NCBI GenBank assembly: GCA_947167515.1
Contig: CAMVIM010000016.1
Location: 1 to 64,000 of the forward strand
Direction: 5' to 3'
From: an uncultured Prevotellaceae bacterium
GTDB lineage: Bacteria; Bacteroidota; Bacteroidia; Bacteroidales; Bacteroidaceae
Length of the DNA stretch: 64,000 nucleotides
Position numbers and translations under genes: made by a program. Shown piece after piece: positions 1 to 64,000 of the stretch. Numbering within the stretch: position 1 is the first letter of the stretch; each line of letters begins with the position of its first letter. The notes under the pieces are model-generated. The model made no database searches. It worked only from the letters and a program-made list of their open reading frames with translations, and was not told the origin of the DNA.

Positions 1-308
1 CTGCCATTGTTATAGTATATAGGTGTTAACACCTGTAGTTTATCGAATGCTTACAAATAAATAGTTTTATTACAAATAAAAATTTAGCCTTGTAACAACA
101 ATGTGTATCAAGGCTAATTTTCTGTTTGTATCAACACTAAATCCGATGCTGTATCAAGGCTAAATTCTTATGTCCAATAAGGTGTCACCTGAAATTCTTC
201 ATTGGCAATGATGAAGCATTTATGGCCTGACACACTCGCTTAAAAAGTGATTGACAGGAAATGCCTCCTTTTAATTCGGTCAATATTTCGGTTCATCCAT
301 GTGGGTGA
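1..308. other. Gene-free left end, downstream of the polysaccharide locus
   Basis: No credible coding region is visible. The stretch is AT-rich and holds a perfect 14-bp palindrome AGGTGTTAACACCT (21-34), a shorter relative AGGTGTCACCT (180-190) and a 23-bp-period repeat array (annotated separately). It lies downstream of the last gene of the polysaccharide locus. The palindrome has no U-run on either side, so I do not call it a terminator. Confidence 0.6.
81..172. repeat. 23-bp-period tandem repeat array with one flipped unit
   Basis: TGTATCAAGGCTAA (104-117), TGTATCAACACTAA (127-140) and TGTATCAAGGCTAA (150-163) start exactly 23 bp apart. The preceding 23-bp slot (81-103) holds the same word inverted: AATTTAGCCTTG at 81-92 is the exact reverse complement of CAAGGCTAAATT at 155-166. 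So there are three direct units and one inverted unit in the same register. Function is unknown. Confidence 0.75.
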
Positions 309-1466
309 TTAAGGTGCACCCTGCTTCCTTTTATCAAGTAAAGAAATAATATTCTTTTGGCTGATGAAAGATCTCATGTCCGTTGAATCATTGAAGTTTT
401 TCAGACTCCAAATCTGTACGACACCAAGATTCACTCCTGGAGACTTTAGCATTCGATTCAAATACTTGGTATAATAACCCGGAACTTTTTGCTTGTTGTT
501 GTTTGTTTCAAACAAAGCAGAAGCAAGTTTTCTTTTCTTCGCAATTTTACTGACAATTGCCGCTCTATCGGCTGCAGCAATAAGGTTCTCTTCAGAAAGT
601 CCAATAGAATAATCGTCAAATCCAATGATATCCACATAATCATCTCCTGGGTAGCGTTCCAGATATTCATCCTCTGTTTTCCAGAATCTGTCAGAGCAGT
701 AAGCCCATAGAATCTGTGCCTTGGGAGCATATTTCTTAATGGTTTGTTCAGTCAAGATGAAGAAACGCTTATAATCTTCAGCTGACACATATTCAGCCCC
801 CCACCACATCCAGCTGTCTTCCCATTCATGCCAAAGACGGAAAATGAAGGGAATCGGTTTCCCTTTGTCATCAACAAATTCATTGATAATGCCTGCAACT
901 TCTTTGCACCTGTCTTCAAACCATACACCAGGATTAGGGTATTGTTTCAAGTTGTCGGTTCCAGAGAGATTCCCCATGCCACATGTGTCACCTTTACCTT
1001 TTATAATCTCTGCTATCACATAATGGTGCTCTTTGGGGTAATCCGGAACAGACTTATGATCAATGTATCTATATCCCGGCTCTTTACCAAAACTACTGGG
1101 CGCATAAGGATTCTCCAGATGCCATGAGAAACAGGGAATTGCTTTGTTCTCTTCCCAGGCCTCTTTGACAATCTTTATGAGATTAGTTCTTGATTTGATG
1201 ACAGAAGATCGCGTTTGCCAAGTGCCACCAGCATAGTAGAAATCCACGCCATATATATAAGGTTTGACCGCAAGTATACGCGTATAGTCAGAAGTGGTTT
1301 TTTCGGATATTCGTGGATTATAGATGTTGTACTGACTATAATATGTTTTTCCTTGGTAGGCAGCATGAATAAGTTGCTTCTTGACAGTCTTACCATCCCT
1401 CCAATTCTGAGAGAACGAGGGATTGGCTGTGATTAGCAAACAAATGACCAATAAAAATCTATACAT
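309..1466 (-). CDS. Secreted GH26-like endo-beta-mannanase family protein
   Basis: Glycoside hydrolase family 26 members are mostly endo-beta-1,4-mannanases and act with retention of configuration. The 385-residue protein starts with a signal peptide (MYRFLLVICLLITANPSFSQ). It has the GH26 acid/base block RLWHEWEDSWMWWG, with the likely proton donor near E214, and the likely nucleophile E320 in ALFETNNN. No Cys lipobox is seen, so it should be periplasmic or released. It is the last gene of the polysaccharide locus, 7 bp after the TupA-like gene, which suggests it trims or degrades the locus product rather than dietary mannan. The substrate is inferred. The family call is firm from the two motifs. 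Confidence 0.85.
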   Translation of the reverse strand: MYRFLLVICLLITANPSFSQNWRDGKTVKKQLIHAAYQGKTYYSQYNIYNPRISEKTTSDYTRILAVKPYIYGVDFYYAGGTWQTRSSVIKSRTNLIKIVKEAWEENKAIPCFSWHLENPYAPSSFGKEPGYRYIDHKSVPDYPKEHHYVIAEIIKGKGDTCGMGNLSGTDNLKQYPNPGVWFEDRCKEVAGIINEFVDDKGKPIPFIFRLWHEWEDSWMWWGAEYVSAEDYKRFFILTEQTIKKYAPKAQILWAYCSDRFWKTEDEYLERYPGDDYVDIIGFDDYSIGLSEENLIAAADRAAIVSKIAKKRKLASALFETNNNKQKVPGYYTKYLNRMLKSPGVNLGVVQIWSLKNFNDSTDMRSFISQKNIISLLDKRKQGAP

Positions 1467-1473
1467 AGTAGGT

Positions 1474-2367
1474 TTAAGACAGAATCACCATGTCTCCAAG
1501 TCTATCAAGAAAGTCTTGTGTGAAGTGGGCCATATAACCACCGCTTGAGGTCAGAGTCATTTCACCGAAATAAACTTTTCCCTTAACTTCATAGAGATCT
1601 ATCCGCACTTGTGGAATACCTTTTGAAAGACGCGAGGCGATGTCTAACATTTGTTTAAGGCACAGTGGCCGTTGAATAGGTTCCTTTTCTTTTTTATAAT
1701 GAGAAGAATATCTCAGGAATTCTGGATGATTGTTCCATTCAGTGTCATAAACCCCGATTTCACAATAATATATGTCATGTCGGTTACTATAACATACGAT
1801 ATATGTAGGCTTCCCATCAAAGCACCATATCTTATAGTCAATCAAAGAATGGTTTCCGTCTGATTGCGAGGATTCCTCTAAAAGCTCTTCTGATATGATA
1901 CATGGCTTTATCAAAGCATAATGTGTCTCTCCACTCAGGGTTCCATATCCCTTCTCCAATTGCTTTCGGAAATACCTCAACGTTTCGTTCTGGTCCAGTT
2001 TCTCTTTGTCTTTGCACACCACCACGTTACCGCTGCCATTGTTGCATTTCATGACAAACTGGTTGGGCAGAGACTCCCAATCTATGTCATCGACAGAATC
2101 CCATTTGCCAATCAGCGGTATAAGACATTCCTCTAAACCGCATTCTTTGACAAACTCCCTGACGGCAAATTTATCCGCCAGCATGGGCCACTGACTGGTA
2201 TCACCATAGAACTTCAGCCAGTTAATTTTCTCATTGAGATCCTTCGGGTGTTCAAAGTTGGGCCAGCGGTGCAGCTTGTACCAAAATTTCAGCCTTGCCA
2301 CCCTGATGGGTGTCAGGATGTGAAGCTTCACAAGTAGGTTTACAAAAAAAAGGATGATAGTTTTCAT
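1474..2367 (-). CDS. TupA-like ATP-grasp protein of polysaccharide biosynthesis
   Basis: The 297-residue protein resembles the TupA-like ATP-grasp family common in O-antigen and capsule loci; the founder TupA builds a teichuronopeptide. Visible marks are an N-terminal amphipathic helix (residues 1-30), LNEKINWLKFYGD, LPNQFVMKCNNGSGN (nucleotide-binding region near residue 105), DYKIWCFDGKP, and the C-terminal metal-binding-like VRIDLYEV...GEMTLTSSGG. ATP-grasp enzymes usually join a carboxylate to an amine, so this may attach an amino acid or similar group to the sugar chain. Its ATG overlaps the stop of the upstream GT4 gene (ATGA), indicating coupled translation. The exact substrate is unknown. 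Confidence 0.8.
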   Translation of the reverse strand: MKTIILFFVNLLVKLHILTPIRVARLKFWYKLHRWPNFEHPKDLNEKINWLKFYGDTSQWPMLADKFAVREFVKECGLEECLIPLIGKWDSVDDIDWESLPNQFVMKCNNGSGNVVVCKDKEKLDQNETLRYFRKQLEKGYGTLSGETHYALIKPCIISEELLEESSQSDGNHSLIDYKIWCFDGKPTYIVCYSNRHDIYYCEIGVYDTEWNNHPEFLRYSSHYKKEKEPIQRPLCLKQMLDIASRLSKGIPQVRIDLYEVKGKVYFGEMTLTSSGGYMAHFTQDFLDRLGDMVILS

Positions 2368-3419
2368 CTCTCAATCAGTCCAATGCTCTGTAAATAATCT
2401 TCATTCAACACTTGTGCTGCATCATATCGTGATGCCTCATTTCGTGCATGAACAGCCATTTCCTCCAAATTGATTTCTCCAATGATGCATTTCTCCATCG
2501 TGTCAGCCAGTGCTTTCACATCATGCACAGGATATAATAATCCCAATTCGCCATCCCTTATGATTTCGGAATTATGAGCCCAGTCTGACACCAACATAGG
2601 AAGTCCAGCAATAAAAGCATCAATAAACACGCCTGCAAACCCTTCACCTTTCCAATAGGTTGGGAAAAGCATTGCATGATAGGTGACGAGTGTATCATAG
2701 CCGGTGGCAGTTGTCAAATCGAGTAAGCCATAATAATCGGCATTGTCAAGTTGATTGATCTTCTGAGTGAATACATCTTCGTATGTTTCATCCATTTTCC
2801 CGTAGAAATCTACGCAGAATCGATCGTGCAGCCCTTTTTCATTCAGTATATTGATGGCTTCTAATATATAATCACACCCCTTTTCTGGCATGACACGGCT
2901 TAAGAACACAAAGCGTGTTTTAGAACTATGTTTTCTATCGTTGAGTGCTTTATGCAAATCAGGGAAATAGGGAATGACCTTAAAATTGGGAAGTTGTGAA
3001 ACACCTTTTATTCCACACTCCTGCAGTTGTCTGACCATCACATGGCTTTCAACGAACGTATATTTGGCATAACCGAATATGTCAGCATCAAACATCCCGT
3101 TTTGTATGTTGTCGCCAAATTTTCCACCTATGACCCAATGTATCACATCCCGCTTCAGGTGCAAGGCTCGAAACAGCTTCAATGTACCATACACATTTTT
3201 GGCTGATGTAGAGAAAATAATCGTTGCTTTGGGCTGGGTCACTAATGCCCAAAGCGCCTGAAGGTAAATCCATGGATGGCGGTTCTTTTGATAAAAGTCC
3301 AATACCGTCAATCGACAGTACTTCTTCAGTTCTGCAATGATATACTGATTCTTAGCTGTTTCACCATCCACGGGTGCATTTCCTTGATTCACCCAGCCGA
3401 CAAATAACACCTTCTTCAT
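2364..3419 (-). CDS. Glycosyltransferase family 4 (GT-B fold)
   Basis: Predicted cytoplasmic transferase of 351 residues that adds a sugar from a nucleotide donor to the lipid-linked repeat unit. The C-terminal GT-B donor domain is clear: FLSRVMPEKGCDYILEAI (about 172-189), a typical group-1 glycosyltransferase block, and EGFAGVFIDAFIAGLPML (about 259-276), where E259 and E/D267 sit in the EX7E-like region. The N-terminal half holds an acceptor-side Rossmann fold. It lies 13 bp downstream of the CotH gene and overlaps the TupA-like gene by 4 bp, so the three are one operon. Donor and linkage cannot be read from sequence. Confidence 0.88.
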   Translation of the reverse strand: MKKVLFVGWVNQGNAPVDGETAKNQYIIAELKKYCRLTVLDFYQKNRHPWIYLQALWALVTQPKATIIFSTSAKNVYGTLKLFRALHLKRDVIHWVIGGKFGDNIQNGMFDADIFGYAKYTFVESHVMVRQLQECGIKGVSQLPNFKVIPYFPDLHKALNDRKHSSKTRFVFLSRVMPEKGCDYILEAINILNEKGLHDRFCVDFYGKMDETYEDVFTQKINQLDNADYYGLLDLTTATGYDTLVTYHAMLFPTYWKGEGFAGVFIDAFIAGLPMLVSDWAHNSEIIRDGELGLLYPVHDVKALADTMEKCIIGEINLEEMAVHARNEASRYDAAQVLNEDYLQSIGLIER

Positions 3420-3432
3420 TGGATTTTAAGAG

Positions 3433-5811
3433 CTATTTAATGATGACTTTTTTTCGGGTTCCGTCAGAATAAAGAATGATGTTCACGCCTTGTTGTTTTG
3501 CGGGCAACCTTCTGCCTGTCAAATCATAGATGGCTTCTACGACATTATTTCTATTTACAGATGAGACACCTACAGTGGTTGCATCGGTTACCATGAATGT
3601 GACAGAGTCGCCAGGCTTGCATTCTGTGAGATTTAGCATAATCTCTGCTGTGTCATAGGTGTAGGTGTCTGAACTTTCGTCTTCATGTGTGACCGTCATT
3701 GTCCAAGCAGCATCATTACCTTCGGCGCGGAGCGAGAGCGGAAATGCCGTAAACCATGCACCACTAAACCGTCCTGTACGCAATGGCGTGTCGCAGACGG
3801 AGATGGTTCTGTTTTCATCTTCATCGTTCTGGATGCTGACCGGGATTACATCACCAAGCGAGAAATAGCCTGCCATTTGCTGATAGACATACGTCGGGCG
3901 CGAAGCAATGTAATCACCCAGATTCTTGATGGATTTCTTATGTCTCGTCAATGAAGACATGTTATCGTATGCGGCAAAAGTGGGAGCGATTTCATCCAAT
4001 ATCTCCTCTTCCATTTTGCTGAGAATGGGCAGACAAACATCGGGACGCAGAAAGTCGCCGAGGAATGTAGCGTATGTGGCAAGAAAGCGATTGCAGAATT
4101 CAGGAAAGGACATCGTTTTCTCGTAGAGATATCTGGACGCAATAACTCTTGGCGTGTTGGCAGATTCATACTCTTTATTTTCGGGATTATCAGTGCCTAA
4201 CATGTAATGAAACATATTCCATGAGGCTTCACGCATAGACACAAAATCTAAGTCCTTCACTATCCAATGCCATTTATGCCCCTCGCCATATTGCCTCCAC
4301 ATTGCCACATTATTTTGGGGAAAATCTGTGTTGGATGCATAACATTCAGCGATGAAAGCATGCAAGAAGTTCTCTGAATCCATGGCATCATCGATTTCCT
4401 CATAAGTGACATCACTTCTATGGTAGAGTTTGTTGAAAGCATTAAAATATGGGTTGTTACGAAATACGGAAGACCTGTAATTGCCGGCAATAGCGATTTC
4501 AACCTCTTCGTCATCTATGTCATAGTTGCTGGCCACATAGTCTTCATTGGAGCGTTCCCGAAAGCCATAGACACCCTTGTAGATGCCGTTGATATAAACG
4601 ATGACTGGTTCGTAGGCTTGCCAATCCATCTCTTCGATATTTGTTCCGAAGAGTTTCTGCACAACAGCATCTTCTATGCGAACTTTCTTGCAATTGTTTC
4701 CACCATTTCTCAACATGAAGGATTTCACGCTGGTGACCCCAGGCTTGTCACGCCAGAAGTCACCCTTGAATTTTTTCTTGCCAAAGCGGTTTTTCGCATA
4801 GCATTTGATACTCTTTTGTGGCATTAACCTCGACCATGCGCCCCCTACAGCCATTTCGCCACACTGATTGAAAACGGTTTTACCATCCAGCGTGTTGAAA
4901 TATTCAAAGTTTGCAGGTCTTCGCCAATCATATTTGCAATTGGGTTTTCCATCAGTACTGTCATTCAATAAGATTCCGTTCTCTCTGCTGTAGAGGAAAG
5001 CATCGTCAGTAGAAATGCAGACGATGGGCAACGTGGTCTCTCTGGGATGGAAGATGTAAGAATGTGTTGTTGAGCGGGAAGGCAGCATCTGGTTTGACAA
5101 CAGTTTGGCTCTGATGACCATGCTTTTATCCACATTAATCGTAAAGTGCGTGTCGTTGTCTGATGCCCACGTCGGTTCACTGCCATCAGTTGTCAAATAG
5201 ATACGTGTATCATCAGGGACCCCTTCAGGCATACTAATGGTAATAGTCTCTGCTCCGTTCGTCATCAGATGTCCTGCAGCAGAAAACAAAGGTGAGGGAA
5301 GAACCTCCTGACTTCCAGTACTACTGTTGGATTCCCCAGGAGAAGGTATCAGTTCATACTGCCATTTATCGCTGCCATCACTTACACGGCCGTATGCCAC
5401 ATTAGGTGCAGGCATCTTTGGATAGAAAATGGAATCGATGGCTTTTCCCGTCTCGTCAAAGAGGAACAATTCACCGTTGGATGCTTCAAGGTTAAAATTA
5501 TAATGAAGAGGGCTGTCTGTTGTCTTGTCGCAATAGAGTAGCAGATATTGTCCCGGCTCAATGCTGAGTCCTGATGCTGACAGTTGAAAAGCCTCGCTGA
5601 ACACATTGGACGCTCCGATGCGGTATTGTCCGATTTGTCGGCTCTCGCTACTTCCATTGTAGAGTTCCACCCATGAGTCGGGGAAGTCATGGTTAACCAT
5701 CAGGAAGTCCACATTCGATTGCATCAACTCATTGATGACAAGTTCTCCCTGTGCAGCAGCAAGTGTGCAGCACAGAGGAACAAGGAAGAAAACAAAGATT
5801 CTTCGTGTCAT
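3433..5811 (-). CDS. Secreted CotH-kinase protein with lamin-tail domain
   Basis: CotH proteins are atypical protein kinases first found in spore coats; in Bacteroidales they occur in exported multidomain proteins of unclear target. From the ATG start the 792-residue protein has a signal peptide (MTRRIFVFFLVPLCC..AAAQ), a lamin-tail domain (about 22-155, ELVINELMQSN...WVELYN), a chitobiase-C-like beta domain (about 178-250, IYLTTDGSEPT), the CotH region (about 262-660, with WIVKDLDF near 517-524) and a tail IYDLTGRRLPAKQQG...KKVIIK of the kind found on exported Prevotella proteins. An in-frame TTG lies 9 bases upstream, but the ATG gives a normal signal peptide. Its place between a GT2 and a GT4 is unusual; it may modify or anchor the surface polymer or an associated protein (inference). 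Confidence 0.85.
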   Translation of the reverse strand: MTRRIFVFFLVPLCCTLAAAQGELVINELMQSNVDFLMVNHDFPDSWVELYNGSSESRQIGQYRIGASNVFSEAFQLSASGLSIEPGQYLLLYCDKTTDSPLHYNFNLEASNGELFLFDETGKAIDSIFYPKMPAPNVAYGRVSDGSDKWQYELIPSPGESNSSTGSQEVLPSPLFSAAGHLMTNGAETITISMPEGVPDDTRIYLTTDGSEPTWASDNDTHFTINVDKSMVIRAKLLSNQMLPSRSTTHSYIFHPRETTLPIVCISTDDAFLYSRENGILLNDSTDGKPNCKYDWRRPANFEYFNTLDGKTVFNQCGEMAVGGAWSRLMPQKSIKCYAKNRFGKKKFKGDFWRDKPGVTSVKSFMLRNGGNNCKKVRIEDAVVQKLFGTNIEEMDWQAYEPVIVYINGIYKGVYGFRERSNEDYVASNYDIDDEEVEIAIAGNYRSSVFRNNPYFNAFNKLYHRSDVTYEEIDDAMDSENFLHAFIAECYASNTDFPQNNVAMWRQYGEGHKWHWIVKDLDFVSMREASWNMFHYMLGTDNPENKEYESANTPRVIASRYLYEKTMSFPEFCNRFLATYATFLGDFLRPDVCLPILSKMEEEILDEIAPTFAAYDNMSSLTRHKKSIKNLGDYIASRPTYVYQQMAGYFSLGDVIPVSIQNDEDENRTISVCDTPLRTGRFSGAWFTAFPLSLRAEGNDAAWTMTVTHEDESSDTYTYDTAEIMLNLTECKPGDSVTFMVTDATTVGVSSVNRNNVVEAIYDLTGRRLPAKQQGVNIILYSDGTRKKVIIK

Positions 5812-5851
5812 ATTGATCAAGTTTCTATGTTTTTCACAACCAATTTTAACT

Positions 5852-6874
5852 CTAATTATTCACTTGTGTCACATGCAGTACTCGCTCCTTGATAATCTGA
5901 ATGAAACGGAGAAACAGCTTTAGTGTCATAAAATAACGAGAAAGAATCAGTCGCCTGGTAAACCTCAGATACCATCTGTCGGACTTTGCTATCTCCGCAA
6001 TATGCCGGGCCAGTGGGTCATTTGCTATTTCAGCAATGTCCCAGCCTGCGGCAGCGACCTTCTGTAGGTGGGTATACAGACGGGCGCGAAAAAAGAACGT
6101 ACACATCTGTTGTTCGGGAAAGTCAATACCCCATTCTTTGTACATTGACTGGCAGTCGGTGTATAGTTGGCGGATGGTTTCCATGTAGTCTGTTGGAGTC
6201 TTGTAGGCATGCTGCACCACAAGGCGGTAGTCGTAGCCACTATAGCTGATGAGGCGTATAGAGATGATTTTATTGTAGTAGCGGTAATTGAATACCACGT
6301 CCTGTGAACGACGCAATGGTGGGAACTCCAGGTTGTGTATACGGATGATTGACAGTTTGTAGAGCTTTTGTGTAGGATCACTGACAACGCCCATTTCAAG
6401 CATTCGCATATACGCCTGACGCACCTGCTGCTGATCTGTAATCATTTCATCCTTGAAATGACGGTTTTTCTTGTGGATGATGCGTCCGTCTTCGCCACAC
6501 GTTACAAGGATTCGCCGTGAAGCCACCAGGTCGTAGTCGCCCTCCTGCTGAGCCTCATATAGTTTCTCCAGCAGTTCTGGCTCAATCCAGTCATCAGGGT
6601 CCACAAACATCACGAACTCTCCCTGACAATGTGACAACCCTACATTGCGAGCGGGCCCGCTTCCTGCATTCTCCTGCCAATATACAGAAAAACGATTATC
6701 CGTTTTGCAGAAGTTTTGGGCAATCCCATACGAGCCATCCGTAGCTCCATCAATAATGATGATCACCTCGATGTTGCGGTAGGTCTGTGCAGCCACGCTC
6801 TCCAAGCATTGCTGCAGGTACTGCGCTACGTTGTAGGTGGGTAGTACCACGCTGATAAGTGGTTTTTTATCCAT
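5852..6874 (-). CDS. Glycosyltransferase family 2
   Basis: Predicted 340-residue GT-A transferase. The N-terminal domain has the family signature SVVLPTYNVAQYLQQCLESV, IEVIIIIDGATDGS, a GPARNVGL nucleotide-binding block and the metal-binding DPDD (FVMFVDPDDWIEPE, near residue 97). The last 40 residues are basic and hydrophobic, consistent with membrane contact. It is the first gene after the 0.73-kb gap in the locus, with the CotH gene 40 bp downstream, so it may begin a second transcript. Donor and acceptor are unknown. Confidence 0.88.
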   Translation of the reverse strand: MDKKPLISVVLPTYNVAQYLQQCLESVAAQTYRNIEVIIIIDGATDGSYGIAQNFCKTDNRFSVYWQENAGSGPARNVGLSHCQGEFVMFVDPDDWIEPELLEKLYEAQQEGDYDLVASRRILVTCGEDGRIIHKKNRHFKDEMITDQQQVRQAYMRMLEMGVVSDPTQKLYKLSIIRIHNLEFPPLRRSQDVVFNYRYYNKIISIRLISYSGYDYRLVVQHAYKTPTDYMETIRQLYTDCQSMYKEWGIDFPEQQMCTFFFRARLYTHLQKVAAAGWDIAEIANDPLARHIAEIAKSDRWYLRFTRRLILSRYFMTLKLFLRFIQIIKERVLHVTQVNN

Positions 6875-6925
6875 TGTTTATCTTATTCCGTAAAGAGTTG
6901 AAACCTCAAAACAAAAATTGCAATA

Positions 6926-7011
6926 TTTGGTCATTTGGCCATATTTCGTTTGGTTATTTGGCTATATTCCGTTTGGTTATTTGGCTATATTTCGTTTGGT
7001 CATTTGGCCAC
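6926..7011. repeat. 23-bp-period tandem repeat array
   Basis: Three full units and a partial fourth: TTTGGTCATTTGGCCATATTTCG-type units start at 6926, 6949, 6972 and 6995. Units 2 and 3 carry TTATTTGGCT in place of TCATTTGGCC, and unit 4 breaks off after TTTGGTCATTTGGCCAC. Identity between units is high, so this is the freshest-looking of the five 23-bp arrays in the window. No inverted unit is seen. Confidence 0.9.
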
Positions 7012-7308
7012 TCCGTGGCTTTTTCTTAGAAATCAATTTGAATAATTAAATAGATGAGCAGAAATTGTTTATATAAATTCATGAATAATTGGCTTCGCCG
7101 AGCTCTAAGGAGTAGAGGAGCAGAGGGAGGGGCTTCTTGCGAGAAGCCTTCATCCTTAAATCCTTGAATCCTTAGAGTCAACCCTATTGCCCGTCGAGGG
7201 CAACATCTCCTTTGGCTCCTTAGCTCCGTAGAATGCTGCTCTATGGAGTTTTATGTCTAAGGATTTTAGGATTGGAGGATTTTTTCCTAAGGAGAGGCTT
7301 TTGATTTC

Positions 7309-7490
7309 TAACGTGAATTCGGTATAAGAAGTCGCTTCGCGAGAACCTTCGACGGAGTCAAATCCTGCAAATCTAAACAAATCAAACAAATATTCTGAAA
7401 GATTTGATGAGATTTGTTCGATTTCTGCCTCAAAGAGGCACTCTTATCTATAGGAATATACTCGCTTTTGTTATATCGAACTGAAGTTAA
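7309..7490. repeat. Inverted pair of the TTCGGTATAAG motif
   Basis: TAACGTGAATTCGGTATAAG (7309-7328) and TTATATCGAACTGAAGTTA (7471-7489) match in opposite orientation at 15 of 19 positions, enclosing about 140 bp. A third copy, TAACGTCAGTTCGGTATAAG (26711-26730), lies just upstream of the upxY promoter. The arms could be sites for inversion or simply dispersed intergenic repeats; the sequence does not decide. Confidence 0.55.
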
Positions 7491-7605
7491 ATTATATATG
7501 TACAATTAATTTTGAACAGTTACTTATCATCATTCAATTTTCGGAAATAGGGCGTTCTATTTGATGTACCCGATTCCGCAAAAAAATCTGTAGGAACTTT
7601 ATGGT

Positions 7606-8667
7606 TTAATTCGCAGTAATTGCTTCTTGATAACACTTTAGCAATTTAGCCGCAATCACGTCTGATGACCAATGCGCAGTGGCGTATGCTTTGTTCTCTT
7701 CTCCCTTTTCCGCAGCAGTGAATGCCTTTTGCAGGGCTTCCACTGCACTTTCAAGGCGCTGAGGGTCGAAGGTGAAATTACCAGTCTCGTGCAGTATCTG
7801 CCCTACGTTGCCTACATCAGGCCCCACCACTACCTTGCCGGCAGCGAAAGCCATCGGAAGGTTACCAGAATTAAGGATGTCGAGCCGTTGGATGAGCACC
7901 ACATCGGCAGCACAGAAATAGCACTGCATCAAGTCATCGGGAATGACCTCATTACTGAATTTAATGCCCTTCAACCTGTAGCTTATTGTATGAAACAAGC
8001 GGGTAATGAACTTCCTCGGATTCCATGTATGCAAAGTTTCACGATAGAAACCTGGCATCAAGAAAAGAAAAGAACGTCCAAAAGAGCGCTGCAAGTCCAG
8101 CACGAAGTTCCGTTCCTGCTCATTGCGGAACTTTCCAAAACTCAGCACAATTTTCTTGTCTGCTGAGAGGTGCAAACGATTTCTTGCTTCTTCACGTGTA
8201 AGGGCAAAACTATATACATCATCATATAAATGATGCGGAATCACGACATGGTGGGCATTAGAATATTGTGGCTGTAACAGATCACGACTATATTTGCCCA
8301 TGTGCACCATCACATCAGCCAGCTGATAGAGTTGTTCGTAAAGACGCAGCACGTTTTTGTCCTTATTAGTATGAGGCTTCAGATTGTGTATCTGTACAAA
8401 TATCTTGATTCCTTTTTCCTTTAGGAACATCAGCCTCTTTTCTATCCGCAATAACTCTTCTTCTGTTACCCGATGGCTGAACAGGCCGAAGATTCCTTCC
8501 GGCCATTGGAAATGCACAATGTCACACTCCAGCACCTCGTCCGTCCATAGCCGTTCAAGACCATACACCACCTCGCACCCCTGCTTCTGTAGGGCTTTTC
8601 CAAGCGATGATACGAAATGGTTGATGGTTCGCTCAGAGGGTTCCTTGACTACGAAATATATCTTCAT
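7606..8667 (-). CDS. GT-B glycosyltransferase
   Basis: Predicted 353-residue cytoplasmic transferase of GT-B type. The N-terminal half carries DIVHFQWPEGIFG (about 50-62) and IKIFVQIHNLKPH, a combination seen in GumH/WcaO-like transferases of exopolysaccharide loci. The C-terminal half has IVLSFGKFRNEQE and the donor-binding region DILNSGNLPMAFAAGKVVVGPDVGNVGQIL (key residues N-S-G-N and G-P). It follows the AAA-ATPase gene by 39 bp and is the last gene before the gap. The sugar it transfers cannot be assigned. Confidence 0.82.
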   Translation of the reverse strand: MKIYFVVKEPSERTINHFVSSLGKALQKQGCEVVYGLERLWTDEVLECDIVHFQWPEGIFGLFSHRVTEEELLRIEKRLMFLKEKGIKIFVQIHNLKPHTNKDKNVLRLYEQLYQLADVMVHMGKYSRDLLQPQYSNAHHVVIPHHLYDDVYSFALTREEARNRLHLSADKKIVLSFGKFRNEQERNFVLDLQRSFGRSFLFLMPGFYRETLHTWNPRKFITRLFHTISYRLKGIKFSNEVIPDDLMQCYFCAADVVLIQRLDILNSGNLPMAFAAGKVVVGPDVGNVGQILHETGNFTFDPQRLESAVEALQKAFTAAEKGEENKAYATAHWSSDVIAAKLLKCYQEAITAN

Positions 8668-8706
8668 TTTTGTTGCATAGCAATATAAAAAAAGCCAAAT
8701 TTCTTT

Positions 8707-10287
8707 TCAACTTTCCACAACCCACTCCACGGGAATCCGCTTCTCTGCATCAAACTGCACACCGACCTTGACGACTACCCGGCCATCGGTCTGATAAGGA
8801 ATGGCATACCCCTTGTCATCAATCTGTCTCAAGGCGGCTTGCGCTGTTCCGCCCATCTTCAACTCAAACACATAAATGGTATCGGGCATCCACACCACCA
8901 TGGCCACACGACCTCCTGCACATTTCACTTGTGTGCGTACATAAAAGTTCAATGTGGAGAAAATCAGGTACATGGTGTATTCATAAAACCCTTCGGCAGT
9001 GGCCACATCCTTCAGCTTCTGCTTGAATCCCTCCACGTATGGAATGCCGGCCAGATAGGCCTGCATCTCTCGCATGGCCTGGTCTATGTCATGTTGCCTT
9101 AGGGCAAGCCAAAACTTCATGGTGAAGCCAATCTTTACGCGACCGGCCTCCAGGCCTGTATAGACGGGCAGCAACCCTTCAACATAGCCGATGCGTACCT
9201 CCTGATTCGGAAGGGCCAGCGTATATGTATCCGTGTCTCGGTTGTAACCCTTGATGGTGAGATAGCCACTCTGATACAGTAGAGGAAGTGCTGACTGCAT
9301 GGCCTCTGTCGGTTGGTCGAAATCAGAGGCGAACACCTCCATGTGGTCAAGCGACATAATGTCCGTCCTGAAGTGCTGCATCTGCCGGATGAGAAAGGTT
9401 GGAGTGCCGCTTTCAAACCAGTAGTTTGCCAATTTATTGTCAGTAAAGGCATTCAGCAGGCTGTATGGATTGTATATATCCTCAGATTCCTCAGAGAAGT
9501 GATAGCCGTCGTAGCGTTTCTTCAGGCGCTCGAACATCTCGTCTTCTGTACATTCGTATTTTACTGCCATGTCCTTGATGCCATCCGCAAAATCCGTTTT
9601 CACCTCATGTTCAGTGATGCCGCAAATAGCAGAGAACTGAGGAAGCAGCGTGACATTCTTCAGGTTGTTGATGGTGGAGAAGATGCTGAGTTGCGAGAAT
9701 TTCGTGATGCCCGTGATGAAGCAGAACTTTATCATGGCCTCATTGGCCTTTAGCGGCTGGTAGAACTCCTGCATCACTTTACGCATGGGACTGAGCATTT
9801 CATCCTCATGAAGCACCTCAAGCAGCGGCGCGTCATATTCGTCAATGAGAACCACCACCTGCTTGCCGCTCTTTGTGTATGCTCGTTTTATTATTCCAGT
9901 CAGACACTGTCCAGGCGTCTCTTCCTCTTCGTTCCGACCATAAGCTTCTATGTATTCTGTCAGCAAAAACGTCAGAGACTGGCGCAAATCTTCTGCACTT
10001 TCTCTCCCTTTGGCAATACTCAAGTCTAAACGTATCACGGGATATTCATTCCATTCTTTTTCCAATTCCATCATCTTCAGACCCTCGAAAAACTCCTTCT
10101 CACCACGGAAGTACGATGCCAGCGTGGTGGTGAGAAGCGACTTGCCGAAGCGGCGCGGGCGGCTAAGAAAGACGAATGTTGAATAATGGGCTAATTGCCA
10201 TATGAGATCTGTCTTGTCTACATAGACAAGCCCTTCACGGATAATACGTGAGAACGTCTGAATGCCTACAGGATATCTTCTTGTCAT
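8707..10287 (-). CDS. AAA-ATPase-like / PD-(D/E)XK nuclease fusion (DUF1703 type)
   Basis: Member of a family present in many near-copies in Bacteroidetes genomes: an AAA-ATPase-like domain followed by a PD-(D/E)XK nuclease-like domain. Seen here: RYPVGIQTFSRIIREG start, a Walker-A variant SRPRRFGKSLL, Walker B VVVLIDEYDAPLL, and near the C-terminus IYVFELKMGG, whose E-x-K with the preceding D gives the nuclease core. The -7 box TACCTTTG ends 5 bases before an upstream ATG (10308), so a transcript would begin at about that ATG; the second ATG (10287, MTRRYPVG...) matches the usual family start and leaves a short leader. It has its own promoter and no role in sugar chemistry, so it is best seen as cargo inserted in the locus. 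Confidence 0.85.
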   Translation of the reverse strand: MTRRYPVGIQTFSRIIREGLVYVDKTDLIWQLAHYSTFVFLSRPRRFGKSLLTTTLASYFRGEKEFFEGLKMMELEKEWNEYPVIRLDLSIAKGRESAEDLRQSLTFLLTEYIEAYGRNEEEETPGQCLTGIIKRAYTKSGKQVVVLIDEYDAPLLEVLHEDEMLSPMRKVMQEFYQPLKANEAMIKFCFITGITKFSQLSIFSTINNLKNVTLLPQFSAICGITEHEVKTDFADGIKDMAVKYECTEDEMFERLKKRYDGYHFSEESEDIYNPYSLLNAFTDNKLANYWFESGTPTFLIRQMQHFRTDIMSLDHMEVFASDFDQPTEAMQSALPLLYQSGYLTIKGYNRDTDTYTLALPNQEVRIGYVEGLLPVYTGLEAGRVKIGFTMKFWLALRQHDIDQAMREMQAYLAGIPYVEGFKQKLKDVATAEGFYEYTMYLIFSTLNFYVRTQVKCAGGRVAMVVWMPDTIYVFELKMGGTAQAALRQIDDKGYAIPYQTDGRVVVKVGVQFDAEKRIPVEWVVES

Positions 10288-10312
10288 GACCTTTAGATTT
10301 TGTTGCATGGTG

Positions 10313-10345
10313 CAAAGGTACTAAAAATAACTAATTATCCGCAAA
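10313..10345 (-). promoter_or_regulatory. Promoter of the AAA-ATPase/nuclease gene
   Basis: TTTG (10342-10345), 21-base spacer, TACCTTTG (10313-10320), a good match to the Bacteroidales -33/-7 pattern. Predicted start of transcription falls at or next to the upstream ATG at 10308, which argues for translation from the ATG at 10287. Confidence 0.75.
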
Positions 10346-10578
10346 GATACCACCGATATTTGTCTATAAGGGTGTTCTCTGACACCATCTTCAGTAAAGG
10401 ACTGAACCGATTTTCCAATATCTTCCATAGGTGCTATGTCATTTTCTCGCGTGACTCTACAACGTCGCCTCTCTGGAAGCTACGCAACAGACACCATCTG
10501 TTTTTGGGGTGATACAATTGCGGATAATCATATAATTTCATCCAATCTTCACGTATATTTCGGTGAATTCACGTGGTT

Positions 10579-12027
10579 TTACATAATTATTTCATGTATA
10601 AAATTCTTAATTCTCTTTTTAAGAGTCCAATTATATTGGTATCTATACTTGTCGAGTATTGGGCATAATTGCTTGACGATTTTCATTTCATGCTTTTTTG
10701 TGAGCAAGTCTTTTTCCGAAAATCCTAATAGGATACTAAAGAACAAGCGTGAATTACAGCATTCAACCGACGTGATGCCATCCATCAGGTCAAACCCTTG
10801 CTCTATAGATGACAACCATGCTCCCTCACGCTCTTCAATCATCAATCGATTCCATATACTAATATCCTGATTGACAACATCGCTTTCCACTAACTCGCTC
10901 CACTTTTGGAGCGACAGCCTAAACAGTTCATGCCGTTTTGCTTTGGGATATACTTTCGTTGCGTCAAACCTCTTCTCCATTTCCGAGATTTCTTTCCGAG
11001 AAAATTTCTTTTTGTAATAGTTTCTCGGACATCCCCAAATAGCACTACGCAGAAGCACCACTTGATGATTAGAATCAAGCTCTTGATATTGTCCATACAC
11101 ATACATAGGCTTATCGCCGTCATCGGCTAGTCCTCCTGTATGCCGCCGATATTCCTCATCTCTCCCTGCACTATAATTTTCCTGGCACCTCTCAACGAAC
11201 TTGTATGGAATCTGAACTGCACTAGCTAATTTGCGAGGTAGGATAACATCAGCTTCTGAAATATGTTCATGCCAACAGGTAAAAGCCTTGTAGTCGAGTC
11301 CCGAACATTCAAGCAATGCCATCAGTGTGCGCGAATCAATTCCACCTGTCAATGCGAGCCAGAATACTGAACCTGAGAAATGTTCTGCCATATTCTGCAA
11401 TGAACAGATGAAGTATTTTTTCAATGCGTCTATTCTTTCCTTATCATTAGTTGCTTTCCGCACTGCATCAGGGTTCAAAGGCCTTGTTCGTCTCTCTCCT
11501 GTTTTGATGTTTATAATCTCACTCGGCATCAAACGCCTCACATCAGCTGAAGGAGTCAATGGCCCTGGCACATAATTCATCAGTCCATCGCCAAGCGTAT
11601 CTGGATAAACGGTTTCTACTCCTAAATGTTCACACATAATGCGATAACTGCTTGATAACCTTGGACCTTCAGCATAGAACACGCCTAAAGTTCCACAAAA
11701 ATCAAGAAACAACCAGTTGTTGACAATCAATACATATCTGCCACACCATGTTTTTTCTTCATGATACACCTTTTCTATTGTCGTATCACTGCTAAACCCT
11801 CTTATGATATGTTCAGGACTTTCTTTTGAAGGTTCAGCTTGCCAAGCATCACCAATCAAGACTGCCGTGCAATCTTCATTGCTGCATACATTCAGATGCT
11901 GTTCATATAATAAGGTCAGTCCATCAGGCAGAACCAGGTCTCTCTGTCTACCATCGGGAAATACCTGTACAGTATTGGATGAGTTTGATGATGTGGGAAT
12001 CAATAAGAATTGCCTATCGTCTAACAT
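10579..12027 (-). CDS. Asparagine-synthase-like amidotransferase
   Basis: Asparagine synthases make an amide by adenylating a carboxylate. The 482-residue protein keeps the synthetase PP-loop LTGGIDSRT (226-234) and the following ECSGLDYKAFTCWHE...ADVILPRKLA block. The N-terminal third resembles a glutaminase fold (FLDFCGTLGVFYAEG, GDGLMNYVPGPLT) but the protein does not begin Met-Cys, so the catalytic Cys of class-II glutaminases is missing and ammonia or another amine must be the nucleophile. Such proteins in polysaccharide loci are thought to amidate uronic acids or attach amines. It starts 2 bp after the GT2 upstream, so it belongs to the same operon. A 270-bp spacer with no gene follows it. 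Confidence 0.8.
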   Translation of the reverse strand: MLDDRQFLLIPTSSNSSNTVQVFPDGRQRDLVLPDGLTLLYEQHLNVCSNEDCTAVLIGDAWQAEPSKESPEHIIRGFSSDTTIEKVYHEEKTWCGRYVLIVNNWLFLDFCGTLGVFYAEGPRLSSSYRIMCEHLGVETVYPDTLGDGLMNYVPGPLTPSADVRRLMPSEIINIKTGERRTRPLNPDAVRKATNDKERIDALKKYFICSLQNMAEHFSGSVFWLALTGGIDSRTLMALLECSGLDYKAFTCWHEHISEADVILPRKLASAVQIPYKFVERCQENYSAGRDEEYRRHTGGLADDGDKPMYVYGQYQELDSNHQVVLLRSAIWGCPRNYYKKKFSRKEISEMEKRFDATKVYPKAKRHELFRLSLQKWSELVESDVVNQDISIWNRLMIEEREGAWLSSIEQGFDLMDGITSVECCNSRLFFSILLGFSEKDLLTKKHEMKIVKQLCPILDKYRYQYNWTLKKRIKNFIHEIIM

Positions 12028-12029
12028 AA

Positions 12030-12983
12030 TTAATTGAGTATTTTACGAATTCTGTGTGGTAATACAATCATGATACTAATGATTAGGCGTTCACCATGAT
12101 GTCCATGAGTATCAAAGAAAAGTTTTGTTGCCTTTTTTAGTACAACATTATTCACAAAATTCTTGTAACGTCCCATCTTTCTGACAAAACAGGCTCTATT
12201 TACTTTCCATATATCTGCTTCATTGCTGAAATATTGATAAGTCCAACCAAGGAATTCACAGTCAGCCATCAGTTTGCGTTCTACAATTATTCCTGATTTA
12301 TTAGGGGTTATGTTTTGTGAACTTCGTCTCCATCCTATCATTGCTCCTAATACAGTACACATACCATTGGAACCAGAAAATTTGCACCATGTGGCTATAT
12401 CACTTCCCCATGCCAAATCGAAATGCTCAAAACCATTGGATTTTTCATAAATCTGTCTAGAAAAAACATTCTCCACAGCGAAGCTATCATAGTAGCCAGA
12501 CATTTTTCCTTTATAGAAATCGTAGGCACTGAGAACAGGCGGATAAGCACGTCTCAACAATTCAAATACGCCATTTTCATCAATACGATAACTGTTAAAA
12601 TGGTATAAGTCGTAGGCACCTTTCGTGTCCTCAATTTGCTTCAACAACTGCGCTACGCATTGTGGTTCCATCACATCATCATCAGAGAACAACCAGATAT
12701 AAGGCTCGTCCTGACTCATGGCAATGCACCGTTCCCATTGGGCAACAAGGTCTGTGCCACCCATATTGGTGTCGAACCGATGATAGACCAAGTCAAATCT
12801 GTCCTGATATTGTTCAACGATATGAGCTATCGGTTCGGGGCTACAGTCGTCACCTATATACAAGGTGAAGTCCTTGCATGTCTGCGCCGCAATGGAGTCA
12901 AGCGCAGCGGGCAGGAATGTTGCCTTGTAGGCAGGGATGATGATGGCGAGACGCTTCTTTTTCGCTTCGGTTTTGCAAGCCAT
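12030..12983 (-). CDS. Glycosyltransferase family 2
   Basis: Predicted 317-residue GT-A transferase with RLAIIIPAYKATFLPAALDSI at residues 11-31, DFTLYIGDDCSPE, GGTDLVAQWERCI and the metal-binding SDDD (YIWLFSDDDVMEP, near residue 101). The C-terminus is hydrophobic (LIISIMIVLP), suggesting membrane association. Its first 43 codons overlap the tail of the Wzy-like gene in another frame; the family start block lies inside this overlap, so the start cannot be moved downstream. Specificity unknown. Confidence 0.87.
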   Translation of the reverse strand: MACKTEAKKKRLAIIIPAYKATFLPAALDSIAAQTCKDFTLYIGDDCSPEPIAHIVEQYQDRFDLVYHRFDTNMGGTDLVAQWERCIAMSQDEPYIWLFSDDDVMEPQCVAQLLKQIEDTKGAYDLYHFNSYRIDENGVFELLRRAYPPVLSAYDFYKGKMSGYYDSFAVENVFSRQIYEKSNGFEHFDLAWGSDIATWCKFSGSNGMCTVLGAMIGWRRSSQNITPNKSGIIVERKLMADCEFLGWTYQYFSNEADIWKVNRACFVRKMGRYKNFVNNVVLKKATKLFFDTHGHHGERLIISIMIVLPHRIRKILN

Positions 12984-14293
12984 TTATTCAGTTTTTTACG
13001 TTTACGAGTTTCGATAGCCTTGATGACAAAGCCCAGTAATAGCATTGTAGGATAAACAGAACCTAACTCTCCCGTCCCTATTGAGAAAACCAAGTACAAT
13101 GTAAGGATAGACGCTCCCAAGCCTGTTAATTTCTTTCTTTTTTTGCGATTTTTCACGAAATAGAGGAAAAGGGCTGTATAAAAAATCGCCCATAAAACTA
13201 AACCGATGACGCCTCGTTCAAGCATATATCCTAAAATAACACTTTCCATACCATAAAGACCATAGACTAAATTAGGATTCTCTGCATAAGTATAGGCCCA
13301 ATATCCTTTTCCCAACCCTAACAATTCATGCCCTTCTGTGTAGATAAGTACATACATGTATTGGGACATTCGCATTTGGATAGAACTTCCCCGTGTTTCA
13401 CTGTTTTCAACAAAAGCATCAGTCAGCATGTTGACTTTTTCTTCGACAGAAGGAATGGTATGATATGATATAATCATGAAAATCACGGAAAGAATGCCAT
13501 ACAACACATTTCTGTTCAGCTTGAAGACCCACATAAAATAACAAGCTATTGCAAATATAACACTCACCCATACTATGCGACATCCACATGCCAATATTCC
13601 GAATGAACAACATGAAAGAGCTATAATAAATGCCGTTTTGCTTTCTAAATGCCGATACCATCCATGTAAATGAAGTATTAATATGGCAGCACATATATAG
13701 CCATAATCAAAAGCAGACTTAAACATGGACTGCACTCTGAATCGAGAACTTTCCGTATAAACATCACCAAGATTAACATCATCATTTATTGTACTTGTCT
13801 TGCCTTCGGTCAAAGCATTGACAAAATCTGCACTTTTTGTCATGAAATTGAGAATTCCAAAGACGGTAAGTACAATCAGACAATATAGTGAAATCTGCAA
13901 TATGGGCTTTAATGACTTTTCATTCCTGACAGCCCAGAAGGCGTATACGAGGGCGAAATATTTGAATAGAAGTTCTGACTGTATGATAGACTTTATTCCT
14001 ACGTATTGGCTGGTCAACGCAGCCAACAACGTTGAGAAACCAACTAACAGAAGTAATGCCAAGAGATATGGCATATGTTGTAATCTTTTGAAATGTCGTG
14101 GCAGTTTTTTCCATTCTGATAGCAAGAAAGCCACTTGTAGTAATAAGTTCGCCTTATGCAAAGGAATACCAGGTACATTCACTAGCGTCAACGTCATAAC
14201 CCCCATAACGAGCAATGCAGCCTTTTTCTCTCGCTTCAGATAGAACATCAGGCAGCAACAGACTAAGGTGACTATGATTACAACAATCTTCAT
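12854..14293 (-). CDS. wzy: Wzy-like O-antigen/capsule polymerase
   Basis: Integral membrane protein of 479 residues with about 10-12 hydrophobic segments from residue 1 onward and a large extracytoplasmic loop in the second half (SVEEKVNMLTDAFVENSETRG, HELLGLGKGYWAYTYAENPN), typical of the O-antigen ligase/polymerase superfamily. It would link repeat units carried on undecaprenyl diphosphate at the periplasmic face. It is the only polymerase candidate in the locus, next to Wzx and transferases. The last 43 residues are a low-complexity basic/Ser/Pro tail read in a different frame across the start of the next gene, and are probably not conserved. Confidence 0.82.
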   Translation of the reverse strand: MKIVVIIVTLVCCCLMFYLKREKKAALLVMGVMTLTLVNVPGIPLHKANLLLQVAFLLSEWKKLPRHFKRLQHMPYLLALLLLVGFSTLLAALTSQYVGIKSIIQSELLFKYFALVYAFWAVRNEKSLKPILQISLYCLIVLTVFGILNFMTKSADFVNALTEGKTSTINDDVNLGDVYTESSRFRVQSMFKSAFDYGYICAAILILHLHGWYRHLESKTAFIIALSCCSFGILACGCRIVWVSVIFAIACYFMWVFKLNRNVLYGILSVIFMIISYHTIPSVEEKVNMLTDAFVENSETRGSSIQMRMSQYMYVLIYTEGHELLGLGKGYWAYTYAENPNLVYGLYGMESVILGYMLERGVIGLVLWAIFYTALFLYFVKNRKKRKKLTGLGASILTLYLVFSIGTGELGSVYPTMLLLGFVIKAIETRKRKKLNKWLAKPKRKRSVSPSSSLPTRQHSCPLRLTPLRRRHARTSPCI

Positions 14294-14332
14294 TGTGTTT
14301 TCTTCGACATGTTAGGAATTAAAAAAAACATT

Positions 14333-15049
14333 TTAATACAACCTCTTAGACTTACCATTGAAAACATAACGCAGGTCACGTGGACGTTCGTTTACTTTTC
14401 TTGCAGGAATACCTGCGACAACGGCATACGGCTCAACATCTTTCGTCACAACACAGCCCGCACAACAAACTGCACCTTCACCGATATTGACACCAGTAAG
14501 AATAATAACATTGCTTCCAATCCAGACTCTGTCACCGATTGTTATAGGACGTGTTTTTTCAGGAGTACAACGAAAGTAGGGATCACGATGGTCGTGTTCT
14601 CCTGAATAAATGGAGACATTTGAAGAAATATTAACATTCTCACCTATGGTTAATCCACTTTGAGCTGCCAGTAAAGCATTGTCGCCAATAATAGTACCTG
14701 CTCCAATCTTCAAACGATGTATGCCACGAATCTCTGTCTTGAAATGAAATACCACATTCTTTCCTATCTCTGCGCCAAGAGCTTTATAGACAAACCTGCG
14801 CAGATGATGTGACGGCACAAGGCTAACCTGGAACAGCATATAGCGTTGCCAACCTTTGCGGAATATCTTCTCCCAGTAGTGGTAAGGCTTATCAAAAACT
14901 CGATATGCAAATGGGGCATTTAGGCCCTTTCCCCATCTCTTTAGGATTTGTCCATGCACGACCTGAAAAGGGAATACCAGTATGATAAGTATCCACTTCA
15001 GGTAGAGCAGAACGACTAATCCAAGTAGTATGAAAGTGAATGTTTCCAT
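14333..15049 (-). CDS. Left-handed beta-helix (hexapeptide) acyltransferase
   Basis: Predicted O- or N-acetyltransferase of 238 residues from the ATG (a TTG lies 15 bases upstream in frame). An N-terminal membrane helix (TFILLGLVVLLYLKWILIIL, residues 4-23) precedes hexapeptide repeats with isoleucine-rich turns: IGKNVVFH, IGAGTIIGDNALL, IGENVNISSNVSI. It ends with the usual CoA-site region ITIGDRVWIGSNVIILTGVNIGEGAV and AVVAGIPARKV. The likely catalytic His is in GEHDH. It sits between acyltransferase-3 and the polymerase gene, consistent with acetylating the repeat unit. Acceptor unknown. Confidence 0.85.
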   Translation of the reverse strand: METFTFILLGLVVLLYLKWILIILVFPFQVVHGQILKRWGKGLNAPFAYRVFDKPYHYWEKIFRKGWQRYMLFQVSLVPSHHLRRFVYKALGAEIGKNVVFHFKTEIRGIHRLKIGAGTIIGDNALLAAQSGLTIGENVNISSNVSIYSGEHDHRDPYFRCTPEKTRPITIGDRVWIGSNVIILTGVNIGEGAVCCAGCVVTKDVEPYAVVAGIPARKVNERPRDLRYVFNGKSKRLY

Positions 15050-15072
15050 TTTATATATTGCCAAGAATTACA

Positions 15073-16131
15073 TTATTGAGTTTTGCATAATATTGTATCT
15101 TTTATTCGGTGAAAACAATAGGTTCCAAAGATTGGAATGCCTACGCCAACGCAGAGATATAGAGTCCACCAGCCTTGATGAGCATACGCTTCAATGAAAG
15201 GGAATTCTGAGAGTTGCTTGATGGGTAGCCCATAGACGTAGACGATGAAAAGTGATACCGCCTTCATGGACAGGAAATGCCACGTTAGTACATTGAATGT
15301 GTAGCCACCTACATATATAAGGAACCTAACGATGCTGTCCTCGCTTCGTAGGGACAGATGGTAGCTCAAGCCGAATATGGCCAATGTTCCCATGACCGAC
15401 GTAATGGTGTAAGGAATGACTTTCCAATAGGTATATGACAGCATTGATGCTGGCCAGAACACAGTGCCGACACCAACCATGACGATGGAAGACAATACAA
15501 ACCACATGTTTCTGTGCCAGTTCAGCTCGTGCTGTTTATACAAATGTCCTACAAACAATAGTGTCGCTGCAATAAACTCACGTGAGCCAATGCCAAAATA
15601 AGGCACCTTTTTGTTAAGATAAGACAGTAGCACGGCAGCTGCCAGCAACAGTATTGCCCCAACGATGGGTGTCTGCCGTAAGAGTTTTCTGCAGACGAAG
15701 AAGATGATGGAGCCCACAAACAATGACTTCAGAAACCAGAAGCCACCCACCAACTGTTCGTGATCACTCATCTTTGTAACGATGGAGATGGCGTGGCTTA
15801 GAAAGTCGGAAGCTGAATAGAGTACAGACGTCTTCCCATGAAAGCCATACTCGTCACTATAGATGTTGGTATAGAAGCAGATGTTATGAATGAGTAGAAA
15901 GAACAGCGCCCACTTTAGGTAAGGCCAGTAGATGCCTGTGACACGCCTTTTCAGATATGCTTTTGCATCGTCCAGGTATTTCTCTTTGAAACAATAGCCG
16001 CTCATAAAGAAAAACAGAGGCATACGAAGCATCCCCAAATATGTGTTTAGAAAACTGGGGCATCCTGCATGTCCCAGCACCATGAGCATGATGGCAATCC
16101 CCTTGGCGATAGTAACGCTATGGTCTCTCAT
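15073..16131 (-). CDS. Acyltransferase family 3 membrane protein
   Basis: Integral-membrane acyltransferase (OafA/WecH/NodX type) of 352 residues with about 10 transmembrane segments. The family N-terminus is clear: AKGIAIMLMVLGHAG, with the conserved His near residue 21, then MPLFFFMSGYCFK. Such enzymes move acetyl or other acyl groups onto glycans across the inner membrane. Its ATG overlaps the stop of the GT2 upstream by 4 bp, and the hexapeptide acyltransferase follows, so two acylation enzymes are neighbours. Confidence 0.88.
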   Translation of the reverse strand: MRDHSVTIAKGIAIMLMVLGHAGCPSFLNTYLGMLRMPLFFFMSGYCFKEKYLDDAKAYLKRRVTGIYWPYLKWALFFLLIHNICFYTNIYSDEYGFHGKTSVLYSASDFLSHAISIVTKMSDHEQLVGGFWFLKSLFVGSIIFFVCRKLLRQTPIVGAILLLAAAVLLSYLNKKVPYFGIGSREFIAATLLFVGHLYKQHELNWHRNMWFVLSSIVMVGVGTVFWPASMLSYTYWKVIPYTITSVMGTLAIFGLSYHLSLRSEDSIVRFLIYVGGYTFNVLTWHFLSMKAVSLFIVYVYGLPIKQLSEFPFIEAYAHQGWWTLYLCVGVGIPIFGTYCFHRIKDTILCKTQ

Positions 16132-17129
16132 CTCTTTATTCTAAAGTTCAAAATCTTTAGTCTAATATATGCTACCGGCAGCAAAAAGCATGAAAGTGGA
16201 CTGATTCTTAGCACTTCTTTTTTAAGTTGCCAGTCTTTTTTCTTCAATGCCCTCATGAGGATAAGTGTTGTGATGCGGATGTGCTGATGGAAAGGCAACG
16301 GCTTGCATTGGCCGTGCATCACCCGAAGGGCATAATGTCTGTAAACATCCTGAGCCCAGTGTGCACCCTTCCGCAAACTGGTTTTCACCATTCCGCTCTC
16401 AAGCGAACGATAGCAAGCTGTTTGCTCAGGCATCCAGAAGAAATCACCCGTCACGGCTGCTGACATGATGAGGCAGAGGTCCATATTGTTAGGACGACAT
16501 TTGTATGCCTCGCTATCCCACACCTCGCGGCGATACATCGTAGTGAGTGTCATTACATAGTTGCCATGCCTGAACAGCGTGGACAGGTTGTCGCCCGAAT
16601 GGGAACGCTGTGGAAATTGTTCTATCAGAGGACGGCTAACAGGTTCACCGTCCGCTCCTACACATTTGAAGTTGGTATAGACCATCACTGCATGTGGATT
16701 GGCATCCAAGGCATCTGCCTGCCGCTGGAGTTTCTGTGAATCAATCCAATAGTCGTCGCCTTCACATAGAGCCACATAGTCGGCCTGCTCCATCCAGCGG
16801 TCAGCGTAGGCCAAAGGTGACTTGCCTTGACTGTAGTGGTTCTCTTTCAGCAGGAGCACAGCGAAGTGGCAGTTGAGATTCTCCTTGTGCCTACCCATCA
16901 TCAACTGACAGCACTCCATGCTTTCTGTGTCCTCCACTTCAAAGTGGTTAAAAACATACTGCTTGATTACCTCTTGCGCCCCATCACGGCTGGCATCGTC
17001 AATGATGACGCAGACGTAAGGGAAGCCAGTCTGCTGCATGCAGAAGCCATCCATCGCTGCCGTTATGTAGGGTGCATGATTGAACGTGGCGCAGCGCACA
17101 CAGACCTTGTATATCGAGATTTCGTTCAT
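16128..17129 (-). CDS. Glycosyltransferase family 2
   Basis: Predicted 333-residue GT-A transferase. Signature: VCVRCATFNHAPYITAAMDG, PYVCVIIDDASRDG, and the donor/metal site CEGDDYWIDSQKL (near residue 122). This CEGDDYW variant is usual in capsule GT2 enzymes of Bacteroides and Prevotella. It overlaps the Wzx gene by 4 bp upstream and the acyltransferase by 4 bp downstream, so the three are translationally coupled. Confidence 0.88.
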   Translation of the reverse strand: MNEISIYKVCVRCATFNHAPYITAAMDGFCMQQTGFPYVCVIIDDASRDGAQEVIKQYVFNHFEVEDTESMECCQLMMGRHKENLNCHFAVLLLKENHYSQGKSPLAYADRWMEQADYVALCEGDDYWIDSQKLQRQADALDANPHAVMVYTNFKCVGADGEPVSRPLIEQFPQRSHSGDNLSTLFRHGNYVMTLTTMYRREVWDSEAYKCRPNNMDLCLIMSAAVTGDFFWMPEQTACYRSLESGMVKTSLRKGAHWAQDVYRHYALRVMHGQCKPLPFHQHIRITTLILMRALKKKDWQLKKEVLRISPLSCFLLPVAYIRLKILNFRIKR

Positions 17130-18580
17130 TTCCTATTTCTTTTCAACTTAGAGGATTTCAGTATCTCACGTATCTCCTTATATTCGCTTGGCTGAAACAC
17201 CTTGCAGACGATGAAGGACACTGCTGCGCCTACTACTATCTGTAGGGGCAGCACCACCCAATTGCTCATAGGCAGCCACTTCAGAAAATAGACAGACAGG
17301 GCAATGAAGGTGGCGATGGCGTAGGATGGAGCGATATCGCGCAGTTGCATCCATGAGCTATAGCCTATCAAACGACCTGAATAGTAGCTGTTGAGGAAGA
17401 AGGCGATGATGCCCACTGCTATGTTCGTCCATAGCATGGGTATGATGCCGACAAAGGCACCGATGAAGAGCGGTGCCAGTGCAATGACCTTCTTGATGAC
17501 CTCTAATCCGAGGAACAAGTCGCTTCGCCCCTGCACCTGCAGCATGTTCAGGTTGATGGCATGTAGCGGATAGAGGGTGCTGCTCAAGCAGATGAGCGGC
17601 AGGTAGGTGGAAGCCTCGTGCCACTTCGGACCAATCATGCAGTAGATGAGCGGTTCGCTAATGGCACCGAGTGCGAACAGCGAAATGGCTGTGATAAACA
17701 TACTGGTGCGAATGATACGGCGATAGGCCGACACCATGCGCTCAGGTTCGTCCTGTATGCTGGAGAGCACGGGGTAGGTGACGCGCTGCACCACCGACGT
17801 CAGGTTCTGCGAAAACAACTTGGCGTAATGTTGCCCACGGGTATACTGCCCCAAGGTCGCAGGGTTATAGAACTTGCCTACCACCACTTGGTACAGCTCT
17901 TTCCACACGGCATCAAGCAGGGCACTCACCATCATCTTCCATCCGAAACCAAACAGTTCGCGGAAGCTGTCTGATGAGAACTGTAGGCGCGGGAGCCATC
18001 TATTATATATATATAGTTGTATGGTGCGCAGAGCGTGCGATGCAAGCTGCTGTACCACCAAAGCCCATACGCCAAGGCCTGCCACGGCCATACCGATGCC
18101 CACCACGCCACTGATGGCTGAAGCCACCAGCGTAATCTTGGTCTGTGTCTTGAAGTCGATGCGCTTGGTCAGACGCGTCTGTTGTACCATTGCCAAAGCA
18201 CCAATAATCAGTCCCAACGATGACACACGCACCAAGGCAACCAACTCATAGCGCCCGAAGAAGTCGGCTATGAGCGGGGCACAAAAGAAGATGGCGGTAT
18301 AGAGCAGCAGGCTCATGCCGAGATTGCAGATAAAGGCCGTGTTGTAATCATCTTCGGTGGCATCTTTCTTCCGAATCAGTGCCGTGGTGAATCCACCATT
18401 GACCAACGCTGTGCATACCACGGTGAAGATGCTTACGAGTCCCAGCAGACCGTAGTCATCTGGCGATAGCAGTCGTGCCAGAACAATGCCAATCACGAAC
18501 TGCATACCGTAGCGAGCGGCATTGTCCAATGCCGACCAGCCTAAGCCCTTCACCGTTTTATGTTTTAGTGATTCTGCCAT
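17126..18580 (-). CDS. wzx: Wzx-type polysaccharide flippase
   Basis: MOP-superfamily exporter of 484 residues, about 12-14 transmembrane segments, that would flip undecaprenyl-linked repeat units to the periplasm. The N-terminus GLGWSALDNAARYGMQF and LSPDDYGLLGLVSIF are the usual signature of the WzxC/TuaB-like group. The ATG at 18580 lies 10 bp after the stop of the DUF418 gene; an in-frame TTG 21 bases further up lies inside that gene and is less likely. It sits centrally in the locus with a polymerase 3 kb downstream, giving a complete Wzx/Wzy pathway. Confidence 0.9.
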   Translation of the reverse strand: MAESLKHKTVKGLGWSALDNAARYGMQFVIGIVLARLLSPDDYGLLGLVSIFTVVCTALVNGGFTTALIRKKDATEDDYNTAFICNLGMSLLLYTAIFFCAPLIADFFGRYELVALVRVSSLGLIIGALAMVQQTRLTKRIDFKTQTKITLVASAISGVVGIGMAVAGLGVWALVVQQLASHALRTIQLYIYNRWLPRLQFSSDSFRELFGFGWKMMVSALLDAVWKELYQVVVGKFYNPATLGQYTRGQHYAKLFSQNLTSVVQRVTYPVLSSIQDEPERMVSAYRRIIRTSMFITAISLFALGAISEPLIYCMIGPKWHEASTYLPLICLSSTLYPLHAINLNMLQVQGRSDLFLGLEVIKKVIALAPLFIGAFVGIIPMLWTNIAVGIIAFFLNSYYSGRLIGYSSWMQLRDIAPSYAIATFIALSVYFLKWLPMSNWVVLPLQIVVGAAVSFIVCKVFQPSEYKEIREILKSSKLKRNRK

Positions 18581-18590
18581 TCGTTTCGTT

Positions 18591-19682
18591 TTAGGTTTCA
18601 ATTTTCAATTTTATTAATTTACGTTCTGTTGCTGCCCGCCACAGATACTCCATGGGGCCGTAGCGGAAATGCTGTAACCACACATAGCTGAAAACAGCCT
18701 GCATCAGATAGACTCCCATAAAGACAAGAAATACCCCCCCCAGGCTATAAGTCCATACACCTGTGGTAAACTGCCAGATGATGCAAACGCCTATAATCCC
18801 CTGTATCGAGTAGTTGGTTAGCCCCATCTTTCCGTAGGGTTCCAGCAACCGTAGCACAGACTGTACGCCAGCACTATGATAGTAGAGGTATATCACCGAC
18901 GTGGTGTATGCGAAGCTGGCTCCATAGATATTGATTCGTCTAAAGAGATGCTTTAGCACGCCCGCGTCTGGCAAGGCAAAGGAAACAAGGTAGATAACCC
19001 AACACACAAGAACAAGCTTTCCCGTAACCAATTGCTCCAGTTTCTCAATATAACCCTTGACTGCCAACCAATAACCCAGTACGAAGAGAGCGTATGGGGC
19101 AAAAACACCATGATTAAAAATTCCTCGTGCATAGTCTTTCACAGCGTATGGATAGGTCAGCACATCGATGAAAGTACCATCTCCGGCATATCGGTTCCCT
19201 TCTGCTACACCGAAAAAGACATTGCCCAGTTTAAAACGTTCAAGCACCACCGATGACATGAAGACCACACAGAAAAATACAAAGATGTGCTTGGGCTTCA
19301 TGTATCGAACAGGCACCAGCATCATGCCAAAGATGCCATACCACATCAAGGCATCGTAGGTAAAGAACAACTTGTTTACAACCCCTATCAGCATCAGCAG
19401 GAAGCATCGCCACAAGAATTTCGTACTTGTGTTTTGGGGATTTCTCAAAATGAGGTAGAAACTCACACCAAACAACAGACTGAAGATTGTGTTGCTTTTT
19501 GACATGAGGAATGTCTTGATGAACCAATTCAGCCATTCGTCAACACCTGAAGTTGGAGCAACCGCGCCCCGACCGAAGCCGTCGAAAGCGTGAACCATGA
19601 TAATGCCCAGTAGCGTCACTGCTCTTAGCGCATCAATGGAGGTAATCCTATTCTTCTTTATCGGTTGGCTATCTGTCATCAT
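18591..19682 (-). CDS. DUF418-like multi-pass membrane protein (YeiB type)
   Basis: Membrane protein of 363 residues with about 9-10 hydrophobic segments. The N-terminus RITSIDALRAVTLLGIIMVH is shared by DUF418/YeiB and acyltransferase-3-like proteins, and the C-terminal YGPMEYLWRAAT is the DUF418 hallmark. Family function is unproven; an acyl transfer role has been proposed from its relation to acyltransferase-3. Its start overlaps the preceding hexapeptide gene by up to 14 bp (two adjacent ATGs). In this setting it probably modifies the polymer or an intermediate. Confidence 0.82.
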   Translation of the reverse strand: MMTDSQPIKKNRITSIDALRAVTLLGIIMVHAFDGFGRGAVAPTSGVDEWLNWFIKTFLMSKSNTIFSLLFGVSFYLILRNPQNTSTKFLWRCFLLMLIGVVNKLFFTYDALMWYGIFGMMLVPVRYMKPKHIFVFFCVVFMSSVVLERFKLGNVFFGVAEGNRYAGDGTFIDVLTYPYAVKDYARGIFNHGVFAPYALFVLGYWLAVKGYIEKLEQLVTGKLVLVCWVIYLVSFALPDAGVLKHLFRRINIYGASFAYTTSVIYLYYHSAGVQSVLRLLEPYGKMGLTNYSIQGIIGVCIIWQFTTGVWTYSLGGVFLVFMGVYLMQAVFSYVWLQHFRYGPMEYLWRAATERKLIKLKIET

Positions 19683-20382
19683 TTATAGTGTCATGCTTGT
19701 AATCTCTCATTACATTCTCACTCAGAATCCTGACGGGCGAGCCGCCCATCACACAATAGGACTTCTTTACGCAGCCACGGGTGACCACCGTTCCCATGCC
19801 AAAGATACAACGCTCGGGGGTGACGACACTATGCATCACCTTGCAGTCAGTGCCGAACCAGTTGTATTCGCCAATCACGATGGGGCCACTTATAGGCTTG
19901 TACTCTTTTGTCGTCATGTTGTAGATAGGGTGGAAGTTGGTGTCCATGCAAAGGCAGCCCCAGCCGAAGCGAGTGAAACGGTTGAACGTGATTCCTACGT
20001 AGGAAGCCAGCTTAAAGCCTGCACGGGCTGCAAAACTATGCCCGAAGTCAACCTTCGTCTTCGGTCCCAACGAGACATAACTGTCATTGCCTATGGTACA
20101 CTCACCACGGAATACGGTGGTGCCTCCCTTGTCTTCCCAAGTGATGCCGTTATTCGGATAAAGCGACACCTGACGGAAGCCTAAGCGTATCATGGCATGG
20201 TGGATGCGCCCGTCCTCCGGTTCCAACTTTATTCTCCCTTTGCACTTCAGCAAATGCGGTTTATAGAGCACGATGGGCAGGCGGATGGCCTGACGGAAGG
20301 GCAGATAGTGGAAGTTGAAGTACAGCGTGGGAAGGATGTACCTCAGCTCCTGCAGGTAGCGTCGTATCTTTTTCTTGTTCAT
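19669..20382 (-). CDS. Hexapeptide-repeat acyltransferase-like protein
   Basis: Protein of 237 residues. The N-terminal 70 residues (KKIRRYLQELRYILPTLYFN, then a basic stretch) are probably membrane-proximal. The C-terminal part is a left-handed beta-helix: FRGECTIGNDSYVSLGP, ISGPIVIGEYNWFGTDCKV, ERCIFGMGTVVTRGCV and CVMGGSPVRIL, ending like other LbH acyltransferases. Its ATG overlaps the ATP-grasp stop by 4 bp, so the two are tightly coupled and may act in sequence. The acyl group and acceptor are unknown. Confidence 0.78.
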   Translation of the reverse strand: MNKKKIRRYLQELRYILPTLYFNFHYLPFRQAIRLPIVLYKPHLLKCKGRIKLEPEDGRIHHAMIRLGFRQVSLYPNNGITWEDKGGTTVFRGECTIGNDSYVSLGPKTKVDFGHSFAARAGFKLASYVGITFNRFTRFGWGCLCMDTNFHPIYNMTTKEYKPISGPIVIGEYNWFGTDCKVMHSVVTPERCIFGMGTVVTRGCVKKSYCVMGGSPVRILSENVMRDYKHDTINDDR

Positions 20383-21635
20383 AAATCGTATTTGGGATAA
20401 CCCAACAATAGCGACTTTCCGTTCTCATCCTCCACACAAAGCAGGCTAAGGATGGCACCAATGTTTCGCTTCAACTCATCCTTACTCTCTGCCTTCACGA
20501 AGATGCGGCACAGGATGCCGAGGAAGAGACCCGAATACTCCATCGTGTCGCCCTCGTGATAGTATTGATATAGACTATAAACGTATGGCATTGCTCTGAT
20601 TTCTTCTATTCCGTAGATACGACTGATTAGTCCGTTTTTTAGGCCGATACAGAGGGTGGCGTAAGCCCCTTGGCTCGCATAAACACAAGAAATACCCCCC
20701 CCACAGAACCGTCCTGTCAGGGCATATTGCATATAGCAGCTGACGAGGTCGATGCCTGTTGCCTCACGTACCACACGGAAGTCCATGCCTCCGCTGAGGC
20801 GGAAAGCACAATCCATGATGTAGGGCCGCCCGTCGCTGATAATGCCCTGAAACATGCAGGAGCCGTTATCCACACCAAGGTCGTTGAACAATCGGGTCAT
20901 GGGTTCGTAGAGCTTCTCGATGATACCGGCCTCTTTCGATGGATAGAGGTCAATGAAAGGCTGAGCAGGCGAATTGCCTACAGCATCGTAGAAAACACGC
21001 GACTTTGTGTAGGGGAAATAAGAACGCCCATCCTGTCGCCAAATCTCAAACTGGAAATAGGGTCCCTCAAGGAATTTCTCACAGAGGTATTCACCAACTG
21101 TGGAATACTTGCGGGCCAACGCGACAGCGTGCTCCAGTTCCTCACGGTTATGACATACAGTGATACCGAAGGAACCGCCATTGTCAACGGGCTTGACGAT
21201 GACAGGGAAGGAAATATCTGTATCTTCTATCCGATATTCTGGGATAACAGGCATAGCATACTTCCTGCAAGCCTCCTTGAAGTGCTGTTTATTCATCAGC
21301 ATATTCCACTGATGCGGCTTGGCATAATAAGGAAAGTCTGCCTTGCCTATCCATCCCACCGACTTGCGGATGACCATCTCACCCGAGCAGGATAACAGCC
21401 CGTCAATATGTTTCTCCTTGAAGAAAGGCAGCATCACCGCTTCATCGGTACAGTCGAGATAGTACTGCTCGTCGCTGACCTGGTGCATTGGAGCATCCGG
21501 CACGTTGCCCACCGACACCAGCACGATGCCGTGCCGACGGGCGAAGGCCGTCACCTCTTCCGTCACGTTGTTGGCCCCGAACACAGCCAACCGTTTACCT
21601 CTCAATTCCTTATTTTTCGTTTCTCTTTCGCACAT
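20379..21635 (-). CDS. ATP-grasp ligase (carbamoyl-phosphate-synthase-like fold)
   Basis: Predicted carboxylate-amine ligase of 418 residues. N-terminal Rossmann-like domain (RGKRLAVFGANNVTEEV), then the ATP-grasp core: PVIVKPVDNGGSFGI (about 130-145; K binds ATP phosphate), EKFLEGPYFQFEIW, and the metal/ATP-closing FQGIISDGRPYIMDCAFRLSGG (about 264-286). The PurK/CarB-like group includes enzymes that join amino acids or acyl groups to amines. It lies with an aminotransferase, WbqC and a NeuD-like protein, which fits building an amide-decorated amino sugar. The reaction is inferred. Confidence 0.82.
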   Translation of the reverse strand: MCERETKNKELRGKRLAVFGANNVTEEVTAFARRHGIVLVSVGNVPDAPMHQVSDEQYYLDCTDEAVMLPFFKEKHIDGLLSCSGEMVIRKSVGWIGKADFPYYAKPHQWNMLMNKQHFKEACRKYAMPVIPEYRIEDTDISFPVIVKPVDNGGSFGITVCHNREELEHAVALARKYSTVGEYLCEKFLEGPYFQFEIWRQDGRSYFPYTKSRVFYDAVGNSPAQPFIDLYPSKEAGIIEKLYEPMTRLFNDLGVDNGSCMFQGIISDGRPYIMDCAFRLSGGMDFRVVREATGIDLVSCYMQYALTGRFCGGGISCVYASQGAYATLCIGLKNGLISRIYGIEEIRAMPYVYSLYQYYHEGDTMEYSGLFLGILCRIFVKAESKDELKRNIGAILSLLCVEDENGKSLLLGYPKYDL

Positions 21636-21657
21636 TCAATATTTGTTGCACTTCTTT

Positions 21658-22341
21658 TTACCGTATATTCTTCGCTGGGACAAGTTTTCCTTCCACTTCT
21701 TCTTCAGAATATTGCTTGATGGTTATATCGGAACCATCTATCCAGCGGGAGAAGTCCGGCATATTACGTTTCACTGTACAGCCAGAACTGACTATGCATT
21801 TTTTCCCAATTTTCGTGGTGTCGAGTACAGATGCATTAATACCAACAAACGACTGTTCGCCAATGATGACACCTCCTGCAACTACAGCATGTAAGCCAAT
21901 GTAAACATGTGATTCAATATGAGCATAATCAGCAATCACGGCATTTGCTTTGATGCAGACGTCATCTTCAATCACAACATCATTTTTAACAAGTGCAAAG
22001 TCGTCTATTAAGCAATTACGTCCAGTAATCTCAGACATTACAACTGCTGTCGGAGAAATAATGTTAACAAATTGATACCCCAATGAACAGCATTGCTCAA
22101 AAACCTTTTTCCTGTCTGCATTCAGATGACTCCATAGGATGGCAACAAAAACTCCAAACTCACCATCCACCTTTTCGTTCAGACATTCCAAATCGTAAAC
22201 AGGTAAGCCAAGAAATGAATCGGATGTTAAGTATTCTTTGTTCACCGCAAACCCCACCACGTCATATAATTTGTGAAATGTAACCAGACTATAAATCTGT
22301 TTAGCGGCATAACTTATTCCTATTATGACAAGTTTTTTCAT
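21658..22341 (-). CDS. NeuD-like sugar O/N-acyltransferase
   Basis: Protein of 227 residues with the two-part NeuD/PglD architecture: an N-terminal Rossmann-like domain (KLVIIGISYAAKQIYSLV, residues 2-19) and a C-terminal left-handed beta-helix (IGLHAVVAGGVIIGEQSFVG, TKIGKKCIVSSGCTV). PglD-type members acetylate UDP-4-amino sugars made by a DegT-family aminotransferase, and such an aminotransferase lies two genes upstream. The typical catalytic His at the start of the helix could be the one in DYAHIESHVYIG. The gap to WbqC is 4 bp. Confidence 0.85.
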   Translation of the reverse strand: MKKLVIIGISYAAKQIYSLVTFHKLYDVVGFAVNKEYLTSDSFLGLPVYDLECLNEKVDGEFGVFVAILWSHLNADRKKVFEQCCSLGYQFVNIISPTAVVMSEITGRNCLIDDFALVKNDVVIEDDVCIKANAVIADYAHIESHVYIGLHAVVAGGVIIGEQSFVGINASVLDTTKIGKKCIVSSGCTVKRNMPDFSRWIDGSDITIKQYSEEEVEGKLVPAKNIR

Positions 22342-22345
22342 TTTC

Positions 22346-23053
22346 TTACACTAAATCATAGTCATTCAGTATCTTTTGTATCTCTTCCGTTGAGCAGAAC
22401 ATCAGCACGTCAATGATAGAGAGGTCGGGCACAAACTCACCACCAAATTGCTGGTAGCTGATGTCGTCGCGGCGTTTCAGGAAACTGAGCGTCAGTCCGC
22501 GTTTGGCCCATTCGCCCTTGTCGTAGAACTCGGTGCCGCCTATGGGATTAATATAGTTGGTGATGCCTATAGTCTTGCAGATGCGCTCGGCCTTGTCCTC
22601 TACACCCTCACAGCCCGTCTTGTCTATAGTGCTGCTCATCACGAAGCGGGTCTTGATGTCCAGATAGTCGCACACGGTCTGCAGGCCGTGAGTGAGATAT
22701 CTGACCATATTCGGCTCATCGTTCAGAATGATTTTTTCGAGCATCGGCATCACCTCCTGATAGTGAGGAGCACGACGGTAGCGTGTCTTGACCATCTCCA
22801 CCATCTGCTTTATCTGGCGGTTGTCTTCGGCACGTTCCATTTCACTGATAATATGACTGACCGATTTCTTCTTCAGGGGAATCCCTATTGTGCGTGGTGT
22901 CTTGCCGTCGAAGTCGAGTATGCGGTTGCGGTGTATCCAACCATTGGTGATCATCTTTCCGTCATCATAGACCACAAACACATCCACGGCATGGATGAGT
23001 TGCCAGTACCCGATGTATGGGAAGAAGTAGGGTTGCATGATGCCTATCTTCAT
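22346..23053 (-). CDS. WbqC-like family protein
   Basis: Recognised by its start, KIGIMQPYFFPYIGYWQLIH, DVFVVYDD and WIHRNRI, and by ERICKTIG..NYINPIGG. WbqC proteins occur in many O-antigen and capsule loci, usually beside sugar aminotransferases; their reaction is not well established, although transfer of an amino-acid-like group to an amino sugar has been suggested. The 235-residue length is normal. It is placed directly after the DegT aminotransferase (15-bp gap) and before the NeuD-like gene. Confidence 0.88.
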   Translation of the reverse strand: MKIGIMQPYFFPYIGYWQLIHAVDVFVVYDDGKMITNGWIHRNRILDFDGKTPRTIGIPLKKKSVSHIISEMERAEDNRQIKQMVEMVKTRYRRAPHYQEVMPMLEKIILNDEPNMVRYLTHGLQTVCDYLDIKTRFVMSSTIDKTGCEGVEDKAERICKTIGITNYINPIGGTEFYDKGEWAKRGLTLSFLKRRDDISYQQFGGEFVPDLSIIDVLMFCSTEEIQKILNDYDLV

Positions 23054-23068
23054 TGGTCGTTTGGGAAA

Positions 23069-24220
23069 TTAGTCGTTTAGTCGTTTGGAATAAACAATAC
23101 ACTCAATAACTTTCTGAACATCGCTGTCGCTCAGCTCATGGTGCATGGGCAGACAGATGACTTCTTCAGCCATGCGTGTAGCTACGGGTAGGTTCTTCGG
23201 ATGTGCACTCTCCAACTCGCGATAGGGGCTGAAGGTGCTGATGAGCGGATAGAAGTAGCGACGCCCATAGATGCCCTGCTCCTGCATGCGGTAGTAGAGT
23301 TCATCGCGCGTCATGCCGTACTTTTGAGCATCGACAAAGATGGGGAAGTAGCTATAGTTGTGTCGAACTCCAGGTGTGTCTTCAAAGAAACGAATGCCTG
23401 GTACGCCTCTAAGCGCTTCACAGTATTTCTCAGCCACTTTACGACGGTGAGCAATGGCCGCATTTACTTGTTTCAGATTCAACAGGCCGTATGCACAACG
23501 CACCTCGTCTACCTTGCTGTTAATGCCTGGCGCCACGACCTCCGTTTCACCAGCGAAGCCGAAGTTCTTCAAGTAGTCTATACGCTTTTTGGTCTCAGCG
23601 TCATGCATGATGATTGCACCACCCTCAAGGGTATTGTAAACTTTGGTGGCATGGAACGAAAGGGTGCTCACATCACCTGCATTCAGCACACTCTCCCCAT
23701 CCACTTCCACACCAAAAGCATGGGCGGCATCATAGATAACCTTCAATCCATGTTTGTCGGCAATTTCTTGAATACGTTTCATCTGCACCGGCTGTCCATA
23801 ACAATGCACCGGCATGATGGCGGTTGTCTGGGGGGTGATGGCTGCTTCTATCTTGTCAGGGTCGATGCCGCAAGTCTCTTCCTCGATATCCACAAACACT
23901 GGTTGGCATCCATTCCACCAAATGCTATGGGTGGTGGCCACAAAACTATAAGGCGTAGTAATCACCTCACCTTTGATGTCAAGCGCCTGAAGTGCAGTCA
24001 GCAAGGGCAACGTTCCATTTGTAAACAAACTGATATAGGGTACCTTCAGGTATTCAGCCAAGGCCTGTTCCAGTTGCCGGTGGTAGTGTCCGTTGTTGGT
24101 AATCCATTTGCAATCCCAGATGTTGCGCAGTGACTCTATGAAATCGTCAAGCGGTGGAAGCAATGGTGATGTAACCTTCACACTTTCGCGGCTCATCATT
24201 TTCTGTAACAACTCGTTCAT
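23069..24220 (-). CDS. DegT/DnrJ/EryC1/StrS-family sugar aminotransferase
   Basis: PLP enzyme of 383 residues that converts a nucleotide-linked keto sugar to an amino sugar. Conserved points: SLFTNGTLPLLTAL (phosphate-binding region), D164-A-A-H-A-F, and the PLP lysine K193 in LSFHATKVYNTLEGGAI. The C-terminal HNYSYFPI and ENxx-like region YGRRYFYP are usual for the VioA/FdtB group. Its ATG overlaps the stop of the upstream membrane/Rossmann gene by 4 bp. The sugar (3-amino or 4-amino) cannot be fixed without knowing the dehydratase, which is not encoded in the locus. Confidence 0.9.
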   Translation of the reverse strand: MNELLQKMMSRESVKVTSPLLPPLDDFIESLRNIWDCKWITNNGHYHRQLEQALAEYLKVPYISLFTNGTLPLLTALQALDIKGEVITTPYSFVATTHSIWWNGCQPVFVDIEEETCGIDPDKIEAAITPQTTAIMPVHCYGQPVQMKRIQEIADKHGLKVIYDAAHAFGVEVDGESVLNAGDVSTLSFHATKVYNTLEGGAIIMHDAETKKRIDYLKNFGFAGETEVVAPGINSKVDEVRCAYGLLNLKQVNAAIAHRRKVAEKYCEALRGVPGIRFFEDTPGVRHNYSYFPIFVDAQKYGMTRDELYYRMQEQGIYGRRYFYPLISTFSPYRELESAHPKNLPVATRMAEEVICLPMHHELSDSDVQKVIECIVYSKRLND

Positions 24221-25002
24221 GTTAATTCAAACTTTTTTTCATTGGTGGTCAGCACATCCATGTTGTCACTAACCGATACGGGGCGAAGGCTCAGTTTCTC
24301 GTCGGCAGTATGTACATAATAGAATCTTACTTTTCGTTGAGAGCACAGTAACTGTGTTCGCTCTATCAGTTCGCGTTCTTTGCGTGGGACGCACAGATAG
24401 AGTTCGTTGCCAAGACGCAACTCGTCGGGAGCTGAGAGACGCGAGGCGAAGTCGCTGGGAGAAACGAAACTGCTGCGTAGTTTGTAACCGTAGGAAGGAT
24501 TATCCAAGAGCAACTTGTGTAACCGTTGTATCTCAGGGTCGTTCCCTACCATTGTTACATAGCGGGTGTTATATCCTAAACGTCGGAAACGCATCAACAG
24601 CCAGCGCTCCAGGAATCGAAGAATAATCAGGAACACGGTCATGCCGACAGCCATATAGAAGAATTGCCAGCCCAGGTGAGCCTTGAAATGGAGGGCGCGC
24701 AGCACCAAATATGCCAGCAGCGCCTGCGTGATGGCCAACATCGCGCTGCGGCGGAAGATAACGCCAGCACTTATCAGGCGCTGGTGAATGATTGTGGAGA
24801 AATAGTATTCTGCCACCATCATGGCGGTGGTGCACACCATCCAAAACACACGCTCTTTGTCATCGTCCCAATCATCGCTAAGAGGAATGGTGTCCACCAC
24901 AAAGTGGAGCACTACCCATAATAAGAGAAAGTCGACACCTATGACTATCCACTTGATAATCCGATTGGTGTAATGATTTCTTTCTATTCCTTTGATTAAC
25001 AT
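24217..25002 (-). CDS. WcaJ/WbaP-like N-terminal half, no phosphoglycosyltransferase domain
   Basis: Initiating sugar-phosphate transferases of the WcaJ/WbaP type have four transmembrane helices, a Rossmann-like domain, and then a catalytic C-terminal PGT domain. This 261-residue protein has the first two only: four helices (about 12-34, 51-70, 86-105, 109-134) and a Rossmann-like region starting YNTRYVTMVGND and running to the end (RFYYVHTADEKLSLRP). The protein stops at KKFELT and the next gene begins immediately, so no room for a catalytic domain exists nearby. It cannot start repeat-unit synthesis by itself; it may regulate or partner a PGT encoded elsewhere. ATG at 25002 is preferred over an in-frame TTG 12 bases upstream. 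Confidence 0.75.
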   Translation of the reverse strand: MLIKGIERNHYTNRIIKWIVIGVDFLLLWVVLHFVVDTIPLSDDWDDDKERVFWMVCTTAMMVAEYYFSTIIHQRLISAGVIFRRSAMLAITQALLAYLVLRALHFKAHLGWQFFYMAVGMTVFLIILRFLERWLLMRFRRLGYNTRYVTMVGNDPEIQRLHKLLLDNPSYGYKLRSSFVSPSDFASRLSAPDELRLGNELYLCVPRKERELIERTQLLCSQRKVRFYYVHTADEKLSLRPVSVSDNMDVLTTNEKKFELT

Positions 25003-25003
25003 A

Positions 25004-25474
25004 TCAATGTTCAATAAAATCCGTTATCGACTCAATCAGGCTCTCCGAGGCAGTCTTCCCGATAGAGCACAGGGGGCGCAGGTCGGGCTTCAGCAGCAAC
25101 GACTGCAGTTCATCTTTCTCGGTGGCCACATAGACCCAGCCAGCCTCTTTCATCTTGGCCGCCGTGGCCAGCTGGTGCTCGTTGCGATGCTCGCCCAAGG
25201 CTGCAATGCGAGGGAAAATGATGACAGGCTTGTGGTATTCCATGGCTGAGATGATGGTGCCAATGCCGGCATGTGCCACAATGAGACGGGCACGGCTGAA
25301 GAGCCAGTCAAACTCGTCGGGCGGCAGGATGTCTATCGTGTTGACATATCGGGGCAGGTATCTGCAACCGTTCACCTGCGCCACTATCTCCTCGTCGAGC
25401 AGTGGCGCAATTTCATCAAGCATGCGTATCAGGCGGTCGAAGGGCAATTGTGTTCCTGTGACAACAAATATCAT
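25004..25474 (-). CDS. Alg13/PssE-like glycosyltransferase subunit (GT28 C-terminal domain)
   Basis: Catalytic, donor-binding half of a two-subunit GT-B enzyme (Alg13/EpsF/PssE type), 156 residues from the ATG that follows the partner gene stop by one base. Signature: MIFVVTGTQLPFDRLIRMLD, HAGIGTIISAMEYHKPVIIFPR (the UDP-GlcNAc/UDP-GlcA binding loop; H-A-G and P-R are key) and EHRNEHQLATA. Coding in this frame continues upstream across the partner gene but without family similarity, so that part is not included. With Alg14-like protein it would add the second sugar of the repeat unit. Confidence 0.88.
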   Translation of the reverse strand: MIFVVTGTQLPFDRLIRMLDEIAPLLDEEIVAQVNGCRYLPRYVNTIDILPPDEFDWLFSRARLIVAHAGIGTIISAMEYHKPVIIFPRIAALGEHRNEHQLATAAKMKEAGWVYVATEKDELQSLLLKPDLRPLCSIGKTASESLIESITDFIEH

Positions 25475-25475
25475 T

Positions 25476-25952
25476 CTAATCGCCCTCCTCTGCTTTTGTT
25501 TCCTGAATGCCCCATACCGTCCCTGCATAAAACACGCCATGCTGCGCCAAATCCGGCCATTGGGTATATACACGCGATGCAAAGCGGCAGGCAATGCGCC
25601 CGCTGGCTGACAGATGGGCTGCATTCGCCGTGCTGTCCACCCAGATGGTCTTGTAACGCAGCAGCCACGCGGCCATGAGGCAAACCAGTCCCGGTGCTGC
25701 ACCCGTGGTGAGTACAGCGTCAGGATGTTCACGCCATAAGATACGCAGAAGCCGGAAAAACATGGGTACGATTCGCCAGGCATCCCTCCTGCTAAAGTCG
25801 CTCATCTGATAGAAGGTGCCTCCATTTATCATTGTGGCGCACTTCGGGTGTGTAGAAGCATAGACCATCTCAAACCGATTTTCCAAGGGTTTGGTGATAC
25901 GTAACAACTGCTTCCAGTGTCCACCTATAGATGCGGCAGCAAATATTTTCAT
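25476..25952 (-). CDS. Alg14/PssD-like glycosyltransferase subunit
   Basis: Membrane-anchoring, acceptor-side half of the split GT-B transferase (Alg14/EpsE/PssD family), 158 residues. N-terminus KIFAAASIGGHWKQLLRIT carries the conserved GGH; later GAAPGLVCLMAAWLLRYKTIWVDSTANA matches the family GxxP loop and S-T-A region. It recruits the Alg13-like subunit, encoded one base downstream, to the membrane. Being the first enzyme gene after upxY suggests an early assembly step, though the initiating transferase itself is absent. Confidence 0.88.
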   Translation of the reverse strand: MKIFAAASIGGHWKQLLRITKPLENRFEMVYASTHPKCATMINGGTFYQMSDFSRRDAWRIVPMFFRLLRILWREHPDAVLTTGAAPGLVCLMAAWLLRYKTIWVDSTANAAHLSASGRIACRFASRVYTQWPDLAQHGVFYAGTVWGIQETKAEEGD

Positions 25953-25955
25953 TGT

Positions 25956-26633
25956 TCAATCTGTATCAATATGCCTTAAAAAGGCTGTGGGTATATATGC
26001 CGTAGAAATGAGGCCGATATTTGACAAAGCAATAACCACTCTCTGCTGTCCTGCCACTCTTGCCACCCTTCCCTCAACACCTGCAAAAGGACCGTCAATG
26101 ACCCTGACTTGTTCACCTCCCTTAAAGTGACACTGGGATGGCTGCACAAACAAGAGATGCTTGTTCATGTTACAGGTGGCAAGAACGAAGCGATTCATCT
26201 CCTCATCGGAAACCGTCAATGGCGGATTCTTCTCGTTGTTATCTTGTTCAAAGTGGTTATAATAGTAGCTTAAATAAGAAATGGCGGGTGTGTTATTGAC
26301 ATATTCTTCTGCCTTCTCCTCTGTCGTATAGGCAAACAACAGATTAGGCACGAGAGTCTGCAGATACCTCTTTCGCTTCCCCTTCACATACTTCTCTACT
26401 ATCTTCTTGGCTACATAAGTATAGGTGCCATCTTCCACAAGATAATCAGAAGCCTTGTCTTCTCTGCCGTATGAGACTCGAAAGACATACCAACGCTTAT
26501 CTGGAGCAGGGGCATATTTCACCGACACCCCTGTTTTTGAGCTTTTCGCTTCGGGGAAGGCATCAGGGGCAAACCTGACGCTGGGAGGATTTGACTCGCC
26601 TCTTCGAGTTGTCACATTAGACAATGTGCCCAT
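25956..26633 (-). CDS. UpxY-type NusG-like transcription antiterminator
   Basis: UpxY proteins are NusG paralogues that let RNA polymerase read through the leader of their own capsule operon. The 225-residue protein has a disordered N-terminus, an NGN domain (KRWYVFRVSYGREDKASDYL, LVPNLLFAYTTEEKAEEYV) and a KOW motif (GGEQVRVIDGPFAGVEGRVARV). The start is the ATG at 26633: an in-frame TTG at 26681 coincides with the -33 promoter element and would lie upstream of the transcript start. It is the first gene of the locus, 3 bp before the Alg14-like gene. No UpxZ-type inhibitor gene is seen, which differs from Bacteroides fragilis loci. Confidence 0.88.
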   Translation of the reverse strand: MGTLSNVTTRRGESNPPSVRFAPDAFPEAKSSKTGVSVKYAPAPDKRWYVFRVSYGREDKASDYLVEDGTYTYVAKKIVEKYVKGKRKRYLQTLVPNLLFAYTTEEKAEEYVNNTPAISYLSYYYNHFEQDNNEKNPPLTVSDEEMNRFVLATCNMNKHLLFVQPSQCHFKGGEQVRVIDGPFAGVEGRVARVAGQQRVVIALSNIGLISTAYIPTAFLRHIDTD

Positions 26634-26650
26634 AATTTTGAAATCGGGGA

Positions 26651-26681
26651 CAAAATTACTACTTTTTTGCGGAATGCACAA
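26651..26681 (-). promoter_or_regulatory. Predicted promoter of the polysaccharide locus
   Basis: TTG (26679-26681), 20-base spacer, TAATTTTG (26651-26658). Transcription would start near 26647, about 14 bases before the upxY ATG. This leaves little leader RNA, whereas known UpxY factors act in longer leaders, so another start further upstream cannot be excluded. The TTCGGTATAAG motif copy (26711-26730) sits 30 bases upstream of the -33 element. Confidence 0.6.
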
Positions 26682-26710
26682 CTATTTATAGAAGAAAGTG
26701 TTGTTATTTT

Positions 26711-26730
26711 TAACGTCAGTTCGGTATAAG
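26711..26730. repeat. Third copy of the TTCGGTATAAG motif
   Basis: TAACGTCAGTTCGGTATAAG differs from the copy at 7309-7328 at two of 20 positions and also matches the copy at 7471-7490 in inverted orientation. It lies between the 23-bp array and the upxY promoter. It may be an operator, a recombination site or a dispersed repeat; nothing in the sequence decides. Confidence 0.6.
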
Positions 26731-26782
26731 AGGGCATAAATGTTTAGGTTCTTGTTTCGTATCTTCATTTTCCCCTCTTTCA

Positions 26783-26989
26783 TCATTTCAACGTTCTGTC
26801 AGTCGTCATTTCTCTGTTCTGTCAGGCATCATTTCAACGGTAATAACGAGTGAGAGAGAGGGGTTGATACGGGTGAGAGCGGGAGGAAGATACGGGTGTG
26901 AGACGGAGGTTGTGACGGAAGGAAGAACGTGGTGGATACGGGTGTGCGTTGTCGGTGGATACGGGTGAGCGTTCCCTGTGAACACGGGA
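26783..26989. repeat. Long 23-bp-period array upstream of upxY
   Basis: Nine consecutive 23-bp slots can be laid out. Slots at 26783, 26806 and 26829 start TCATTTC; slots from 26829 on carry (G)ATACGGGT or a decayed form near their right end, with exact GATACGGGTG at 26866, 26889, 26935 and 26958 (spacings 23, 46, 23) and decayed copies at 26843 and 26912. The unit content drifts along the array while the period stays fixed. It fills the space between the pgk terminator and the upxY promoter. Confidence 0.85.
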
Positions 26990-26995
26990 CTAAAC

Positions 26996-27036
26996 AAAGA
27001 CCGGGCGATGTGCACAGGGCATATCGTCCGGTCTTT
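26996..27036 (-). terminator. pgk terminator
   Basis: Stem AAAGACCGGGCGAT (26996-27009) with ATCGTCCGGTCTTT (27023-27036), one wobble, 13-base loop. On the minus strand it is followed by TTTGTTT; the plus strand also shows a T-run, so it may stop transcription from both sides. It isolates the polysaccharide locus from pgk read-through. Confidence 0.85.
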
Positions 27037-27119
27037 TTGTATAAGGATGTTAGAAGTATTGTACGTGAGTGTTGGAATGTTGTTGGGCAGGCTTTTCGCT
27101 GTTGCGGAACTTGGCGAAG

Positions 27120-28388
27120 TTACTCGCCCTTGACAGCTGCGATGCCTGGGAGCACCTTGCCTTCGATAGCCTCGAGGAGGGCACCACCACCTGTGGAGAT
27201 GTAGGACACCTTGTCAGCGAGACCAAACTTGTTGACACATGCTACAGAGTCACCACCACCGATGAGAGAGAAGGCGCCTTCCTGAGTAGCCTTGGCAACA
27301 GCCTCACCTACAGCACGAGAACCTACAGCAAATTCATCGCTCTCGAAGCAGCCTGCAGGACCGTTCCACAGGATGGTCTTGGCACCTTCAATGGCCTTGG
27401 CGAACTTGGCCTGGCTCACAGGACCAACGTCGAGACCTTCCCAACCAGCAGCGATTGCGTTGGATGGGAATATCTTCTTTTCTGCACCAGGCTTGAGGGA
27501 GAATGTGGAGAAATCGAATCCGTTGCAGCATACAGAATCTTCGCCGAGGACAAGCTCTACGCCGTTCTTTTTTGCCAGTTCTTCAACACCGAGAGCTATG
27601 TCAAGCTTATCGAGTTCTACGATAGAGTCGCCGATTTCGCCACCGTGAGCCTTCATGAAGGTGTAAGTCATACCACCACAGAGAATGAGCTTGTCCACCT
27701 TGCCGAGCAAGTTTTCGATGATACCAATCTTAGTGGAAACTTTTGAACCACCCATGATGGCAACGAATGGACGCTTAATGTTGTTGAGTACGTTGTCAAC
27801 AGCCTGCACTTCCTTCTCCATGAGGAGACCGAGCATCACGTCCTTCTTGTCGAAATAGTCAGCGATGACAGCGGTAGAAGCGTGCTTGCGGTGAGCAGTA
27901 CCGAAGGCGTCCATCACCCAGCAGTCAGCGTAAGAAGCCAACTTCTTGGCGAATTCCTTCTGGCTTGACTTCATAGCCTTCTTAGCCTCGTCATACTCTG
28001 GAGTGCCCTTCTCAACACCCACTGGTTTGCCTTCCTCTTCGGGATAGTAGCGGAGGTTCTCGAGCAGGAGCACTTCACCTGGCTTCAGAGCAGCAGCCAG
28101 AGCGTCTGCCTTCTGGCAGTCATCTGCGAACTGTACAGGAACACCAAGAGCCTTGCTTACGGCAGGAACAATCTGCTTCAGAGAGAGTTCTGGCTTTACC
28201 TTCCCCTTTGGCTTGCCCATGTGAGACATGATGATGAGAGCACCGCCTTTCTCAAGGATGAGCTTGAGGGTGGGGACAGCACCGCGGATGCGGGTGTCGT
28301 CGGTGATGACTCCGTTCTGGATTGGCACGTTGAAATCTACGCGCACGATTGCCTTTTTGCCGGCAAAATTGTACTCATTGATAGTCAT
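27120..28388 (-). CDS. pgk: Phosphoglycerate kinase
   Basis: Glycolytic enzyme making ATP and 3-phosphoglycerate from 1,3-bisphosphoglycerate. Full length (422 residues) with the N-terminal signature [24 protein letters not shown], the hinge and nucleotide site [10 protein letters not shown], and the C-terminal [11 protein letters not shown] and [13 protein letters not shown]. The last residues ([11 protein letters not shown]) are normal for bacterial PGK. It stands alone between panB and the polysaccharide locus. Confidence 0.97.
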
Positions 28389-28540
28389 AGTTGTTTGTTT
28401 TTTAGTTGTTTATTGGGGTTAATTTATTTGAGTTTTTCTTTTGTCTCAATAGAGCGTTTCTTTTTGAACCTTGATGGCCGATGAATAAACCCTGCTTGGT
28501 TTCTAGTGTCAGAAAGAAAGTCGCATAACGCAGGGGCTGC

Positions 28541-29362
28541 TTAATATTGTTCGTTCTCGTTGGGAAAGTTGCCTTCCTTCACATCTTCCACATAGTGTCC
28601 GATGGCATCGGTCATGACGGTATTGAGGTCGGCATAGCGGCGGAGAAATTTGGGTGAGAATCCGCGTGTCATGCCCAACATGTCGGAGATGACAAGCACC
28701 TGTCCGTCGCAGGCTCCACCAGCTCCGATGCCGATGATGGGGATTTTGAGTTCACTGGTCACTTGTGCAGCCAGTTTGGCGGGGATTTTCTCCAGTACGA
28801 CGGCAAAGCATCCTGCCTCTTCAAGAGCATGTGCATCGCTGATGAGTTTTTGGGCTTCAGCCTCTTCCTTGGCGCGTACGGTGTAGGTACCGAACTTGTT
28901 GATGGCTTGTGGGGTGAGACCGAGGTGTCCGCAGATGGGGATGCCGGCATCGATGATCTTTCTGACGGCAGGGATGATTTCCACACCGCCTTCGAGTTTC
29001 AGAGCGTCGCAATGAGTTTCCTTCATGATGCGGATGGCGTTGGTGACGGCTTCTGTCTCGTTCACCTGATAGGTGCCGAAGGGCATGTCGCAGATAACGA
29101 GGGCGCGCTTCACTCCGCGCACCACGCTCTTGGCGTGGTAGATCATCTGGTCAAGGGTGATGGGGAGGGTCGTCCAGTTGCCGGCCATCACATTGCTGGC
29201 AGAGTCGCCCACCAGGATAATGTCGATGCCTGCCGCATCAGTGATGCTTGCTGTAGTGTAATCATAAGATGTCAGCATGGCAATCTTCTTGCCTTCTGCC
29301 TTCATTTGAATGAGCCGATGTGTAGTAACCTTGCGTTGGTCTTCCACTAAGTATCCAGCCAT
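28541..29362 (-). CDS. panB: 3-methyl-2-oxobutanoate hydroxymethyltransferase
   Basis: First step of pantothenate synthesis: adds a hydroxymethyl group from methylene-tetrahydrofolate to 2-oxoisovalerate. 273 residues with [28 protein letters not shown] (metal-binding D), [20 protein letters not shown] and [14 protein letters not shown], all PanB landmarks. It uses a precursor from the valine pathway (ilv genes at the other end of the window). Predicted promoter lies inside the end of the upstream receptor gene. Confidence 0.96.
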
Positions 29363-29446
29363 AATCGTAAAAAATCAAGTGCTTTTTTCCTTTTTCTGCA
29401 GGACATTTGCCAGCCTGCAGTCCTTGGGAGGCACTCAAAACGAATG

Positions 29447-29475
29447 CAAATTTACACATTATTCTTAAAACTCAA
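29447..29475 (-). promoter_or_regulatory. Predicted panB promoter
   Basis: TAAATTTG (29447-29454) preceded by TTTG about 18 bases upstream, overlapping the final codons of the receptor gene. It gives panB a leader of about 80 bases containing a hairpin (CTGCAGG 29396-29402 with CCTGCAG 29414-29420). Confidence 0.5.
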
Positions 29476-31927
29476 ACAATAAACGTGCATTTATTTGCCG
29501 TCCAGTCAGATAATTTGGCACTGCATATTGATGATTTGCAATGTCGGTGACCCAATAATAACTGTTCACGTTGGCTATGTCGAGAATGTTGAAGGCATCA
29601 ACGCCCAGCCAGATGTTGCGGAAGGCACGACCAGCTCCTGTGTTGATATGCCTGTCCTCGTTCTTAAGTAGACGGTAGCTAATGCCCAAATCGACACGGC
29701 GGTAGCTGGGCATGCGGAAAACCTGCTTCTCGCGGCCTGCGTGAGGTGGGCCGAAGGGTAGGCCGCCTGCATAGTGTCCCTGCACGGTCACCTTCCAACG
29801 ATCGGTGTTTGGGAAGTAGTCGCTGAAAAAGACGGAGCAATTGAGCGACTGATCGGTGGGGCGTGGCACATACTTTCCTCCGTTGATTTTCTCCTCGGTT
29901 TTCATCACACCAACACTTACCCACGAGTCGGTGCCAGGTACGAATTCACCGTAGATTTTCAGGTCAAGCCCTGTGGCATAACCTTTCGAGATGTTGCCGC
30001 CATAATAAACCACTCGCACGTTGTCGATGTTATAGGGAATCAAGTTGCTCAATGCCTTGTAGTAGGCTTCGGCTGTGAATTTGAAGGGTCGCATGTTCAC
30101 ACGGAACTTATATTCCATGCCCAGCACAAAGTGGATGCTTCGCTGTGACTTGATGTCCTTGCGCAGGAAGGCGACCGTGTTGCCACCAGCCATCGTGGTG
30201 TCGCGCATCTCCTTGTAGAAGGGAGTCTGGTAATAAACACCCGTGGAAAAGCGGCAAGTGAGGTTCTCGTTGCTGGCAGGCGTGAAGGCGATGGTGGCGC
30301 GAGGCGAGATGAGGGTCTCGCTGTTCCAATCCCAATGGGTCAGTCGTGCACCATAGTTGAGCACCCAACTTCCAGAGGCAAATTCCTTTCGCCAAGTATC
30401 CTGAAGAAATATTTCGTAATGTAATGATTTTTCATCGTTTGTAGATGCCATATTATAGATAAGGTCTAAACGGTCGGAAGAGTGGGGGAGTGCATATCCT
30501 GCGGAGTCTCTCATTTCCCACTCACGCATGGTTTCATCGACCTTTTCCATCTTCAGCAGGGCACCATACCGCAACTGGTGACTCGTGAATCGGCTATGTC
30601 CCGAAAGCCCCAAGCTCATCATGTTTGCGTTCAGCCGGTTGCGGGCATGTTCGTGGTAGGTTCCGATGCCCAAACTCTCGGTTTCACCGTCGTTTTTGAG
30701 CCAATATTCACCATTGATGTCGTAGGATTCTCGTTCCTGGGTCCTGAAGCCTGTACACTTGAACGTGAGCGAATTCATCTTGTTGAAATGGTGAGTGGCG
30801 GAGAAGGCTCCGAAGTAGGTGTAGAAGCGGTCGCGCTCGCTACCGTCGAAATACACCTTGAACTCCTTTACATCTTCTGACGTTCCAAATTTGGTCGTAC
30901 GATCCTTGGGCGTAAACTTATAGTCGTTGGTCGAAATAACCCCGATGAAATCGAATGTCCATCGCTGGTTTGGGCTCCAGCTCATGTAGGTCTGATAATC
31001 AAAATCCCTCGGATCATATTCGCCTTTGGTTTCGAGCGTTCCCAAAAGATTTTTCATCGTTTTGTAGCGAATCGCATGCGTCATGGAGAACTTCTCAGTG
31101 CCGTAGCCGATATAGCCGCTGGCACCTAAAAGGCTGGCACTCACGCTGGCTTCGAAGCCTTTAACCTTCTTGTAGGTGATGTCCAGTACACTCGACATCT
31201 TTTCGCCATAACGAGCCTCGAATCCACCGGCAGAAAAGCCGATGCGTTCTACCATGTCGGGATTAATGATGCTGAGACCTTCTTGCTGACCGCTACGAAT
31301 CAACAAAGGACGGTAAACCTCTATATCGTTGATATATACTGAGTTCTCATCGAAAGAACCTCCTCGTACATTATATTGAGACGACAACTCATTATGCGTC
31401 GAAACGCCCGCTTGACTGGTGATGAGCCTTTCCACACCGCCGCCAGATGCATTTCCCATGTGCCTCATATCCTGCATGTTCACGTCGGTCATCGTGCTGG
31501 TTTGTCGGCGAATGTCCGTCACTTGCACTTCGCCCAATTCAAATCCCAACGAAGGCAGCATGATATTCAGAGAAATCGAATCTACGGGGTTATTCAGCAC
31601 TCGCTTTCGTGTTTCATAGCCAATCATAGAGAATACAACAACCATGGAATCGGTGCTTTCGCAAGAGAACCGAAATTCTCCCTTCAGATTACACACTGCA
31701 CCGCATCCAGTGCCTTCTACACGCACCTGAACCAATTCCAGCGGCTCGCGCTTGTCATCCACAACTTTTCCTTTAATGACAACCGTCTGTCCGAAACTCT
31801 GCAAAAAGCCACAGACAAACAACAACATCACCAACGATAAATGTCTAATATATATAATGTGCCGTTCCATCAAACATAAAATTGAAATAACATAACATAA
31901 ATGGAAAAAATGTCTTATTTCTTTCAT
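29465..31927 (-). CDS. TonB-dependent outer-membrane receptor
   Basis: Outer-membrane beta-barrel transporter, 820 residues from the first ATG or 801 from the ATG at 31870, whose product gives the cleaner signal peptide (HLSLVMLLFVCGFLQSFGQ). Order: carboxypeptidase-regulatory-like domain (VVIKGKVVDDKREPLELVQV), plug (QAGVSTHNELSSQYNVRGGSFDENSVYINDIEVYRP), then the barrel ending LTGRQINARLLFEF with terminal Phe as expected for barrel assembly. No SusD partner lies beside it, so glycan uptake of the Sus type is unlikely; a cofactor or metal ligand is possible. Ligand unknown. Confidence 0.9.
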   Translation of the reverse strand: MKEIRHFFHLCYVISILCLMERHIIYIRHLSLVMLLFVCGFLQSFGQTVVIKGKVVDDKREPLELVQVRVEGTGCGAVCNLKGEFRFSCESTDSMVVVFSMIGYETRKRVLNNPVDSISLNIMLPSLGFELGEVQVTDIRRQTSTMTDVNMQDMRHMGNASGGGVERLITSQAGVSTHNELSSQYNVRGGSFDENSVYINDIEVYRPLLIRSGQQEGLSIINPDMVERIGFSAGGFEARYGEKMSSVLDITYKKVKGFEASVSASLLGASGYIGYGTEKFSMTHAIRYKTMKNLLGTLETKGEYDPRDFDYQTYMSWSPNQRWTFDFIGVISTNDYKFTPKDRTTKFGTSEDVKEFKVYFDGSERDRFYTYFGAFSATHHFNKMNSLTFKCTGFRTQERESYDINGEYWLKNDGETESLGIGTYHEHARNRLNANMMSLGLSGHSRFTSHQLRYGALLKMEKVDETMREWEMRDSAGYALPHSSDRLDLIYNMASTNDEKSLHYEIFLQDTWRKEFASGSWVLNYGARLTHWDWNSETLISPRATIAFTPASNENLTCRFSTGVYYQTPFYKEMRDTTMAGGNTVAFLRKDIKSQRSIHFVLGMEYKFRVNMRPFKFTAEAYYKALSNLIPYNIDNVRVVYYGGNISKGYATGLDLKIYGEFVPGTDSWVSVGVMKTEEKINGGKYVPRPTDQSLNCSVFFSDYFPNTDRWKVTVQGHYAGGLPFGPPHAGREKQVFRMPSYRRVDLGISYRLLKNEDRHINTGAGRAFRNIWLGVDAFNILDIANVNSYYWVTDIANHQYAVPNYLTGRQINARLLFEF

Positions 31928-32128
31928 CTCATATAACTTCTCCAGAATTAAATAACGAAAATCCTTGCTGAAATATTGTACGACAAGACAAATGCAAGCC
32001 CCTAATGTGATACCCCCAATGTTTTTGAAGCAATCTGAATGCCAGTCCTTTTCTTTGTTGTAATCGTGATTATGTTAAATAGAAAAACTTTTGTGGTGTT
32101 TTTTTACATTTGTTTCGGCTTTATTTCG

Positions 32129-32136
32129 TATTTTTG
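32129..32136 (+). promoter_or_regulatory. Possible -7 box of the solute-binding lipoprotein gene
   Basis: TATTTTTG, with a TTTG 16 bases upstream (shorter than the usual spacing). A four-codon open frame, ATGAAACTGGATTAA (32163-32177), lies between it and the gene start. Confidence 0.4.
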
Positions 32137-32181
32137 CAGTTGCAAATGTACATTTCATCTTTATGAAACTGGATTAAGTAT

Positions 32182-33090
32182 ATGAAAACCAATTCTTTTA
32201 TTATGCTGACTTTTATGATGTCGTTGCTTTTTGGCCTATGCGATTCGTGCAGCCAGACGGATGGCTCTGCGGCTGACAATGATTCGACGGTTCTGCGGTT
32301 GGCTGTGTTGCCCACGATGGAGTGCCTGCCCTTCTATTACGCAGACTCCACTGGAATTTTTGACTCGTTGGGTGTAAATGTGAGGCTCATTACGTTTAAA
32401 GCGGCGATGGATGCTGATACTGCGTTTCAGAGAGGTTATGCGGATGGAATTGTGACGGACTTGGTGAAGGCTTGTCTTTGGCAGGGAGCGGGCGATACAG
32501 CGCATGTGGCGATGGTGGGCGAACTGCGGATGTGGCTCGTTACGGCTCCAAAGGCGCGTCTGCTGAAAGCGGAAAGTCTGAAAGAGAAGATTATTGGCGT
32601 GACAAGACATTCGGCTACAGATTTTTTTACGGATAAGGTATTGGCTTCTGTGAAACTTCATGACATAGATCTTAATAAGCCACAAATCAATAATGTATGG
32701 TTGCGAACTTTAATGGTGGATCAAGACCAGATAGATGGTGCCGTCTTGCCTGAGCCATATGCTAGCGAGGCGGTGGCACGAGGAGCAAAAAGATTGAACG
32801 GCACGGCTGATATGGGAGTGGAGAACTTGATGTGTGTGCTGTTTGGTGATTCTCTCTATCGAGTACGGAATGGTGATATCGAGAAGATTCGCGAGGCGTA
32901 TGACAAGGCGGTGGTGGCAATGAATAAGGATTTGCAGGAAGATAAATTGGCTTATTTCCCCGATGAATTCGAACTTAAGATGCCTGATTCGCTCTTCAGG
33001 TATGTGCCGATGAATGTGAGCGTTGCCTATCATGATTCAATGATGACAGATGTGAAGATATGGGCGAAGGGACGGAATCTTATTAAGTAA
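32182..33090 (+). CDS. Solute-binding lipoprotein (NMT1/SsuA-like)
   Basis: Periplasmic binding protein of 302 residues resembling the NMT1/SsuA/ThiY group that bind nitrate, sulfonates or thiamine precursors. N-terminus: basic, hydrophobic, then LCDSCSQ, a plausible lipobox region. Core: LRLAVLPTMECLPFYYADSTGIFDSLGVNVRLITF, TAFQRGYADGIVTDLV, and DGAVLPEPYASEAVARGAKRL (the ligand-domain block 'LPEPYA'). No ABC permease or ATPase gene is adjacent, so it is an orphan here. Ligand unknown. Confidence 0.8.
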   Translation: MKTNSFIMLTFMMSLLFGLCDSCSQTDGSAADNDSTVLRLAVLPTMECLPFYYADSTGIFDSLGVNVRLITFKAAMDADTAFQRGYADGIVTDLVKACLWQGAGDTAHVAMVGELRMWLVTAPKARLLKAESLKEKIIGVTRHSATDFFTDKVLASVKLHDIDLNKPQINNVWLRTLMVDQDQIDGAVLPEPYASEAVARGAKRLNGTADMGVENLMCVLFGDSLYRVRNGDIEKIREAYDKAVVAMNKDLQEDKLAYFPDEFELKMPDSLFRYVPMNVSVAYHDSMMTDVKIWAKGRNLIK

Positions 33091-33101
33091 AGAACACGAA
33101 C

Positions 33102-35306
33102 ATGAATTACGACGACATTTTGACCAAACTGAAAAAGGGAAATTTGGCAGAGACGTTCCTTATGGTGCGCCGGAAGGCCGCCGACGTGGGCAACTGGGAG
33201 ATTGCGGAGGAGACGGAACGGCTGTGGACCACATACGACCAGATGTTGCAGTTCATGCTGCAAGGGGTGGATGATGCTCAGAGCGAACGAATCCGTACAG
33301 ACATTTGTCAGCAGCTGGTTTTGGTGGTGCGCCGTCTGGAAAGACAGGAACGCCTGAAGAACCATGCGGAAGAGAAGTATGTGAGCACCCGAAAAAGTCT
33401 GGCTAACATTCCCTCTTTTGAGCATGTCGTCAGTCTGTTAGAAAGTCTGTCGGACGAGATGGACAAGGTTAAGAACGACGAACTCATGCGCGACTCCATC
33501 CGTCAGCATCGTCTCGAATCGTTGACCGAGCAATATGAAACGGCTGTTTTGAACTTATTCAACTGGGCATGGACAAGCGAAGTGTGGCGAAACACCGATG
33601 TGGAACAGGCGAACCGCATTCTTTTTTCAGACAGCATCAAGTCAGGCGACAAGGCACTTTTCATTAGTGCCACTACCCTCTCTTTGCTCGAATTTATCGA
33701 CACTTCCAAGCTTCTTTTCCTGCTGGATTCCTATCTGGTGGAGGACGAACTGGTATCGCAGCGGGCACTGGTGGGTTTTCTCTTGGTCTTCTACCTGCAC
33801 TTTGACAAAATCAAGGAAAGCCAAGATCTGAGAGACCGACTGAACATCTATCGCGACGATGCATCGTTTGTCCATGATGTCTATTCCACCATGATGCAGC
33901 TGCAGATGAGCTGCACTACTGATAGCGTGGCTTCTCGTATGCGCAACGACATCATGCCTGCCCTCATGAAGGGGGTGATGGACAGGAAACTGGTGAAGAA
34001 GAAAGATCTCGACCCTGATGACTTCGTGAAAAACGGCGAGAATCCTGAATGGATGAGCGATGAGAAGATGAACAAGAAGATGCATGAAATGGCGGAATTG
34101 CAGTTGGATGGAGCCGACATCTATTTCGCTTCTTTCTCCACGCTGAAGGGTTACACATTTTTCCAGCAGATGCCTCATTGGTTCTACCCTTTCTCGCTCG
34201 ATGACATTCATGCACCCGAACTGAAAAGCTTCTCCAGTGGCAGTATGAACAAGATTGTCCGTCTGATTCTAAACGGAAGTCCCTTCTGCAATAGCGACAA
34301 GTATTCGCTCTGCTTCACGTTCTCCCAACTTGGAGGAATGGCAGAAAGTGCGGTTGAAGCGCAGATAAATGCCCAAATCCCCGATGGAATGGACATGGAC
34401 GAACTGGCTGATAATGCTGAACTTCAGAAACCGAAGAAGGCCGACATCCGCCGGCAATATGTGTTCGACCTCTACCGTTTCTATCACCTCTACCCTTACC
34501 GACAGCAATTTACCAATCCCTTTGCCCTCTTGAAAGAGCATCCTGTCACCCCTTTCAGCAACGAATGGCTGAAGGAACTGCTGACGGGCGATAAGGAAGA
34601 GATGGCACAGTATGCCGACTTCCTGATGCGTAAGGAGTTTTATGCCTCGGCGCTGGATCTCTTCACGCTGATTGCCGACAATGAGTTTGATCCTGACTTG
34701 GCCAGCATCTGGCAAAAGATTGGCTTCTGCCATCAGAAACTCGACCACACAGAAGAAGCCATCCATGCCTATATGGTAGCCAACAGCATCAAGCCGAACT
34801 CGAAATGGACACTCAGCCATCTGGCCTCGTTGTGCTATGGTGCAGGAAGGATGGAAGAGGCTGCCCAATATTATCAGGAGCTGCTGGAACTCTCACCCGA
34901 CAACCTGAAATACTTGATGAATTCGGCACAATCGCTCATGAAAAGCATGCAATTTGACAAGGCGGAACCACAACTCTACAAAGCGTTTTATCTGGACGAA
35001 GAGTCGCTACAAGCAAAGTCGCTCTTGGCATGGTGCCTGCTGGTGAATGAGAAGAAAGAGGATGCCGTGAAACTGATTTTTGAGTTGCAAACATCAGAAG
35101 AATCCAGCGACGAGGCCAAGATGCTACTGGGCATCATGATGCTGCTGGATGGCAAGACACAAGAGGCTTACCATCAGCTGCTTCCACTCTTCAGAGAGCA
35201 GAAAGCGGATGACTTGCAGGAGAGGCTTCACCTGCTTTCTCGACAAAAACGGATAAAGCCATCCATCGTCACCTTATTTATGGATGCACTGATACTCAGT
35301 AACTAA
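33102..35306 (+). CDS. TPR-repeat protein of unknown role
   Basis: Large cytoplasmic protein of 734 residues, no signal peptide. The N-terminal 450 residues are alpha-helical with no motif I recognise. The C-terminal part (about 500-730) has tetratricopeptide-like repeats: ASIWQKIGFCHQKLDHTEEAIHAY, WTLSHLASLCYGAGRMEEAAQYY, LKYLMNSAQSLMKSMQFDKAEP, SLLAWCLLVNEKKEDAV. It begins 11 bp after the lipoprotein gene and precedes the helicase by 72 bp, so the three may be co-transcribed. A scaffolding role is likely; nothing more specific can be said. Confidence 0.7.
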   Translation: MNYDDILTKLKKGNLAETFLMVRRKAADVGNWEIAEETERLWTTYDQMLQFMLQGVDDAQSERIRTDICQQLVLVVRRLERQERLKNHAEEKYVSTRKSLANIPSFEHVVSLLESLSDEMDKVKNDELMRDSIRQHRLESLTEQYETAVLNLFNWAWTSEVWRNTDVEQANRILFSDSIKSGDKALFISATTLSLLEFIDTSKLLFLLDSYLVEDELVSQRALVGFLLVFYLHFDKIKESQDLRDRLNIYRDDASFVHDVYSTMMQLQMSCTTDSVASRMRNDIMPALMKGVMDRKLVKKKDLDPDDFVKNGENPEWMSDEKMNKKMHEMAELQLDGADIYFASFSTLKGYTFFQQMPHWFYPFSLDDIHAPELKSFSSGSMNKIVRLILNGSPFCNSDKYSLCFTFSQLGGMAESAVEAQINAQIPDGMDMDELADNAELQKPKKADIRRQYVFDLYRFYHLYPYRQQFTNPFALLKEHPVTPFSNEWLKELLTGDKEEMAQYADFLMRKEFYASALDLFTLIADNEFDPDLASIWQKIGFCHQKLDHTEEAIHAYMVANSIKPNSKWTLSHLASLCYGAGRMEEAAQYYQELLELSPDNLKYLMNSAQSLMKSMQFDKAEPQLYKAFYLDEESLQAKSLLAWCLLVNEKKEDAVKLIFELQTSEESSDEAKMLLGIMMLLDGKTQEAYHQLLPLFREQKADDLQERLHLLSRQKRIKPSIVTLFMDALILSN

Positions 35307-35378
35307 CATTACATCGACAAGAAACAGCATTCAACAATTAACACTATTTTCTTATAGAATAAAAGCACAGCGGTCACC

Positions 35379-37343
35379 ATGCAGAGCAGCACACTCTATT
35401 TGCAACGTCTTCGCCAACTTCTCCAGATGGAATACGACTCGGAAAAGGAGGATTTTCGTGTACAGTCGGAGAAGATGGGCATCAAGCGAAAGATTCATCG
35501 CGGCATCTGCTGGTATCCGGTCGAGGCAGGACGCAGTTACTACAATTCCCTGAACCAATTTGTCGTTGAAATCGTGAAAAAAGACCACGAAGAGGACGAT
35601 GAAGACATTGAGCATTTGTTTGAGTATGGGAAGCCCGTGCAGTTCTTCTCGTTCGCAGCTCAATACTTGAGCGATGACATCAAGAACAAGTCGGACATTC
35701 AATATTTCCCGTTTTCATCGACAGTTTCATACGTGGATGGCGACCGTATGGTAGTCACTCTACCCTCTTCGCAAGCACTCATCGACTTGCAGAACGCAAC
35801 GAATCTAGGAGTACAGTTGTACTTTGACGAGACCTCATACAAAACGATGTTTCATGCGCTCGACGATGCCATCAATGCCAAGAACAACCGCTTGGCAGAA
35901 CTGAAGGAAATCTTCGCAGGAAAGCAAAAAACGGAAAAACGTACCTTCGCGCCTGTTGCCTTCCCTTGGTTAAACAAGACGCAAGAACAGGCTGTGAACG
36001 AAGTGCTATGGGCAAAGGATGTGGAGGTGGTGCATGGCCCTCCAGGCACAGGAAAGACAACCACGCTGGTCGAAGCCATCTATGAAACCTTGCATCGCGA
36101 AACGCAAGTGCTGGTATGCGCACAAAGCAACATGGCGGTCGATTGGATAAGCGAGAAACTCGTAGACCACGGTGTGCCCGTTCTTCGTATTGGCAACCCC
36201 TCGCGAGTGAACGACAAGATGCTCTCTTTCACTTATGAGCGCAAGTTTGAGAGTCATCCTGATTATCCTGAACTGTGGAGTATCCGCAAGACCATCCGCC
36301 AAATCAAGGAAAACCGCAAGCGTGGCGACAATGTGCATCAGAAGATAGCTCGTCTGCGTGACCGTGCCAGCGAGATTGAAATGGCTATCAATGCACAACT
36401 CTTTGACGAAGCGCGTGTGGTAGCCTGTACCTTGGTAGGTGCAGCCAACAAACTGCTGGTGCGACACAAGTTTTCGACCCTTTTCATCGACGAAGCGGCA
36501 CAGGCGCTCGAACCAGCCTGCTGGATTGCCATCCGCCGTGCTTCGCGAGTCATCTTGGCTGGCGACCATCAGCAACTTCCCCCTACTATCAAGTGCTACG
36601 AAGCCATGAAGCAGGGGCTTGGAAAAACACTCATGGAGCGCATTGTGGAGAACCAGCCCGATGCCGTCACGTTGCTAAAGGTGCAGTACCGCATGAACGA
36701 TGACATCATGCGTTTCTCCTCCGATTGGTTCTATCAAGGCAAGGTAGAGTCGGACGAAAATGTCAGACATCGTTCTGTGCTCGACTTTGAACACTCCATC
36801 CAATGGATTGACGGAAATGAAATCATGCAGCAGGTGAACGAGGATTTAGAGAAACAAGGCGCCTGTGAAGAGAAATTAGACATCGATTTCACCGAGCAAT
36901 TCGTAGGAGAGAACCATGGACGCATCAACAAGGCAGAAGCAGAATTGGTGCTCACCACCCTCCGAAACTATATTGATAAAATCGGCAAAGAACGTTTTCT
37001 TGCCGAACGCCTCGATGTAGGTATCATCTCACCATATAAGGTACAGACGCAATATCTTCGGCAACAAATTCGCCGCCGTGAGGATTTTCGTCCTTTCCGT
37101 CAAGTCATCAGCGCCAATACCGTCGATGGCTTTCAGGGACAGGAGCGCGACATCATCCTCATCAGTCTTGTGCGCAGCAATGAGAATGGACAAATAGGTT
37201 TCCTCTCAGACCTTCGACGTATGAATGTCGCCATGACTCGTGCAAGGATGAAACTCATCATCTTCGGTGACAAGCAGACACTCGCCCATCATGCTTTCTA
37301 CCGGCAACTTATTCAGTATGTAGAACGGCTCATGGAGGAATAG
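35379..37343 (+). CDS. Superfamily 1 helicase (UPF1/IGHMBP2-like)
   Basis: ATP-dependent DNA or RNA helicase of 654 residues. After an N-terminal beta-rich domain the motifs follow in order: NKTQEQAV (Q-like), GPPGTGKTT (Walker A, 220-228), LVCAQSNMAVDW (Ia), LFIDEAAQALEPACW (II, DEAA), LAGDHQQLPPT (III), VQYRMND (IV), TVDGFQGQERDIILISLVRS (V) and NVAMTRARMKLIIFGD (VI). This set is that of the UPF1-like SF1B subgroup (IGHMBP2/Dna2-type AAA_11/AAA_12). The cellular role in Bacteroidales is not known. An inverted-repeat array and two tRNA genes follow. Confidence 0.92.
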   Translation: MQSSTLYLQRLRQLLQMEYDSEKEDFRVQSEKMGIKRKIHRGICWYPVEAGRSYYNSLNQFVVEIVKKDHEEDDEDIEHLFEYGKPVQFFSFAAQYLSDDIKNKSDIQYFPFSSTVSYVDGDRMVVTLPSSQALIDLQNATNLGVQLYFDETSYKTMFHALDDAINAKNNRLAELKEIFAGKQKTEKRTFAPVAFPWLNKTQEQAVNEVLWAKDVEVVHGPPGTGKTTTLVEAIYETLHRETQVLVCAQSNMAVDWISEKLVDHGVPVLRIGNPSRVNDKMLSFTYERKFESHPDYPELWSIRKTIRQIKENRKRGDNVHQKIARLRDRASEIEMAINAQLFDEARVVACTLVGAANKLLVRHKFSTLFIDEAAQALEPACWIAIRRASRVILAGDHQQLPPTIKCYEAMKQGLGKTLMERIVENQPDAVTLLKVQYRMNDDIMRFSSDWFYQGKVESDENVRHRSVLDFEHSIQWIDGNEIMQQVNEDLEKQGACEEKLDIDFTEQFVGENHGRINKAEAELVLTTLRNYIDKIGKERFLAERLDVGIISPYKVQTQYLRQQIRRREDFRPFRQVISANTVDGFQGQERDIILISLVRSNENGQIGFLSDLRRMNVAMTRARMKLIIFGDKQTLAHHAFYRQLIQYVERLMEE

Positions 37344-37375
37344 AAAGAGAAGCCTCTCTTTCTGCTTGGCTGTAA

Positions 37376-37440
37376 GTGTACCCCTCGACTACAAGACACC
37401 GTACCCCTCGGCTACGGTTCATTGTAGTCGAGGGGTACAC
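37376..37440. repeat. 23-bp-period array with an inverted third unit
   Basis: GTACCCCTCG occurs at 37378-37387 and 37401-37410, 23 bp apart. The third slot holds the unit flipped: TGTAGTCGAGGGGTACAC (37423-37440) is the exact reverse complement of 37376-37393. The middle unit is itself a short hairpin (CCGTA/TACGG). The whole can fold into a long stem with an inner hairpin. It lies just after the helicase stop, before the tRNA-Glu terminator. Confidence 0.9.
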
Positions 37441-37457
37441 TTTGAATATGACACAAA

Positions 37458-37485
37458 AAAAGGAACCCTCGAAAGGATTCCTTTT
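37458..37485 (-). terminator. Terminator of the tRNA-Glu pair
   Basis: AAAAGGAACCC (37458-37468) pairs with GGATTCCTTTT (37475-37485) with minor bulging; on the minus strand it ends in a long T-run. It lies directly after the 3' end of the downstream tRNA-Glu. Confidence 0.8.
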
Positions 37486-37487
37486 CT

Positions 37488-37562
37488 TGGTAGCGCCTAC
37501 GAGAATCGAACTCGTGTTCCATGCGTGAGAGGCATGTGTCCTAGCCGCTAGACGAAAGCGCC
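37488..37562 (-). tRNA. tRNA-Glu (CTC), downstream copy
   Basis: Acceptor stem starting GGCGCTT pairs with AGGCGCT (two G-U pairs), anticodon loop CTCTCAC gives anticodon CTC, T-loop GTTCGATTC is present, and the 3' CCA is encoded. The body is identical to the copy 37 bp upstream, so the pair is a recent tandem duplication or kept in concert. It would read GAG codons. Confidence 0.95.
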
Positions 37563-37599
37563 AAGTGCCCAGTTAAGGGCTTTGATTCCGAAGTTTTTT

Positions 37600-37674
37600 T
37601 GGTAGCGCCTACGAGAATCGAACTCGTGTTCCATGCGTGAGAGGCATGTGTCCTAGCCGCTAGACGAAAGCGCC
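37600..37674 (-). tRNA. tRNA-Glu (CTC), upstream copy
   Basis: Same sequence as the downstream copy, with anticodon CTC and encoded CCA. The spacer between the two lacks a terminator, so one transcript probably carries both tRNAs. Confidence 0.95.
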
Positions 37675-37737
37675 ATCATTCAAAGAAAGGTTTCAGGAGA
37701 TATCATTCCTCCCCTCCCTTTTTTTTGTTTGCGAGTG

Positions 37738-37745
37738 CAAAGGTA
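37738..37745 (-). promoter_or_regulatory. -7 box of the tRNA-Glu operon
   Basis: TACCTTTG on the minus strand, about 64 bases upstream of the first tRNA. The -33 element is weak. The sequence after it (GCACTCGCAAA) also follows the -7 box of the tRNA-Ser and tRNA-His genes in this window (GCACTCGCAAA, GCACTCGCAAA), a shared start region. Confidence 0.65.
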
Positions 37746-37854
37746 CGATGTTTTTGTGAATTACGCACACGTAGCAGTGTTAAAGGATGTTAAACAAACA
37801 AAAGAAACGGATTCCCATAGTGAGTTATGTGCCGCTTGTTTGCATGGCCATAAA

Positions 37855-37881
37855 AAAGGCAGCTGATTGAGCTGCCTTTTG
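37855..37881 (-). terminator. Terminator of the sensor-kinase operon
   Basis: AAAAGGCAGCT (37855-37865) and AGCTGCCTTTT (37871-37881), perfect 11-bp stem with a 5-base loop; the minus strand continues with T residues. It lies 134 bp beyond the kinase stop codon. Confidence 0.85.
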
Positions 37882-38014
37882 CGGATTTGGATATTCCTTT
37901 AAAAAGACATAAAAAACCCTTGCTATGTCTGTCTTTGAAAAAAATCATCATAGGAATAATCATCCATTCAGCTGTTCAGAGTGAAACTGATGCCCACTTT
38001 AAGGGACTATTCAT

Positions 38015-39946
38015 TCAATGCCGCAATGGGAGGCTCACGATGAAGCGACTCCCGCCCGTGTACTGGGAGTCGAGTGTGAGGGTGCCATCCATCAGCATGA
38101 TGACCCGACGGCAAAGGAACAATCCAAGACCAAGACCTTCCGTGAACATATCAACCTTTGTGAACTTTTCGAAGATGAAGTCAGCCTTTTCGGAAGGAAT
38201 GCCAAGACCCGTGTCTTCGATGGTGAAGTTCACATCACTTTCGGTAACTTCAATACGCATGGTTAAGCTACCCTCGTTGGTGAAGTGAAGAGCATTGACA
38301 AGCAGTTCTGTAAGGACAATGAGCAGATGATGACGGTTAGTCTGAATGGTCAGTTCATCATCCACATGGCTGTCGAGATGCATTTCTGTGGTATGGGGTA
38401 TCAGACTGCCAGCGTTTTCAAAAGCTTCTCGTGCCACATCGTTGCAGCCTACTGTATCGTCTGTGCTGATGGCTTGATGGCTCTCGATAAGCGAAGCGAT
38501 GAGCAGCTTGCTCACCATATAGTCAAGGGCATTAGTCTGTACGTACATCGTCTCGGCCATTTCCCGCTTCTCTTCGCCTGTAATCGCCCCACAGTCATCG
38601 CGCAACACCTGCGAGAATCCATGAACGATGTTGAGTGGTGTGCGTATCTGGTGCGTGATGTCCTGCATGAACTGCGTCTTCTGCTCACTTGCCTGCTGTG
38701 CCAGCAGAGTGGCTTGTTCAAGTTCCCTCGTGCGCTGCTCAGTTTCCTGCTTCGTCTTCTCCACCTCCCTAATGTGTTGGCTGATACTTCGCCGCATCTG
38801 GCAGAAGCTGTTCTGAAGCTGACCTATCAAGTCGGTGCGCTCACTGTGTGGCAGAGGCTTTTCATAGTCACCGTGGCCAATCTGTCGCAATTCGGCAGCC
38901 AACAATCCCAACGGTTGTGTGAAGTGTTTCACAATGCGGTGACAACCCCATGCCAACAGCAACAGTCCGATAATGAGCAAAGGCAACAGGATGTAGTTCA
39001 GTCTACTGTATCCACGGAGCATTTCGTTCGAAGGACATACGAGCGCAATACTCCACTGGGTTCCTTCAAGGGGACGGTAGAGCACAATGTGTGACTTCCC
39101 GTCGATTTTGACTTCCATGTGTCCTGTCCGTCCGTTGGTCATCTCATATCCCAGTGCTACGATGTCAGTATGCTCTCTGGGGTCTGTTCCTGTGAAGATG
39201 GTCTGCCTCAGCAGTTTCGTGGTGTCAGGATGCACGAAGTAGTGTCCGTCGGCTCCCAACATCATGAAATAGGAGTTTTTGTATGGATGCTCTGCGGTGA
39301 TGGTCTCCGTGAGCCTCTTCAGCGACAGGTCTGTGGAAATGACACCCACGAACTTTCCCTGTCGGTCGCTGAGGGGTATGCAGTAGGATGCGATCATCTC
39401 TGGGCTTGAGAGTGTTCCGTCATTGTAGTCATCGAACGGATCCACCCAGCAAGCGGTCTTTTTTTGACGTGGTGTTTTATACCACACCTTATCATAATAA
39501 TCGTAGTCGGCTTCACGGACGGTGGCCACTGAGTCCTTCTCTGGGGTTGAATACTCTTCAAGTCGAACGGAATAAGCAGAGAAGCCATACTTTTCGTCTG
39601 GATAGAAATCGGGTTCCATCGTAATGGAACAACCATTCGTGTTAGGATGGTTGGCTACGATGCGATGTGTGTACTTCAGCAGGGAGTCTTTTTCATGATG
39701 AAGGTTGACGAGCCAAATGATGTTGCGTGTAGCCGTTTCCACCTCGACCATATAACCCTTGACACGCAGTGCCGTATTGTCGAGCACGTGAGATGCCTCG
39801 TCGATAGCCTCTTCCCGAATGATGTTGCGCGACTGCCAATAGAGAAATCCGAGCGACAGCGAGAACACGAGCACCACGACGATCAGGATGTCGAGACAGA
39901 GCCTGGTGGAGAGCGACTGACGAATATGTTTCCTCATTTCTATCAT
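38015..39946 (-). CDS. Cache-HAMP sensor histidine kinase
   Basis: Membrane sensor kinase of 643 residues. Order: TM1 (about 18-38), periplasmic dCache-like sensor (about 45-310, with WVDPFDDYND and ADGHYFVHPDTT), TM2 (about 318-335), HAMP (to about 390), coiled coil, DHp with phospho-acceptor H432 in DITHQIRTPLNIV, and HATPase with N-box LTELLVNALHFT, G1 IEDTGLGIP and G2 GLGLGLF. No response regulator lies beside it. Its ATG overlaps the stop of the upstream paralogue by 4 bp, so both are made together; the two share the whole sensor half. Confidence 0.92.
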   Translation of the reverse strand: MIEMRKHIRQSLSTRLCLDILIVVVLVFSLSLGFLYWQSRNIIREEAIDEASHVLDNTALRVKGYMVEVETATRNIIWLVNLHHEKDSLLKYTHRIVANHPNTNGCSITMEPDFYPDEKYGFSAYSVRLEEYSTPEKDSVATVREADYDYYDKVWYKTPRQKKTACWVDPFDDYNDGTLSSPEMIASYCIPLSDRQGKFVGVISTDLSLKRLTETITAEHPYKNSYFMMLGADGHYFVHPDTTKLLRQTIFTGTDPREHTDIVALGYEMTNGRTGHMEVKIDGKSHIVLYRPLEGTQWSIALVCPSNEMLRGYSRLNYILLPLLIIGLLLLAWGCHRIVKHFTQPLGLLAAELRQIGHGDYEKPLPHSERTDLIGQLQNSFCQMRRSISQHIREVEKTKQETEQRTRELEQATLLAQQASEQKTQFMQDITHQIRTPLNIVHGFSQVLRDDCGAITGEEKREMAETMYVQTNALDYMVSKLLIASLIESHQAISTDDTVGCNDVAREAFENAGSLIPHTTEMHLDSHVDDELTIQTNRHHLLIVLTELLVNALHFTNEGSLTMRIEVTESDVNFTIEDTGLGIPSEKADFIFEKFTKVDMFTEGLGLGLFLCRRVIMLMDGTLTLDSQYTGGSRFIVSLPLRH

Positions 39947-41412
39947 AGATGCTCCTCCTTCTTTTTGTCAGCAATATCGAGTAGATTAATCAACAATTCA
40001 GTAGTTATCTCTGTATGTTTCTGTATCTTGTCGGCCATGTGGCAGCACTCTTCAGCATCCATATCGGTCACACGATGTCTGAAATCGTCAATGGTGGCAT
40101 GGATGACCTTGACAGACTGTTCCATACGGTCACTCATGTTCAGGATTACGGCATCTTTCATACGGTCAGCCTCGCGAGCCTGTTCGTATGCCAGTTTAAG
40201 GTCTTTATTACGCTGGCTGAGCACATCAGTCAAGTTGGTGATGTCAGCAATGTGTTGGCTGATGCTCTGCTGCATCTGCCGGAATGTATTTTGCACGTAA
40301 CCTACCTCGTCGGTGCGGTTACTTTTCTTCACCGGCTCATCCATTTGGCCATTCGCCATACGGCGGGCTGCATCCACCAGCTGCTGCAGCGGCTTTAGTT
40401 GTCGATGGCTGATAAAGAAGCAGAACAGAGCCAGCAGCAACAAGCCGACGAGACTGATGAGAATCGTATAGCGCAAGAGTGAATAGTATGAACTGAAGAT
40501 GTCGCTCTCTGGACATACGATGGCAACACTCCATCCCGCATTTTCAAAGGGATGATAGAAGATGAAGTTCTGCTTGCCATCCATCTGAATTTCGCCATGT
40601 CCGATGTGTCCCGTCTTCATGGATATGGCAGCCAAGTGTCCTTCACTCGTAGGCTCGTTGAAAGCCTCTGTGAAGAAAGCCTCATGCTCTTTGAGCGTAC
40701 TGTCTGGGTGGACAATCAAGTGTCCGTCGGTACCCATAATCGAGGCATGTGAATTGGGAAAAGGTTTTAGCGAGAGCACCAAGTCAGCAAACCATTTCAT
40801 CGAGATGTGAGCCGACAACACTCCTACCAATTCACCCTCTTTGTTGTGCAGCGGCATACCATATGAAGTGATGATGGAGGTCTCGCCGTGCTCAACATCG
40901 ACATAAGGGTCTATCCAGATAGGCTTCTCTTGGTGCAAGGGTATGAAGTACCATTTTTCACGAGTATAAAGTTTCTTCCCGCTGTTCACCGACACGAGTA
41001 TCTGAGTCGAATCGGTGTGGCTACGGTAAGCATACACCTCGTGGTAGGTCCCCAATTGCGGATACACACATGGCTCGAAGGCGATGGTGCAGCTCTGAAT
41101 GTGGGGGTTCTCCCTCAAGAGTTGCCGGCAGAGACTATCCATGATTTCAGGTCTGTGCAGACGCTTCTCAACCGTCCAGTGCAAGCTGCGCGTAGCCGTT
41201 TCCACCTCGCTTAGGGTGTTATCGATGCGCAACTCTGTCGTGCGCAACGTCTGACGTGCTTTCTCCATTGCCTCCTGATAGATAGACTTGCGGGCATAGT
41301 GGAACATGATAAAGAGAGAGGTGACGAAGAGCACAGACACGAATCCAACTACCCACAGCACAACCTGTGTGGTTAACGAATTGCGAGATTGTTTTTCTGT
41401 TAGTCTCTTCAT
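39943..41412 (-). CDS. Cache-HAMP sensor paralogue lacking a kinase domain
   Basis: 489-residue paralogue of the downstream kinase with the same TM1, dCache (PIWIDPYVDV, GTDGHLIVHPDST, GWSVAIVCPESD), TM2 and HAMP. After HAMP comes a coiled coil and a decayed DHp-like helix pair, MKDAVILNMSDRMEQSVKVI, where the phospho-acceptor His and the Arg/Pro of H-x-x-R-T-P are replaced. No HATPase domain follows. It therefore cannot autophosphorylate; it may pair with the full kinase or sequester ligand. A -7 box ends 5 bases before the ATG, so the mRNA is nearly leaderless. Confidence 0.85.
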   Translation of the reverse strand: MKRLTEKQSRNSLTTQVVLWVVGFVSVLFVTSLFIMFHYARKSIYQEAMEKARQTLRTTELRIDNTLSEVETATRSLHWTVEKRLHRPEIMDSLCRQLLRENPHIQSCTIAFEPCVYPQLGTYHEVYAYRSHTDSTQILVSVNSGKKLYTREKWYFIPLHQEKPIWIDPYVDVEHGETSIITSYGMPLHNKEGELVGVLSAHISMKWFADLVLSLKPFPNSHASIMGTDGHLIVHPDSTLKEHEAFFTEAFNEPTSEGHLAAISMKTGHIGHGEIQMDGKQNFIFYHPFENAGWSVAIVCPESDIFSSYYSLLRYTILISLVGLLLLALFCFFISHRQLKPLQQLVDAARRMANGQMDEPVKKSNRTDEVGYVQNTFRQMQQSISQHIADITNLTDVLSQRNKDLKLAYEQAREADRMKDAVILNMSDRMEQSVKVIHATIDDFRHRVTDMDAEECCHMADKIQKHTEITTELLINLLDIADKKKEEHL

Positions 41413-41417
41413 GGTTG

Positions 41418-41425
41418 CAAATTTA
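41418..41425 (-). promoter_or_regulatory. -7 box of the sensor operon
   Basis: TAAATTTG on the minus strand, ending 5 bases before the ATG at 41412. Transcription would start at or within a few bases of the ATG. The nearest TTG upstream is 23 bases away, longer than usual. Confidence 0.5.
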
Positions 41426-41527
41426 GAGATATTTTTTTATATTATATACAAGTCAATAAAAAAATATGAAAAAATCGCACCGAAAAAGTTAGCAATTGAG
41501 CTTTCCATGCGCTCAAAAGTATGTCAA

Positions 41528-41558
41528 AAAAGGGATAGCCTTATCGACTACCCCTTTT
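41528..41558 (-). terminator. tRNA-Ser terminator
   Basis: AAAAGGGATAG (41528-41538) pairs with CTACCCCTTTT (41548-41558), with one wobble; T-run follows on the minus strand. Confidence 0.75.
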
Positions 41559-41559
41559 G

Positions 41560-41646
41560 CGGAAGGAGGGGGATTCGAACCCCCGGTACGGTAACCCGTA
41601 CGTCAGTTTAGCAAACTGGTGGTTTCAGCCACTCACCCATCCTTCC
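41560..41646 (-). tRNA. tRNA-Ser (GCT)
   Basis: Class-II tRNA with long variable arm (GTACGGGTTACCGTAC). Acceptor GGAAGGA/TCCTTCC, anticodon loop TTGCTAA gives GCT, T-loop GGTTCGAATCC. CCA is not encoded. Reads AGC/AGT codons. Confidence 0.93.
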
Positions 41647-41723
41647 GGAACTGTGCGTTCTGAATTTGCTCCGACAAGTGCTTTTTTCCTTGGCTGAAGG
41701 CGCTCCTTTGTCTTTTGCGAGTG

Positions 41724-41754
41724 CAAAGTTAGTGCAAATTTTGGACACTACAAA
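41724..41754 (-). promoter_or_regulatory. tRNA-Ser promoter
   Basis: TAACTTTG (41724-41731) with TTTG 19 bases upstream. Diverges from the mazG promoter, whose -7 box starts 45 bases to the right. Confidence 0.7.
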
Positions 41755-41775
41755 ATAAATTTGAGGAAAAAATCG

Positions 41776-41783
41776 TACCTTTG
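41776..41783 (+). promoter_or_regulatory. mazG -7 box
   Basis: TACCTTTG, 43 bases before the mazG ATG; no well-spaced -33 element is clear. Confidence 0.6.
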
Positions 41784-41825
41784 CGGAAAATTTATGCTGC
41801 ACATTATATATAATAATAGACATTT

Positions 41826-42689
41826 ATGCATACAAGACAGGAGAAGATGGAGGCATTTGGGCGTTTGCTCGATGTGATGGACGACCTCCGTGAGAAGTGT
41901 CCGTGGGACAGGAAACAGACCAACGAATCCTTGCGCCCCAACACGATTGAAGAGACTTACGAACTCTGCGATGCCCTCATCAAGGAGGACAATCTCAATA
42001 TTTGCAAGGAACTGGGCGATGTGCTGCTCCACATTGTCTTTTATTCGAAGATTGGCGAGGAGAAAGGTGCATTCGATGTGGCTGACGTGTGCCACAAACT
42101 CTGCGACAAACTCATCTTCCGTCATCCTCATGTCTATGGCGATGTGGTGGCAAACACCCCCGATCAGGTGCGACAGACTTGGGAACAAATCAAGACCAAG
42201 GAGAAGGATGGCAACAAGACCGTATTGTCAGGTGTACCTGATGCATTACCCTCGCTCGTCAAGGCTTACCGTATTCAGGACAAGGCACGTAATGTGGGCT
42301 TCGACTGGGAAGAACGTCGCGATGTGTGGAAGAAGGTGAAGGAGGAAATCACGGAGTTTGAGGCAGAAGTGGAGCAAGCCTACAGTAATGCCGAACAAGT
42401 CCATGCGCTTGGCGATTCTCCCCATCCGGATAGTGCCACAATTGAGGCAGCAAGGGAGGCTGCCAAGCAACACGCCACCGAAGAGTTTGGCGATGTGATG
42501 TTCAGTCTTATCAATGCTGCCCGTCTCTACAAAATCAACCCTGACAACGCCCTCGAACACACCAACCAGAAGTTCATCAAGCGCTTTAACTACGTGGAAG
42601 CCAAAGCAAAAGAAAAAGGCCAGGACTTGAAAGACCTGACCTTGGAACAAATGGATGCTTGGTGGAACGAAGCGAAAAAACTCGGTTAA
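41826..42689 (+). CDS. mazG: Nucleoside triphosphate pyrophosphohydrolase MazG
   Basis: House-cleaning enzyme that hydrolyses nucleoside triphosphates to monophosphates. 287 residues with tandem MazG domains: first CPWDRKQTNESLRPNTIEETYE, ELGDVLLHIVF (EExxE and ExxD metal ligands), second FGDVMFSLINAARLYKINP. It carries an extra segment of about 25 residues (SNAEQVHALGDSPHPDS...) between the second-domain helices not needed for catalysis. Transcribed divergently from tRNA-Ser. Confidence 0.94.
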   Translation: MHTRQEKMEAFGRLLDVMDDLREKCPWDRKQTNESLRPNTIEETYELCDALIKEDNLNICKELGDVLLHIVFYSKIGEEKGAFDVADVCHKLCDKLIFRHPHVYGDVVANTPDQVRQTWEQIKTKEKDGNKTVLSGVPDALPSLVKAYRIQDKARNVGFDWEERRDVWKKVKEEITEFEAEVEQAYSNAEQVHALGDSPHPDSATIEAAREAAKQHATEEFGDVMFSLINAARLYKINPDNALEHTNQKFIKRFNYVEAKAKEKGQDLKDLTLEQMDAWWNEAKKLG

Positions 42690-42707
42690 TCCACCAAGAA
42701 CAAACGT

Positions 42708-45473
42708 CTAATCGAAGAAATTGGGCTTGCGTTTGCGGGCTTCTTCCAACGTTACTATGCCGGACTCCCCTTCTGCTTTTTCTGCACGGAGTTCGGCATA
42801 CTTTTTGTCCAATTCATCGGTCAATTCGGCTCTTGTGTCGGGATTGAGCAGACGGGCGCTGGCGATGACATTTTGCGAGGCATCCTTCATCCACAGCACA
42901 GGACCATGATAAACGGGAGCAATCTTGAGGGCAGTATGGAGTTCGCTGGTTGTGGCACCACCAATCATGATGGGGATATTGGCACCTCGTTCTTCGAGGG
43001 CACGTGCCACGTTCACCATCTCCTCCAACGAAGGGGTAATCAAGCCCGAAAGCCCGATGATATCGACCTTTTCTTCGATGGCTTTATCCACAATCGTCTC
43101 CGTGGGCACCATCACACCCAAATCGATGATTTCGTAGTTGTTGCAGGCGAGAATCACGCTCACGATGTTCTTGCCGATATCGTGCACATCACCCTTCACG
43201 GTTGCCAACAGCACCTTGCCTGCCTTCTGTGCACCTTCCGAACGGCTTGCCTCGATGAATGGTTGCAGAATGCTCACGGCTTTCTTCATCGTTCGTGCCG
43301 TCTTCACCACTTGTGGCAGGAACATCTTACCGCTTCCGAAGAGTTCACCCACCGTATTCATCGCATCCATCAAAGGACCCTCGATAATCTTCACGGGGTT
43401 GTCATATTGCCCAGTGGCTTCGTCAAGATCTGCTTCCAAGTAGTCGCCAACACCCTTCACCAACGCATGTTTCAGTCGTTCCTCAAGGGTACCGTTTCGC
43501 CAATCGTCAGCAGCATTCTTTGATAAAACTCCACCATTTTTAAGTGCTTCTTTCTCAGCATCTTTTTCCGCTTTGATTCGAGCAGCAATTTCAATCAGAT
43601 TTTCCGTTGCATCGGGGGGGCGGTTGAGCAGCACATCATCGATGGCTGTCAGCACATCGTCGGGGATGTCACTATAAAGCACCTGTGTGGCAGGATTCAC
43701 GATACCCATGTCCTGACCTACCGCGATGGTGTGGTAGAGGAACACGGCATGCATCGCCTCACGGATATAGTTGTTGCCTCGGAATGAGAAGGAGAGGTTG
43801 CTGATGCCGCCCGACACATGGGCACCAGGCAGATTCTTGCGAATCCATTCGGTGGCACGGATAAAGTCCAATCCGTAGTTGTTATGCTCCTCCATACCTG
43901 TGGCCACAGCCAGCACGTTGGGGTCGAAGATGATGTCGAGGGGATTGAAACCCACCTTATCCACCAGCAAGTGGTAGGCACGTTCGCAGATTTCTATCTT
44001 GCGTTCGTAAGTGGTTGCCTGTCCCTGTTCATCGAATGCCATCACCACCGTAGCAGCACCCAAACGCTTGATTTCACGGGCTTTCTCGAGGAACTTCTCC
44101 TCACCCTCCTTCAGCGAGATGCTGTTCACGATGCTCTTGCCCTGCACACATTTCAAGCCTGCCGTGATGACCTCCCAATCGCTGGAGTCAATCATCATCG
44201 GCACTTTTGAGATGTCGGGATCACTCATCAGCAAGTTCAGGAAGGTAACCATCTCCTGCTTGGCATCGAGGAGTCCATCATCCATATTGATGTCAAGCAC
44301 CAAAGCCCCATCCTCCACCTGCTTTCGTGCGATGGAAAGGGCTTCTTCGTAATTCTTTTCGTTGATGAGACGGAGAAATTTGCGTGAACCAGCCACATTA
44401 CAACGCTCACCCACATTCACAAAACGGCGTTCGGGGGTGAGTTCCAGCAGTTCCAAGCCGCTCAACCACATGTTCTGAGGCTTTTCCACAGGCACATGCG
44501 GCTTCTTGCCTTCCACCAGGGCAGGATACAGTTCGATGAAATTCTCCGTCGTACCGCAGCAACCACCGAGGATGTTGACCAATCCCTCCTCCACGTACTC
44601 CTTTACCTGCTCCGCCATCATCTCGGGCGTCTGGTCGTAGAGTCCCAAGGAATTGGGCAGTCCTGCATTCGGGTGTGCTGAGATATAATAAGGTGCCTTG
44701 TCTGCCAACACCTTCAGGAAAGGCTTCAGTTGACGAGCACCAAACGAGCAATTCAATCCGATGGAGAAGATGTCGGCATGCTGCACGCTTGCCAAGAAAG
44801 CCTCCAAAGTCTGACCTGAGAGGGTGCGTCCTGCGGTGTCGCTCACCGTGATGGAAAGCATCAAGGGCACACGCCTTTTTGTCGATTCCATCGCCTCTTC
44901 TGCCGCATAAATGGCTGCTTTGGCGTTGAGAGAATCGAAGATGGTCTCGATGAGCAGGGCATCCACCCCACCCTCCAACAAGGCTTCCATCTGCTCCACA
45001 TAGGCATCGACCAATTCATCATACGTGAGGCTTCGCAAGGCAGGGTTGTTCACATCGGGCGAAATGCTCAACGTCTTGTTCGTGGGTCCTACATCGCCCA
45101 ATACAAAACGCGGTTTCATCGGTGTTTTCTCCGTATATTCATCTGCCAACTGACGGGCAATCTTCGCCCCAGCCAAATTCATCTCACGGCAATGGTCTTC
45201 CACCTGATAATCAGCCATCGACACCCGTTGCGACGAGAATGTGCACGTCGTGATGAGGTCGGCACCCGCATCGAGATACTTCCGATGGATGTCGGCAATC
45301 ACATCAGGACGGGTCAGACACAGAATGTCGTTGTTGCCCTTCATCAATCCGGGCACATCCTTGAACTGCTCTCCCCTGAAATCGTCTTCCGTCAGCCCAT
45401 ACCGCTGAATCATCGTGCCCATCGCACCGTCCAGCACCAGTATGCGCTCCTTGATGGCTTCCTGTAATGTCAT
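42708..45473 (-). CDS. metH: Cobalamin-dependent methionine synthase, no activation domain
   Basis: Transfers a methyl group from methyl-THF to homocysteine via B12. 921 residues cover the homocysteine domain ([15 protein letters not shown]; zinc ligands in GLNCSFGA and GGCCGTT), the pterin domain ([30 protein letters not shown]), the cap and B12-binding domain ([10 protein letters not shown] with the cobalt-ligand His; [25 protein letters not shown]). It ends at [12 protein letters not shown], exactly where the SAM-dependent reactivation domain begins in the 1,200-residue E. coli enzyme. Reactivation must come from a separate protein. The start overlaps the smpB stop by 4 bp; no B12 riboswitch is visible just upstream. 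Confidence 0.95.
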
Positions 45474-45946
45474 AATCTCACTTTCTTTGCCCTGTCAATC
45501 TCCAGCCTGTCCTCTTTCTCCTTCAATGTTTGTCGTTTGTCGTATTCCTTCTTACCTCGTGCCAAAGCGATGTCCAGTTTTGCCAAGCCCTTCTCGTTCA
45601 GGTAGAGCCGCACAGGCACAATGGTGAAACCGGGTGCTTTCGTGTCGTTCAGGAGGTTGCGGATTTCCTTCCTGTTCAGGAGCAACTTCCTCTCCCGACG
45701 CTCCAGATGGTTGTTGTACGAACCCTCCAGATAGTGCGCCACATACATGTTCTTCACCCAAATCTCGCCATTATTGATGTAGCAGTACGTGTCCACCAGA
45801 CTTGCCTTTCCTGCACGGATGCTCTTGATCTCCGTACCCGTCAGGACAATGCCAGCCGTGAAGGTGTCGATAAACTCATAGTCGAACGACGCCCTCTTGT
45901 TCTTGATGTTCACCTGCTGATTCTTCGCTATCTTATTCTTTCCCAT
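45470..45946 (-). CDS. smpB: SsrA-binding protein SmpB
   Basis: Partner of tmRNA in trans-translation rescue of stalled ribosomes. 158 residues: [38 protein letters not shown] is the SmpB core (key GTEIKS), then [34 protein letters not shown] and a basic tail ending KKVRL. Translation coupled to metH by the ATGA overlap. Confidence 0.97.
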
Positions 45947-45968
45947 AATTCAAACTGTCAACTGTCAC

Positions 45969-46490
45969 CTACATAAACTTCTCCAACTTCTCCACAATCA
46001 TCTTCGCCACCGCTGGGGTCACTTCCTCTTGATGCTCATCCAGGAAGTCATCGCCCAACTCGTTCAGATCCTCCAACTGCTCATACAGCGCCATGAAGTC
46101 CTCGTCGCTCAAGTCCTGCGAGAGTTCCTCCTGATGCCTGTGGTACTCCGACTTCGCGGCATACAACAACTTCGAGAAGTCCTTCATCACCTTCTCCTGA
46201 CCTTCCATGCTTCCCCACTCTTTTTTGACCACCATCGGGAATGGACCCTCCAGCACATAGGGTGCGTATCCATTCAGAATCAATTGGATGAATCCGCCCT
46301 CCATCACCTCGTCCAGCACATAGCGGTAGCACAGCACCGCATGCTGTTCCGCACTCAGCGTGTCCATGTTCTCCGCTGTCAGCGCACCACCAATCGCTGC
46401 CAGATAGCCGTCCGTCACCCATTGGATGAAACCGATGCTGTCCTGCTTCCCATATTGTTCCTGCGCCTGCTGTTTGTCCAGATGTACCAT
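45969..46490 (-). CDS. DUF4375-like (DMP19-type) protein
   Basis: Acidic cytoplasmic protein of 173 residues from the ATG at 46490, resembling the DMP19/DUF4375 group (AEQHAVLCYRYVLDEVMEGGFIQLILNGYAPYV, then FSKLLYAAKSEYHRHQEEL). Function is unknown. A promoter is placed so that transcription starts about 17 bases before this ATG; an in-frame upstream reading (to 46565) would lie in the promoter and is rejected. It may be co-transcribed with smpB-metH (22-bp gap). Confidence 0.75.
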   Translation of the reverse strand: MVHLDKQQAQEQYGKQDSIGFIQWVTDGYLAAIGGALTAENMDTLSAEQHAVLCYRYVLDEVMEGGFIQLILNGYAPYVLEGPFPMVVKKEWGSMEGQEKVMKDFSKLLYAAKSEYHRHQEELSQDLSDEDFMALYEQLEDLNELGDDFLDEHQEEVTPAVAKMIVEKLEKFM

Positions 46491-46510
46491 TGTTGTTGCT
46501 TTTAAGGATG

Positions 46511-46542
46511 CAAAGGTACGTTTTCTTTCCCAAATCATCAAA
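46511..46542 (-). promoter_or_regulatory. Promoter of the DUF4375-like/smpB/metH unit
   Basis: TTTG (46539-46542), 20-base spacer, TACCTTTG (46511-46518): a canonical Bacteroidales promoter. Confidence 0.8.
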
Positions 46543-46600
46543 AACTTGCCGCATAAAGTGGGCAAGAAGTCTGTTGTTTAGTGATTTTTCCCTTATAAAG

Positions 46601-46631
46601 TTGGGTGTCTATTAAAATCGTTGTATATTTG
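46601..46631 (+). promoter_or_regulatory. Promoter of the 253-residue lipoprotein gene
   Basis: TTG (46601-46603), 20-base spacer, TATATTTG (46624-46631), giving a leader of about 30 bases. It diverges from the promoter at 46511-46542. Confidence 0.75.
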
Positions 46632-46664
46632 TAGCCACTTTTACTACACCAAAACAAGAAGACA

Positions 46665-47426
46665 ATGAAAAAGACAACTTACATTTGGGCATGCGGATTG
46701 GCACTTCCCCTGCTTTTCTGCAGTTGCAACAGCAAGAATGCTGCCGAAAATGGCGGTGAAGAAGACTCGACGGCTGTAGCTGTCGTGAGTGACCAACCAA
46801 CAGATGGCGAAACATCCGCTGAAGATTCCAACAACGAAGCGTCGGTATTCGAAGACTGGTCAACCCGTCCCATCACGGTGAAGACCGAAGGCGGCAAAGT
46901 GGACATCCATGCTTTTGCCAAGGCATTCTGTCAAGAATATTCGGCGGCTGAGCCTTGTGCTAAGATACTTTCATATTTTAAGAATCCTGCCGATTTCGAG
47001 AAGCCGGAGGAAGTGTTCTTTGTGAAGGACTATCCAAAGAGCGGCTACATCGCTTGCGACTGGAGATTCGAGTCAACCAACGGCGTGGAATTATGCTATT
47101 GGAATCGCAAGAACGGACACCAACTGGTGGGTGTGACAATGGAACGTGGCATGGAAGGAGAAGGAATGACGTGTCGGTACATGTTTTACGATTACGACAA
47201 GACAACAGGACGCATGACACCTGACATGAACGTCGTGAAGGTGTTTGACAAACTTGCTGCCTCATACGATGCCCTCTTCCTGTATCTTCCCGAAGAAGGC
47301 AAGGACATCATCGTGTATGCTTTCAACTATGGCGATGACGATGAATCGGAAGATGACGACACATTAGATTCTTACAGCGGAAAGTGGGACGGTATGACAT
47401 TCTCCATTGTCCCGACAAAGGAATAA
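46665..47426 (+). CDS. Acidic lipoprotein of unknown function
   Basis: 253 residues. Signal peptide MKKTTYIWACGLALPLLFCSC with a lipobox at LLFCSC, then a Glu/Asp/Ser-rich linker (about 25-65) and a globular domain without a motif I recognise (ASVFEDWSTRPITVKTEGGKVD, CDWRFESTNGVELCYWNRKNGHQL). Near the C-terminus GDDDESEDDDTLD is strongly acidic. Likely tethered to the inner or outer membrane facing the periplasm. Confidence 0.75.
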   Translation: MKKTTYIWACGLALPLLFCSCNSKNAAENGGEEDSTAVAVVSDQPTDGETSAEDSNNEASVFEDWSTRPITVKTEGGKVDIHAFAKAFCQEYSAAEPCAKILSYFKNPADFEKPEEVFFVKDYPKSGYIACDWRFESTNGVELCYWNRKNGHQLVGVTMERGMEGEGMTCRYMFYDYDKTTGRMTPDMNVVKVFDKLAASYDALFLYLPEEGKDIIVYAFNYGDDDESEDDDTLDSYSGKWDGMTFSIVPTKE

Positions 47427-47487
47427 TGCAGCCCCGTTCATCACAACATCAAACAAGGAAGAAAAACGTCAATTGCTACGGGAATAC

Positions 47488-47703
47488 ATGAATTACAGCA
47501 ATATGACAACCCATAACACACATTCCCCACAGAGCCCCTTGAACAATGAAGACATCATTGCTGCCGCTCGCCAACTGCGTCAGGAACAAAATGACCGTAT
47601 GCACATCCGTCCCTGGAAGCGTCAGAGCCGTTGGGGATGGTATGTTTCCATGCTGAACGACGGCATCCGCTACGACTTACTGGCTGCGAACATCAGAAGA
47701 TAA
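47488..47703 (+). CDS. Small basic protein, unknown
   Basis: Protein of 71 residues from the ATG at 47488 (an ATG 15 bases later is also possible). No motif recognised; the middle is polar (NTHSPQSPLNNEDIIAAARQLRQEQ) and the end basic and aromatic (RPWKRQSRWGWYVSMLNDGIRYDLLAANIRR; key W-K-R and W-G-W-Y). It follows the lipoprotein by 61 bp and is closed by a strong hairpin, which supports a real transcription unit. Confidence 0.5.
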   Translation: MNYSNMTTHNTHSPQSPLNNEDIIAAARQLRQEQNDRMHIRPWKRQSRWGWYVSMLNDGIRYDLLAANIRR

Positions 47704-47705
47704 TG

Positions 47706-47731
47706 AAGAAGCCATGAGCTCATGGCTTCTT
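47706..47731. terminator. Bidirectional terminator
   Basis: Perfect palindrome AAGAAGCCATGAG/CTCATGGCTTCTT with T-runs on both sides. It separates the rightward small-protein gene from the leftward lipoprotein gene that ends at 47737. Confidence 0.85.
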
Positions 47732-47736
47732 TTTGA

Positions 47737-48846
47737 CTATCTGCTTGCCGTTCTGCATTCTCTTTTCTTTCCCCGATAGATGAAACTGCCGATGGCTATG
47801 AGAAGTATGAGGGACATGACAACATAAGCCCAAATATTCGTGACGCGGGAGGTGGCGCTGATGGTGTAGTCGCCAGGAATGAGCCGTTCGCCCGTGAGGG
47901 GATAGTAGATGATGCCATCCTTAAGAACGCCTGTACCAGGATTCACCACGGTGCCGGGCATTGAGAGCGAATATGACACCGAGAACCAGAAGATGTTCAG
48001 CTGGTGGGCCAGTTCCTCGCTCAGTCCTTTCCCGAGGGGATTTTCTTCATCGAAGAAAGGCGCATAGGCATTGGAATGGAAAAATTTCTCGAATTCTTCT
48101 TTAGGATTCACATTGGCAATATCTTGCCCTTCCTTCAGGAGCGCGAGGGGGAGCGAATCGTGCAATGCCACGAACTGTTCCTTGCTCACGGGGGGATTCT
48201 GAATGGAGTCGTAGTGCTGCACCATATAGTCGAAGCACATCTTGAAGAGATTGTCATTAATCCATCGTGTCATGAACGGTTCCATCTTGCTGATTTTCTC
48301 CGAAGCCTGTCCCCCGCTGAGCCCTTCGAGCAGGTTGGGTTGACCAGTGAACCAATAGCTGACCACATCCTTGTCGGCATAATCGGTGGGTGAAAGCTTG
48401 AAGGTGTCAGCCACTGTTTTGAAAGTCTCCGTGTAGGTGTATTCCGTGTAGAACCAGCGGAAATGCTTCTCAAGATTGGCATTCGATTTCAGGCGCGCGC
48501 CATTCAGTTGCAGAGGGGTGTATTGACACATCTCCTTCACGTCCTTAAATTCCCGGTATTCGAGCGTGGTGGTCACGGTGTCGTTCTCGCCGATGTCGGT
48601 GTGAGAACCCATGAAGCCCTCCATGTTGACACATTCCGGAACGGGAGCCAACGGGGCAGACGTGCTGTCCTTGCCCCACAGGGAATCCCTTTCTTCCTGC
48701 GGCATCACATTGCGATAAATGACTTCACGCTTACAAGTGCCGTCCTCGTGAATGGTTGTGTGCAATCTGACATCCTGCTTTTCACAGGAGAAGAAGAGTG
48801 CCACCGATGCCAATAGCATCCAATATGAACTAATTGTAGTTTTCAT
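47737..48846 (-). CDS. Lipoprotein with C-terminal membrane helix, in ECF operon
   Basis: 369 residues: signal peptide and lipobox (VALFFSCEKQD, Cys near residue 21), a periplasmic domain of about 300 residues without a recognised motif, and a C-terminal helix (IWAYVVMSLILLIAIGSFIY) followed by basic residues. Both ends are thus membrane-tethered. It is the third gene after an ECF sigma factor and its putative anti-sigma factor, its start overlapping the latter by 17 bp, so it may be the sensor or a target of this regulon. Confidence 0.75.
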   Translation of the reverse strand: MKTTISSYWMLLASVALFFSCEKQDVRLHTTIHEDGTCKREVIYRNVMPQEERDSLWGKDSTSAPLAPVPECVNMEGFMGSHTDIGENDTVTTTLEYREFKDVKEMCQYTPLQLNGARLKSNANLEKHFRWFYTEYTYTETFKTVADTFKLSPTDYADKDVVSYWFTGQPNLLEGLSGGQASEKISKMEPFMTRWINDNLFKMCFDYMVQHYDSIQNPPVSKEQFVALHDSLPLALLKEGQDIANVNPKEEFEKFFHSNAYAPFFDEENPLGKGLSEELAHQLNIFWFSVSYSLSMPGTVVNPGTGVLKDGIIYYPLTGERLIPGDYTISATSRVTNIWAYVVMSLILLIAIGSFIYRGKKRECRTASR

Positions 48847-49219
48847 ACATCATCATTTTTAATTGCGTGTAACTAATTGGTTTTGGTTGACTTGCCTCTA
48901 AGTAGCGTGTGTACATGTTCTCGAGCGTGCTGCTTCGTGGAAAGTCTGTTGTATAGGCATGGGCACGTGGTGCCTCTGTCTTCGTGGGTTGGTTGACATA
49001 GATGAATAGTCCTATGAGCAGGATGGCTGCCGCAGAGGTGACGGTGCGCAGCACCCTCAGGATGAGGTGTGGCTTGGCGCTCTCTGGCTCCTCGCTCCTT
49101 GTTTCCTGCCCTTCCCTGTCAGGAAGGTTTGCCATGATGCTTTCCAGCATTTCATCAGGATTCTCCAATTCCGGCTGCTGTCCTTTCAGCCTGTCGAGTA
49201 TGTCATCTATCTGTGTCAT
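48830..49219 (-). CDS. Putative anti-sigma factor
   Basis: 129 residues with a short cytoplasmic N-terminus (MTQIDDILDRLKGQQPELEN), one transmembrane helix (VTSAAAILLIGLFIYV, about 60-76) and a small periplasmic tail. Size, topology and place directly after an ECF sigma gene (17-bp overlap) point to an anti-sigma protein, although no zinc-binding HxxxCxxC motif is present. Confidence 0.65.
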   Translation of the reverse strand: MTQIDDILDRLKGQQPELENPDEMLESIMANLPDREGQETRSEEPESAKPHLILRVLRTVTSAAAILLIGLFIYVNQPTKTEAPRAHAYTTDFPRSSTLENMYTRYLEASQPKPISYTQLKMMMYENYN

Positions 49220-49763
49220 ATCCTAATTGTTTTAAACGTTCTCTTATAGTTTGCCGTGCCACATACAAGTTACTCTTCACCTGTTTGGCATCCAAGCCTG
49301 TTATCTCTTCCACTTCTGATGAGGAGAGTCCTTCCAGATGGCAGAGCGTGAACACCATCCGCTGCTTCTCCCCCAACCTTTCTGCCAGCATCCTCACTAT
49401 CGACACCCACTCTTTGTTTTCCAACGCCCTGTGCGTATCAGTATCGGAAGCATACCGTCGGAACACCAACTCATCGTCTGGCATGGATACCACTTGCCTC
49501 ATGCGTTTCAACCTGTCCAGACATAGGCGTGTGGCAATCGTATAAATCCATGTGGTGAAGTTCTTCCGGGTGTCATACTCTTCTATTCGCTGCCACACAC
49601 GGATGAAGGTTTCCTGCACCATGTCCCTCGCCTCTTCCTCGTCGCACAGCAGTTTCAACGACAACGAAAACACCATCCGCTGATACGTCTGCACCACTCC
49701 ACGAAAAGCTGCCTTCTCGCCTTGCTGGCACCTGACCACTATGTCTTCTGCTATCTGAATCAT
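49203..49763 (-). CDS. ECF-type RNA polymerase sigma factor
   Basis: 186 residues from the ATG at 49763 (an in-frame TTG at 49811 overlaps the promoter region). Region 2: AFRGVVQTYQRMVFSLSLKLLCDEEEARDMVQETFIRVWQ..FTTWIYTIATRLCLDRLKR; region 4: LGEKQRMVFTLCHLEGLSSSEVEEITGLDAKQVKSNLYVARQTIRERL. This is a group-4 sigma factor that probably controls this three-gene operon and other envelope genes. Confidence 0.92.
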   Translation of the reverse strand: MIQIAEDIVVRCQQGEKAAFRGVVQTYQRMVFSLSLKLLCDEEEARDMVQETFIRVWQRIEEYDTRKNFTTWIYTIATRLCLDRLKRMRQVVSMPDDELVFRRYASDTDTHRALENKEWVSIVRMLAERLGEKQRMVFTLCHLEGLSSSEVEEITGLDAKQVKSNLYVARQTIRERLKQLGYDTDR

Positions 49764-49801
49764 TTGCTGTGTCTCTTTGCCTATTATACGATTGAGAATG
49801 G

Positions 49802-49809
49802 CAAAGGTC
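49802..49809 (-). promoter_or_regulatory. Possible -7 box of the sigma operon
   Basis: GACCTTTG on the minus strand, one base off the TAnnTTTG pattern, about 38 bases before the ATG. If the operon is self-controlled the box may be for the ECF sigma itself. Confidence 0.4.
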
Positions 49810-49830
49810 AAATGAAATGTTGAAAATTAT

Positions 49831-50151
49831 CTATTTTTTTTGCAAGGGCAATCCCATTTCCTCTTTCAGCAGTGCCCGCTTCTTCTCTATCATCTCTCCC
49901 GTGCGTTGGCTATGAAAGCCGCCGAGGGTGCCATCGGAGGCAATGACGCGGTGGCAAGGCACTTCGGGGGCAAAGGGATTACGCTTGAGGGCTTGTCCGA
50001 CGGCTTGGGCGCTTCGACAACCGATGCGTCGGGCGAGTTCACCATAAGTGACAGTCTTGCCACGAGGAACACGAAGCAGTTCCAGATACACACGGCGCTG
50101 GAACTCTGTGATGTGGGTGGCTGTTAGGACCCGATGGCGGATGTCGGACAT
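49831..50151 (-). CDS. MGMT-family methyltransferase domain protein
   Basis: 106 residues: only the DNA-binding/active-site domain of O6-alkylguanine-DNA alkyltransferases, FQRRVYLELLRVPRGKTVTYGELARRIG, QAVGQALKRNPFAPEVPCHRVI (active-site Cys in PCHRV) and LGGFHSQRTGEMIEKKRALL. Because the Cys is kept it may repair methylated guanine, unlike the Trp-containing ATL proteins. It lacks the N-terminal domain of Ada/Ogt. Seven bp separate it from the Nudix gene. Confidence 0.88.
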   Translation of the reverse strand: MSDIRHRVLTATHITEFQRRVYLELLRVPRGKTVTYGELARRIGCRSAQAVGQALKRNPFAPEVPCHRVIASDGTLGGFHSQRTGEMIEKKRALLKEEMGLPLQKK

Positions 50152-50158
50152 GATGGTA

Positions 50159-50725
50159 TTAAATCAGATGGTTCTCGGCGATGTAGCGCCAAAGGGGGGC
50201 AACCATGAGTGACTGTTTCATCTCGTCATGGCGAAGCAGGTCGATCAACTCGTCTGTTTTGAAAAGGTGGACACTGATTTCTTCGGTTTCGTCGAGGTTC
50301 TGTCCAGCCACTTTCTCCACTCCCTTAGCGATGAAGGTGTGATTGAGGTTGTTCATAGAAGTGGGATTGGCTGACAAAGCGGTGAGTTCCGTCCATTCGC
50401 CTCCTGCATAACCAGTCTCTTCGAGAAGTTCCCGTTTGGCTGCATCAAGAGGAGATGCATCGGAGGCTTCCATCGTACCTGCACAGAGTTCGTATTCGAC
50501 GATGCCCAATGCATGACGGTATTGGCGCACCAGCACAAATTCACCATCAGCAGTGATGGCGATGATGTTGACCCATGTGGGATATTCGAGCACATAATAT
50601 TCAGGCACGATTTTTCCATCAGGCATGCGGAGCACATCACGACGCGCTGTGAGCCACGGACGCTTGATGAGATATTCGGAACTGACGGTTTCCCAGGGCT
50701 GTATGTCTTTTGGCTTGTCCATCAT
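50159..50725 (-). CDS. Nudix hydrolase, ADP-ribose-pyrophosphatase-like
   Basis: 188 residues. N-terminal beta-rich part with VLEYPTWVNIIAITADGEFVLVRQYRH, then a Nudix box: AGTMEASDASPLDAAKRELLEETGYAGG, where REL-EETGY is intact while the first Glu is Asp and one extra residue is present. The 'QYRHALGIVEYELCAG' lead-in is that of ADP-ribose pyrophosphatases. Substrate is probably an ADP-sugar; it may start an operon with the MGMT-like gene. Confidence 0.88.
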   Translation of the reverse strand: MMDKPKDIQPWETVSSEYLIKRPWLTARRDVLRMPDGKIVPEYYVLEYPTWVNIIAITADGEFVLVRQYRHALGIVEYELCAGTMEASDASPLDAAKRELLEETGYAGGEWTELTALSANPTSMNNLNHTFIAKGVEKVAGQNLDETEEISVHLFKTDELIDLLRHDEMKQSLMVAPLWRYIAENHLI

Positions 50726-50857
50726 CCAATGATTAATAGATTAATAAAAGATAAAAGAGGGAAGAAAGCACTCTGCCTTCCTCCCTTTACTCTTGAACTT
50801 TCGTTTCCTTTTTTCATCTGAAAACCAGTTTCCGATAAAAACGGTATGAAATTCTTG

Positions 50858-50931
50858 AGCCTCTTGTCGGATTCGAACCAACGACCCCGAGATTACAAAT
50901 CACGTGCTCTGGCCAACTGAGCTAAAGAGGC
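50858..50931 (-). tRNA. tRNA-Thr (TGT)
   Basis: Acceptor GCCTCTT/AAGAGGC, D-loop TAGCTCAGTTGGCCAGAGCA, anticodon loop TTTGTAA giving TGT, T-loop GGTTCGAATCC. A T-T mismatch sits in the anticodon stem. CCA not encoded. It starts 4 bases after the 3' end of the SRP RNA and probably shares its transcript. Confidence 0.93.
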
Positions 50932-50935
50932 GGGT

Positions 50936-51032
50936 GGGTAAGCTGACTACATCGCGCCGCTACAACCAAGTACCCTTGCTGCGGTCAAGCCCTGGGGGAA
51001 TTCCAAGGGAGCTGGCCGTATAGGACTTACCC
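50936..51032 (-). ncRNA. ffs: Signal recognition particle RNA (small bacterial type)
   Basis: About 97 nt. The ends pair (GGGTAAG with CTTACCC). The core has CCCTTGGAATTCCCCCAGGG and CTTGACCGCAGCAAGGGTA (51007 down to 50975), matching the SRP domain-IV pattern CCAGG...GCAGCAAGGGTA, where CCCTTG pairs with CAAGGG. The apical tetraloop is not the usual GGAA. Its protein partner gene ffh lies 1 kb away on the other strand. Confidence 0.85.
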
Positions 51033-51050
51033 GTTTTCGTTTTGCGGGTG

Positions 51051-51081
51051 CAAAGGTAGGACTTTTTTCTGACTCCACAAA
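51051..51081 (-). promoter_or_regulatory. SRP RNA / tRNA-Thr promoter
   Basis: TTTG (51078-51081), 19-base spacer, TACCTTTG (51051-51058). Start of transcription near 51047, about 15 bases before the mature 5' end inferred from pairing. Confidence 0.8.
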
Positions 51082-51188
51082 AAAAAAACGTAAAAAGTGA
51101 CCAGAGAAAATAGAAAATGTTTTTTCAAGCCTGCTTGAAAAGCAAAAAATCCCATTCACTTACCTTTCGGATGACTTGAAACTTATAT

Positions 51189-51216
51189 TTTTCACTTTTC
51201 ACTCTTCACTTTTCAC
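51189..51216. repeat. Four heptad repeats TTTTCAC
   Basis: TTTTCAC, TTTTCAC, TCTTCAC, TTTTCAC in direct tandem, between the SRP RNA promoter and the dedA promoter. Read from the other strand it is GTGAAAAGTGAAGAGTG..., a common low-complexity phrase in Bacteroidales spacers. Confidence 0.8.
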
Positions 51217-51275
51217 TTTATTTCCGTACCGTTGAGTTCGTCGGAGGTACTCACGTTCGGAAAAACCCAAATATA

Positions 51276-51307
51276 TTTGGTTATTCTCTCACTAATCCGT
51301 ACCTTTG
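51276..51307 (+). promoter_or_regulatory. dedA-family gene promoter
   Basis: TTTG (51276-51279), 20-base spacer, TACCTTTG (51300-51307), 8 bases before the ATG at 51316, so the leader is only a few bases. Confidence 0.8.
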
Positions 51308-51315
51308 CACCCATT

Positions 51316-51951
51316 ATGGAAGAAATTATCCTCAATTTGACGAATGGAGCGCTCGACAACCTGAACTATGGTTGGGTCATATTGTTCATGGCTATCGAGA
51401 GTTCGTTCATTCCTTTTCCCTCAGAAGTGGTGATGATTCCTGCTGCTTACATGGCAGCAGAGACGGGCGAGATGTCTTACCCGATGATCATCTTGTGTGG
51501 CACGTTGGGTGCCTTGATTGGTGCTTTGATTAACTATGGACTTGCTTACTCTTTGGGACGTCCGATTGTGTATGCGTTTGCCAATAGTCGCTTCGGTCAC
51601 ATGTGCCTGATTGATGCGGAGAAGGTGGAGAAGGCGGAGGCGTATTTCGACAAGCGGGGTGCCATCTCCACGCTGATTGGCCGCATGATTCCAGCCATTC
51701 GTCAGCTCATCAGCATTCCTGCCGGTTTGGCAAAGATGAACCTGCTGCCGTTCTGCCTCTACACCTGTCTGGGTGCAGGACTCTGGAACAGCATCCTCGT
51801 GGGTATCGGTGCGGCTTTCCATTCGACGATGCCGAAGCAGGAACTTATCGACATCATCGCGCACTATTCGCACATCATTGGCGTGGCTGCCATCGTGATT
51901 GTGGTGGCGATTGTCGCGTATTTAATATATAAAGGTGTGAAGAAGAATTGA
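51316..51951 (+). CDS. DedA-family membrane protein
   Basis: 211 residues from the ATG just after the promoter. DedA/VTT proteins are implicated in undecaprenyl-phosphate or phospholipid translocation. Marks: ESSFIPFPSEVVMIPAAYMA (conserved E-x5-P-P/S-E), GALIGALINYGLAYSLGRP, YFDKRGAISTLIGRMIPAIRQLISIPAGLAKM (F/Y-D-x-H/R-G and R-x-I-P-x-x-R motifs), and two or three further helices. An in-frame reading upstream to 51232 crosses the promoter and is rejected. Confidence 0.9.
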   Translation: MEEIILNLTNGALDNLNYGWVILFMAIESSFIPFPSEVVMIPAAYMAAETGEMSYPMIILCGTLGALIGALINYGLAYSLGRPIVYAFANSRFGHMCLIDAEKVEKAEAYFDKRGAISTLIGRMIPAIRQLISIPAGLAKMNLLPFCLYTCLGAGLWNSILVGIGAAFHSTMPKQELIDIIAHYSHIIGVAAIVIVVAIVAYLIYKGVKKN

Positions 51952-51959
51952 ACGAAATG

Positions 51960-52080
51960 TATTTCATATAAAAAATCATGATAATTCGTGGCTGATTCAT
52001 GATAATTTATGTTTTATTTATAACACGAATTTCCATCAATTAACTGCGAATTGTCATAAATTAAATTTTTGATAGTTACG
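51960..52080. repeat. Imperfect 21-bp-spaced repeats upstream of ffh
   Basis: TCATGATAATT at 51976 and 51997 (21 bp apart), and CGAATT at 52026 and 52047 (21 bp apart); AATTCGTG and CACGAATT also form an inverted pair. This is a looser pattern than the 23-bp arrays elsewhere. No clear ffh promoter could be picked out of it. Confidence 0.5.
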
Positions 52081-52088
52081 TAAATATT

Positions 52089-53444
52089 ATGTTTGAAAAT
52101 TTAAGCGAGAGACTGGAACGGTCTTTCAAGATACTGAAGGGTGAGGGTAAAATCACCGAGATTAACGTAGCGGAGACGCTGAAGGATGTGCGTAAGGCAC
52201 TTCTGGAGGCTGACGTGAACTATAAGGTTGCCAAGACCTTCACGGACACCGTGAAGCAGAAGGCGCTGGGTCAGAATGTGCTGACAGCCGTGAAGCCTGG
52301 CCAGATGATGGTCAAGATTGTACACGATGAACTGGCCGAACTGATGGGTGGTCAGGCCACGGAACTGAACCTGGCGGGTCGTCCAACGGTCATCCTGATG
52401 GCAGGTTTGAACGGTGCCGGTAAGACCACCATGTCGGGCAAGCTGGCTTTGCGTCTGAAGACCCAGAACCACAAGAAGCCCTTGCTCGCTGCCTGCGACA
52501 CCTTCCGTCCTGCGGCTATGGAGCAGTTGCGTGTGTTGGCCGAGCAGGTGGGCGTACCTTGCTATTTGGAAGAAGGTGCCACCGACCCGATCGCTGTGGC
52601 TCAGCACGCCATTCAGGAGGCCAAGGCCAAGAGCTATGACGTGGTGATTGTCGATACGGCTGGCCGTCAGTCGATTGATGAGGAATTGATGCAGCAGATT
52701 GAGCAGATCAAGGCTGCAGTCAATCCTCATGAGACCTTGCTCGTGGTGGATGCCATGACTGGTCAAGATGCCGTGAATACCGCCAAGACTTTCAACGAAA
52801 GGTTGGAGATTGATGGTGTCATCCTTACGAAACTGGATGGTGACACGCGTGGTGGTGCAGCCCTCTCCATCCGCACGGTAGTGGATAAGCCCATCAAGTT
52901 TGTGGGTACAGGCGAGAAGATGGAGGCTCTCGATGTGTTCCATCCCGAACGTATGGCAGACCGCATCCTCGGCATGGGCGACATTGTCTCGTTCGTGGAA
53001 CGTGCCCAGCAGCAGTTCGATGAGGAAGAGGCCAAGCGTTTGGAGAAGAAGATTGCCAAGAATAAGTTCGACTACAACGACTTCCTCGGGCAAATCGGAC
53101 AAATCAAGAAGATGGGTAACATCAAGGATTTGGCTTCGATGATTCCAGGTGTGGGCAAAGCCCTGAAGGATGTGGATATTGATGACAATGCCTTCAAGTC
53201 GGTGGAAGCGATGATTGGTTCGATGACCCCCTACGAGAGAGAACACCCCGAGTGCATCAACATGTCACGCAAACAGCGCATTGCGAAAGGTGCAGGCGTC
53301 TCGATTGACGAGGTGAACCGCATCACGAAGCAGTTTGAACAGATGCGCAAGATGATGCGCCAGATGACCAGTCCGAAGATGGCTCAGGCAATGGCGCAGA
53401 TGCAGCGAATGAAGGGAATGAAAGGCGGTATGCCAAGGTTCTAA
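52089..53444 (+). CDS. ffh: Signal recognition particle GTPase Ffh
   Basis: Co-translational membrane targeting. 451 residues: N domain, G domain (GLNGAGKTTMSGKLA, DTFRPAAMEQL, DTAGRQSID, TKLDGDTRGGAA, GTGEKMEALDVFHP) and Met-rich M domain (MRKMMRQMTSPKMAQAMAQM, ending KGGMPRF) that binds SRP RNA and signal peptides. FolD follows by 49 bp on the same strand. Confidence 0.97.
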   Translation: MFENLSERLERSFKILKGEGKITEINVAETLKDVRKALLEADVNYKVAKTFTDTVKQKALGQNVLTAVKPGQMMVKIVHDELAELMGGQATELNLAGRPTVILMAGLNGAGKTTMSGKLALRLKTQNHKKPLLAACDTFRPAAMEQLRVLAEQVGVPCYLEEGATDPIAVAQHAIQEAKAKSYDVVIVDTAGRQSIDEELMQQIEQIKAAVNPHETLLVVDAMTGQDAVNTAKTFNERLEIDGVILTKLDGDTRGGAALSIRTVVDKPIKFVGTGEKMEALDVFHPERMADRILGMGDIVSFVERAQQQFDEEEAKRLEKKIAKNKFDYNDFLGQIGQIKKMGNIKDLASMIPGVGKALKDVDIDDNAFKSVEAMIGSMTPYEREHPECINMSRKQRIAKGAGVSIDEVNRITKQFEQMRKMMRQMTSPKMAQAMAQMQRMKGMKGGMPRF

Positions 53445-53493
53445 TGTCAATCTATGATGCGACATCGTCGCAGCAAACAAAACAAACGAAAAA

Positions 53494-54372
53494 ATGCAAC
53501 TGATAGACGGAAAAGCAACAGCGGCAGCCATCAAGGCTGAGATAGCTGAAGAAGTGAAAAGAATAGTGGATGCAGGAGGCAAGCGTCCCCACCTCGCAGC
53601 CATTCTCGTAGGTCACGACGGAGGCAGCGAGACCTATGTGAAGAACAAGGTGCTGGCTTGTGAGGCTTGCGGCTTCACCTCTACCCTCCTCCGCTTCGAG
53701 GATGATATCACCGAAGAGTTCCTCCTCCAGCAGGTGGAGAAGCTCAACAACGATGCTGATGTGGATGGTTTCATCGTACAACTTCCCCTGCCCAAGCATA
53801 TCTCTGAGCAGAAAATCATCGAAGCCATTGACTATCGCAAGGATGTGGATGGTTTTCACCCCATCAATGTGGGTCGCATGGCCATCGGGCTCCCCTGCTA
53901 CATCTCTGCCACTCCGCTGGGCATCATCACCCTGCTGAAGCGCTATAACATTGAGACAAGTGGCAAGAAGTGCGTCATCCTTGGACGTTCCAACATTGTC
54001 GGAAAACCCATGGCGCAGCTCATGATGCAAAAACAATATGGCGACGCCACCGTGACGGTGTGCCACAGCCGTTCGAAGACCTTGAAGGAGGAATGCCGAC
54101 AGGCAGACATCATCATCGCAGCCATCGGCCAGCCGAATTTTGTGTCAGAAGACATGGTGAAAGAAGGTGCTGTCATCATCGATGTGGGTACTACCCGTGT
54201 ACCCGACTCCACTCGCAAGTCTGGGTTCCGTCTCAATGGTGATGTGGATTTTGAGCACGTGGCATCAAAATGCTCATTCATCACTCCAGTACCTGGTGGC
54301 GTTGGCCCTATGACCATCTGCTCGTTGATGAAGAATACATTGAGCGCTGGTCGCAAAGAATTCTACAAATAG
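53494..54372 (+). CDS. folD: Bifunctional methylene-THF dehydrogenase/cyclohydrolase
   Basis: Interconverts 5,10-methylene-THF and 10-formyl-THF. 292 residues with [22 protein letters not shown] (catalytic Tyr/Lys region), [27 protein letters not shown], the NADP site [17 protein letters not shown] and [16 protein letters not shown]. Complete and typical. Confidence 0.97.
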
Positions 54373-54416
54373 GCCTTTAGCCTGCTTGTAAGAATGCCAC
54401 AGCGGCGTAAATATAG

Positions 54417-54463
54417 AAAAAACGAGGAAAAGTGAGGCTAACCCTCAATTTTCTTCGTTTTTT
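54417..54463 (+). terminator. ffh-folD terminator
   Basis: Long stem from AAAAAACGAGGAAAAG.. pairing with ..TTTTCTTCGTTTTTT around a CTAAC loop, ending in T residues; 45 bp after the folD stop. Confidence 0.85.
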
Positions 54464-54465
54464 AT

Positions 54466-54496
54466 TTTGTCATTCCCGAAAAACTTCCTACCTTTG
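54466..54496 (+). promoter_or_regulatory. tRNA-His promoter
   Basis: TTTG (54466-54469), 19-base spacer, TACCTTTG (54489-54496), followed by GCACTCGCAAA as in the tRNA-Glu and tRNA-Ser promoters. Confidence 0.8.
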
Positions 54497-54527
54497 CACT
54501 CGCAAATCAGAAATGACCTTGCTACAT

Positions 54528-54605
54528 GGTGGATGTAGTTCAGTTGGTTAGAGCGTCAGATTGTGGTTCTGAATGTCGTGGGTTCGAGTCCCACCCTCCA
54601 CCCCA
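54528..54605 (+). tRNA. tRNA-His (GTG)
   Basis: Extra G at -1 paired with C73, as required for His-tRNA. Acceptor GTGGATG/CCTCCAC (one T-C mismatch), anticodon loop TTGTGGT giving GTG, T-loop GGTTCGAGTCC, CCA encoded. Confidence 0.95.
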
Positions 54606-54606
54606 A

Positions 54607-54642
54607 CAGAAAAGCCTCTCGGAATTCCGTGAGGCTTTTCTG
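54607..54642. terminator. Terminator after tRNA-His
   Basis: CAGAAAAGCCTC (54607-54618) with GAGGCTTTTCTG (54631-54642), perfect 12-bp stem; T-rich on the right. It may also serve the oppositely oriented cotransporter gene that ends at 54683. Confidence 0.85.
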
Positions 54643-54682
54643 TTTTCTTTCTGTTTGTTGTCTTGCGTCAAGCTATTTTGTG

Positions 54683-56452
54683 TCAAGCACTTTTGAGGCG
54701 CGTGCCCATACGTGCTTCAACTACGTTCACCACATAGTCTCCGAGTTTCTCACATTCGTTAATGAGATCCATATAGACTGTTCCAACGGCGTAGGTGTAT
54801 TCGTGATTGTTGATATCGACGATGTTCTGCACCTTGAGTTGGTTGCGGTAGTTGTTGATCTCGTTTTCAATGTTGAAGGAACGCTTCATGTCATAAGACT
54901 CCTTGCGTCCACCCATCAGGCGATTCATCTCAGAGAGTGACTGGTCGGTGAGACTCATCATCTGATGGATATGGTCATACTGACGCTCGATGAAGTGGTC
55001 TTGTTTGCCGTTGTATTTGCGCTGAATGGTGCGAGCCATGTTGTAGCATGCGTCGCCAATAGACTCCAGTTCAGAAATCTCACGCAACATGGCACGAATC
55101 TTTGCCTTCGTCTCATCAGACAAATGCGCATCACTGACAGAATCAAGGTATTTGGCAATCTCCAACTCCATGTTGTCGGAGATGTCTTCATATTTCTCAA
55201 TGCGTGTGAAGAGTTTGTTGAAGTCACCTGCTTGTGCCTTTTTCTCTTTGGCTGTTGTACTACTACTCAAGTCAAGCAACTGGACAACCATTCCGAACAT
55301 GCGTTGCATACGATCTGAGAAAGCGGCAATTTCTTTCTGAGCTTCGAACACTGAAAGTTCGGGAGTTTTCATGAAACCAGCAGTAATGAAATGCAGACGG
55401 AAATCCTCCTCCTCATCCACCTTCTTAGGCTTGATGACCCAGCAGACAAATCTTTCAATCTGAGGAATGAACCAAATGAGGATGGCTGTGTTGACCACAT
55501 TGAAGGTAGTATGGAAAGCAGCCAACACGAAATTCAGTTTGGCGGCATTGGCAAGGAATGCGGTACTGCTAGCGGTACTCTTCGTCATTTCCACATCATA
55601 ACCAACCCAACCGCACACCATATCGATGAAGTAACGGAATACGAACAGAATCCACAGAACGCCAAACACGTTGAAGAACATATGGGCTAAAGCTGCACGA
55701 CGAGCTTGTGTGTTAGCAGAAAGAGCTGCGAGGTTTGAGGTGATGGTGGTTCCAATATTCTCACCCAGCACCAAAGCAATACCCTGATAGATGGGCATCG
55801 CACCTGTAGAACACAGTAACATTGTGATGGCCATCACCGCTGCAGACGACTGCACACAGAAGGTCATGACACCACCCAAGACGAGAAAAACAAGCGTGGT
55901 CCAGAAGGAGTTGGGATCAAATGATTTGAAGAAGGAGGTGACGGCTTCGTTGTTTGCCAAGTCCATTGACATGCCAGTTGCTTTCAAGGTCGTGAGACCC
56001 AACAGCAAGAGACCAATACCAAACAGGAAATCGCCAATATAACGATGTTTCTTCATGTAAATGAGTACGATACCGATAAAGAAACCCACGTATGACACGA
56101 TGCCGATGTCAAATGGAGAGGCTTCGTTGCCCGACGTACCTACCGCCATAATCCAAGCCGTAAGCGTTGTACCGATGTTGGCACCCATGATGACAGAAAT
56201 GGCTTGTGCCAGCGTGAGCAGACCAGCGTTGACAAACGAGACGGTCATTACGGTTGTGGCGGTTGAAGACTGTACTGAAGCTGTCACTAATGTACCGGTC
56301 AACATACCCGTGAAACGGTTGGTGGTCATTGCACCCAGCACGTGGCGCAGTTGAGGACCGGCCATCTTCTGGAGAGCTTCACTCATGGCCTTCATACCGA
56401 ACATGAGGAGTGCAAGCGAACCCAGAAGTTTGAAAATAATCCAGATTGACAT
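54683..56452 (-). CDS. Na/Pi cotransporter family protein with PhoU-like tail
   Basis: 589 residues. Two Na/Pi-cotransport repeats in the membrane half, each with the QSS motif (ASVQSSTATTVM and CVQSSAAVMAI), GANIGTT and GENIGTT, then a cytoplasmic helical PhoU-like domain (ELSVFEAQKEIAAFSDRMQRMFGMV, FNKLFTRIEKYEDISDNMELEIAKYL). It should import phosphate or a similar anion with sodium. Divergent from the GH35 gene. Confidence 0.92.
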   Translation of the reverse strand: MSIWIIFKLLGSLALLMFGMKAMSEALQKMAGPQLRHVLGAMTTNRFTGMLTGTLVTASVQSSTATTVMTVSFVNAGLLTLAQAISVIMGANIGTTLTAWIMAVGTSGNEASPFDIGIVSYVGFFIGIVLIYMKKHRYIGDFLFGIGLLLLGLTTLKATGMSMDLANNEAVTSFFKSFDPNSFWTTLVFLVLGGVMTFCVQSSAAVMAITMLLCSTGAMPIYQGIALVLGENIGTTITSNLAALSANTQARRAALAHMFFNVFGVLWILFVFRYFIDMVCGWVGYDVEMTKSTASSTAFLANAAKLNFVLAAFHTTFNVVNTAILIWFIPQIERFVCWVIKPKKVDEEEDFRLHFITAGFMKTPELSVFEAQKEIAAFSDRMQRMFGMVVQLLDLSSSTTAKEKKAQAGDFNKLFTRIEKYEDISDNMELEIAKYLDSVSDAHLSDETKAKIRAMLREISELESIGDACYNMARTIQRKYNGKQDHFIERQYDHIHQMMSLTDQSLSEMNRLMGGRKESYDMKRSFNIENEINNYRNQLKVQNIVDINNHEYTYAVGTVYMDLINECEKLGDYVVNVVEARMGTRLKSA

Positions 56453-56481
56453 AATATGGGTTGTGAATGAGTTAGTTGATG

Positions 56482-56513
56482 CAAAGATACGCCATTTTTT
56501 TAGTTTGATACAA
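56482..56513 (-). promoter_or_regulatory. Cotransporter promoter
   Basis: TATCTTTG (56482-56489) with TTG about 21 bases upstream on the minus strand; leader about 33 bases. Confidence 0.7.
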
Positions 56514-56529
56514 GAAAACGTTAAAAAAG

Positions 56530-56561
56530 TTTGTGGAAAAACGAAAGAAACTGTACCTTTG
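56530..56561 (+). promoter_or_regulatory. GH35 gene promoter
   Basis: TTTG (56530-56533), 20-base spacer, TACCTTTG (56554-56561); leader about 32 bases. Confidence 0.8.
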
Positions 56562-56597
56562 TCTTTGGAAATATCTAAACTATAACCTATTTATACA

Positions 56598-59000
56598 ATG
56601 AAAAAAATCTTTTGTTTGTTTTCCCTCATGGCTGCACTGATGGTGGCAACACCTTCTTTTGCCCAAAAAGCCAAGGGAACGTTTGAGGCAGGCAACGGTA
56701 CGTTCATGCTCAATGGAAAGCCTTTCATCGTGAAGGCTGCAGAGATTCACTATCCTCGTATTCCCAAGGCCTATTGGGAGCACCGCATCAAGATGTGTAA
56801 GGCATTGGGTATGAACACCGTATGCATCTACATCTTCTGGAATATCCATGAGCAGCGTGAGGGTCAGTTCGACTTCACAGGCAACAACGACGTGGCCGAG
56901 TTCTGTCGTCTGGCTCAGAAGAACGGCATGTATGTCATCGTGCGTCCTGGTCCCTACGTGTGTGCGGAGTGGGAAATGGGCGGTCTCCCTTGGTGGCTGC
57001 TGAAGAAAAAGGACATTCGTCTGCGCGAGCGCGATCCTTTTTTTATGGAACGTGTGAAGATTTTCGAGGAGAAGGTGGGCGAACAGCTGGCTGGCTTGAC
57101 CATTCAGAAAGGTGGCCCCATCATCATGGTGCAGGTGGAGAACGAGTACGGCTCTTACGGAGAGGACAAGCCTTACGTGAGCGAGATTCGTGATTGTCTG
57201 CGCGGCATCTACGGAAAAGACCTGGCGCTCTTCCAATGCGACTGGTCGTCCAACTTCGAGAAGAACGGCCTTGATGACCTCACATGGACGATGAACTTCG
57301 GCACAGGTGCGAACATCAACGACCAGTTCCGCCGTCTGGGCGAACTGCGTCCCAACGCCCCCAAGATGTGTTCCGAGTTTTGGAGCGGATGGTTCGACAA
57401 ATGGGGTGCTCGTCATGAGACCCGTCCAGCCAAGGACATGGTGGAGGGCATGGACGAAATGCTCTCGAAGGGCATCAGCTTTTCCCTCTATATGACGCAC
57501 GGAGGAACAAGCTTCGGCCATTGGGCAGGTGCCAACTCTCCAGGCTTTGCTCCTGATGTGACCAGCTACGACTACGATGCGCCTATTAACGAGTACGGTC
57601 ACGCTACGCCGAAGTTCTGGGAACTGCGCAAGATGATGGAAAAATATAATGATGGTAAGGCTTTGCCTGCTGTGCCGAAGGATGTAGCACCAATCATCAC
57701 GGTGCCTAAGTTTGAGTTGAAAGAGTTCTCTTCTATATTCAATGGCATAGATTCACAATTCAAATTGCCCATTCGCAAGGATGGTGGCTTGATGACCTTT
57801 GAAGAGATGGACATGGGTTGGGGTTCGATGCTTTACACAACCACTATGCCAGAAATTCCCGCACAGAGCGTTATTACGGCTGATTTCCATGACTTTGCGC
57901 AAGTGTTCATCAATGGCAAATACATTGGAAAGATTGACCGTGTGAAGAATGAGAAGAGCCTCACGCTGCCCCCTGTAAAGAAGGGCGATGAATTGGAAAT
58001 CCTTGTTGAAGCGATGGGACGCATCAACTTTGGCCGCGCCATCAAAGACTTCAAAGGCATTGTGGGCGAAGTGGCTATCACAGCAGAAGTGGAAGGCATC
58101 GAAACCACATGGAAACCACAAAATTGGGTTAAATTCGGATTGCCTGACTCTTATGAGAAAGCTGCAGATGCTTTTGTCCACAACAATGATTACACAAAAG
58201 CTGAAAATGAAGGCCAGCGATTGGGCAAGAAGCCACAATGGAACGTTGATGGACTTGATTTGGTGAGCAAGCGTGGCTACTATCGTGGCTACTTCAACCT
58301 CACCAAAGTAGGCGACACTTTCCTGAATTTCGAGACTTGGGGCAAGGGACAAGTTTATGTGAATGGTCATGCTCTCGGCCGCATTTGGTCAATTGGTCCT
58401 CAGCAAACACTCTACGTGCCTGGTTGCTGGCTGAAGAAGGGCAAGAACGAAATCATCGTGCTCGATGTGGTAGGTCCTAAAGAGGCTGTGGTTTGGGGGC
58501 AGGCAGAGCCTGAACTCAACAAGCTTCAGTTGGAGAAGTCGAACAAGCATAACAACATTGGTGACAAGCCCGACCTCAACAGTGCCACACCTGCTGCTAC
58601 GGGTAGCTTCAATGCTGGCAATGGTTGGCAGGCCGTCAAGTTTGCTACTCCAGCAAAGGGACGTTATCTCGCCATCGAATGTCTTTCCACTCAGAAGGAA
58701 GGCGACTTTGTTGCCATCGCTGAACTTTATCTGCAAGGTGTTGATGGTAAGCGTATCTCTCGTGAGCCTTGGACCACCAAGTATGCCAACAGCGAGGAGG
58801 AGAACGGCAATCACACTGGCGACAAAGTGTATGACCTGCAAGAATCCACTTATTGGCAGACAGAGAAAGGTGCCGCACTCCCCCACCTCCTCGTCATTGA
58901 CCTCGGCAGCGAGCAAACCATCTCAGCCCTTGAATATCTTCCGCGTGCAGAACAAGGAGCCCCCGGCAGCCTGAAGAACTACAAGATTTATCTCTACTGA
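56598..59000 (+). CDS. Secreted GH35 beta-galactosidase
   Basis: Glycoside hydrolase family 35, hydrolysing terminal beta-galactosides. 800 residues: signal peptide (to about AQKAK, residue 22), TIM barrel with EIHYPRIPKAYW, RPGPYVCAEWEMGGLPWWL, acid/base E183 in VENEYGS and nucleophile E260 in CSEFWSGWFDKWG, beta-sandwich domains (FINGKYIGKIDR; GYYRGYFNL; VYVNGHALGRIWSIGPQQTLY), and a C-terminal F5/8-type (discoidin-like) domain, about 665-800. It is probably periplasmic and, with no polysaccharide-utilisation genes nearby, its natural glycan is unclear. Confidence 0.95.
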   Translation: MKKIFCLFSLMAALMVATPSFAQKAKGTFEAGNGTFMLNGKPFIVKAAEIHYPRIPKAYWEHRIKMCKALGMNTVCIYIFWNIHEQREGQFDFTGNNDVAEFCRLAQKNGMYVIVRPGPYVCAEWEMGGLPWWLLKKKDIRLRERDPFFMERVKIFEEKVGEQLAGLTIQKGGPIIMVQVENEYGSYGEDKPYVSEIRDCLRGIYGKDLALFQCDWSSNFEKNGLDDLTWTMNFGTGANINDQFRRLGELRPNAPKMCSEFWSGWFDKWGARHETRPAKDMVEGMDEMLSKGISFSLYMTHGGTSFGHWAGANSPGFAPDVTSYDYDAPINEYGHATPKFWELRKMMEKYNDGKALPAVPKDVAPIITVPKFELKEFSSIFNGIDSQFKLPIRKDGGLMTFEEMDMGWGSMLYTTTMPEIPAQSVITADFHDFAQVFINGKYIGKIDRVKNEKSLTLPPVKKGDELEILVEAMGRINFGRAIKDFKGIVGEVAITAEVEGIETTWKPQNWVKFGLPDSYEKAADAFVHNNDYTKAENEGQRLGKKPQWNVDGLDLVSKRGYYRGYFNLTKVGDTFLNFETWGKGQVYVNGHALGRIWSIGPQQTLYVPGCWLKKGKNEIIVLDVVGPKEAVVWGQAEPELNKLQLEKSNKHNNIGDKPDLNSATPAATGSFNAGNGWQAVKFATPAKGRYLAIECLSTQKEGDFVAIAELYLQGVDGKRISREPWTTKYANSEEENGNHTGDKVYDLQESTYWQTEKGAALPHLLVIDLGSEQTISALEYLPRAEQGAPGSLKNYKIYLY

Positions 59001-59006
59001 TAAAGC

Positions 59007-59039
59007 GAGGAAAAGGAACAATCGCAGTTCCTTTTCCTC
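59007..59039 (+). terminator. GH35 gene terminator
   Basis: GAGGAAAAGGAAC (59007-59019) and GTTCCTTTTCCTC (59027-59039), perfect 13-bp stem, 7-base loop, then CTTTAA. Confidence 0.85.
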
Positions 59040-59052
59040 CTTTAATGCAACG

Positions 59053-59121
59053 CCGTTGTATATTCAATCTGTACGCCGTTCCATTTGCATATTGTACGGC
59101 ACTCCATTCACATATTGTACG
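59053..59121. repeat. 23-bp-period tandem repeat array
   Basis: Three units end in TGTACG exactly 23 bp apart (GTACG at 59071, 59094 and 59117). Units 2 and 3 share CCATTxxCATATTGTACG; unit 1 and the partial fourth share (A/C)CGTTGTA. The array sits between the GH35 and ilvC terminators, where two operons converge. Confidence 0.88.
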
Positions 59122-59161
59122 ACGTTGTACATAATAACAAAAAACCGTTTCACCGAATAAC

Positions 59162-59207
59162 AAAGAAAGCCTCAACAGGACATCATCCCGTCGAGGCTTT
59201 CTTTTTG
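59162..59207 (-). terminator. ilv operon terminator
   Basis: AAAGAAAGCCTC (59162-59173) pairs with GAGGCTTTCTTT (59193-59204); T-run on the minus strand is short (TTTG) while the plus strand shows TTTTTG, so it may act both ways. Confidence 0.8.
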
Positions 59208-59232
59208 TTTGTTTATGTGTGTTCGGAACAGA

Positions 59233-60276
59233 TTAGTTGTTTTCAGGACGAAGCTGACGAACAACCTCTGCAGTGCGCCACATCTCAGAATCGTGGAGAG
59301 CAGCGAGCTCTTTCTCGAGACCTACGCGGTAGTCTGGCTTTGAGTTAGCGTCGATAGAAATCTGAGCCTCATGACCTGACTTCACAGAAGCATAGAGCTT
59401 CTCAACAACTGGCTTGATGGCATCGTGGAAAGGACCCATCCAGTCGAGGGCACCACGCTGTGCAGTGGTTGAGCAGTTAGCGTACATCCAGTCCATACCC
59501 TTCTGAGCGAAGAGAGGCATGAGTGACTGAGTGAGCTCTTCAACTGTCTCGTTGAATGCCTCAGATGGAGTGTGACCGTTCTCACGGAGCACTTCGTACT
59601 GAGCGAGGAGAAGACCTTGGATAGCACCCATAAGTGAACCACGCTCACCAGTGAGGTCAGAAGTAGCCTCGCGCTGGAAAGTAGTCTCGAACAAGTAGCC
59701 AGAACCGATACCGATACCCAGAGCGAGTGTACGGTCGAGAGCCTTGCCTGTAGCATCCTGATATACTGCATAAGAAGAGTTCAAACCACGACCTTCGAGG
59801 AACATGGTGCGGAGTGATGTACCAGAACCCTTTGGAGCCACCATGATGACGTCGATGTCCTTGGCAGGAACACATCCTGTGCGGTCATTCCAAGTGATAG
59901 CGAAACCATGAGAGAAGTAGAGAGCCTTACCAGGAGTGAGGTACTTCTTGAGAGTTGGCCATACAGACATCACAGCTGCGTCTGAAAGCAGGCACATCAC
60001 GATTGTACCCTTCTCTGCGGCCTCTTCGATAGAGAAGAGAGTCTCACCAGGAACCCAACCGTCCTTAATTGCCTTCTCAAAAGTCTTGCCCTGACGCTGA
60101 CCAACGATTACGTTGAAACCGTTGTCACGGAGGTTGCAAGCCTGACCAGGACCCTGAACGCCATAACCAATCACTGCGATAGTCTCGTCCTTCAAAATCT
60201 CGCGAGCTTTCTCCAGTGGGAATTCTTCACGTGTCATTACCTCTTCGATAACGCCACCAAAATTCATTTTTGCCAT
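59233..60276 (-). CDS. ilvC: Ketol-acid reductoisomerase
   Basis: Second step of isoleucine/valine synthesis. 347 residues with the NADPH site VIGYGVQGPGQACNLRDNGFNVIVGQRQGK, MVAPKGSGTSLR, and the metal-binding SDLTGERGSLMGAIQG (D and E ligands) and ETVEELTQSLM. It corresponds to class I in length. Last gene of the ilv operon; a hairpin GCAAGG..CCTTGC lies in the 60-bp spacer after ilvN. Confidence 0.96.
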   Translation of the reverse strand: MAKMNFGGVIEEVMTREEFPLEKAREILKDETIAVIGYGVQGPGQACNLRDNGFNVIVGQRQGKTFEKAIKDGWVPGETLFSIEEAAEKGTIVMCLLSDAAVMSVWPTLKKYLTPGKALYFSHGFAITWNDRTGCVPAKDIDVIMVAPKGSGTSLRTMFLEGRGLNSSYAVYQDATGKALDRTLALGIGIGSGYLFETTFQREATSDLTGERGSLMGAIQGLLLAQYEVLRENGHTPSEAFNETVEELTQSLMPLFAQKGMDWMYANCSTTAQRGALDWMGPFHDAIKPVVEKLYASVKSGHEAQISIDANSKPDYRVGLEKELAALHDSEMWRTAEVVRQLRPENN

Positions 60277-60336
60277 TTTCTTTTTGTTTTTATTTGTGCA
60301 AGGAAGTTCCTTGCGGGTTATTATTAAATGAATTGA

Positions 60337-61014
60337 TTATTTTTTCTCTTGTGAAAGTTTTTTTGCTTCACGCACAGCTAGATACTCGTCAAGATGCTCC
60401 ACACGGCTCTTGGTGATGCAGATGCGACCGGAACGGACAAACTGCAAGACACATCCTAATGTTTTCAGCGCATCGAAGAGCGAAAGGATGTCGTTGGTGA
60501 TACCTGTAATTTCCACCACAGCATAGGTGTTATTCACTTCAATGATGCGAGCATTGTGGAAACGAATCATGCGACCCACATCTGGGTTTTTCAGCATGAC
60601 AGGGGTGCTCAACTTGAACAGAGCCGTCTCATTGATGAAAAGTTCGTCATCTGTGTAAAAATGTGCCTGAAGCACTTCAATACGTTTTTCCACCTGTGCG
60701 GTGAGGATGCGAGCCATACGTTCATCGCAGATGGCTGTCACCGTGTACTTATGTGCTCCAGGGGTGCTGGAAGCACATACATTCAGCGACTCGATGTTGA
60801 CCTGACGGCGAGTGAAGACTGCTGTAATCTGCGAGAGCAGACCTGGCACGTTTTCTGAATATATCAGGAATGTATAGAGTTTTGTCGTTGTATCTTTTTC
60901 CATTTTTGGAGTTGTTTTTTCGATTGTCGGAGAACTGTTGCGGTTGAGCAGTCGGTCGCACTTGCCACACGAGGTACATTCACCACACTGACCTCCAAAG
61001 GTTTTCTGTGCCAT
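60337..61014 (-). CDS. ilvN: Acetolactate synthase small subunit with Cys-rich N-terminus
   Basis: Regulatory subunit of acetohydroxyacid synthase. ACT domain KLYTFLIYSENVPGLLSQITAVFTRRQVNIESL (about 44-76) and a C-terminal ALS_ss_C domain. The 225-residue reading begins with an extra 37 residues containing CGECTSCGKC (Cys 10, 13, 16, 19), absent from ordinary IlvN/IlvH. The upstream ATG lies 5 bp after the ilvB stop, so it is the coupled start; an internal ATG at 60903 would give the ordinary-length protein. Both forms may exist. The Cys cluster could bind zinc or Fe-S (inference). Confidence 0.88.
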   Translation of the reverse strand: MAQKTFGGQCGECTSCGKCDRLLNRNSSPTIEKTTPKMEKDTTTKLYTFLIYSENVPGLLSQITAVFTRRQVNIESLNVCASSTPGAHKYTVTAICDERMARILTAQVEKRIEVLQAHFYTDDELFINETALFKLSTPVMLKNPDVGRMIRFHNARIIEVNNTYAVVEITGITNDILSLFDALKTLGCVLQFVRSGRICITKSRVEHLDEYLAVREAKKLSQEKK

Positions 61015-61019
61015 AGGAT

Positions 61020-62711
61020 TTACACCTCAAGAAGCATCTCGTCTATGTTAGCGCCAGGAGGTGTCATCGGAAGCACGTTGTCCTCTTCCTTGATAGCACA
61101 CTGCAAGAGGTATGGGCCAGGGGTGGCCAGCATCTCGGCAATGGAGGCATCGAGGTCTGCCCGTTCTGTCACGGTCTTGGCAGGGATGCCATAACCCTGT
61201 GCGATGAGCTCGTAGTTGGGGTTCAGCATCGGTGTGAACGAATAGCGACGAGAGAAGAACATCTCCTGCCACTGGCGCACATTGCCAAGGAAGTTGTTGT
61301 TCAAGAGGATAATCTTCACAGGGGCACCCTGCTCCATAATGGTTCCGAGTTCCTGAATGGTCATCTGCAGACCGCCATCACCCACAAAGAGGCAGACGGT
61401 ACGGTCGGGAGCACCAAACGTGGCACCAATGGCAGCCGGAAGTCCAAATCCCATCGTGCCCAGTCCCCCAGAGGTGACAACAGAACGCTTCTTGGTGAAC
61501 TTGAAATAGCGGCAAGCCATCAGCTGGTTCTGCCCCACGTCGGTCACCATGATGCCTTCGTTGTTGGTAGCTTCGCTCACTTTGCGAATGACTTCACCCA
61601 TCAGCAGAGGGCCGTCCTTGGGATGGAGCGCCTTGTCAATCACCTTCTCGTATTCCTTCTCTGCGTATGGCTTGAAACCGTCAATCCATGCCGTATGTTT
61701 TGTCTGATCCACCAACTTGGTCACTTCGGCAATTGTTTCCTTACAGTTACCCAACACGGCTAAATCTACAGGAACATTCTTGTTAAACTCGGCTTGGTCA
61801 ATGTCGAAGTGGATGATTTTGGCTTGCTTGGCATAGGTGGCGAGATTGCCTGTCACACGGTCATCGAAACGCATGCCAATGGCAATGAGCAGGTCGCACT
61901 GGTTGGTCATCACATTAGGGCCAAGGTTGCCATGCATGCCGAGGATACCCATGTTCAGAGGATGGTCAGATGGAATGGCCGAAAGTCCGAGAAAGGTTGT
62001 TCCACAAGGAAGGTCTGCCTTTTCCACGAAGGTGCGCAGTTCTTCTTGTGCATGACCCAGTTCCACGCCCTGTCCCACCAGCACAAAGGGTTTCACGCTG
62101 TTGTTAATCATCTTTGCTGCACGTTCGATGTCCGTCATCTTCACGTCTGGTTCAGGGTCGTAGCTACGGATGAAATCGACCGTGGCGGGTTCATAATTCA
62201 CCATGCCCGTCTGGGCGTTTTTCGCAAAGTCAAGCACCACAGGACCAGGACGTCCGCTCTTGGCGATGTAGAACGCACGGGCAACAGCCCACGCCACATC
62301 TTCTGCACGGCGAATCTGGTAGCTCCACTTGCTGATAGGCGAAGTCACGCCGACCACATCGACCTCTTGGAAGGCATCCGTACCCAGCATGGCCACACCT
62401 ACCTGACCGCAGATGACCACCATGGGCGTGGAGTCAATCATTGCATCTGCAATGCCTGTCACGGTGTTCGTGGCACCAGGGCCAGAGGTCACGATGGCAC
62501 ACCCTACCTTGCCACTCACACGAGCATAACCCTGAGCAGCGTGAACGGCACCCTGCTCATGACGAACAAGAATGTGATTCAGTGTTTTCTTATGATCATA
62601 AAGTGCATCGTATGTAGGCATGATGCTTCCACCTGGATAACCGAAGAGGACATCAACCCCTTCATGCTCCAAGGCACGCATCAAAGCCTCTGCGCCTGTT
62701 ACTTTTTCCAT
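61020..62711 (-). CDS. ilvB: Acetolactate synthase large subunit
   Basis: Thiamine-diphosphate enzyme making acetolactate or acetohydroxybutyrate. 563 residues: GYPGGSIMPTYDAL, the catalytic Glu in RHEQGAVHAAQGYARVSGK, FAD-site region GMHGNLGPNVMTNQCDLLIAIGMRFDDRVTG, and ThDP motif GDGGLQMTIQELGT...NNNFLGNVRQWQ. Four bp after ilvD and 5 bp before ilvN. Confidence 0.97.
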   Translation of the reverse strand: MEKVTGAEALMRALEHEGVDVLFGYPGGSIMPTYDALYDHKKTLNHILVRHEQGAVHAAQGYARVSGKVGCAIVTSGPGATNTVTGIADAMIDSTPMVVICGQVGVAMLGTDAFQEVDVVGVTSPISKWSYQIRRAEDVAWAVARAFYIAKSGRPGPVVLDFAKNAQTGMVNYEPATVDFIRSYDPEPDVKMTDIERAAKMINNSVKPFVLVGQGVELGHAQEELRTFVEKADLPCGTTFLGLSAIPSDHPLNMGILGMHGNLGPNVMTNQCDLLIAIGMRFDDRVTGNLATYAKQAKIIHFDIDQAEFNKNVPVDLAVLGNCKETIAEVTKLVDQTKHTAWIDGFKPYAEKEYEKVIDKALHPKDGPLLMGEVIRKVSEATNNEGIMVTDVGQNQLMACRYFKFTKKRSVVTSGGLGTMGFGLPAAIGATFGAPDRTVCLFVGDGGLQMTIQELGTIMEQGAPVKIILLNNNFLGNVRQWQEMFFSRRYSFTPMLNPNYELIAQGYGIPAKTVTERADLDASIAEMLATPGPYLLQCAIKEEDNVLPMTPPGANIDEMLLEV

Positions 62712-62714
62712 ATC

Positions 62715-64000
62715 TTAATCTATAATTCTTACGCCTCCCTTGTCTGCACTTGCCACACTCTGGGCATATGCACGGAGAGCTTTTGATACTACACGATTAC
62801 GTTTCAGTGGCTGCTGTGGGCGTGCTACCAATTCTTCATCTGATAGACGCACGTTGATGGAACGGTTGGGAATATCAATGTCGATGATGTCGCCATCCAT
62901 AATCTTGCCAATATTGCCACCCGATGCAGCCTCTGGAGAGATGTGTCCAATAGAAAGACCTGATGTGCCACCTGAGAAACGTCCGTCTGTGATGAGAGCA
63001 CACTCCTTACCCATGTGCATCGACTTGATGTATGAGGTTGGATAAAGCATCTCCTGCATGCCAGGACCGCCCTTCGGTCCCTCGTGTGTGATGACGACCA
63101 CGTCGCCCTTCTTCACTTTGCCGCCAAGGATGCCCTCACAAGCGTCTTCCTGTGAGTCGAACACCACAGCAGGACCAGAGAACTTCCAAATGCTCTCATC
63201 CACACCGGCTGTCTTCACCACACAACCATCCTGTGCGATGTTGCCGAAGAGGATTGCCATACCGCCATCCTTGGTGTAAGCATGCTCAATGTCACGGATA
63301 CAACCAGTAGCACGGTCGGTGTCAAGCGTTTCATAATTGGTGTTCTGAACACCCAGCTGATTGCAGAACACACCAGCAGGAGCGCTGCTGTAGATGCGTT
63401 TTGCCTCAGGGTCTATGTTGTCTTTCAAAATAGAATACTTCTCGATATCCTCTGCCAAAGTGGCGCCATTCACACGCTTCACAGATGTGTCAATCAGACC
63501 GCCCTTTGCCAATTCGCCCAGCAAGTTCAGCATACCACCTGCACGACCGCATTCCTGCACACTATACTTCTGTGAGTTTGGCGCAAGTTTGCAGAGGAAA
63601 GGAGTCTTGCGGGAAAGCTTGTCGATGTCAGCCATCGTGAAGTCCACCCCAGCCTCTTGAGCCACTGCCAGAAGATGCAGCACCGTATTGGTTGAAGCGC
63701 CCATCGCAATGTCAAGCGTCATTGCATTGAGGAAAGCCTTGCGGGTGGCTATTGAACGAGGAAGGACTGACTCATCACCATCTTCGTAATAAGCGAATGC
63801 GTTCTTCACAATCTGGCGGGCAGCTGCCTTCATCAGCTCCTTACGGTTCACATGGGTGGCAAGAATCGTTCCGTTACCAGGAAGAGAAAGACCGATAGCT
63901 TCAGTCAAGTTGTTCATTGAGTTTGCTGTAAACATACCTGAACAGCAACCGCAACCTGGACATGCACGGTTTTCCACCTCTGCCAATTCCTCATCGTTCA
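62715..64000 (-). CDS. ilvD: Dihydroxy-acid dehydratase, N-terminus outside window
   Basis: Third step of isoleucine/valine synthesis; Fe-S dehydratase. Only the C-terminal 428 residues or so are inside the window; the frame stays open to the right edge ([17 protein letters not shown] at the edge), so about 170-180 residues are missing. Seen: [37 protein letters not shown]-type block ([19 protein letters not shown]), [13 protein letters not shown] and [21 protein letters not shown]. One Fe-S ligand is in the CPGCGCCSG block. First visible gene of the ilv operon. Confidence 0.96.

Follow-up and report, generated by a model that had tools for sequence, protein, structure and literature searches.

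Classes of bacterial repeats are usually defined by their sequence. In the Bacteroidales, the closest described element that we found is BrickBuilt, a MITE of Porphyromonas gingivalis that, according to sections of its description, is intergenic and built from imperfect tandem units of 23 nt in which some positions are conserved and others vary (PMC4596501). The same sections depict BrickBuilt as one family with many dispersed copies that fold into hairpins and often lie near terminators; copies contain 1 to 22.8 repeats together with IS5-type terminal repeats and segments termed leader and tail, and 22-nt repeats are also mentioned for strain W83 (PMC4596501). Closest in behavior are REPINs and BIMEs, which portions of three papers describe as chromosomal, dispersed, short extragenic palindromes that are regularly spaced and occur in both orientations (PMC3116915, PMC2817692, PMC3733652).

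The arrays analyzed here have in common with BrickBuilt a Bacteroidales host and 23-nt tandem repeats between genes at several places. They lie in a 64,000-nucleotide stretch of DNA from an uncultured Prevotellaceae bacterium, which we refer to in its entirety as the window. The original prediction held that the window contains five intergenic arrays that step by 23 bp and differ in their repeated words. All five arrays are present, and all lie outside the main ORFs of the window. A gapless self-match scan (threshold, 26 of 40 positions; periods 8 to 60) placed five clusters at period 23 and three at its harmonic 46, with no other period exceeding a single cluster, which bears out the claimed periodicity; these five clusters correspond to arrays 1, 2, and 5 plus array 3, which was counted twice. 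The repeat words are indeed unlike among the five arrays, but four of the five belong to families with further copies.

Reading of the sequence corrected array 1 from positions 81–172 to three TGTATCAAGGCTAA-type boxes on the plus strand (104–163) that start at 104, 127, and 150 with a pitch of 23 bp and fall within a scan cluster at 102–167. An inverted box, TGTTACAAGGCTAA on the minus strand at 84–97, lies outside the 23-bp register. The best partner of array 1 in L012 is 72% identical over 86 bp. Tandem Repeats Finder resolves array 2 (6926–7010) into 3.7 copies of TTTGGTCATTTGGCCATATTTCG at a pitch of 23 bp with 90% matches and 0% indels. Its fold z is −3.5, or −1.1 with other bounds, and this array (6926–7011) has no convincing partner in an 864-kb sample of the window genome, where some listed matches fall outside the array. 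Array 3 had been given as a single array at 26,783–26,989, which Tandem Repeats Finder divides in three. The scan places it at 26,763–26,995, with two parts at a pitch of 23 bp: a left part (26,763–26,845) of units that by eye are diverged and inverted, and a right part (26,834–26,995) of GATACGGGTG units. Array 3 belongs to a dispersed family and folds no better than its shuffles (z 1.2), which speaks against a long hairpin.

Array 4, previously reported at 37,376–37,440, consists of three near-palindromes, each 15 bp long, with unrelated spacers of 8 bp between them. A box pattern search locates box 1 (GTACCCCTCGACTAC) at 37,378–37,392 and box 2 (GTACCCCTCGGCTAC) at 37,401–37,415, both on the plus strand, and the inverted box 3 at 37,424–37,438 on the minus strand. 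Tandem Repeats Finder and the self-match scan overlooked array 4, which escapes the latter because its third box is inverted; the box pattern detects it. The entire element forms one long hairpin (−49.4 kcal/mol; z −9.7). Array 5 (59,049–59,133) contains TGTACGCCGTTCCATTTGCATAT-type units at a pitch of 23 bp, as seen by both Tandem Repeats Finder and the scan, and is a member of a dispersed family. It lies in a convergent gap, is flanked by other hairpins as judged by eye, and has a fold z of −0.8. No Rfam match was found at any array in the window or at five other loci. Elsewhere in the window (50,857–51,039), a tRNA-Thr gene adjoins a Bacteroidales small SRP RNA gene.

Periods were tabulated in the window plus 40 further stretches of the window genome (3.68 Mb, 74 contigs), a sample of 864 kb or about 23% of the genome, in which gene calls came from a simple script based on ORFs and codons, so that single arrays can be misassigned as intergenic or coding. 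The sharp excess at 23 bp that had been anticipated genome-wide is there, and it is mainly intergenic: intergenic DNA contains 33 arrays at period 23, 8 at 24, 1 at 22, and 3 at 46, followed by 8 at period 14, 7 at 21, and 6 at 9, while coding DNA contains five arrays at 23. The 45 arrays of the first group occupy 4.1 kb of the 85 kb of noncoding DNA. Array-3-family matches known beforehand lay in three of the 40 stretches; leaving these stretches out gives 27 arrays at 23, 7 at 24, 3 at 46, and 1 at 22 (27 of 38 at 23). That the peak arises by chance or as a detection artifact has a negligible probability. Nothing that we found supports it, the caveats being the home-made gene calls and the non-independence of arrays within a genome. 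Against it, the first 464 kb of the sample shuffled within 100-bp blocks yielded no array at 23. Reversed-pattern controls for the F1, F2, and F4 pair searches described below returned zero in every genome searched, and the reversed F1 box pattern matched once in the window genome compared with 46 times for the true pattern. Moreover, samples from six more distant Bacteroidia (G139, G079, G153, G110, G108, and G063; 560 kb) contain a single array at 24 and none at 22 or 23, and 150 kb of E. coli likewise contains none at 22 or 23.

Most arrays are members of dispersed families. Forty-one of 44 window-genome arrays have matches elsewhere in the sample, a few of them outside the array itself; three have none. 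For the array 3 family, 13 additional matches (69–84% identity) were found at 11 genomic sites, and these matches extend over some 200 bp. In the 864-kb sample, array 5 has 17 partner matches and array 1 has two. For the families inspected, homology mostly ends within about 20–45 bp of the array. Copies of the array 3 family also lie no more than a few hundred bases from contig starts (G000 C57:103–338, C30:102–299, and C8:53–221), where they perhaps break the assembly. The original prediction had favored a common mechanism "rather than descent from one element." The second half of this statement is not supported in that form: most arrays in the sample have homologous copies elsewhere, so that descent can explain the common period inside a family. 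Indeed, descent from a founder copy, with no reader of the spacing, could by itself be the source of within-family constancy, a point that counts against the reading we prefer below.

Array 4 belongs to family F1, whose 46 box matches in the window genome (some counted on both strands) are distributed over 16 loci. The register is exactly 23 or 46 bp at 15 of the 16 loci; one pair is 45 bp apart. The F1 doublet is present in 13 of 45 genomes of the genus. A search that allowed spacers of 0–30 bp gave the same tallies as one fixed at 8 bp (G016, 23+25; G031, 11+14; G042, 30+35), so that every pair in these three genomes has a spacer of exactly 8 bp, and all 138 F1 matches listed are 38 bp long. 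The script required a minimum of three boxes; of the 30 F1 elements that it dissected, 28 have three and two have four. In the window genome, two boxes are exact at several loci, some of which have a degenerate third box. Boxes occur in both orientations, and homology mostly stops within about 20–30 bp of the array.

Comparison of 92 F1 boxes with a CTC/GAG center revealed that positions 1–10 and 13–15 are nearly invariant (7–9 by selection), and that the choice of base at positions 11 (G or A) and 12 (C or G) is independent of the opposite arm. Positions 4 and 12 are paired at a frequency of 0.51 compared with 0.50 expected. This independent variation of the arms disfavors a hairpin constraint inside the box. 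The spacers show a weak R-N-Y-R-Y-R-N-Y bias and are no more alike within an array (4.1 of 8 positions) than between arrays (4.6 of 8); 45 of 56 are distinct, and they do not pair across the element. Because spacers within an array are unrelated, the units are not simple duplications, and together with the nearly fixed number of boxes this sets F1 apart from an ordinary minisatellite or VNTR. To the left of F1 elements the sequence is A-rich and to the right it is T-rich, and the outer flanks match slightly better within a locus than across loci (23 of 2000 shuffles reach the observed value).

Family F4 is built on an unrelated box, GGTsTGAsTCAsACC. When spacers of 0–20 bp were allowed, 663 F4 pairs were found in 16 of 45 genomes: 226 have a spacer of 8 bp, 436 have 9 bp, and one, in G042, has another length. 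The two spacings segregate by genome. Six genomes (G008, G011, G015, G016, G024, and G044) are of the 8-bp type and ten are of the 9-bp type, and only 10 of the 663 pairs show the minority spacing of their own genome. Nineteen of 20 F4 elements with at least three boxes (again a requirement of the script) have three. Copies have about 20–35 bp in common outside the boxes, and those from seven inspected loci have more. In the 19 three-box copies, inner arms match at a frequency of 0.76 within a locus and 0.70 across loci (2 of 2000 shuffles), the next 15 bp match weakly within a locus (56 of 2000 shuffles), and the outer 14 show no such match. F4 spacers do not pair across the element; a long hairpin with paired spacers is thus ruled out for F1 and F4 alike. 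F2 (TGTAGCAnnTGCTACA) was found at six places in two genomes with spacers of 0–25 bp allowed, and all six have a 7-bp spacer and a pitch of 23 bp. By inspection, F4 and F5 have unrelated boxes and similar outer ends (CCTCAAAAxC inward; L022:13,700–13,815, L016:2790–2900, and L024:1413–1507), which may hint at common termini.

In the window genome F1 has a pitch of 23 bp and F4 a pitch of 24 bp. A single genome-wide ruler of 23 bp is therefore ruled out; pitch belongs to family and genome together, and any reader of the spacing would have to be either several proteins or one that is tolerant. The first half of the earlier statement, that a common mechanism or constraint underlies the period, stands up better: the period peak is sharp, unrelated families are alike in period, and spacing outlasts the sequence of the spacers, all of which points to a common machine or constraint. 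Could that mechanism be a replication or recombination process, as had been suggested, in which any sequence can give rise to tandem copies of a set length? We consider this improbable. Such a process would account for equal length over unrelated sequences, but a fresh duplication would copy the spacers, and those within F1 arrays are unrelated. In addition, F1 elements with three or more boxes nearly always have exactly three, unlike products of slippage, and one F4 box stands at 23 bp in some species and at 24 bp in others.

Orthologous loci indicate which parts of an element persist. Three F1 boxes at 23 bp are present at the tRNA-Glu locus in each of the window, L131, L035, and L030. The window and L131 match at 42 of 45 positions in the boxes (taking the better strand for each box), 6 of 16 in the spacers, and 17 of 40 in the flanks; box 3 is inverted in the window and L030 and not in L131 or L035. 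The corresponding values are 42 of 45, 11 of 16, and 19 of 40 for L025 and L140, and 45 of 45, 16 of 16, and 36 of 40 for L131 and L035, which are close and nearly identical. At other sites an array is present in one species and absent from another. Between a gene pair that is 7 bp apart in L040, L047 carries about seven 22-bp units in a gap of 312 bp, a contrast that shows only presence versus absence of an array, and a gap of 208 bp in L036 corresponds to one of 27 bp in L038 at a shared gene pair. The 3′ side of pgk was compared among the best 80 pgk relatives, which are mostly ruminant-gut Bacteroidaceae and Prevotellaceae metagenome genomes. Mutually unrelated 22- or 23-bp arrays occur there in the window, L030, L045, L046, L071, and L091, and no clear array is found in 44 other relatives (49 of 80 loci compared). 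Downstream gene order differs in L088, so L088 offers no usable empty-site comparison here. In L040 (17,904–18,080) and L047 (18,460–18,617), one and the same site carries two 22-bp families arranged head to tail, with pitch kept while the bases differ.

Copying within a genome combined with rapid turnover between species would be expected of non-autonomous dispersed elements, and the exact pitch, free spacers, conserved boxes, and freely varying arms would be expected of proteins bound side by side on double-stranded DNA. Our preferred reading, to which we assign about an even chance of being correct, joins the two: the arrays would be small, non-autonomous, chromosomal interspersed elements of Bacteroidales whose adjacent boxes would be occupied by a putative pitch-fixing protein. 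Each copy is a short ladder of family-specific imperfect palindromes of about 14–19 bp (three in F1 and F4), spaced rigidly, center to center, at 22, 23, or 24 bp with nearly free spacers and placed usually in gaps with a gene end. Protein subunits on neighboring boxes, about two helical turns apart, may touch one another, and it is this contact that would fix the pitch. The same complex would likely be the means or condition of spread, or of function at gene ends. The boxes are dyads: a dyad test over 114 arrays of period 22–24 gave a mean z of 2.53, with 74 arrays at p ≤0.05; without F1 the mean is 2.22 (n = 92), compared with 0.98 for control arrays of other periods (n = 63). A direct observation against this reading is that not all families fold or form clear palindromes; arrays 3 and 5, for example, do not fold, and 40 of the 114 arrays miss p 0.05 in the dyad test. 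Nor was a trans-acting or attached cognate gene found in the samples, where no neighbor gene family stands beside more than three arrays and where genes between same-family arrays have no 9-mers in common among the seven neighboring array pairs listed. One F4 copy had no match to phages or plasmids at E 1e-3, and patterns for F1 and for F4 with an 8-bp spacer had no exact matches in viral contigs.

Conserved boxes, free spacers (45 of 56 distinct in F1), and exact pitch would also be expected of immobile operator arrays, in which several multimeric DNA-binding proteins (nucleoid organizers, insulators, or gene-end roadblocks) occupy sites whose copies arise by local selection. The placement of arrays is partly consistent with this alternative, which strikes us as unlikely but as the most serious of the competing explanations. 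Divergent gaps hold 5 of 38 arrays in the window genome, 3 of 23 in G042, and 1 of 43 at the pgk loci, compared with divergent shares of all gaps of 51/220, 32/114, and 109/387 (one-sided p 0.10, 0.08, and 1e-5, respectively). Pooled over the three samples, 9 of 104 arrays lie in divergent gaps versus 192 of 721 gaps, fewer than expected. This avoidance is not seen in five other genomes (3 of 13 arrays versus 44 of 150 gaps). Two features of F4 further argue against local selection at immobile sites: the likeness of copies over about 20–35 bp outside the boxes and beyond, and a copy number that ranges from 0 to 178 pairs (the latter in G016) among species of one genus, as in spreading elements.

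A third possibility is that the arrays act as RNA or single-stranded hairpins at 3′ ends, either as terminators or as stabilizers of transcripts, with pitch a by-product. In tandem gaps, arrays tend to lie nearer the end of the upstream gene (17 of 30 in the window genome, 11 of 11 in G042, and 24 of 30 at the pgk loci). Five folded copies of F1, F4, and F5 are very stable (z −8 to −11; z −6 to −11 when F2 is included), and both the A-rich and T-rich flanks of F1 and the within-locus matching of its outer arms and of the F4 inner arms fit such a role. However, F1 and F4 spacers are unpaired, the arms of the F1 box are not kept complementary, and fold z lies below −3 for 25 of 44 window-genome arrays and not for the other 19. 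Frequencies of AAAA on the left and TTTT on the right are 0.16 and 0.16 over 45 window-genome arrays versus 0.18 and 0.18 in random intergenic DNA (both together, 0.09 versus 0.04), and a terminator signature is not general to the arrays; the T-rich flank that follows the stem in intrinsic terminators is seen at F1 and not in arrays generally. A hairpin, moreover, does not require an exact pitch of 22–24 bp. We regard a role as 3′ hairpins as doubtful, somewhat more so than operator arrays.

Among related genomes, 23 bp prevails in the genus of the window, but other genera are at 22 bp, so that 23 is not universal. Intergenic DNA of G042, a member of the window genus, contains 23 arrays at period 23, 1 at 22, and 2 at 24; its stretches were selected around F1, and 20 of the 23 arrays at 23 are F1 and three are not. 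Five further genomes of the genus, sampled blind to arrays, contain 12 arrays at 23, 5 at 22, 1 at 24, and 1 at 46. G037 is contrary within the genus, with three at 22 and one at 23; a span of less than 300 bp in this genome (L203:1626–1915), perhaps an acquired stretch, contains three different 22-bp arrays. Conversely, L039 has arrays at 23 and falls outside the genus proxy, which was defined as loci with at least 90% pgk identity. Within periods 21–24, 22 is commonest in four other genera of the family (G107, G167, G200, and G204; 3, 3, 2, and 3 arrays) and in G136 from another family of the order (2 arrays); G205 of the same family has none at 22 or 23.

For the lineage tally, "simple" arrays with a shorter internal period were set aside (one at 22 among genus proxies; five at 22 and one at 23 elsewhere). 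The genus and its proxies then have 77 arrays at 23 and 7 at 22, and other Bacteroidales have 3 at 23 and 49 at 22. Removal of G042 leaves 54 versus 6 in the genus against 3 versus 49 elsewhere (Fisher p 4e-21), and removal of every F1 array with G042 kept leaves 50 versus 7 in the genus (p 1e-19), p values that are overstated since arrays of one genome are not independent. The tally shows a preference for 23 bp in the window genus and for 22 bp in the other Bacteroidales sampled, and the difference survives without G042. Heptamer-type intergenic arrays (periods 7, 14, 21, and 28) are also common in the relatives, with 27 at period 14 and 15 at period 21; examples lie in L063, L080, and L036 and at 51,189–51,219 of the window.

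It is tempting to speculate, at less than even probability, that these arrays represent an undescribed class of interspersed element across Bacteroidales in which pitch rather than sequence is the conserved heritable signal. Boxes would turn over between families and species while a putative multimeric DNA-binding machine holds every family to an exact pitch (22, 23, or 24 bp), with lineages changing pitch by single base pairs. What is invariant here is geometry, across many unrelated families, which suggests that a putative protein in Prevotella-related gut bacteria reads spacing more than sequence. F4, with one box family, two spacings by species, and almost no mixing, provides a natural experiment on spacing measurement; its switch opens the question of how multimeric DNA-binding or transposition complexes measure distance and may offer a route to a new mobilization or chromosome-organizing protein in common gut bacteria. 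Apart from the P. gingivalis repeats, a search of mainly open-access literature turned up no account of a pitch class of this kind in Prevotella or Bacteroidales. "Bacteroid" and "Prevotella" are absent from the main text of a satellite survey (PMC6749651), and the available part of a further paper contains nothing on period (PMC5771137).

Several known systems resemble the arrays in part, and each differs in definable ways. The precedent in P. gingivalis invoked by the original prediction is apt as an analog, but the terminal inverted repeat of BrickBuilt, GAGACCTTTGCA, is not enriched near the arrays: with up to two mismatches, it occurs within 300 bp of 2 of 90 arrays and of 2 of 90 random places. 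In contrast to BrickBuilt, there are many families here, nearly all dissected F1 and F4 copies have three boxes, the dyad boxes of F1 are separated by unrelated spacers, and the pitch is 22, 23, or 24 bp.

Iterons and the end sites of transposons such as Tn7 and Mu place several protein sites of about 22 bp side by side at origins or transposon ends, whereas the present arrays stand alone between genes. CRISPR arrays likewise combine repeats with unrelated spacers of constant length; here the boxes are 15 bp, the spacers are 8–9 bp, and there are mostly three boxes per locus at dozens of loci, with box orientation that flips.

With respect to the REP family, a RAYT (Y1 transposase, PF01797) was not found in the window genome draft or in six of nine other carriers; three have a match, of which those in G016 and G015 exceed the cut-off (all drafts are 81–99% complete). 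In all, 7 of 10 carriers examined yielded no REP-type transposase, and membership in a REP/RAYT system is rejected for most of them. Like REPINs and BIMEs, the arrays are made of short extragenic palindromic units in both orientations. Where REPINs are doublets, the dissected F1 and F4 copies, for which at least three boxes were required, are nearly all triplets, and in contrast to REPINs and BIMEs alike one pitch is common to unrelated box sequences.
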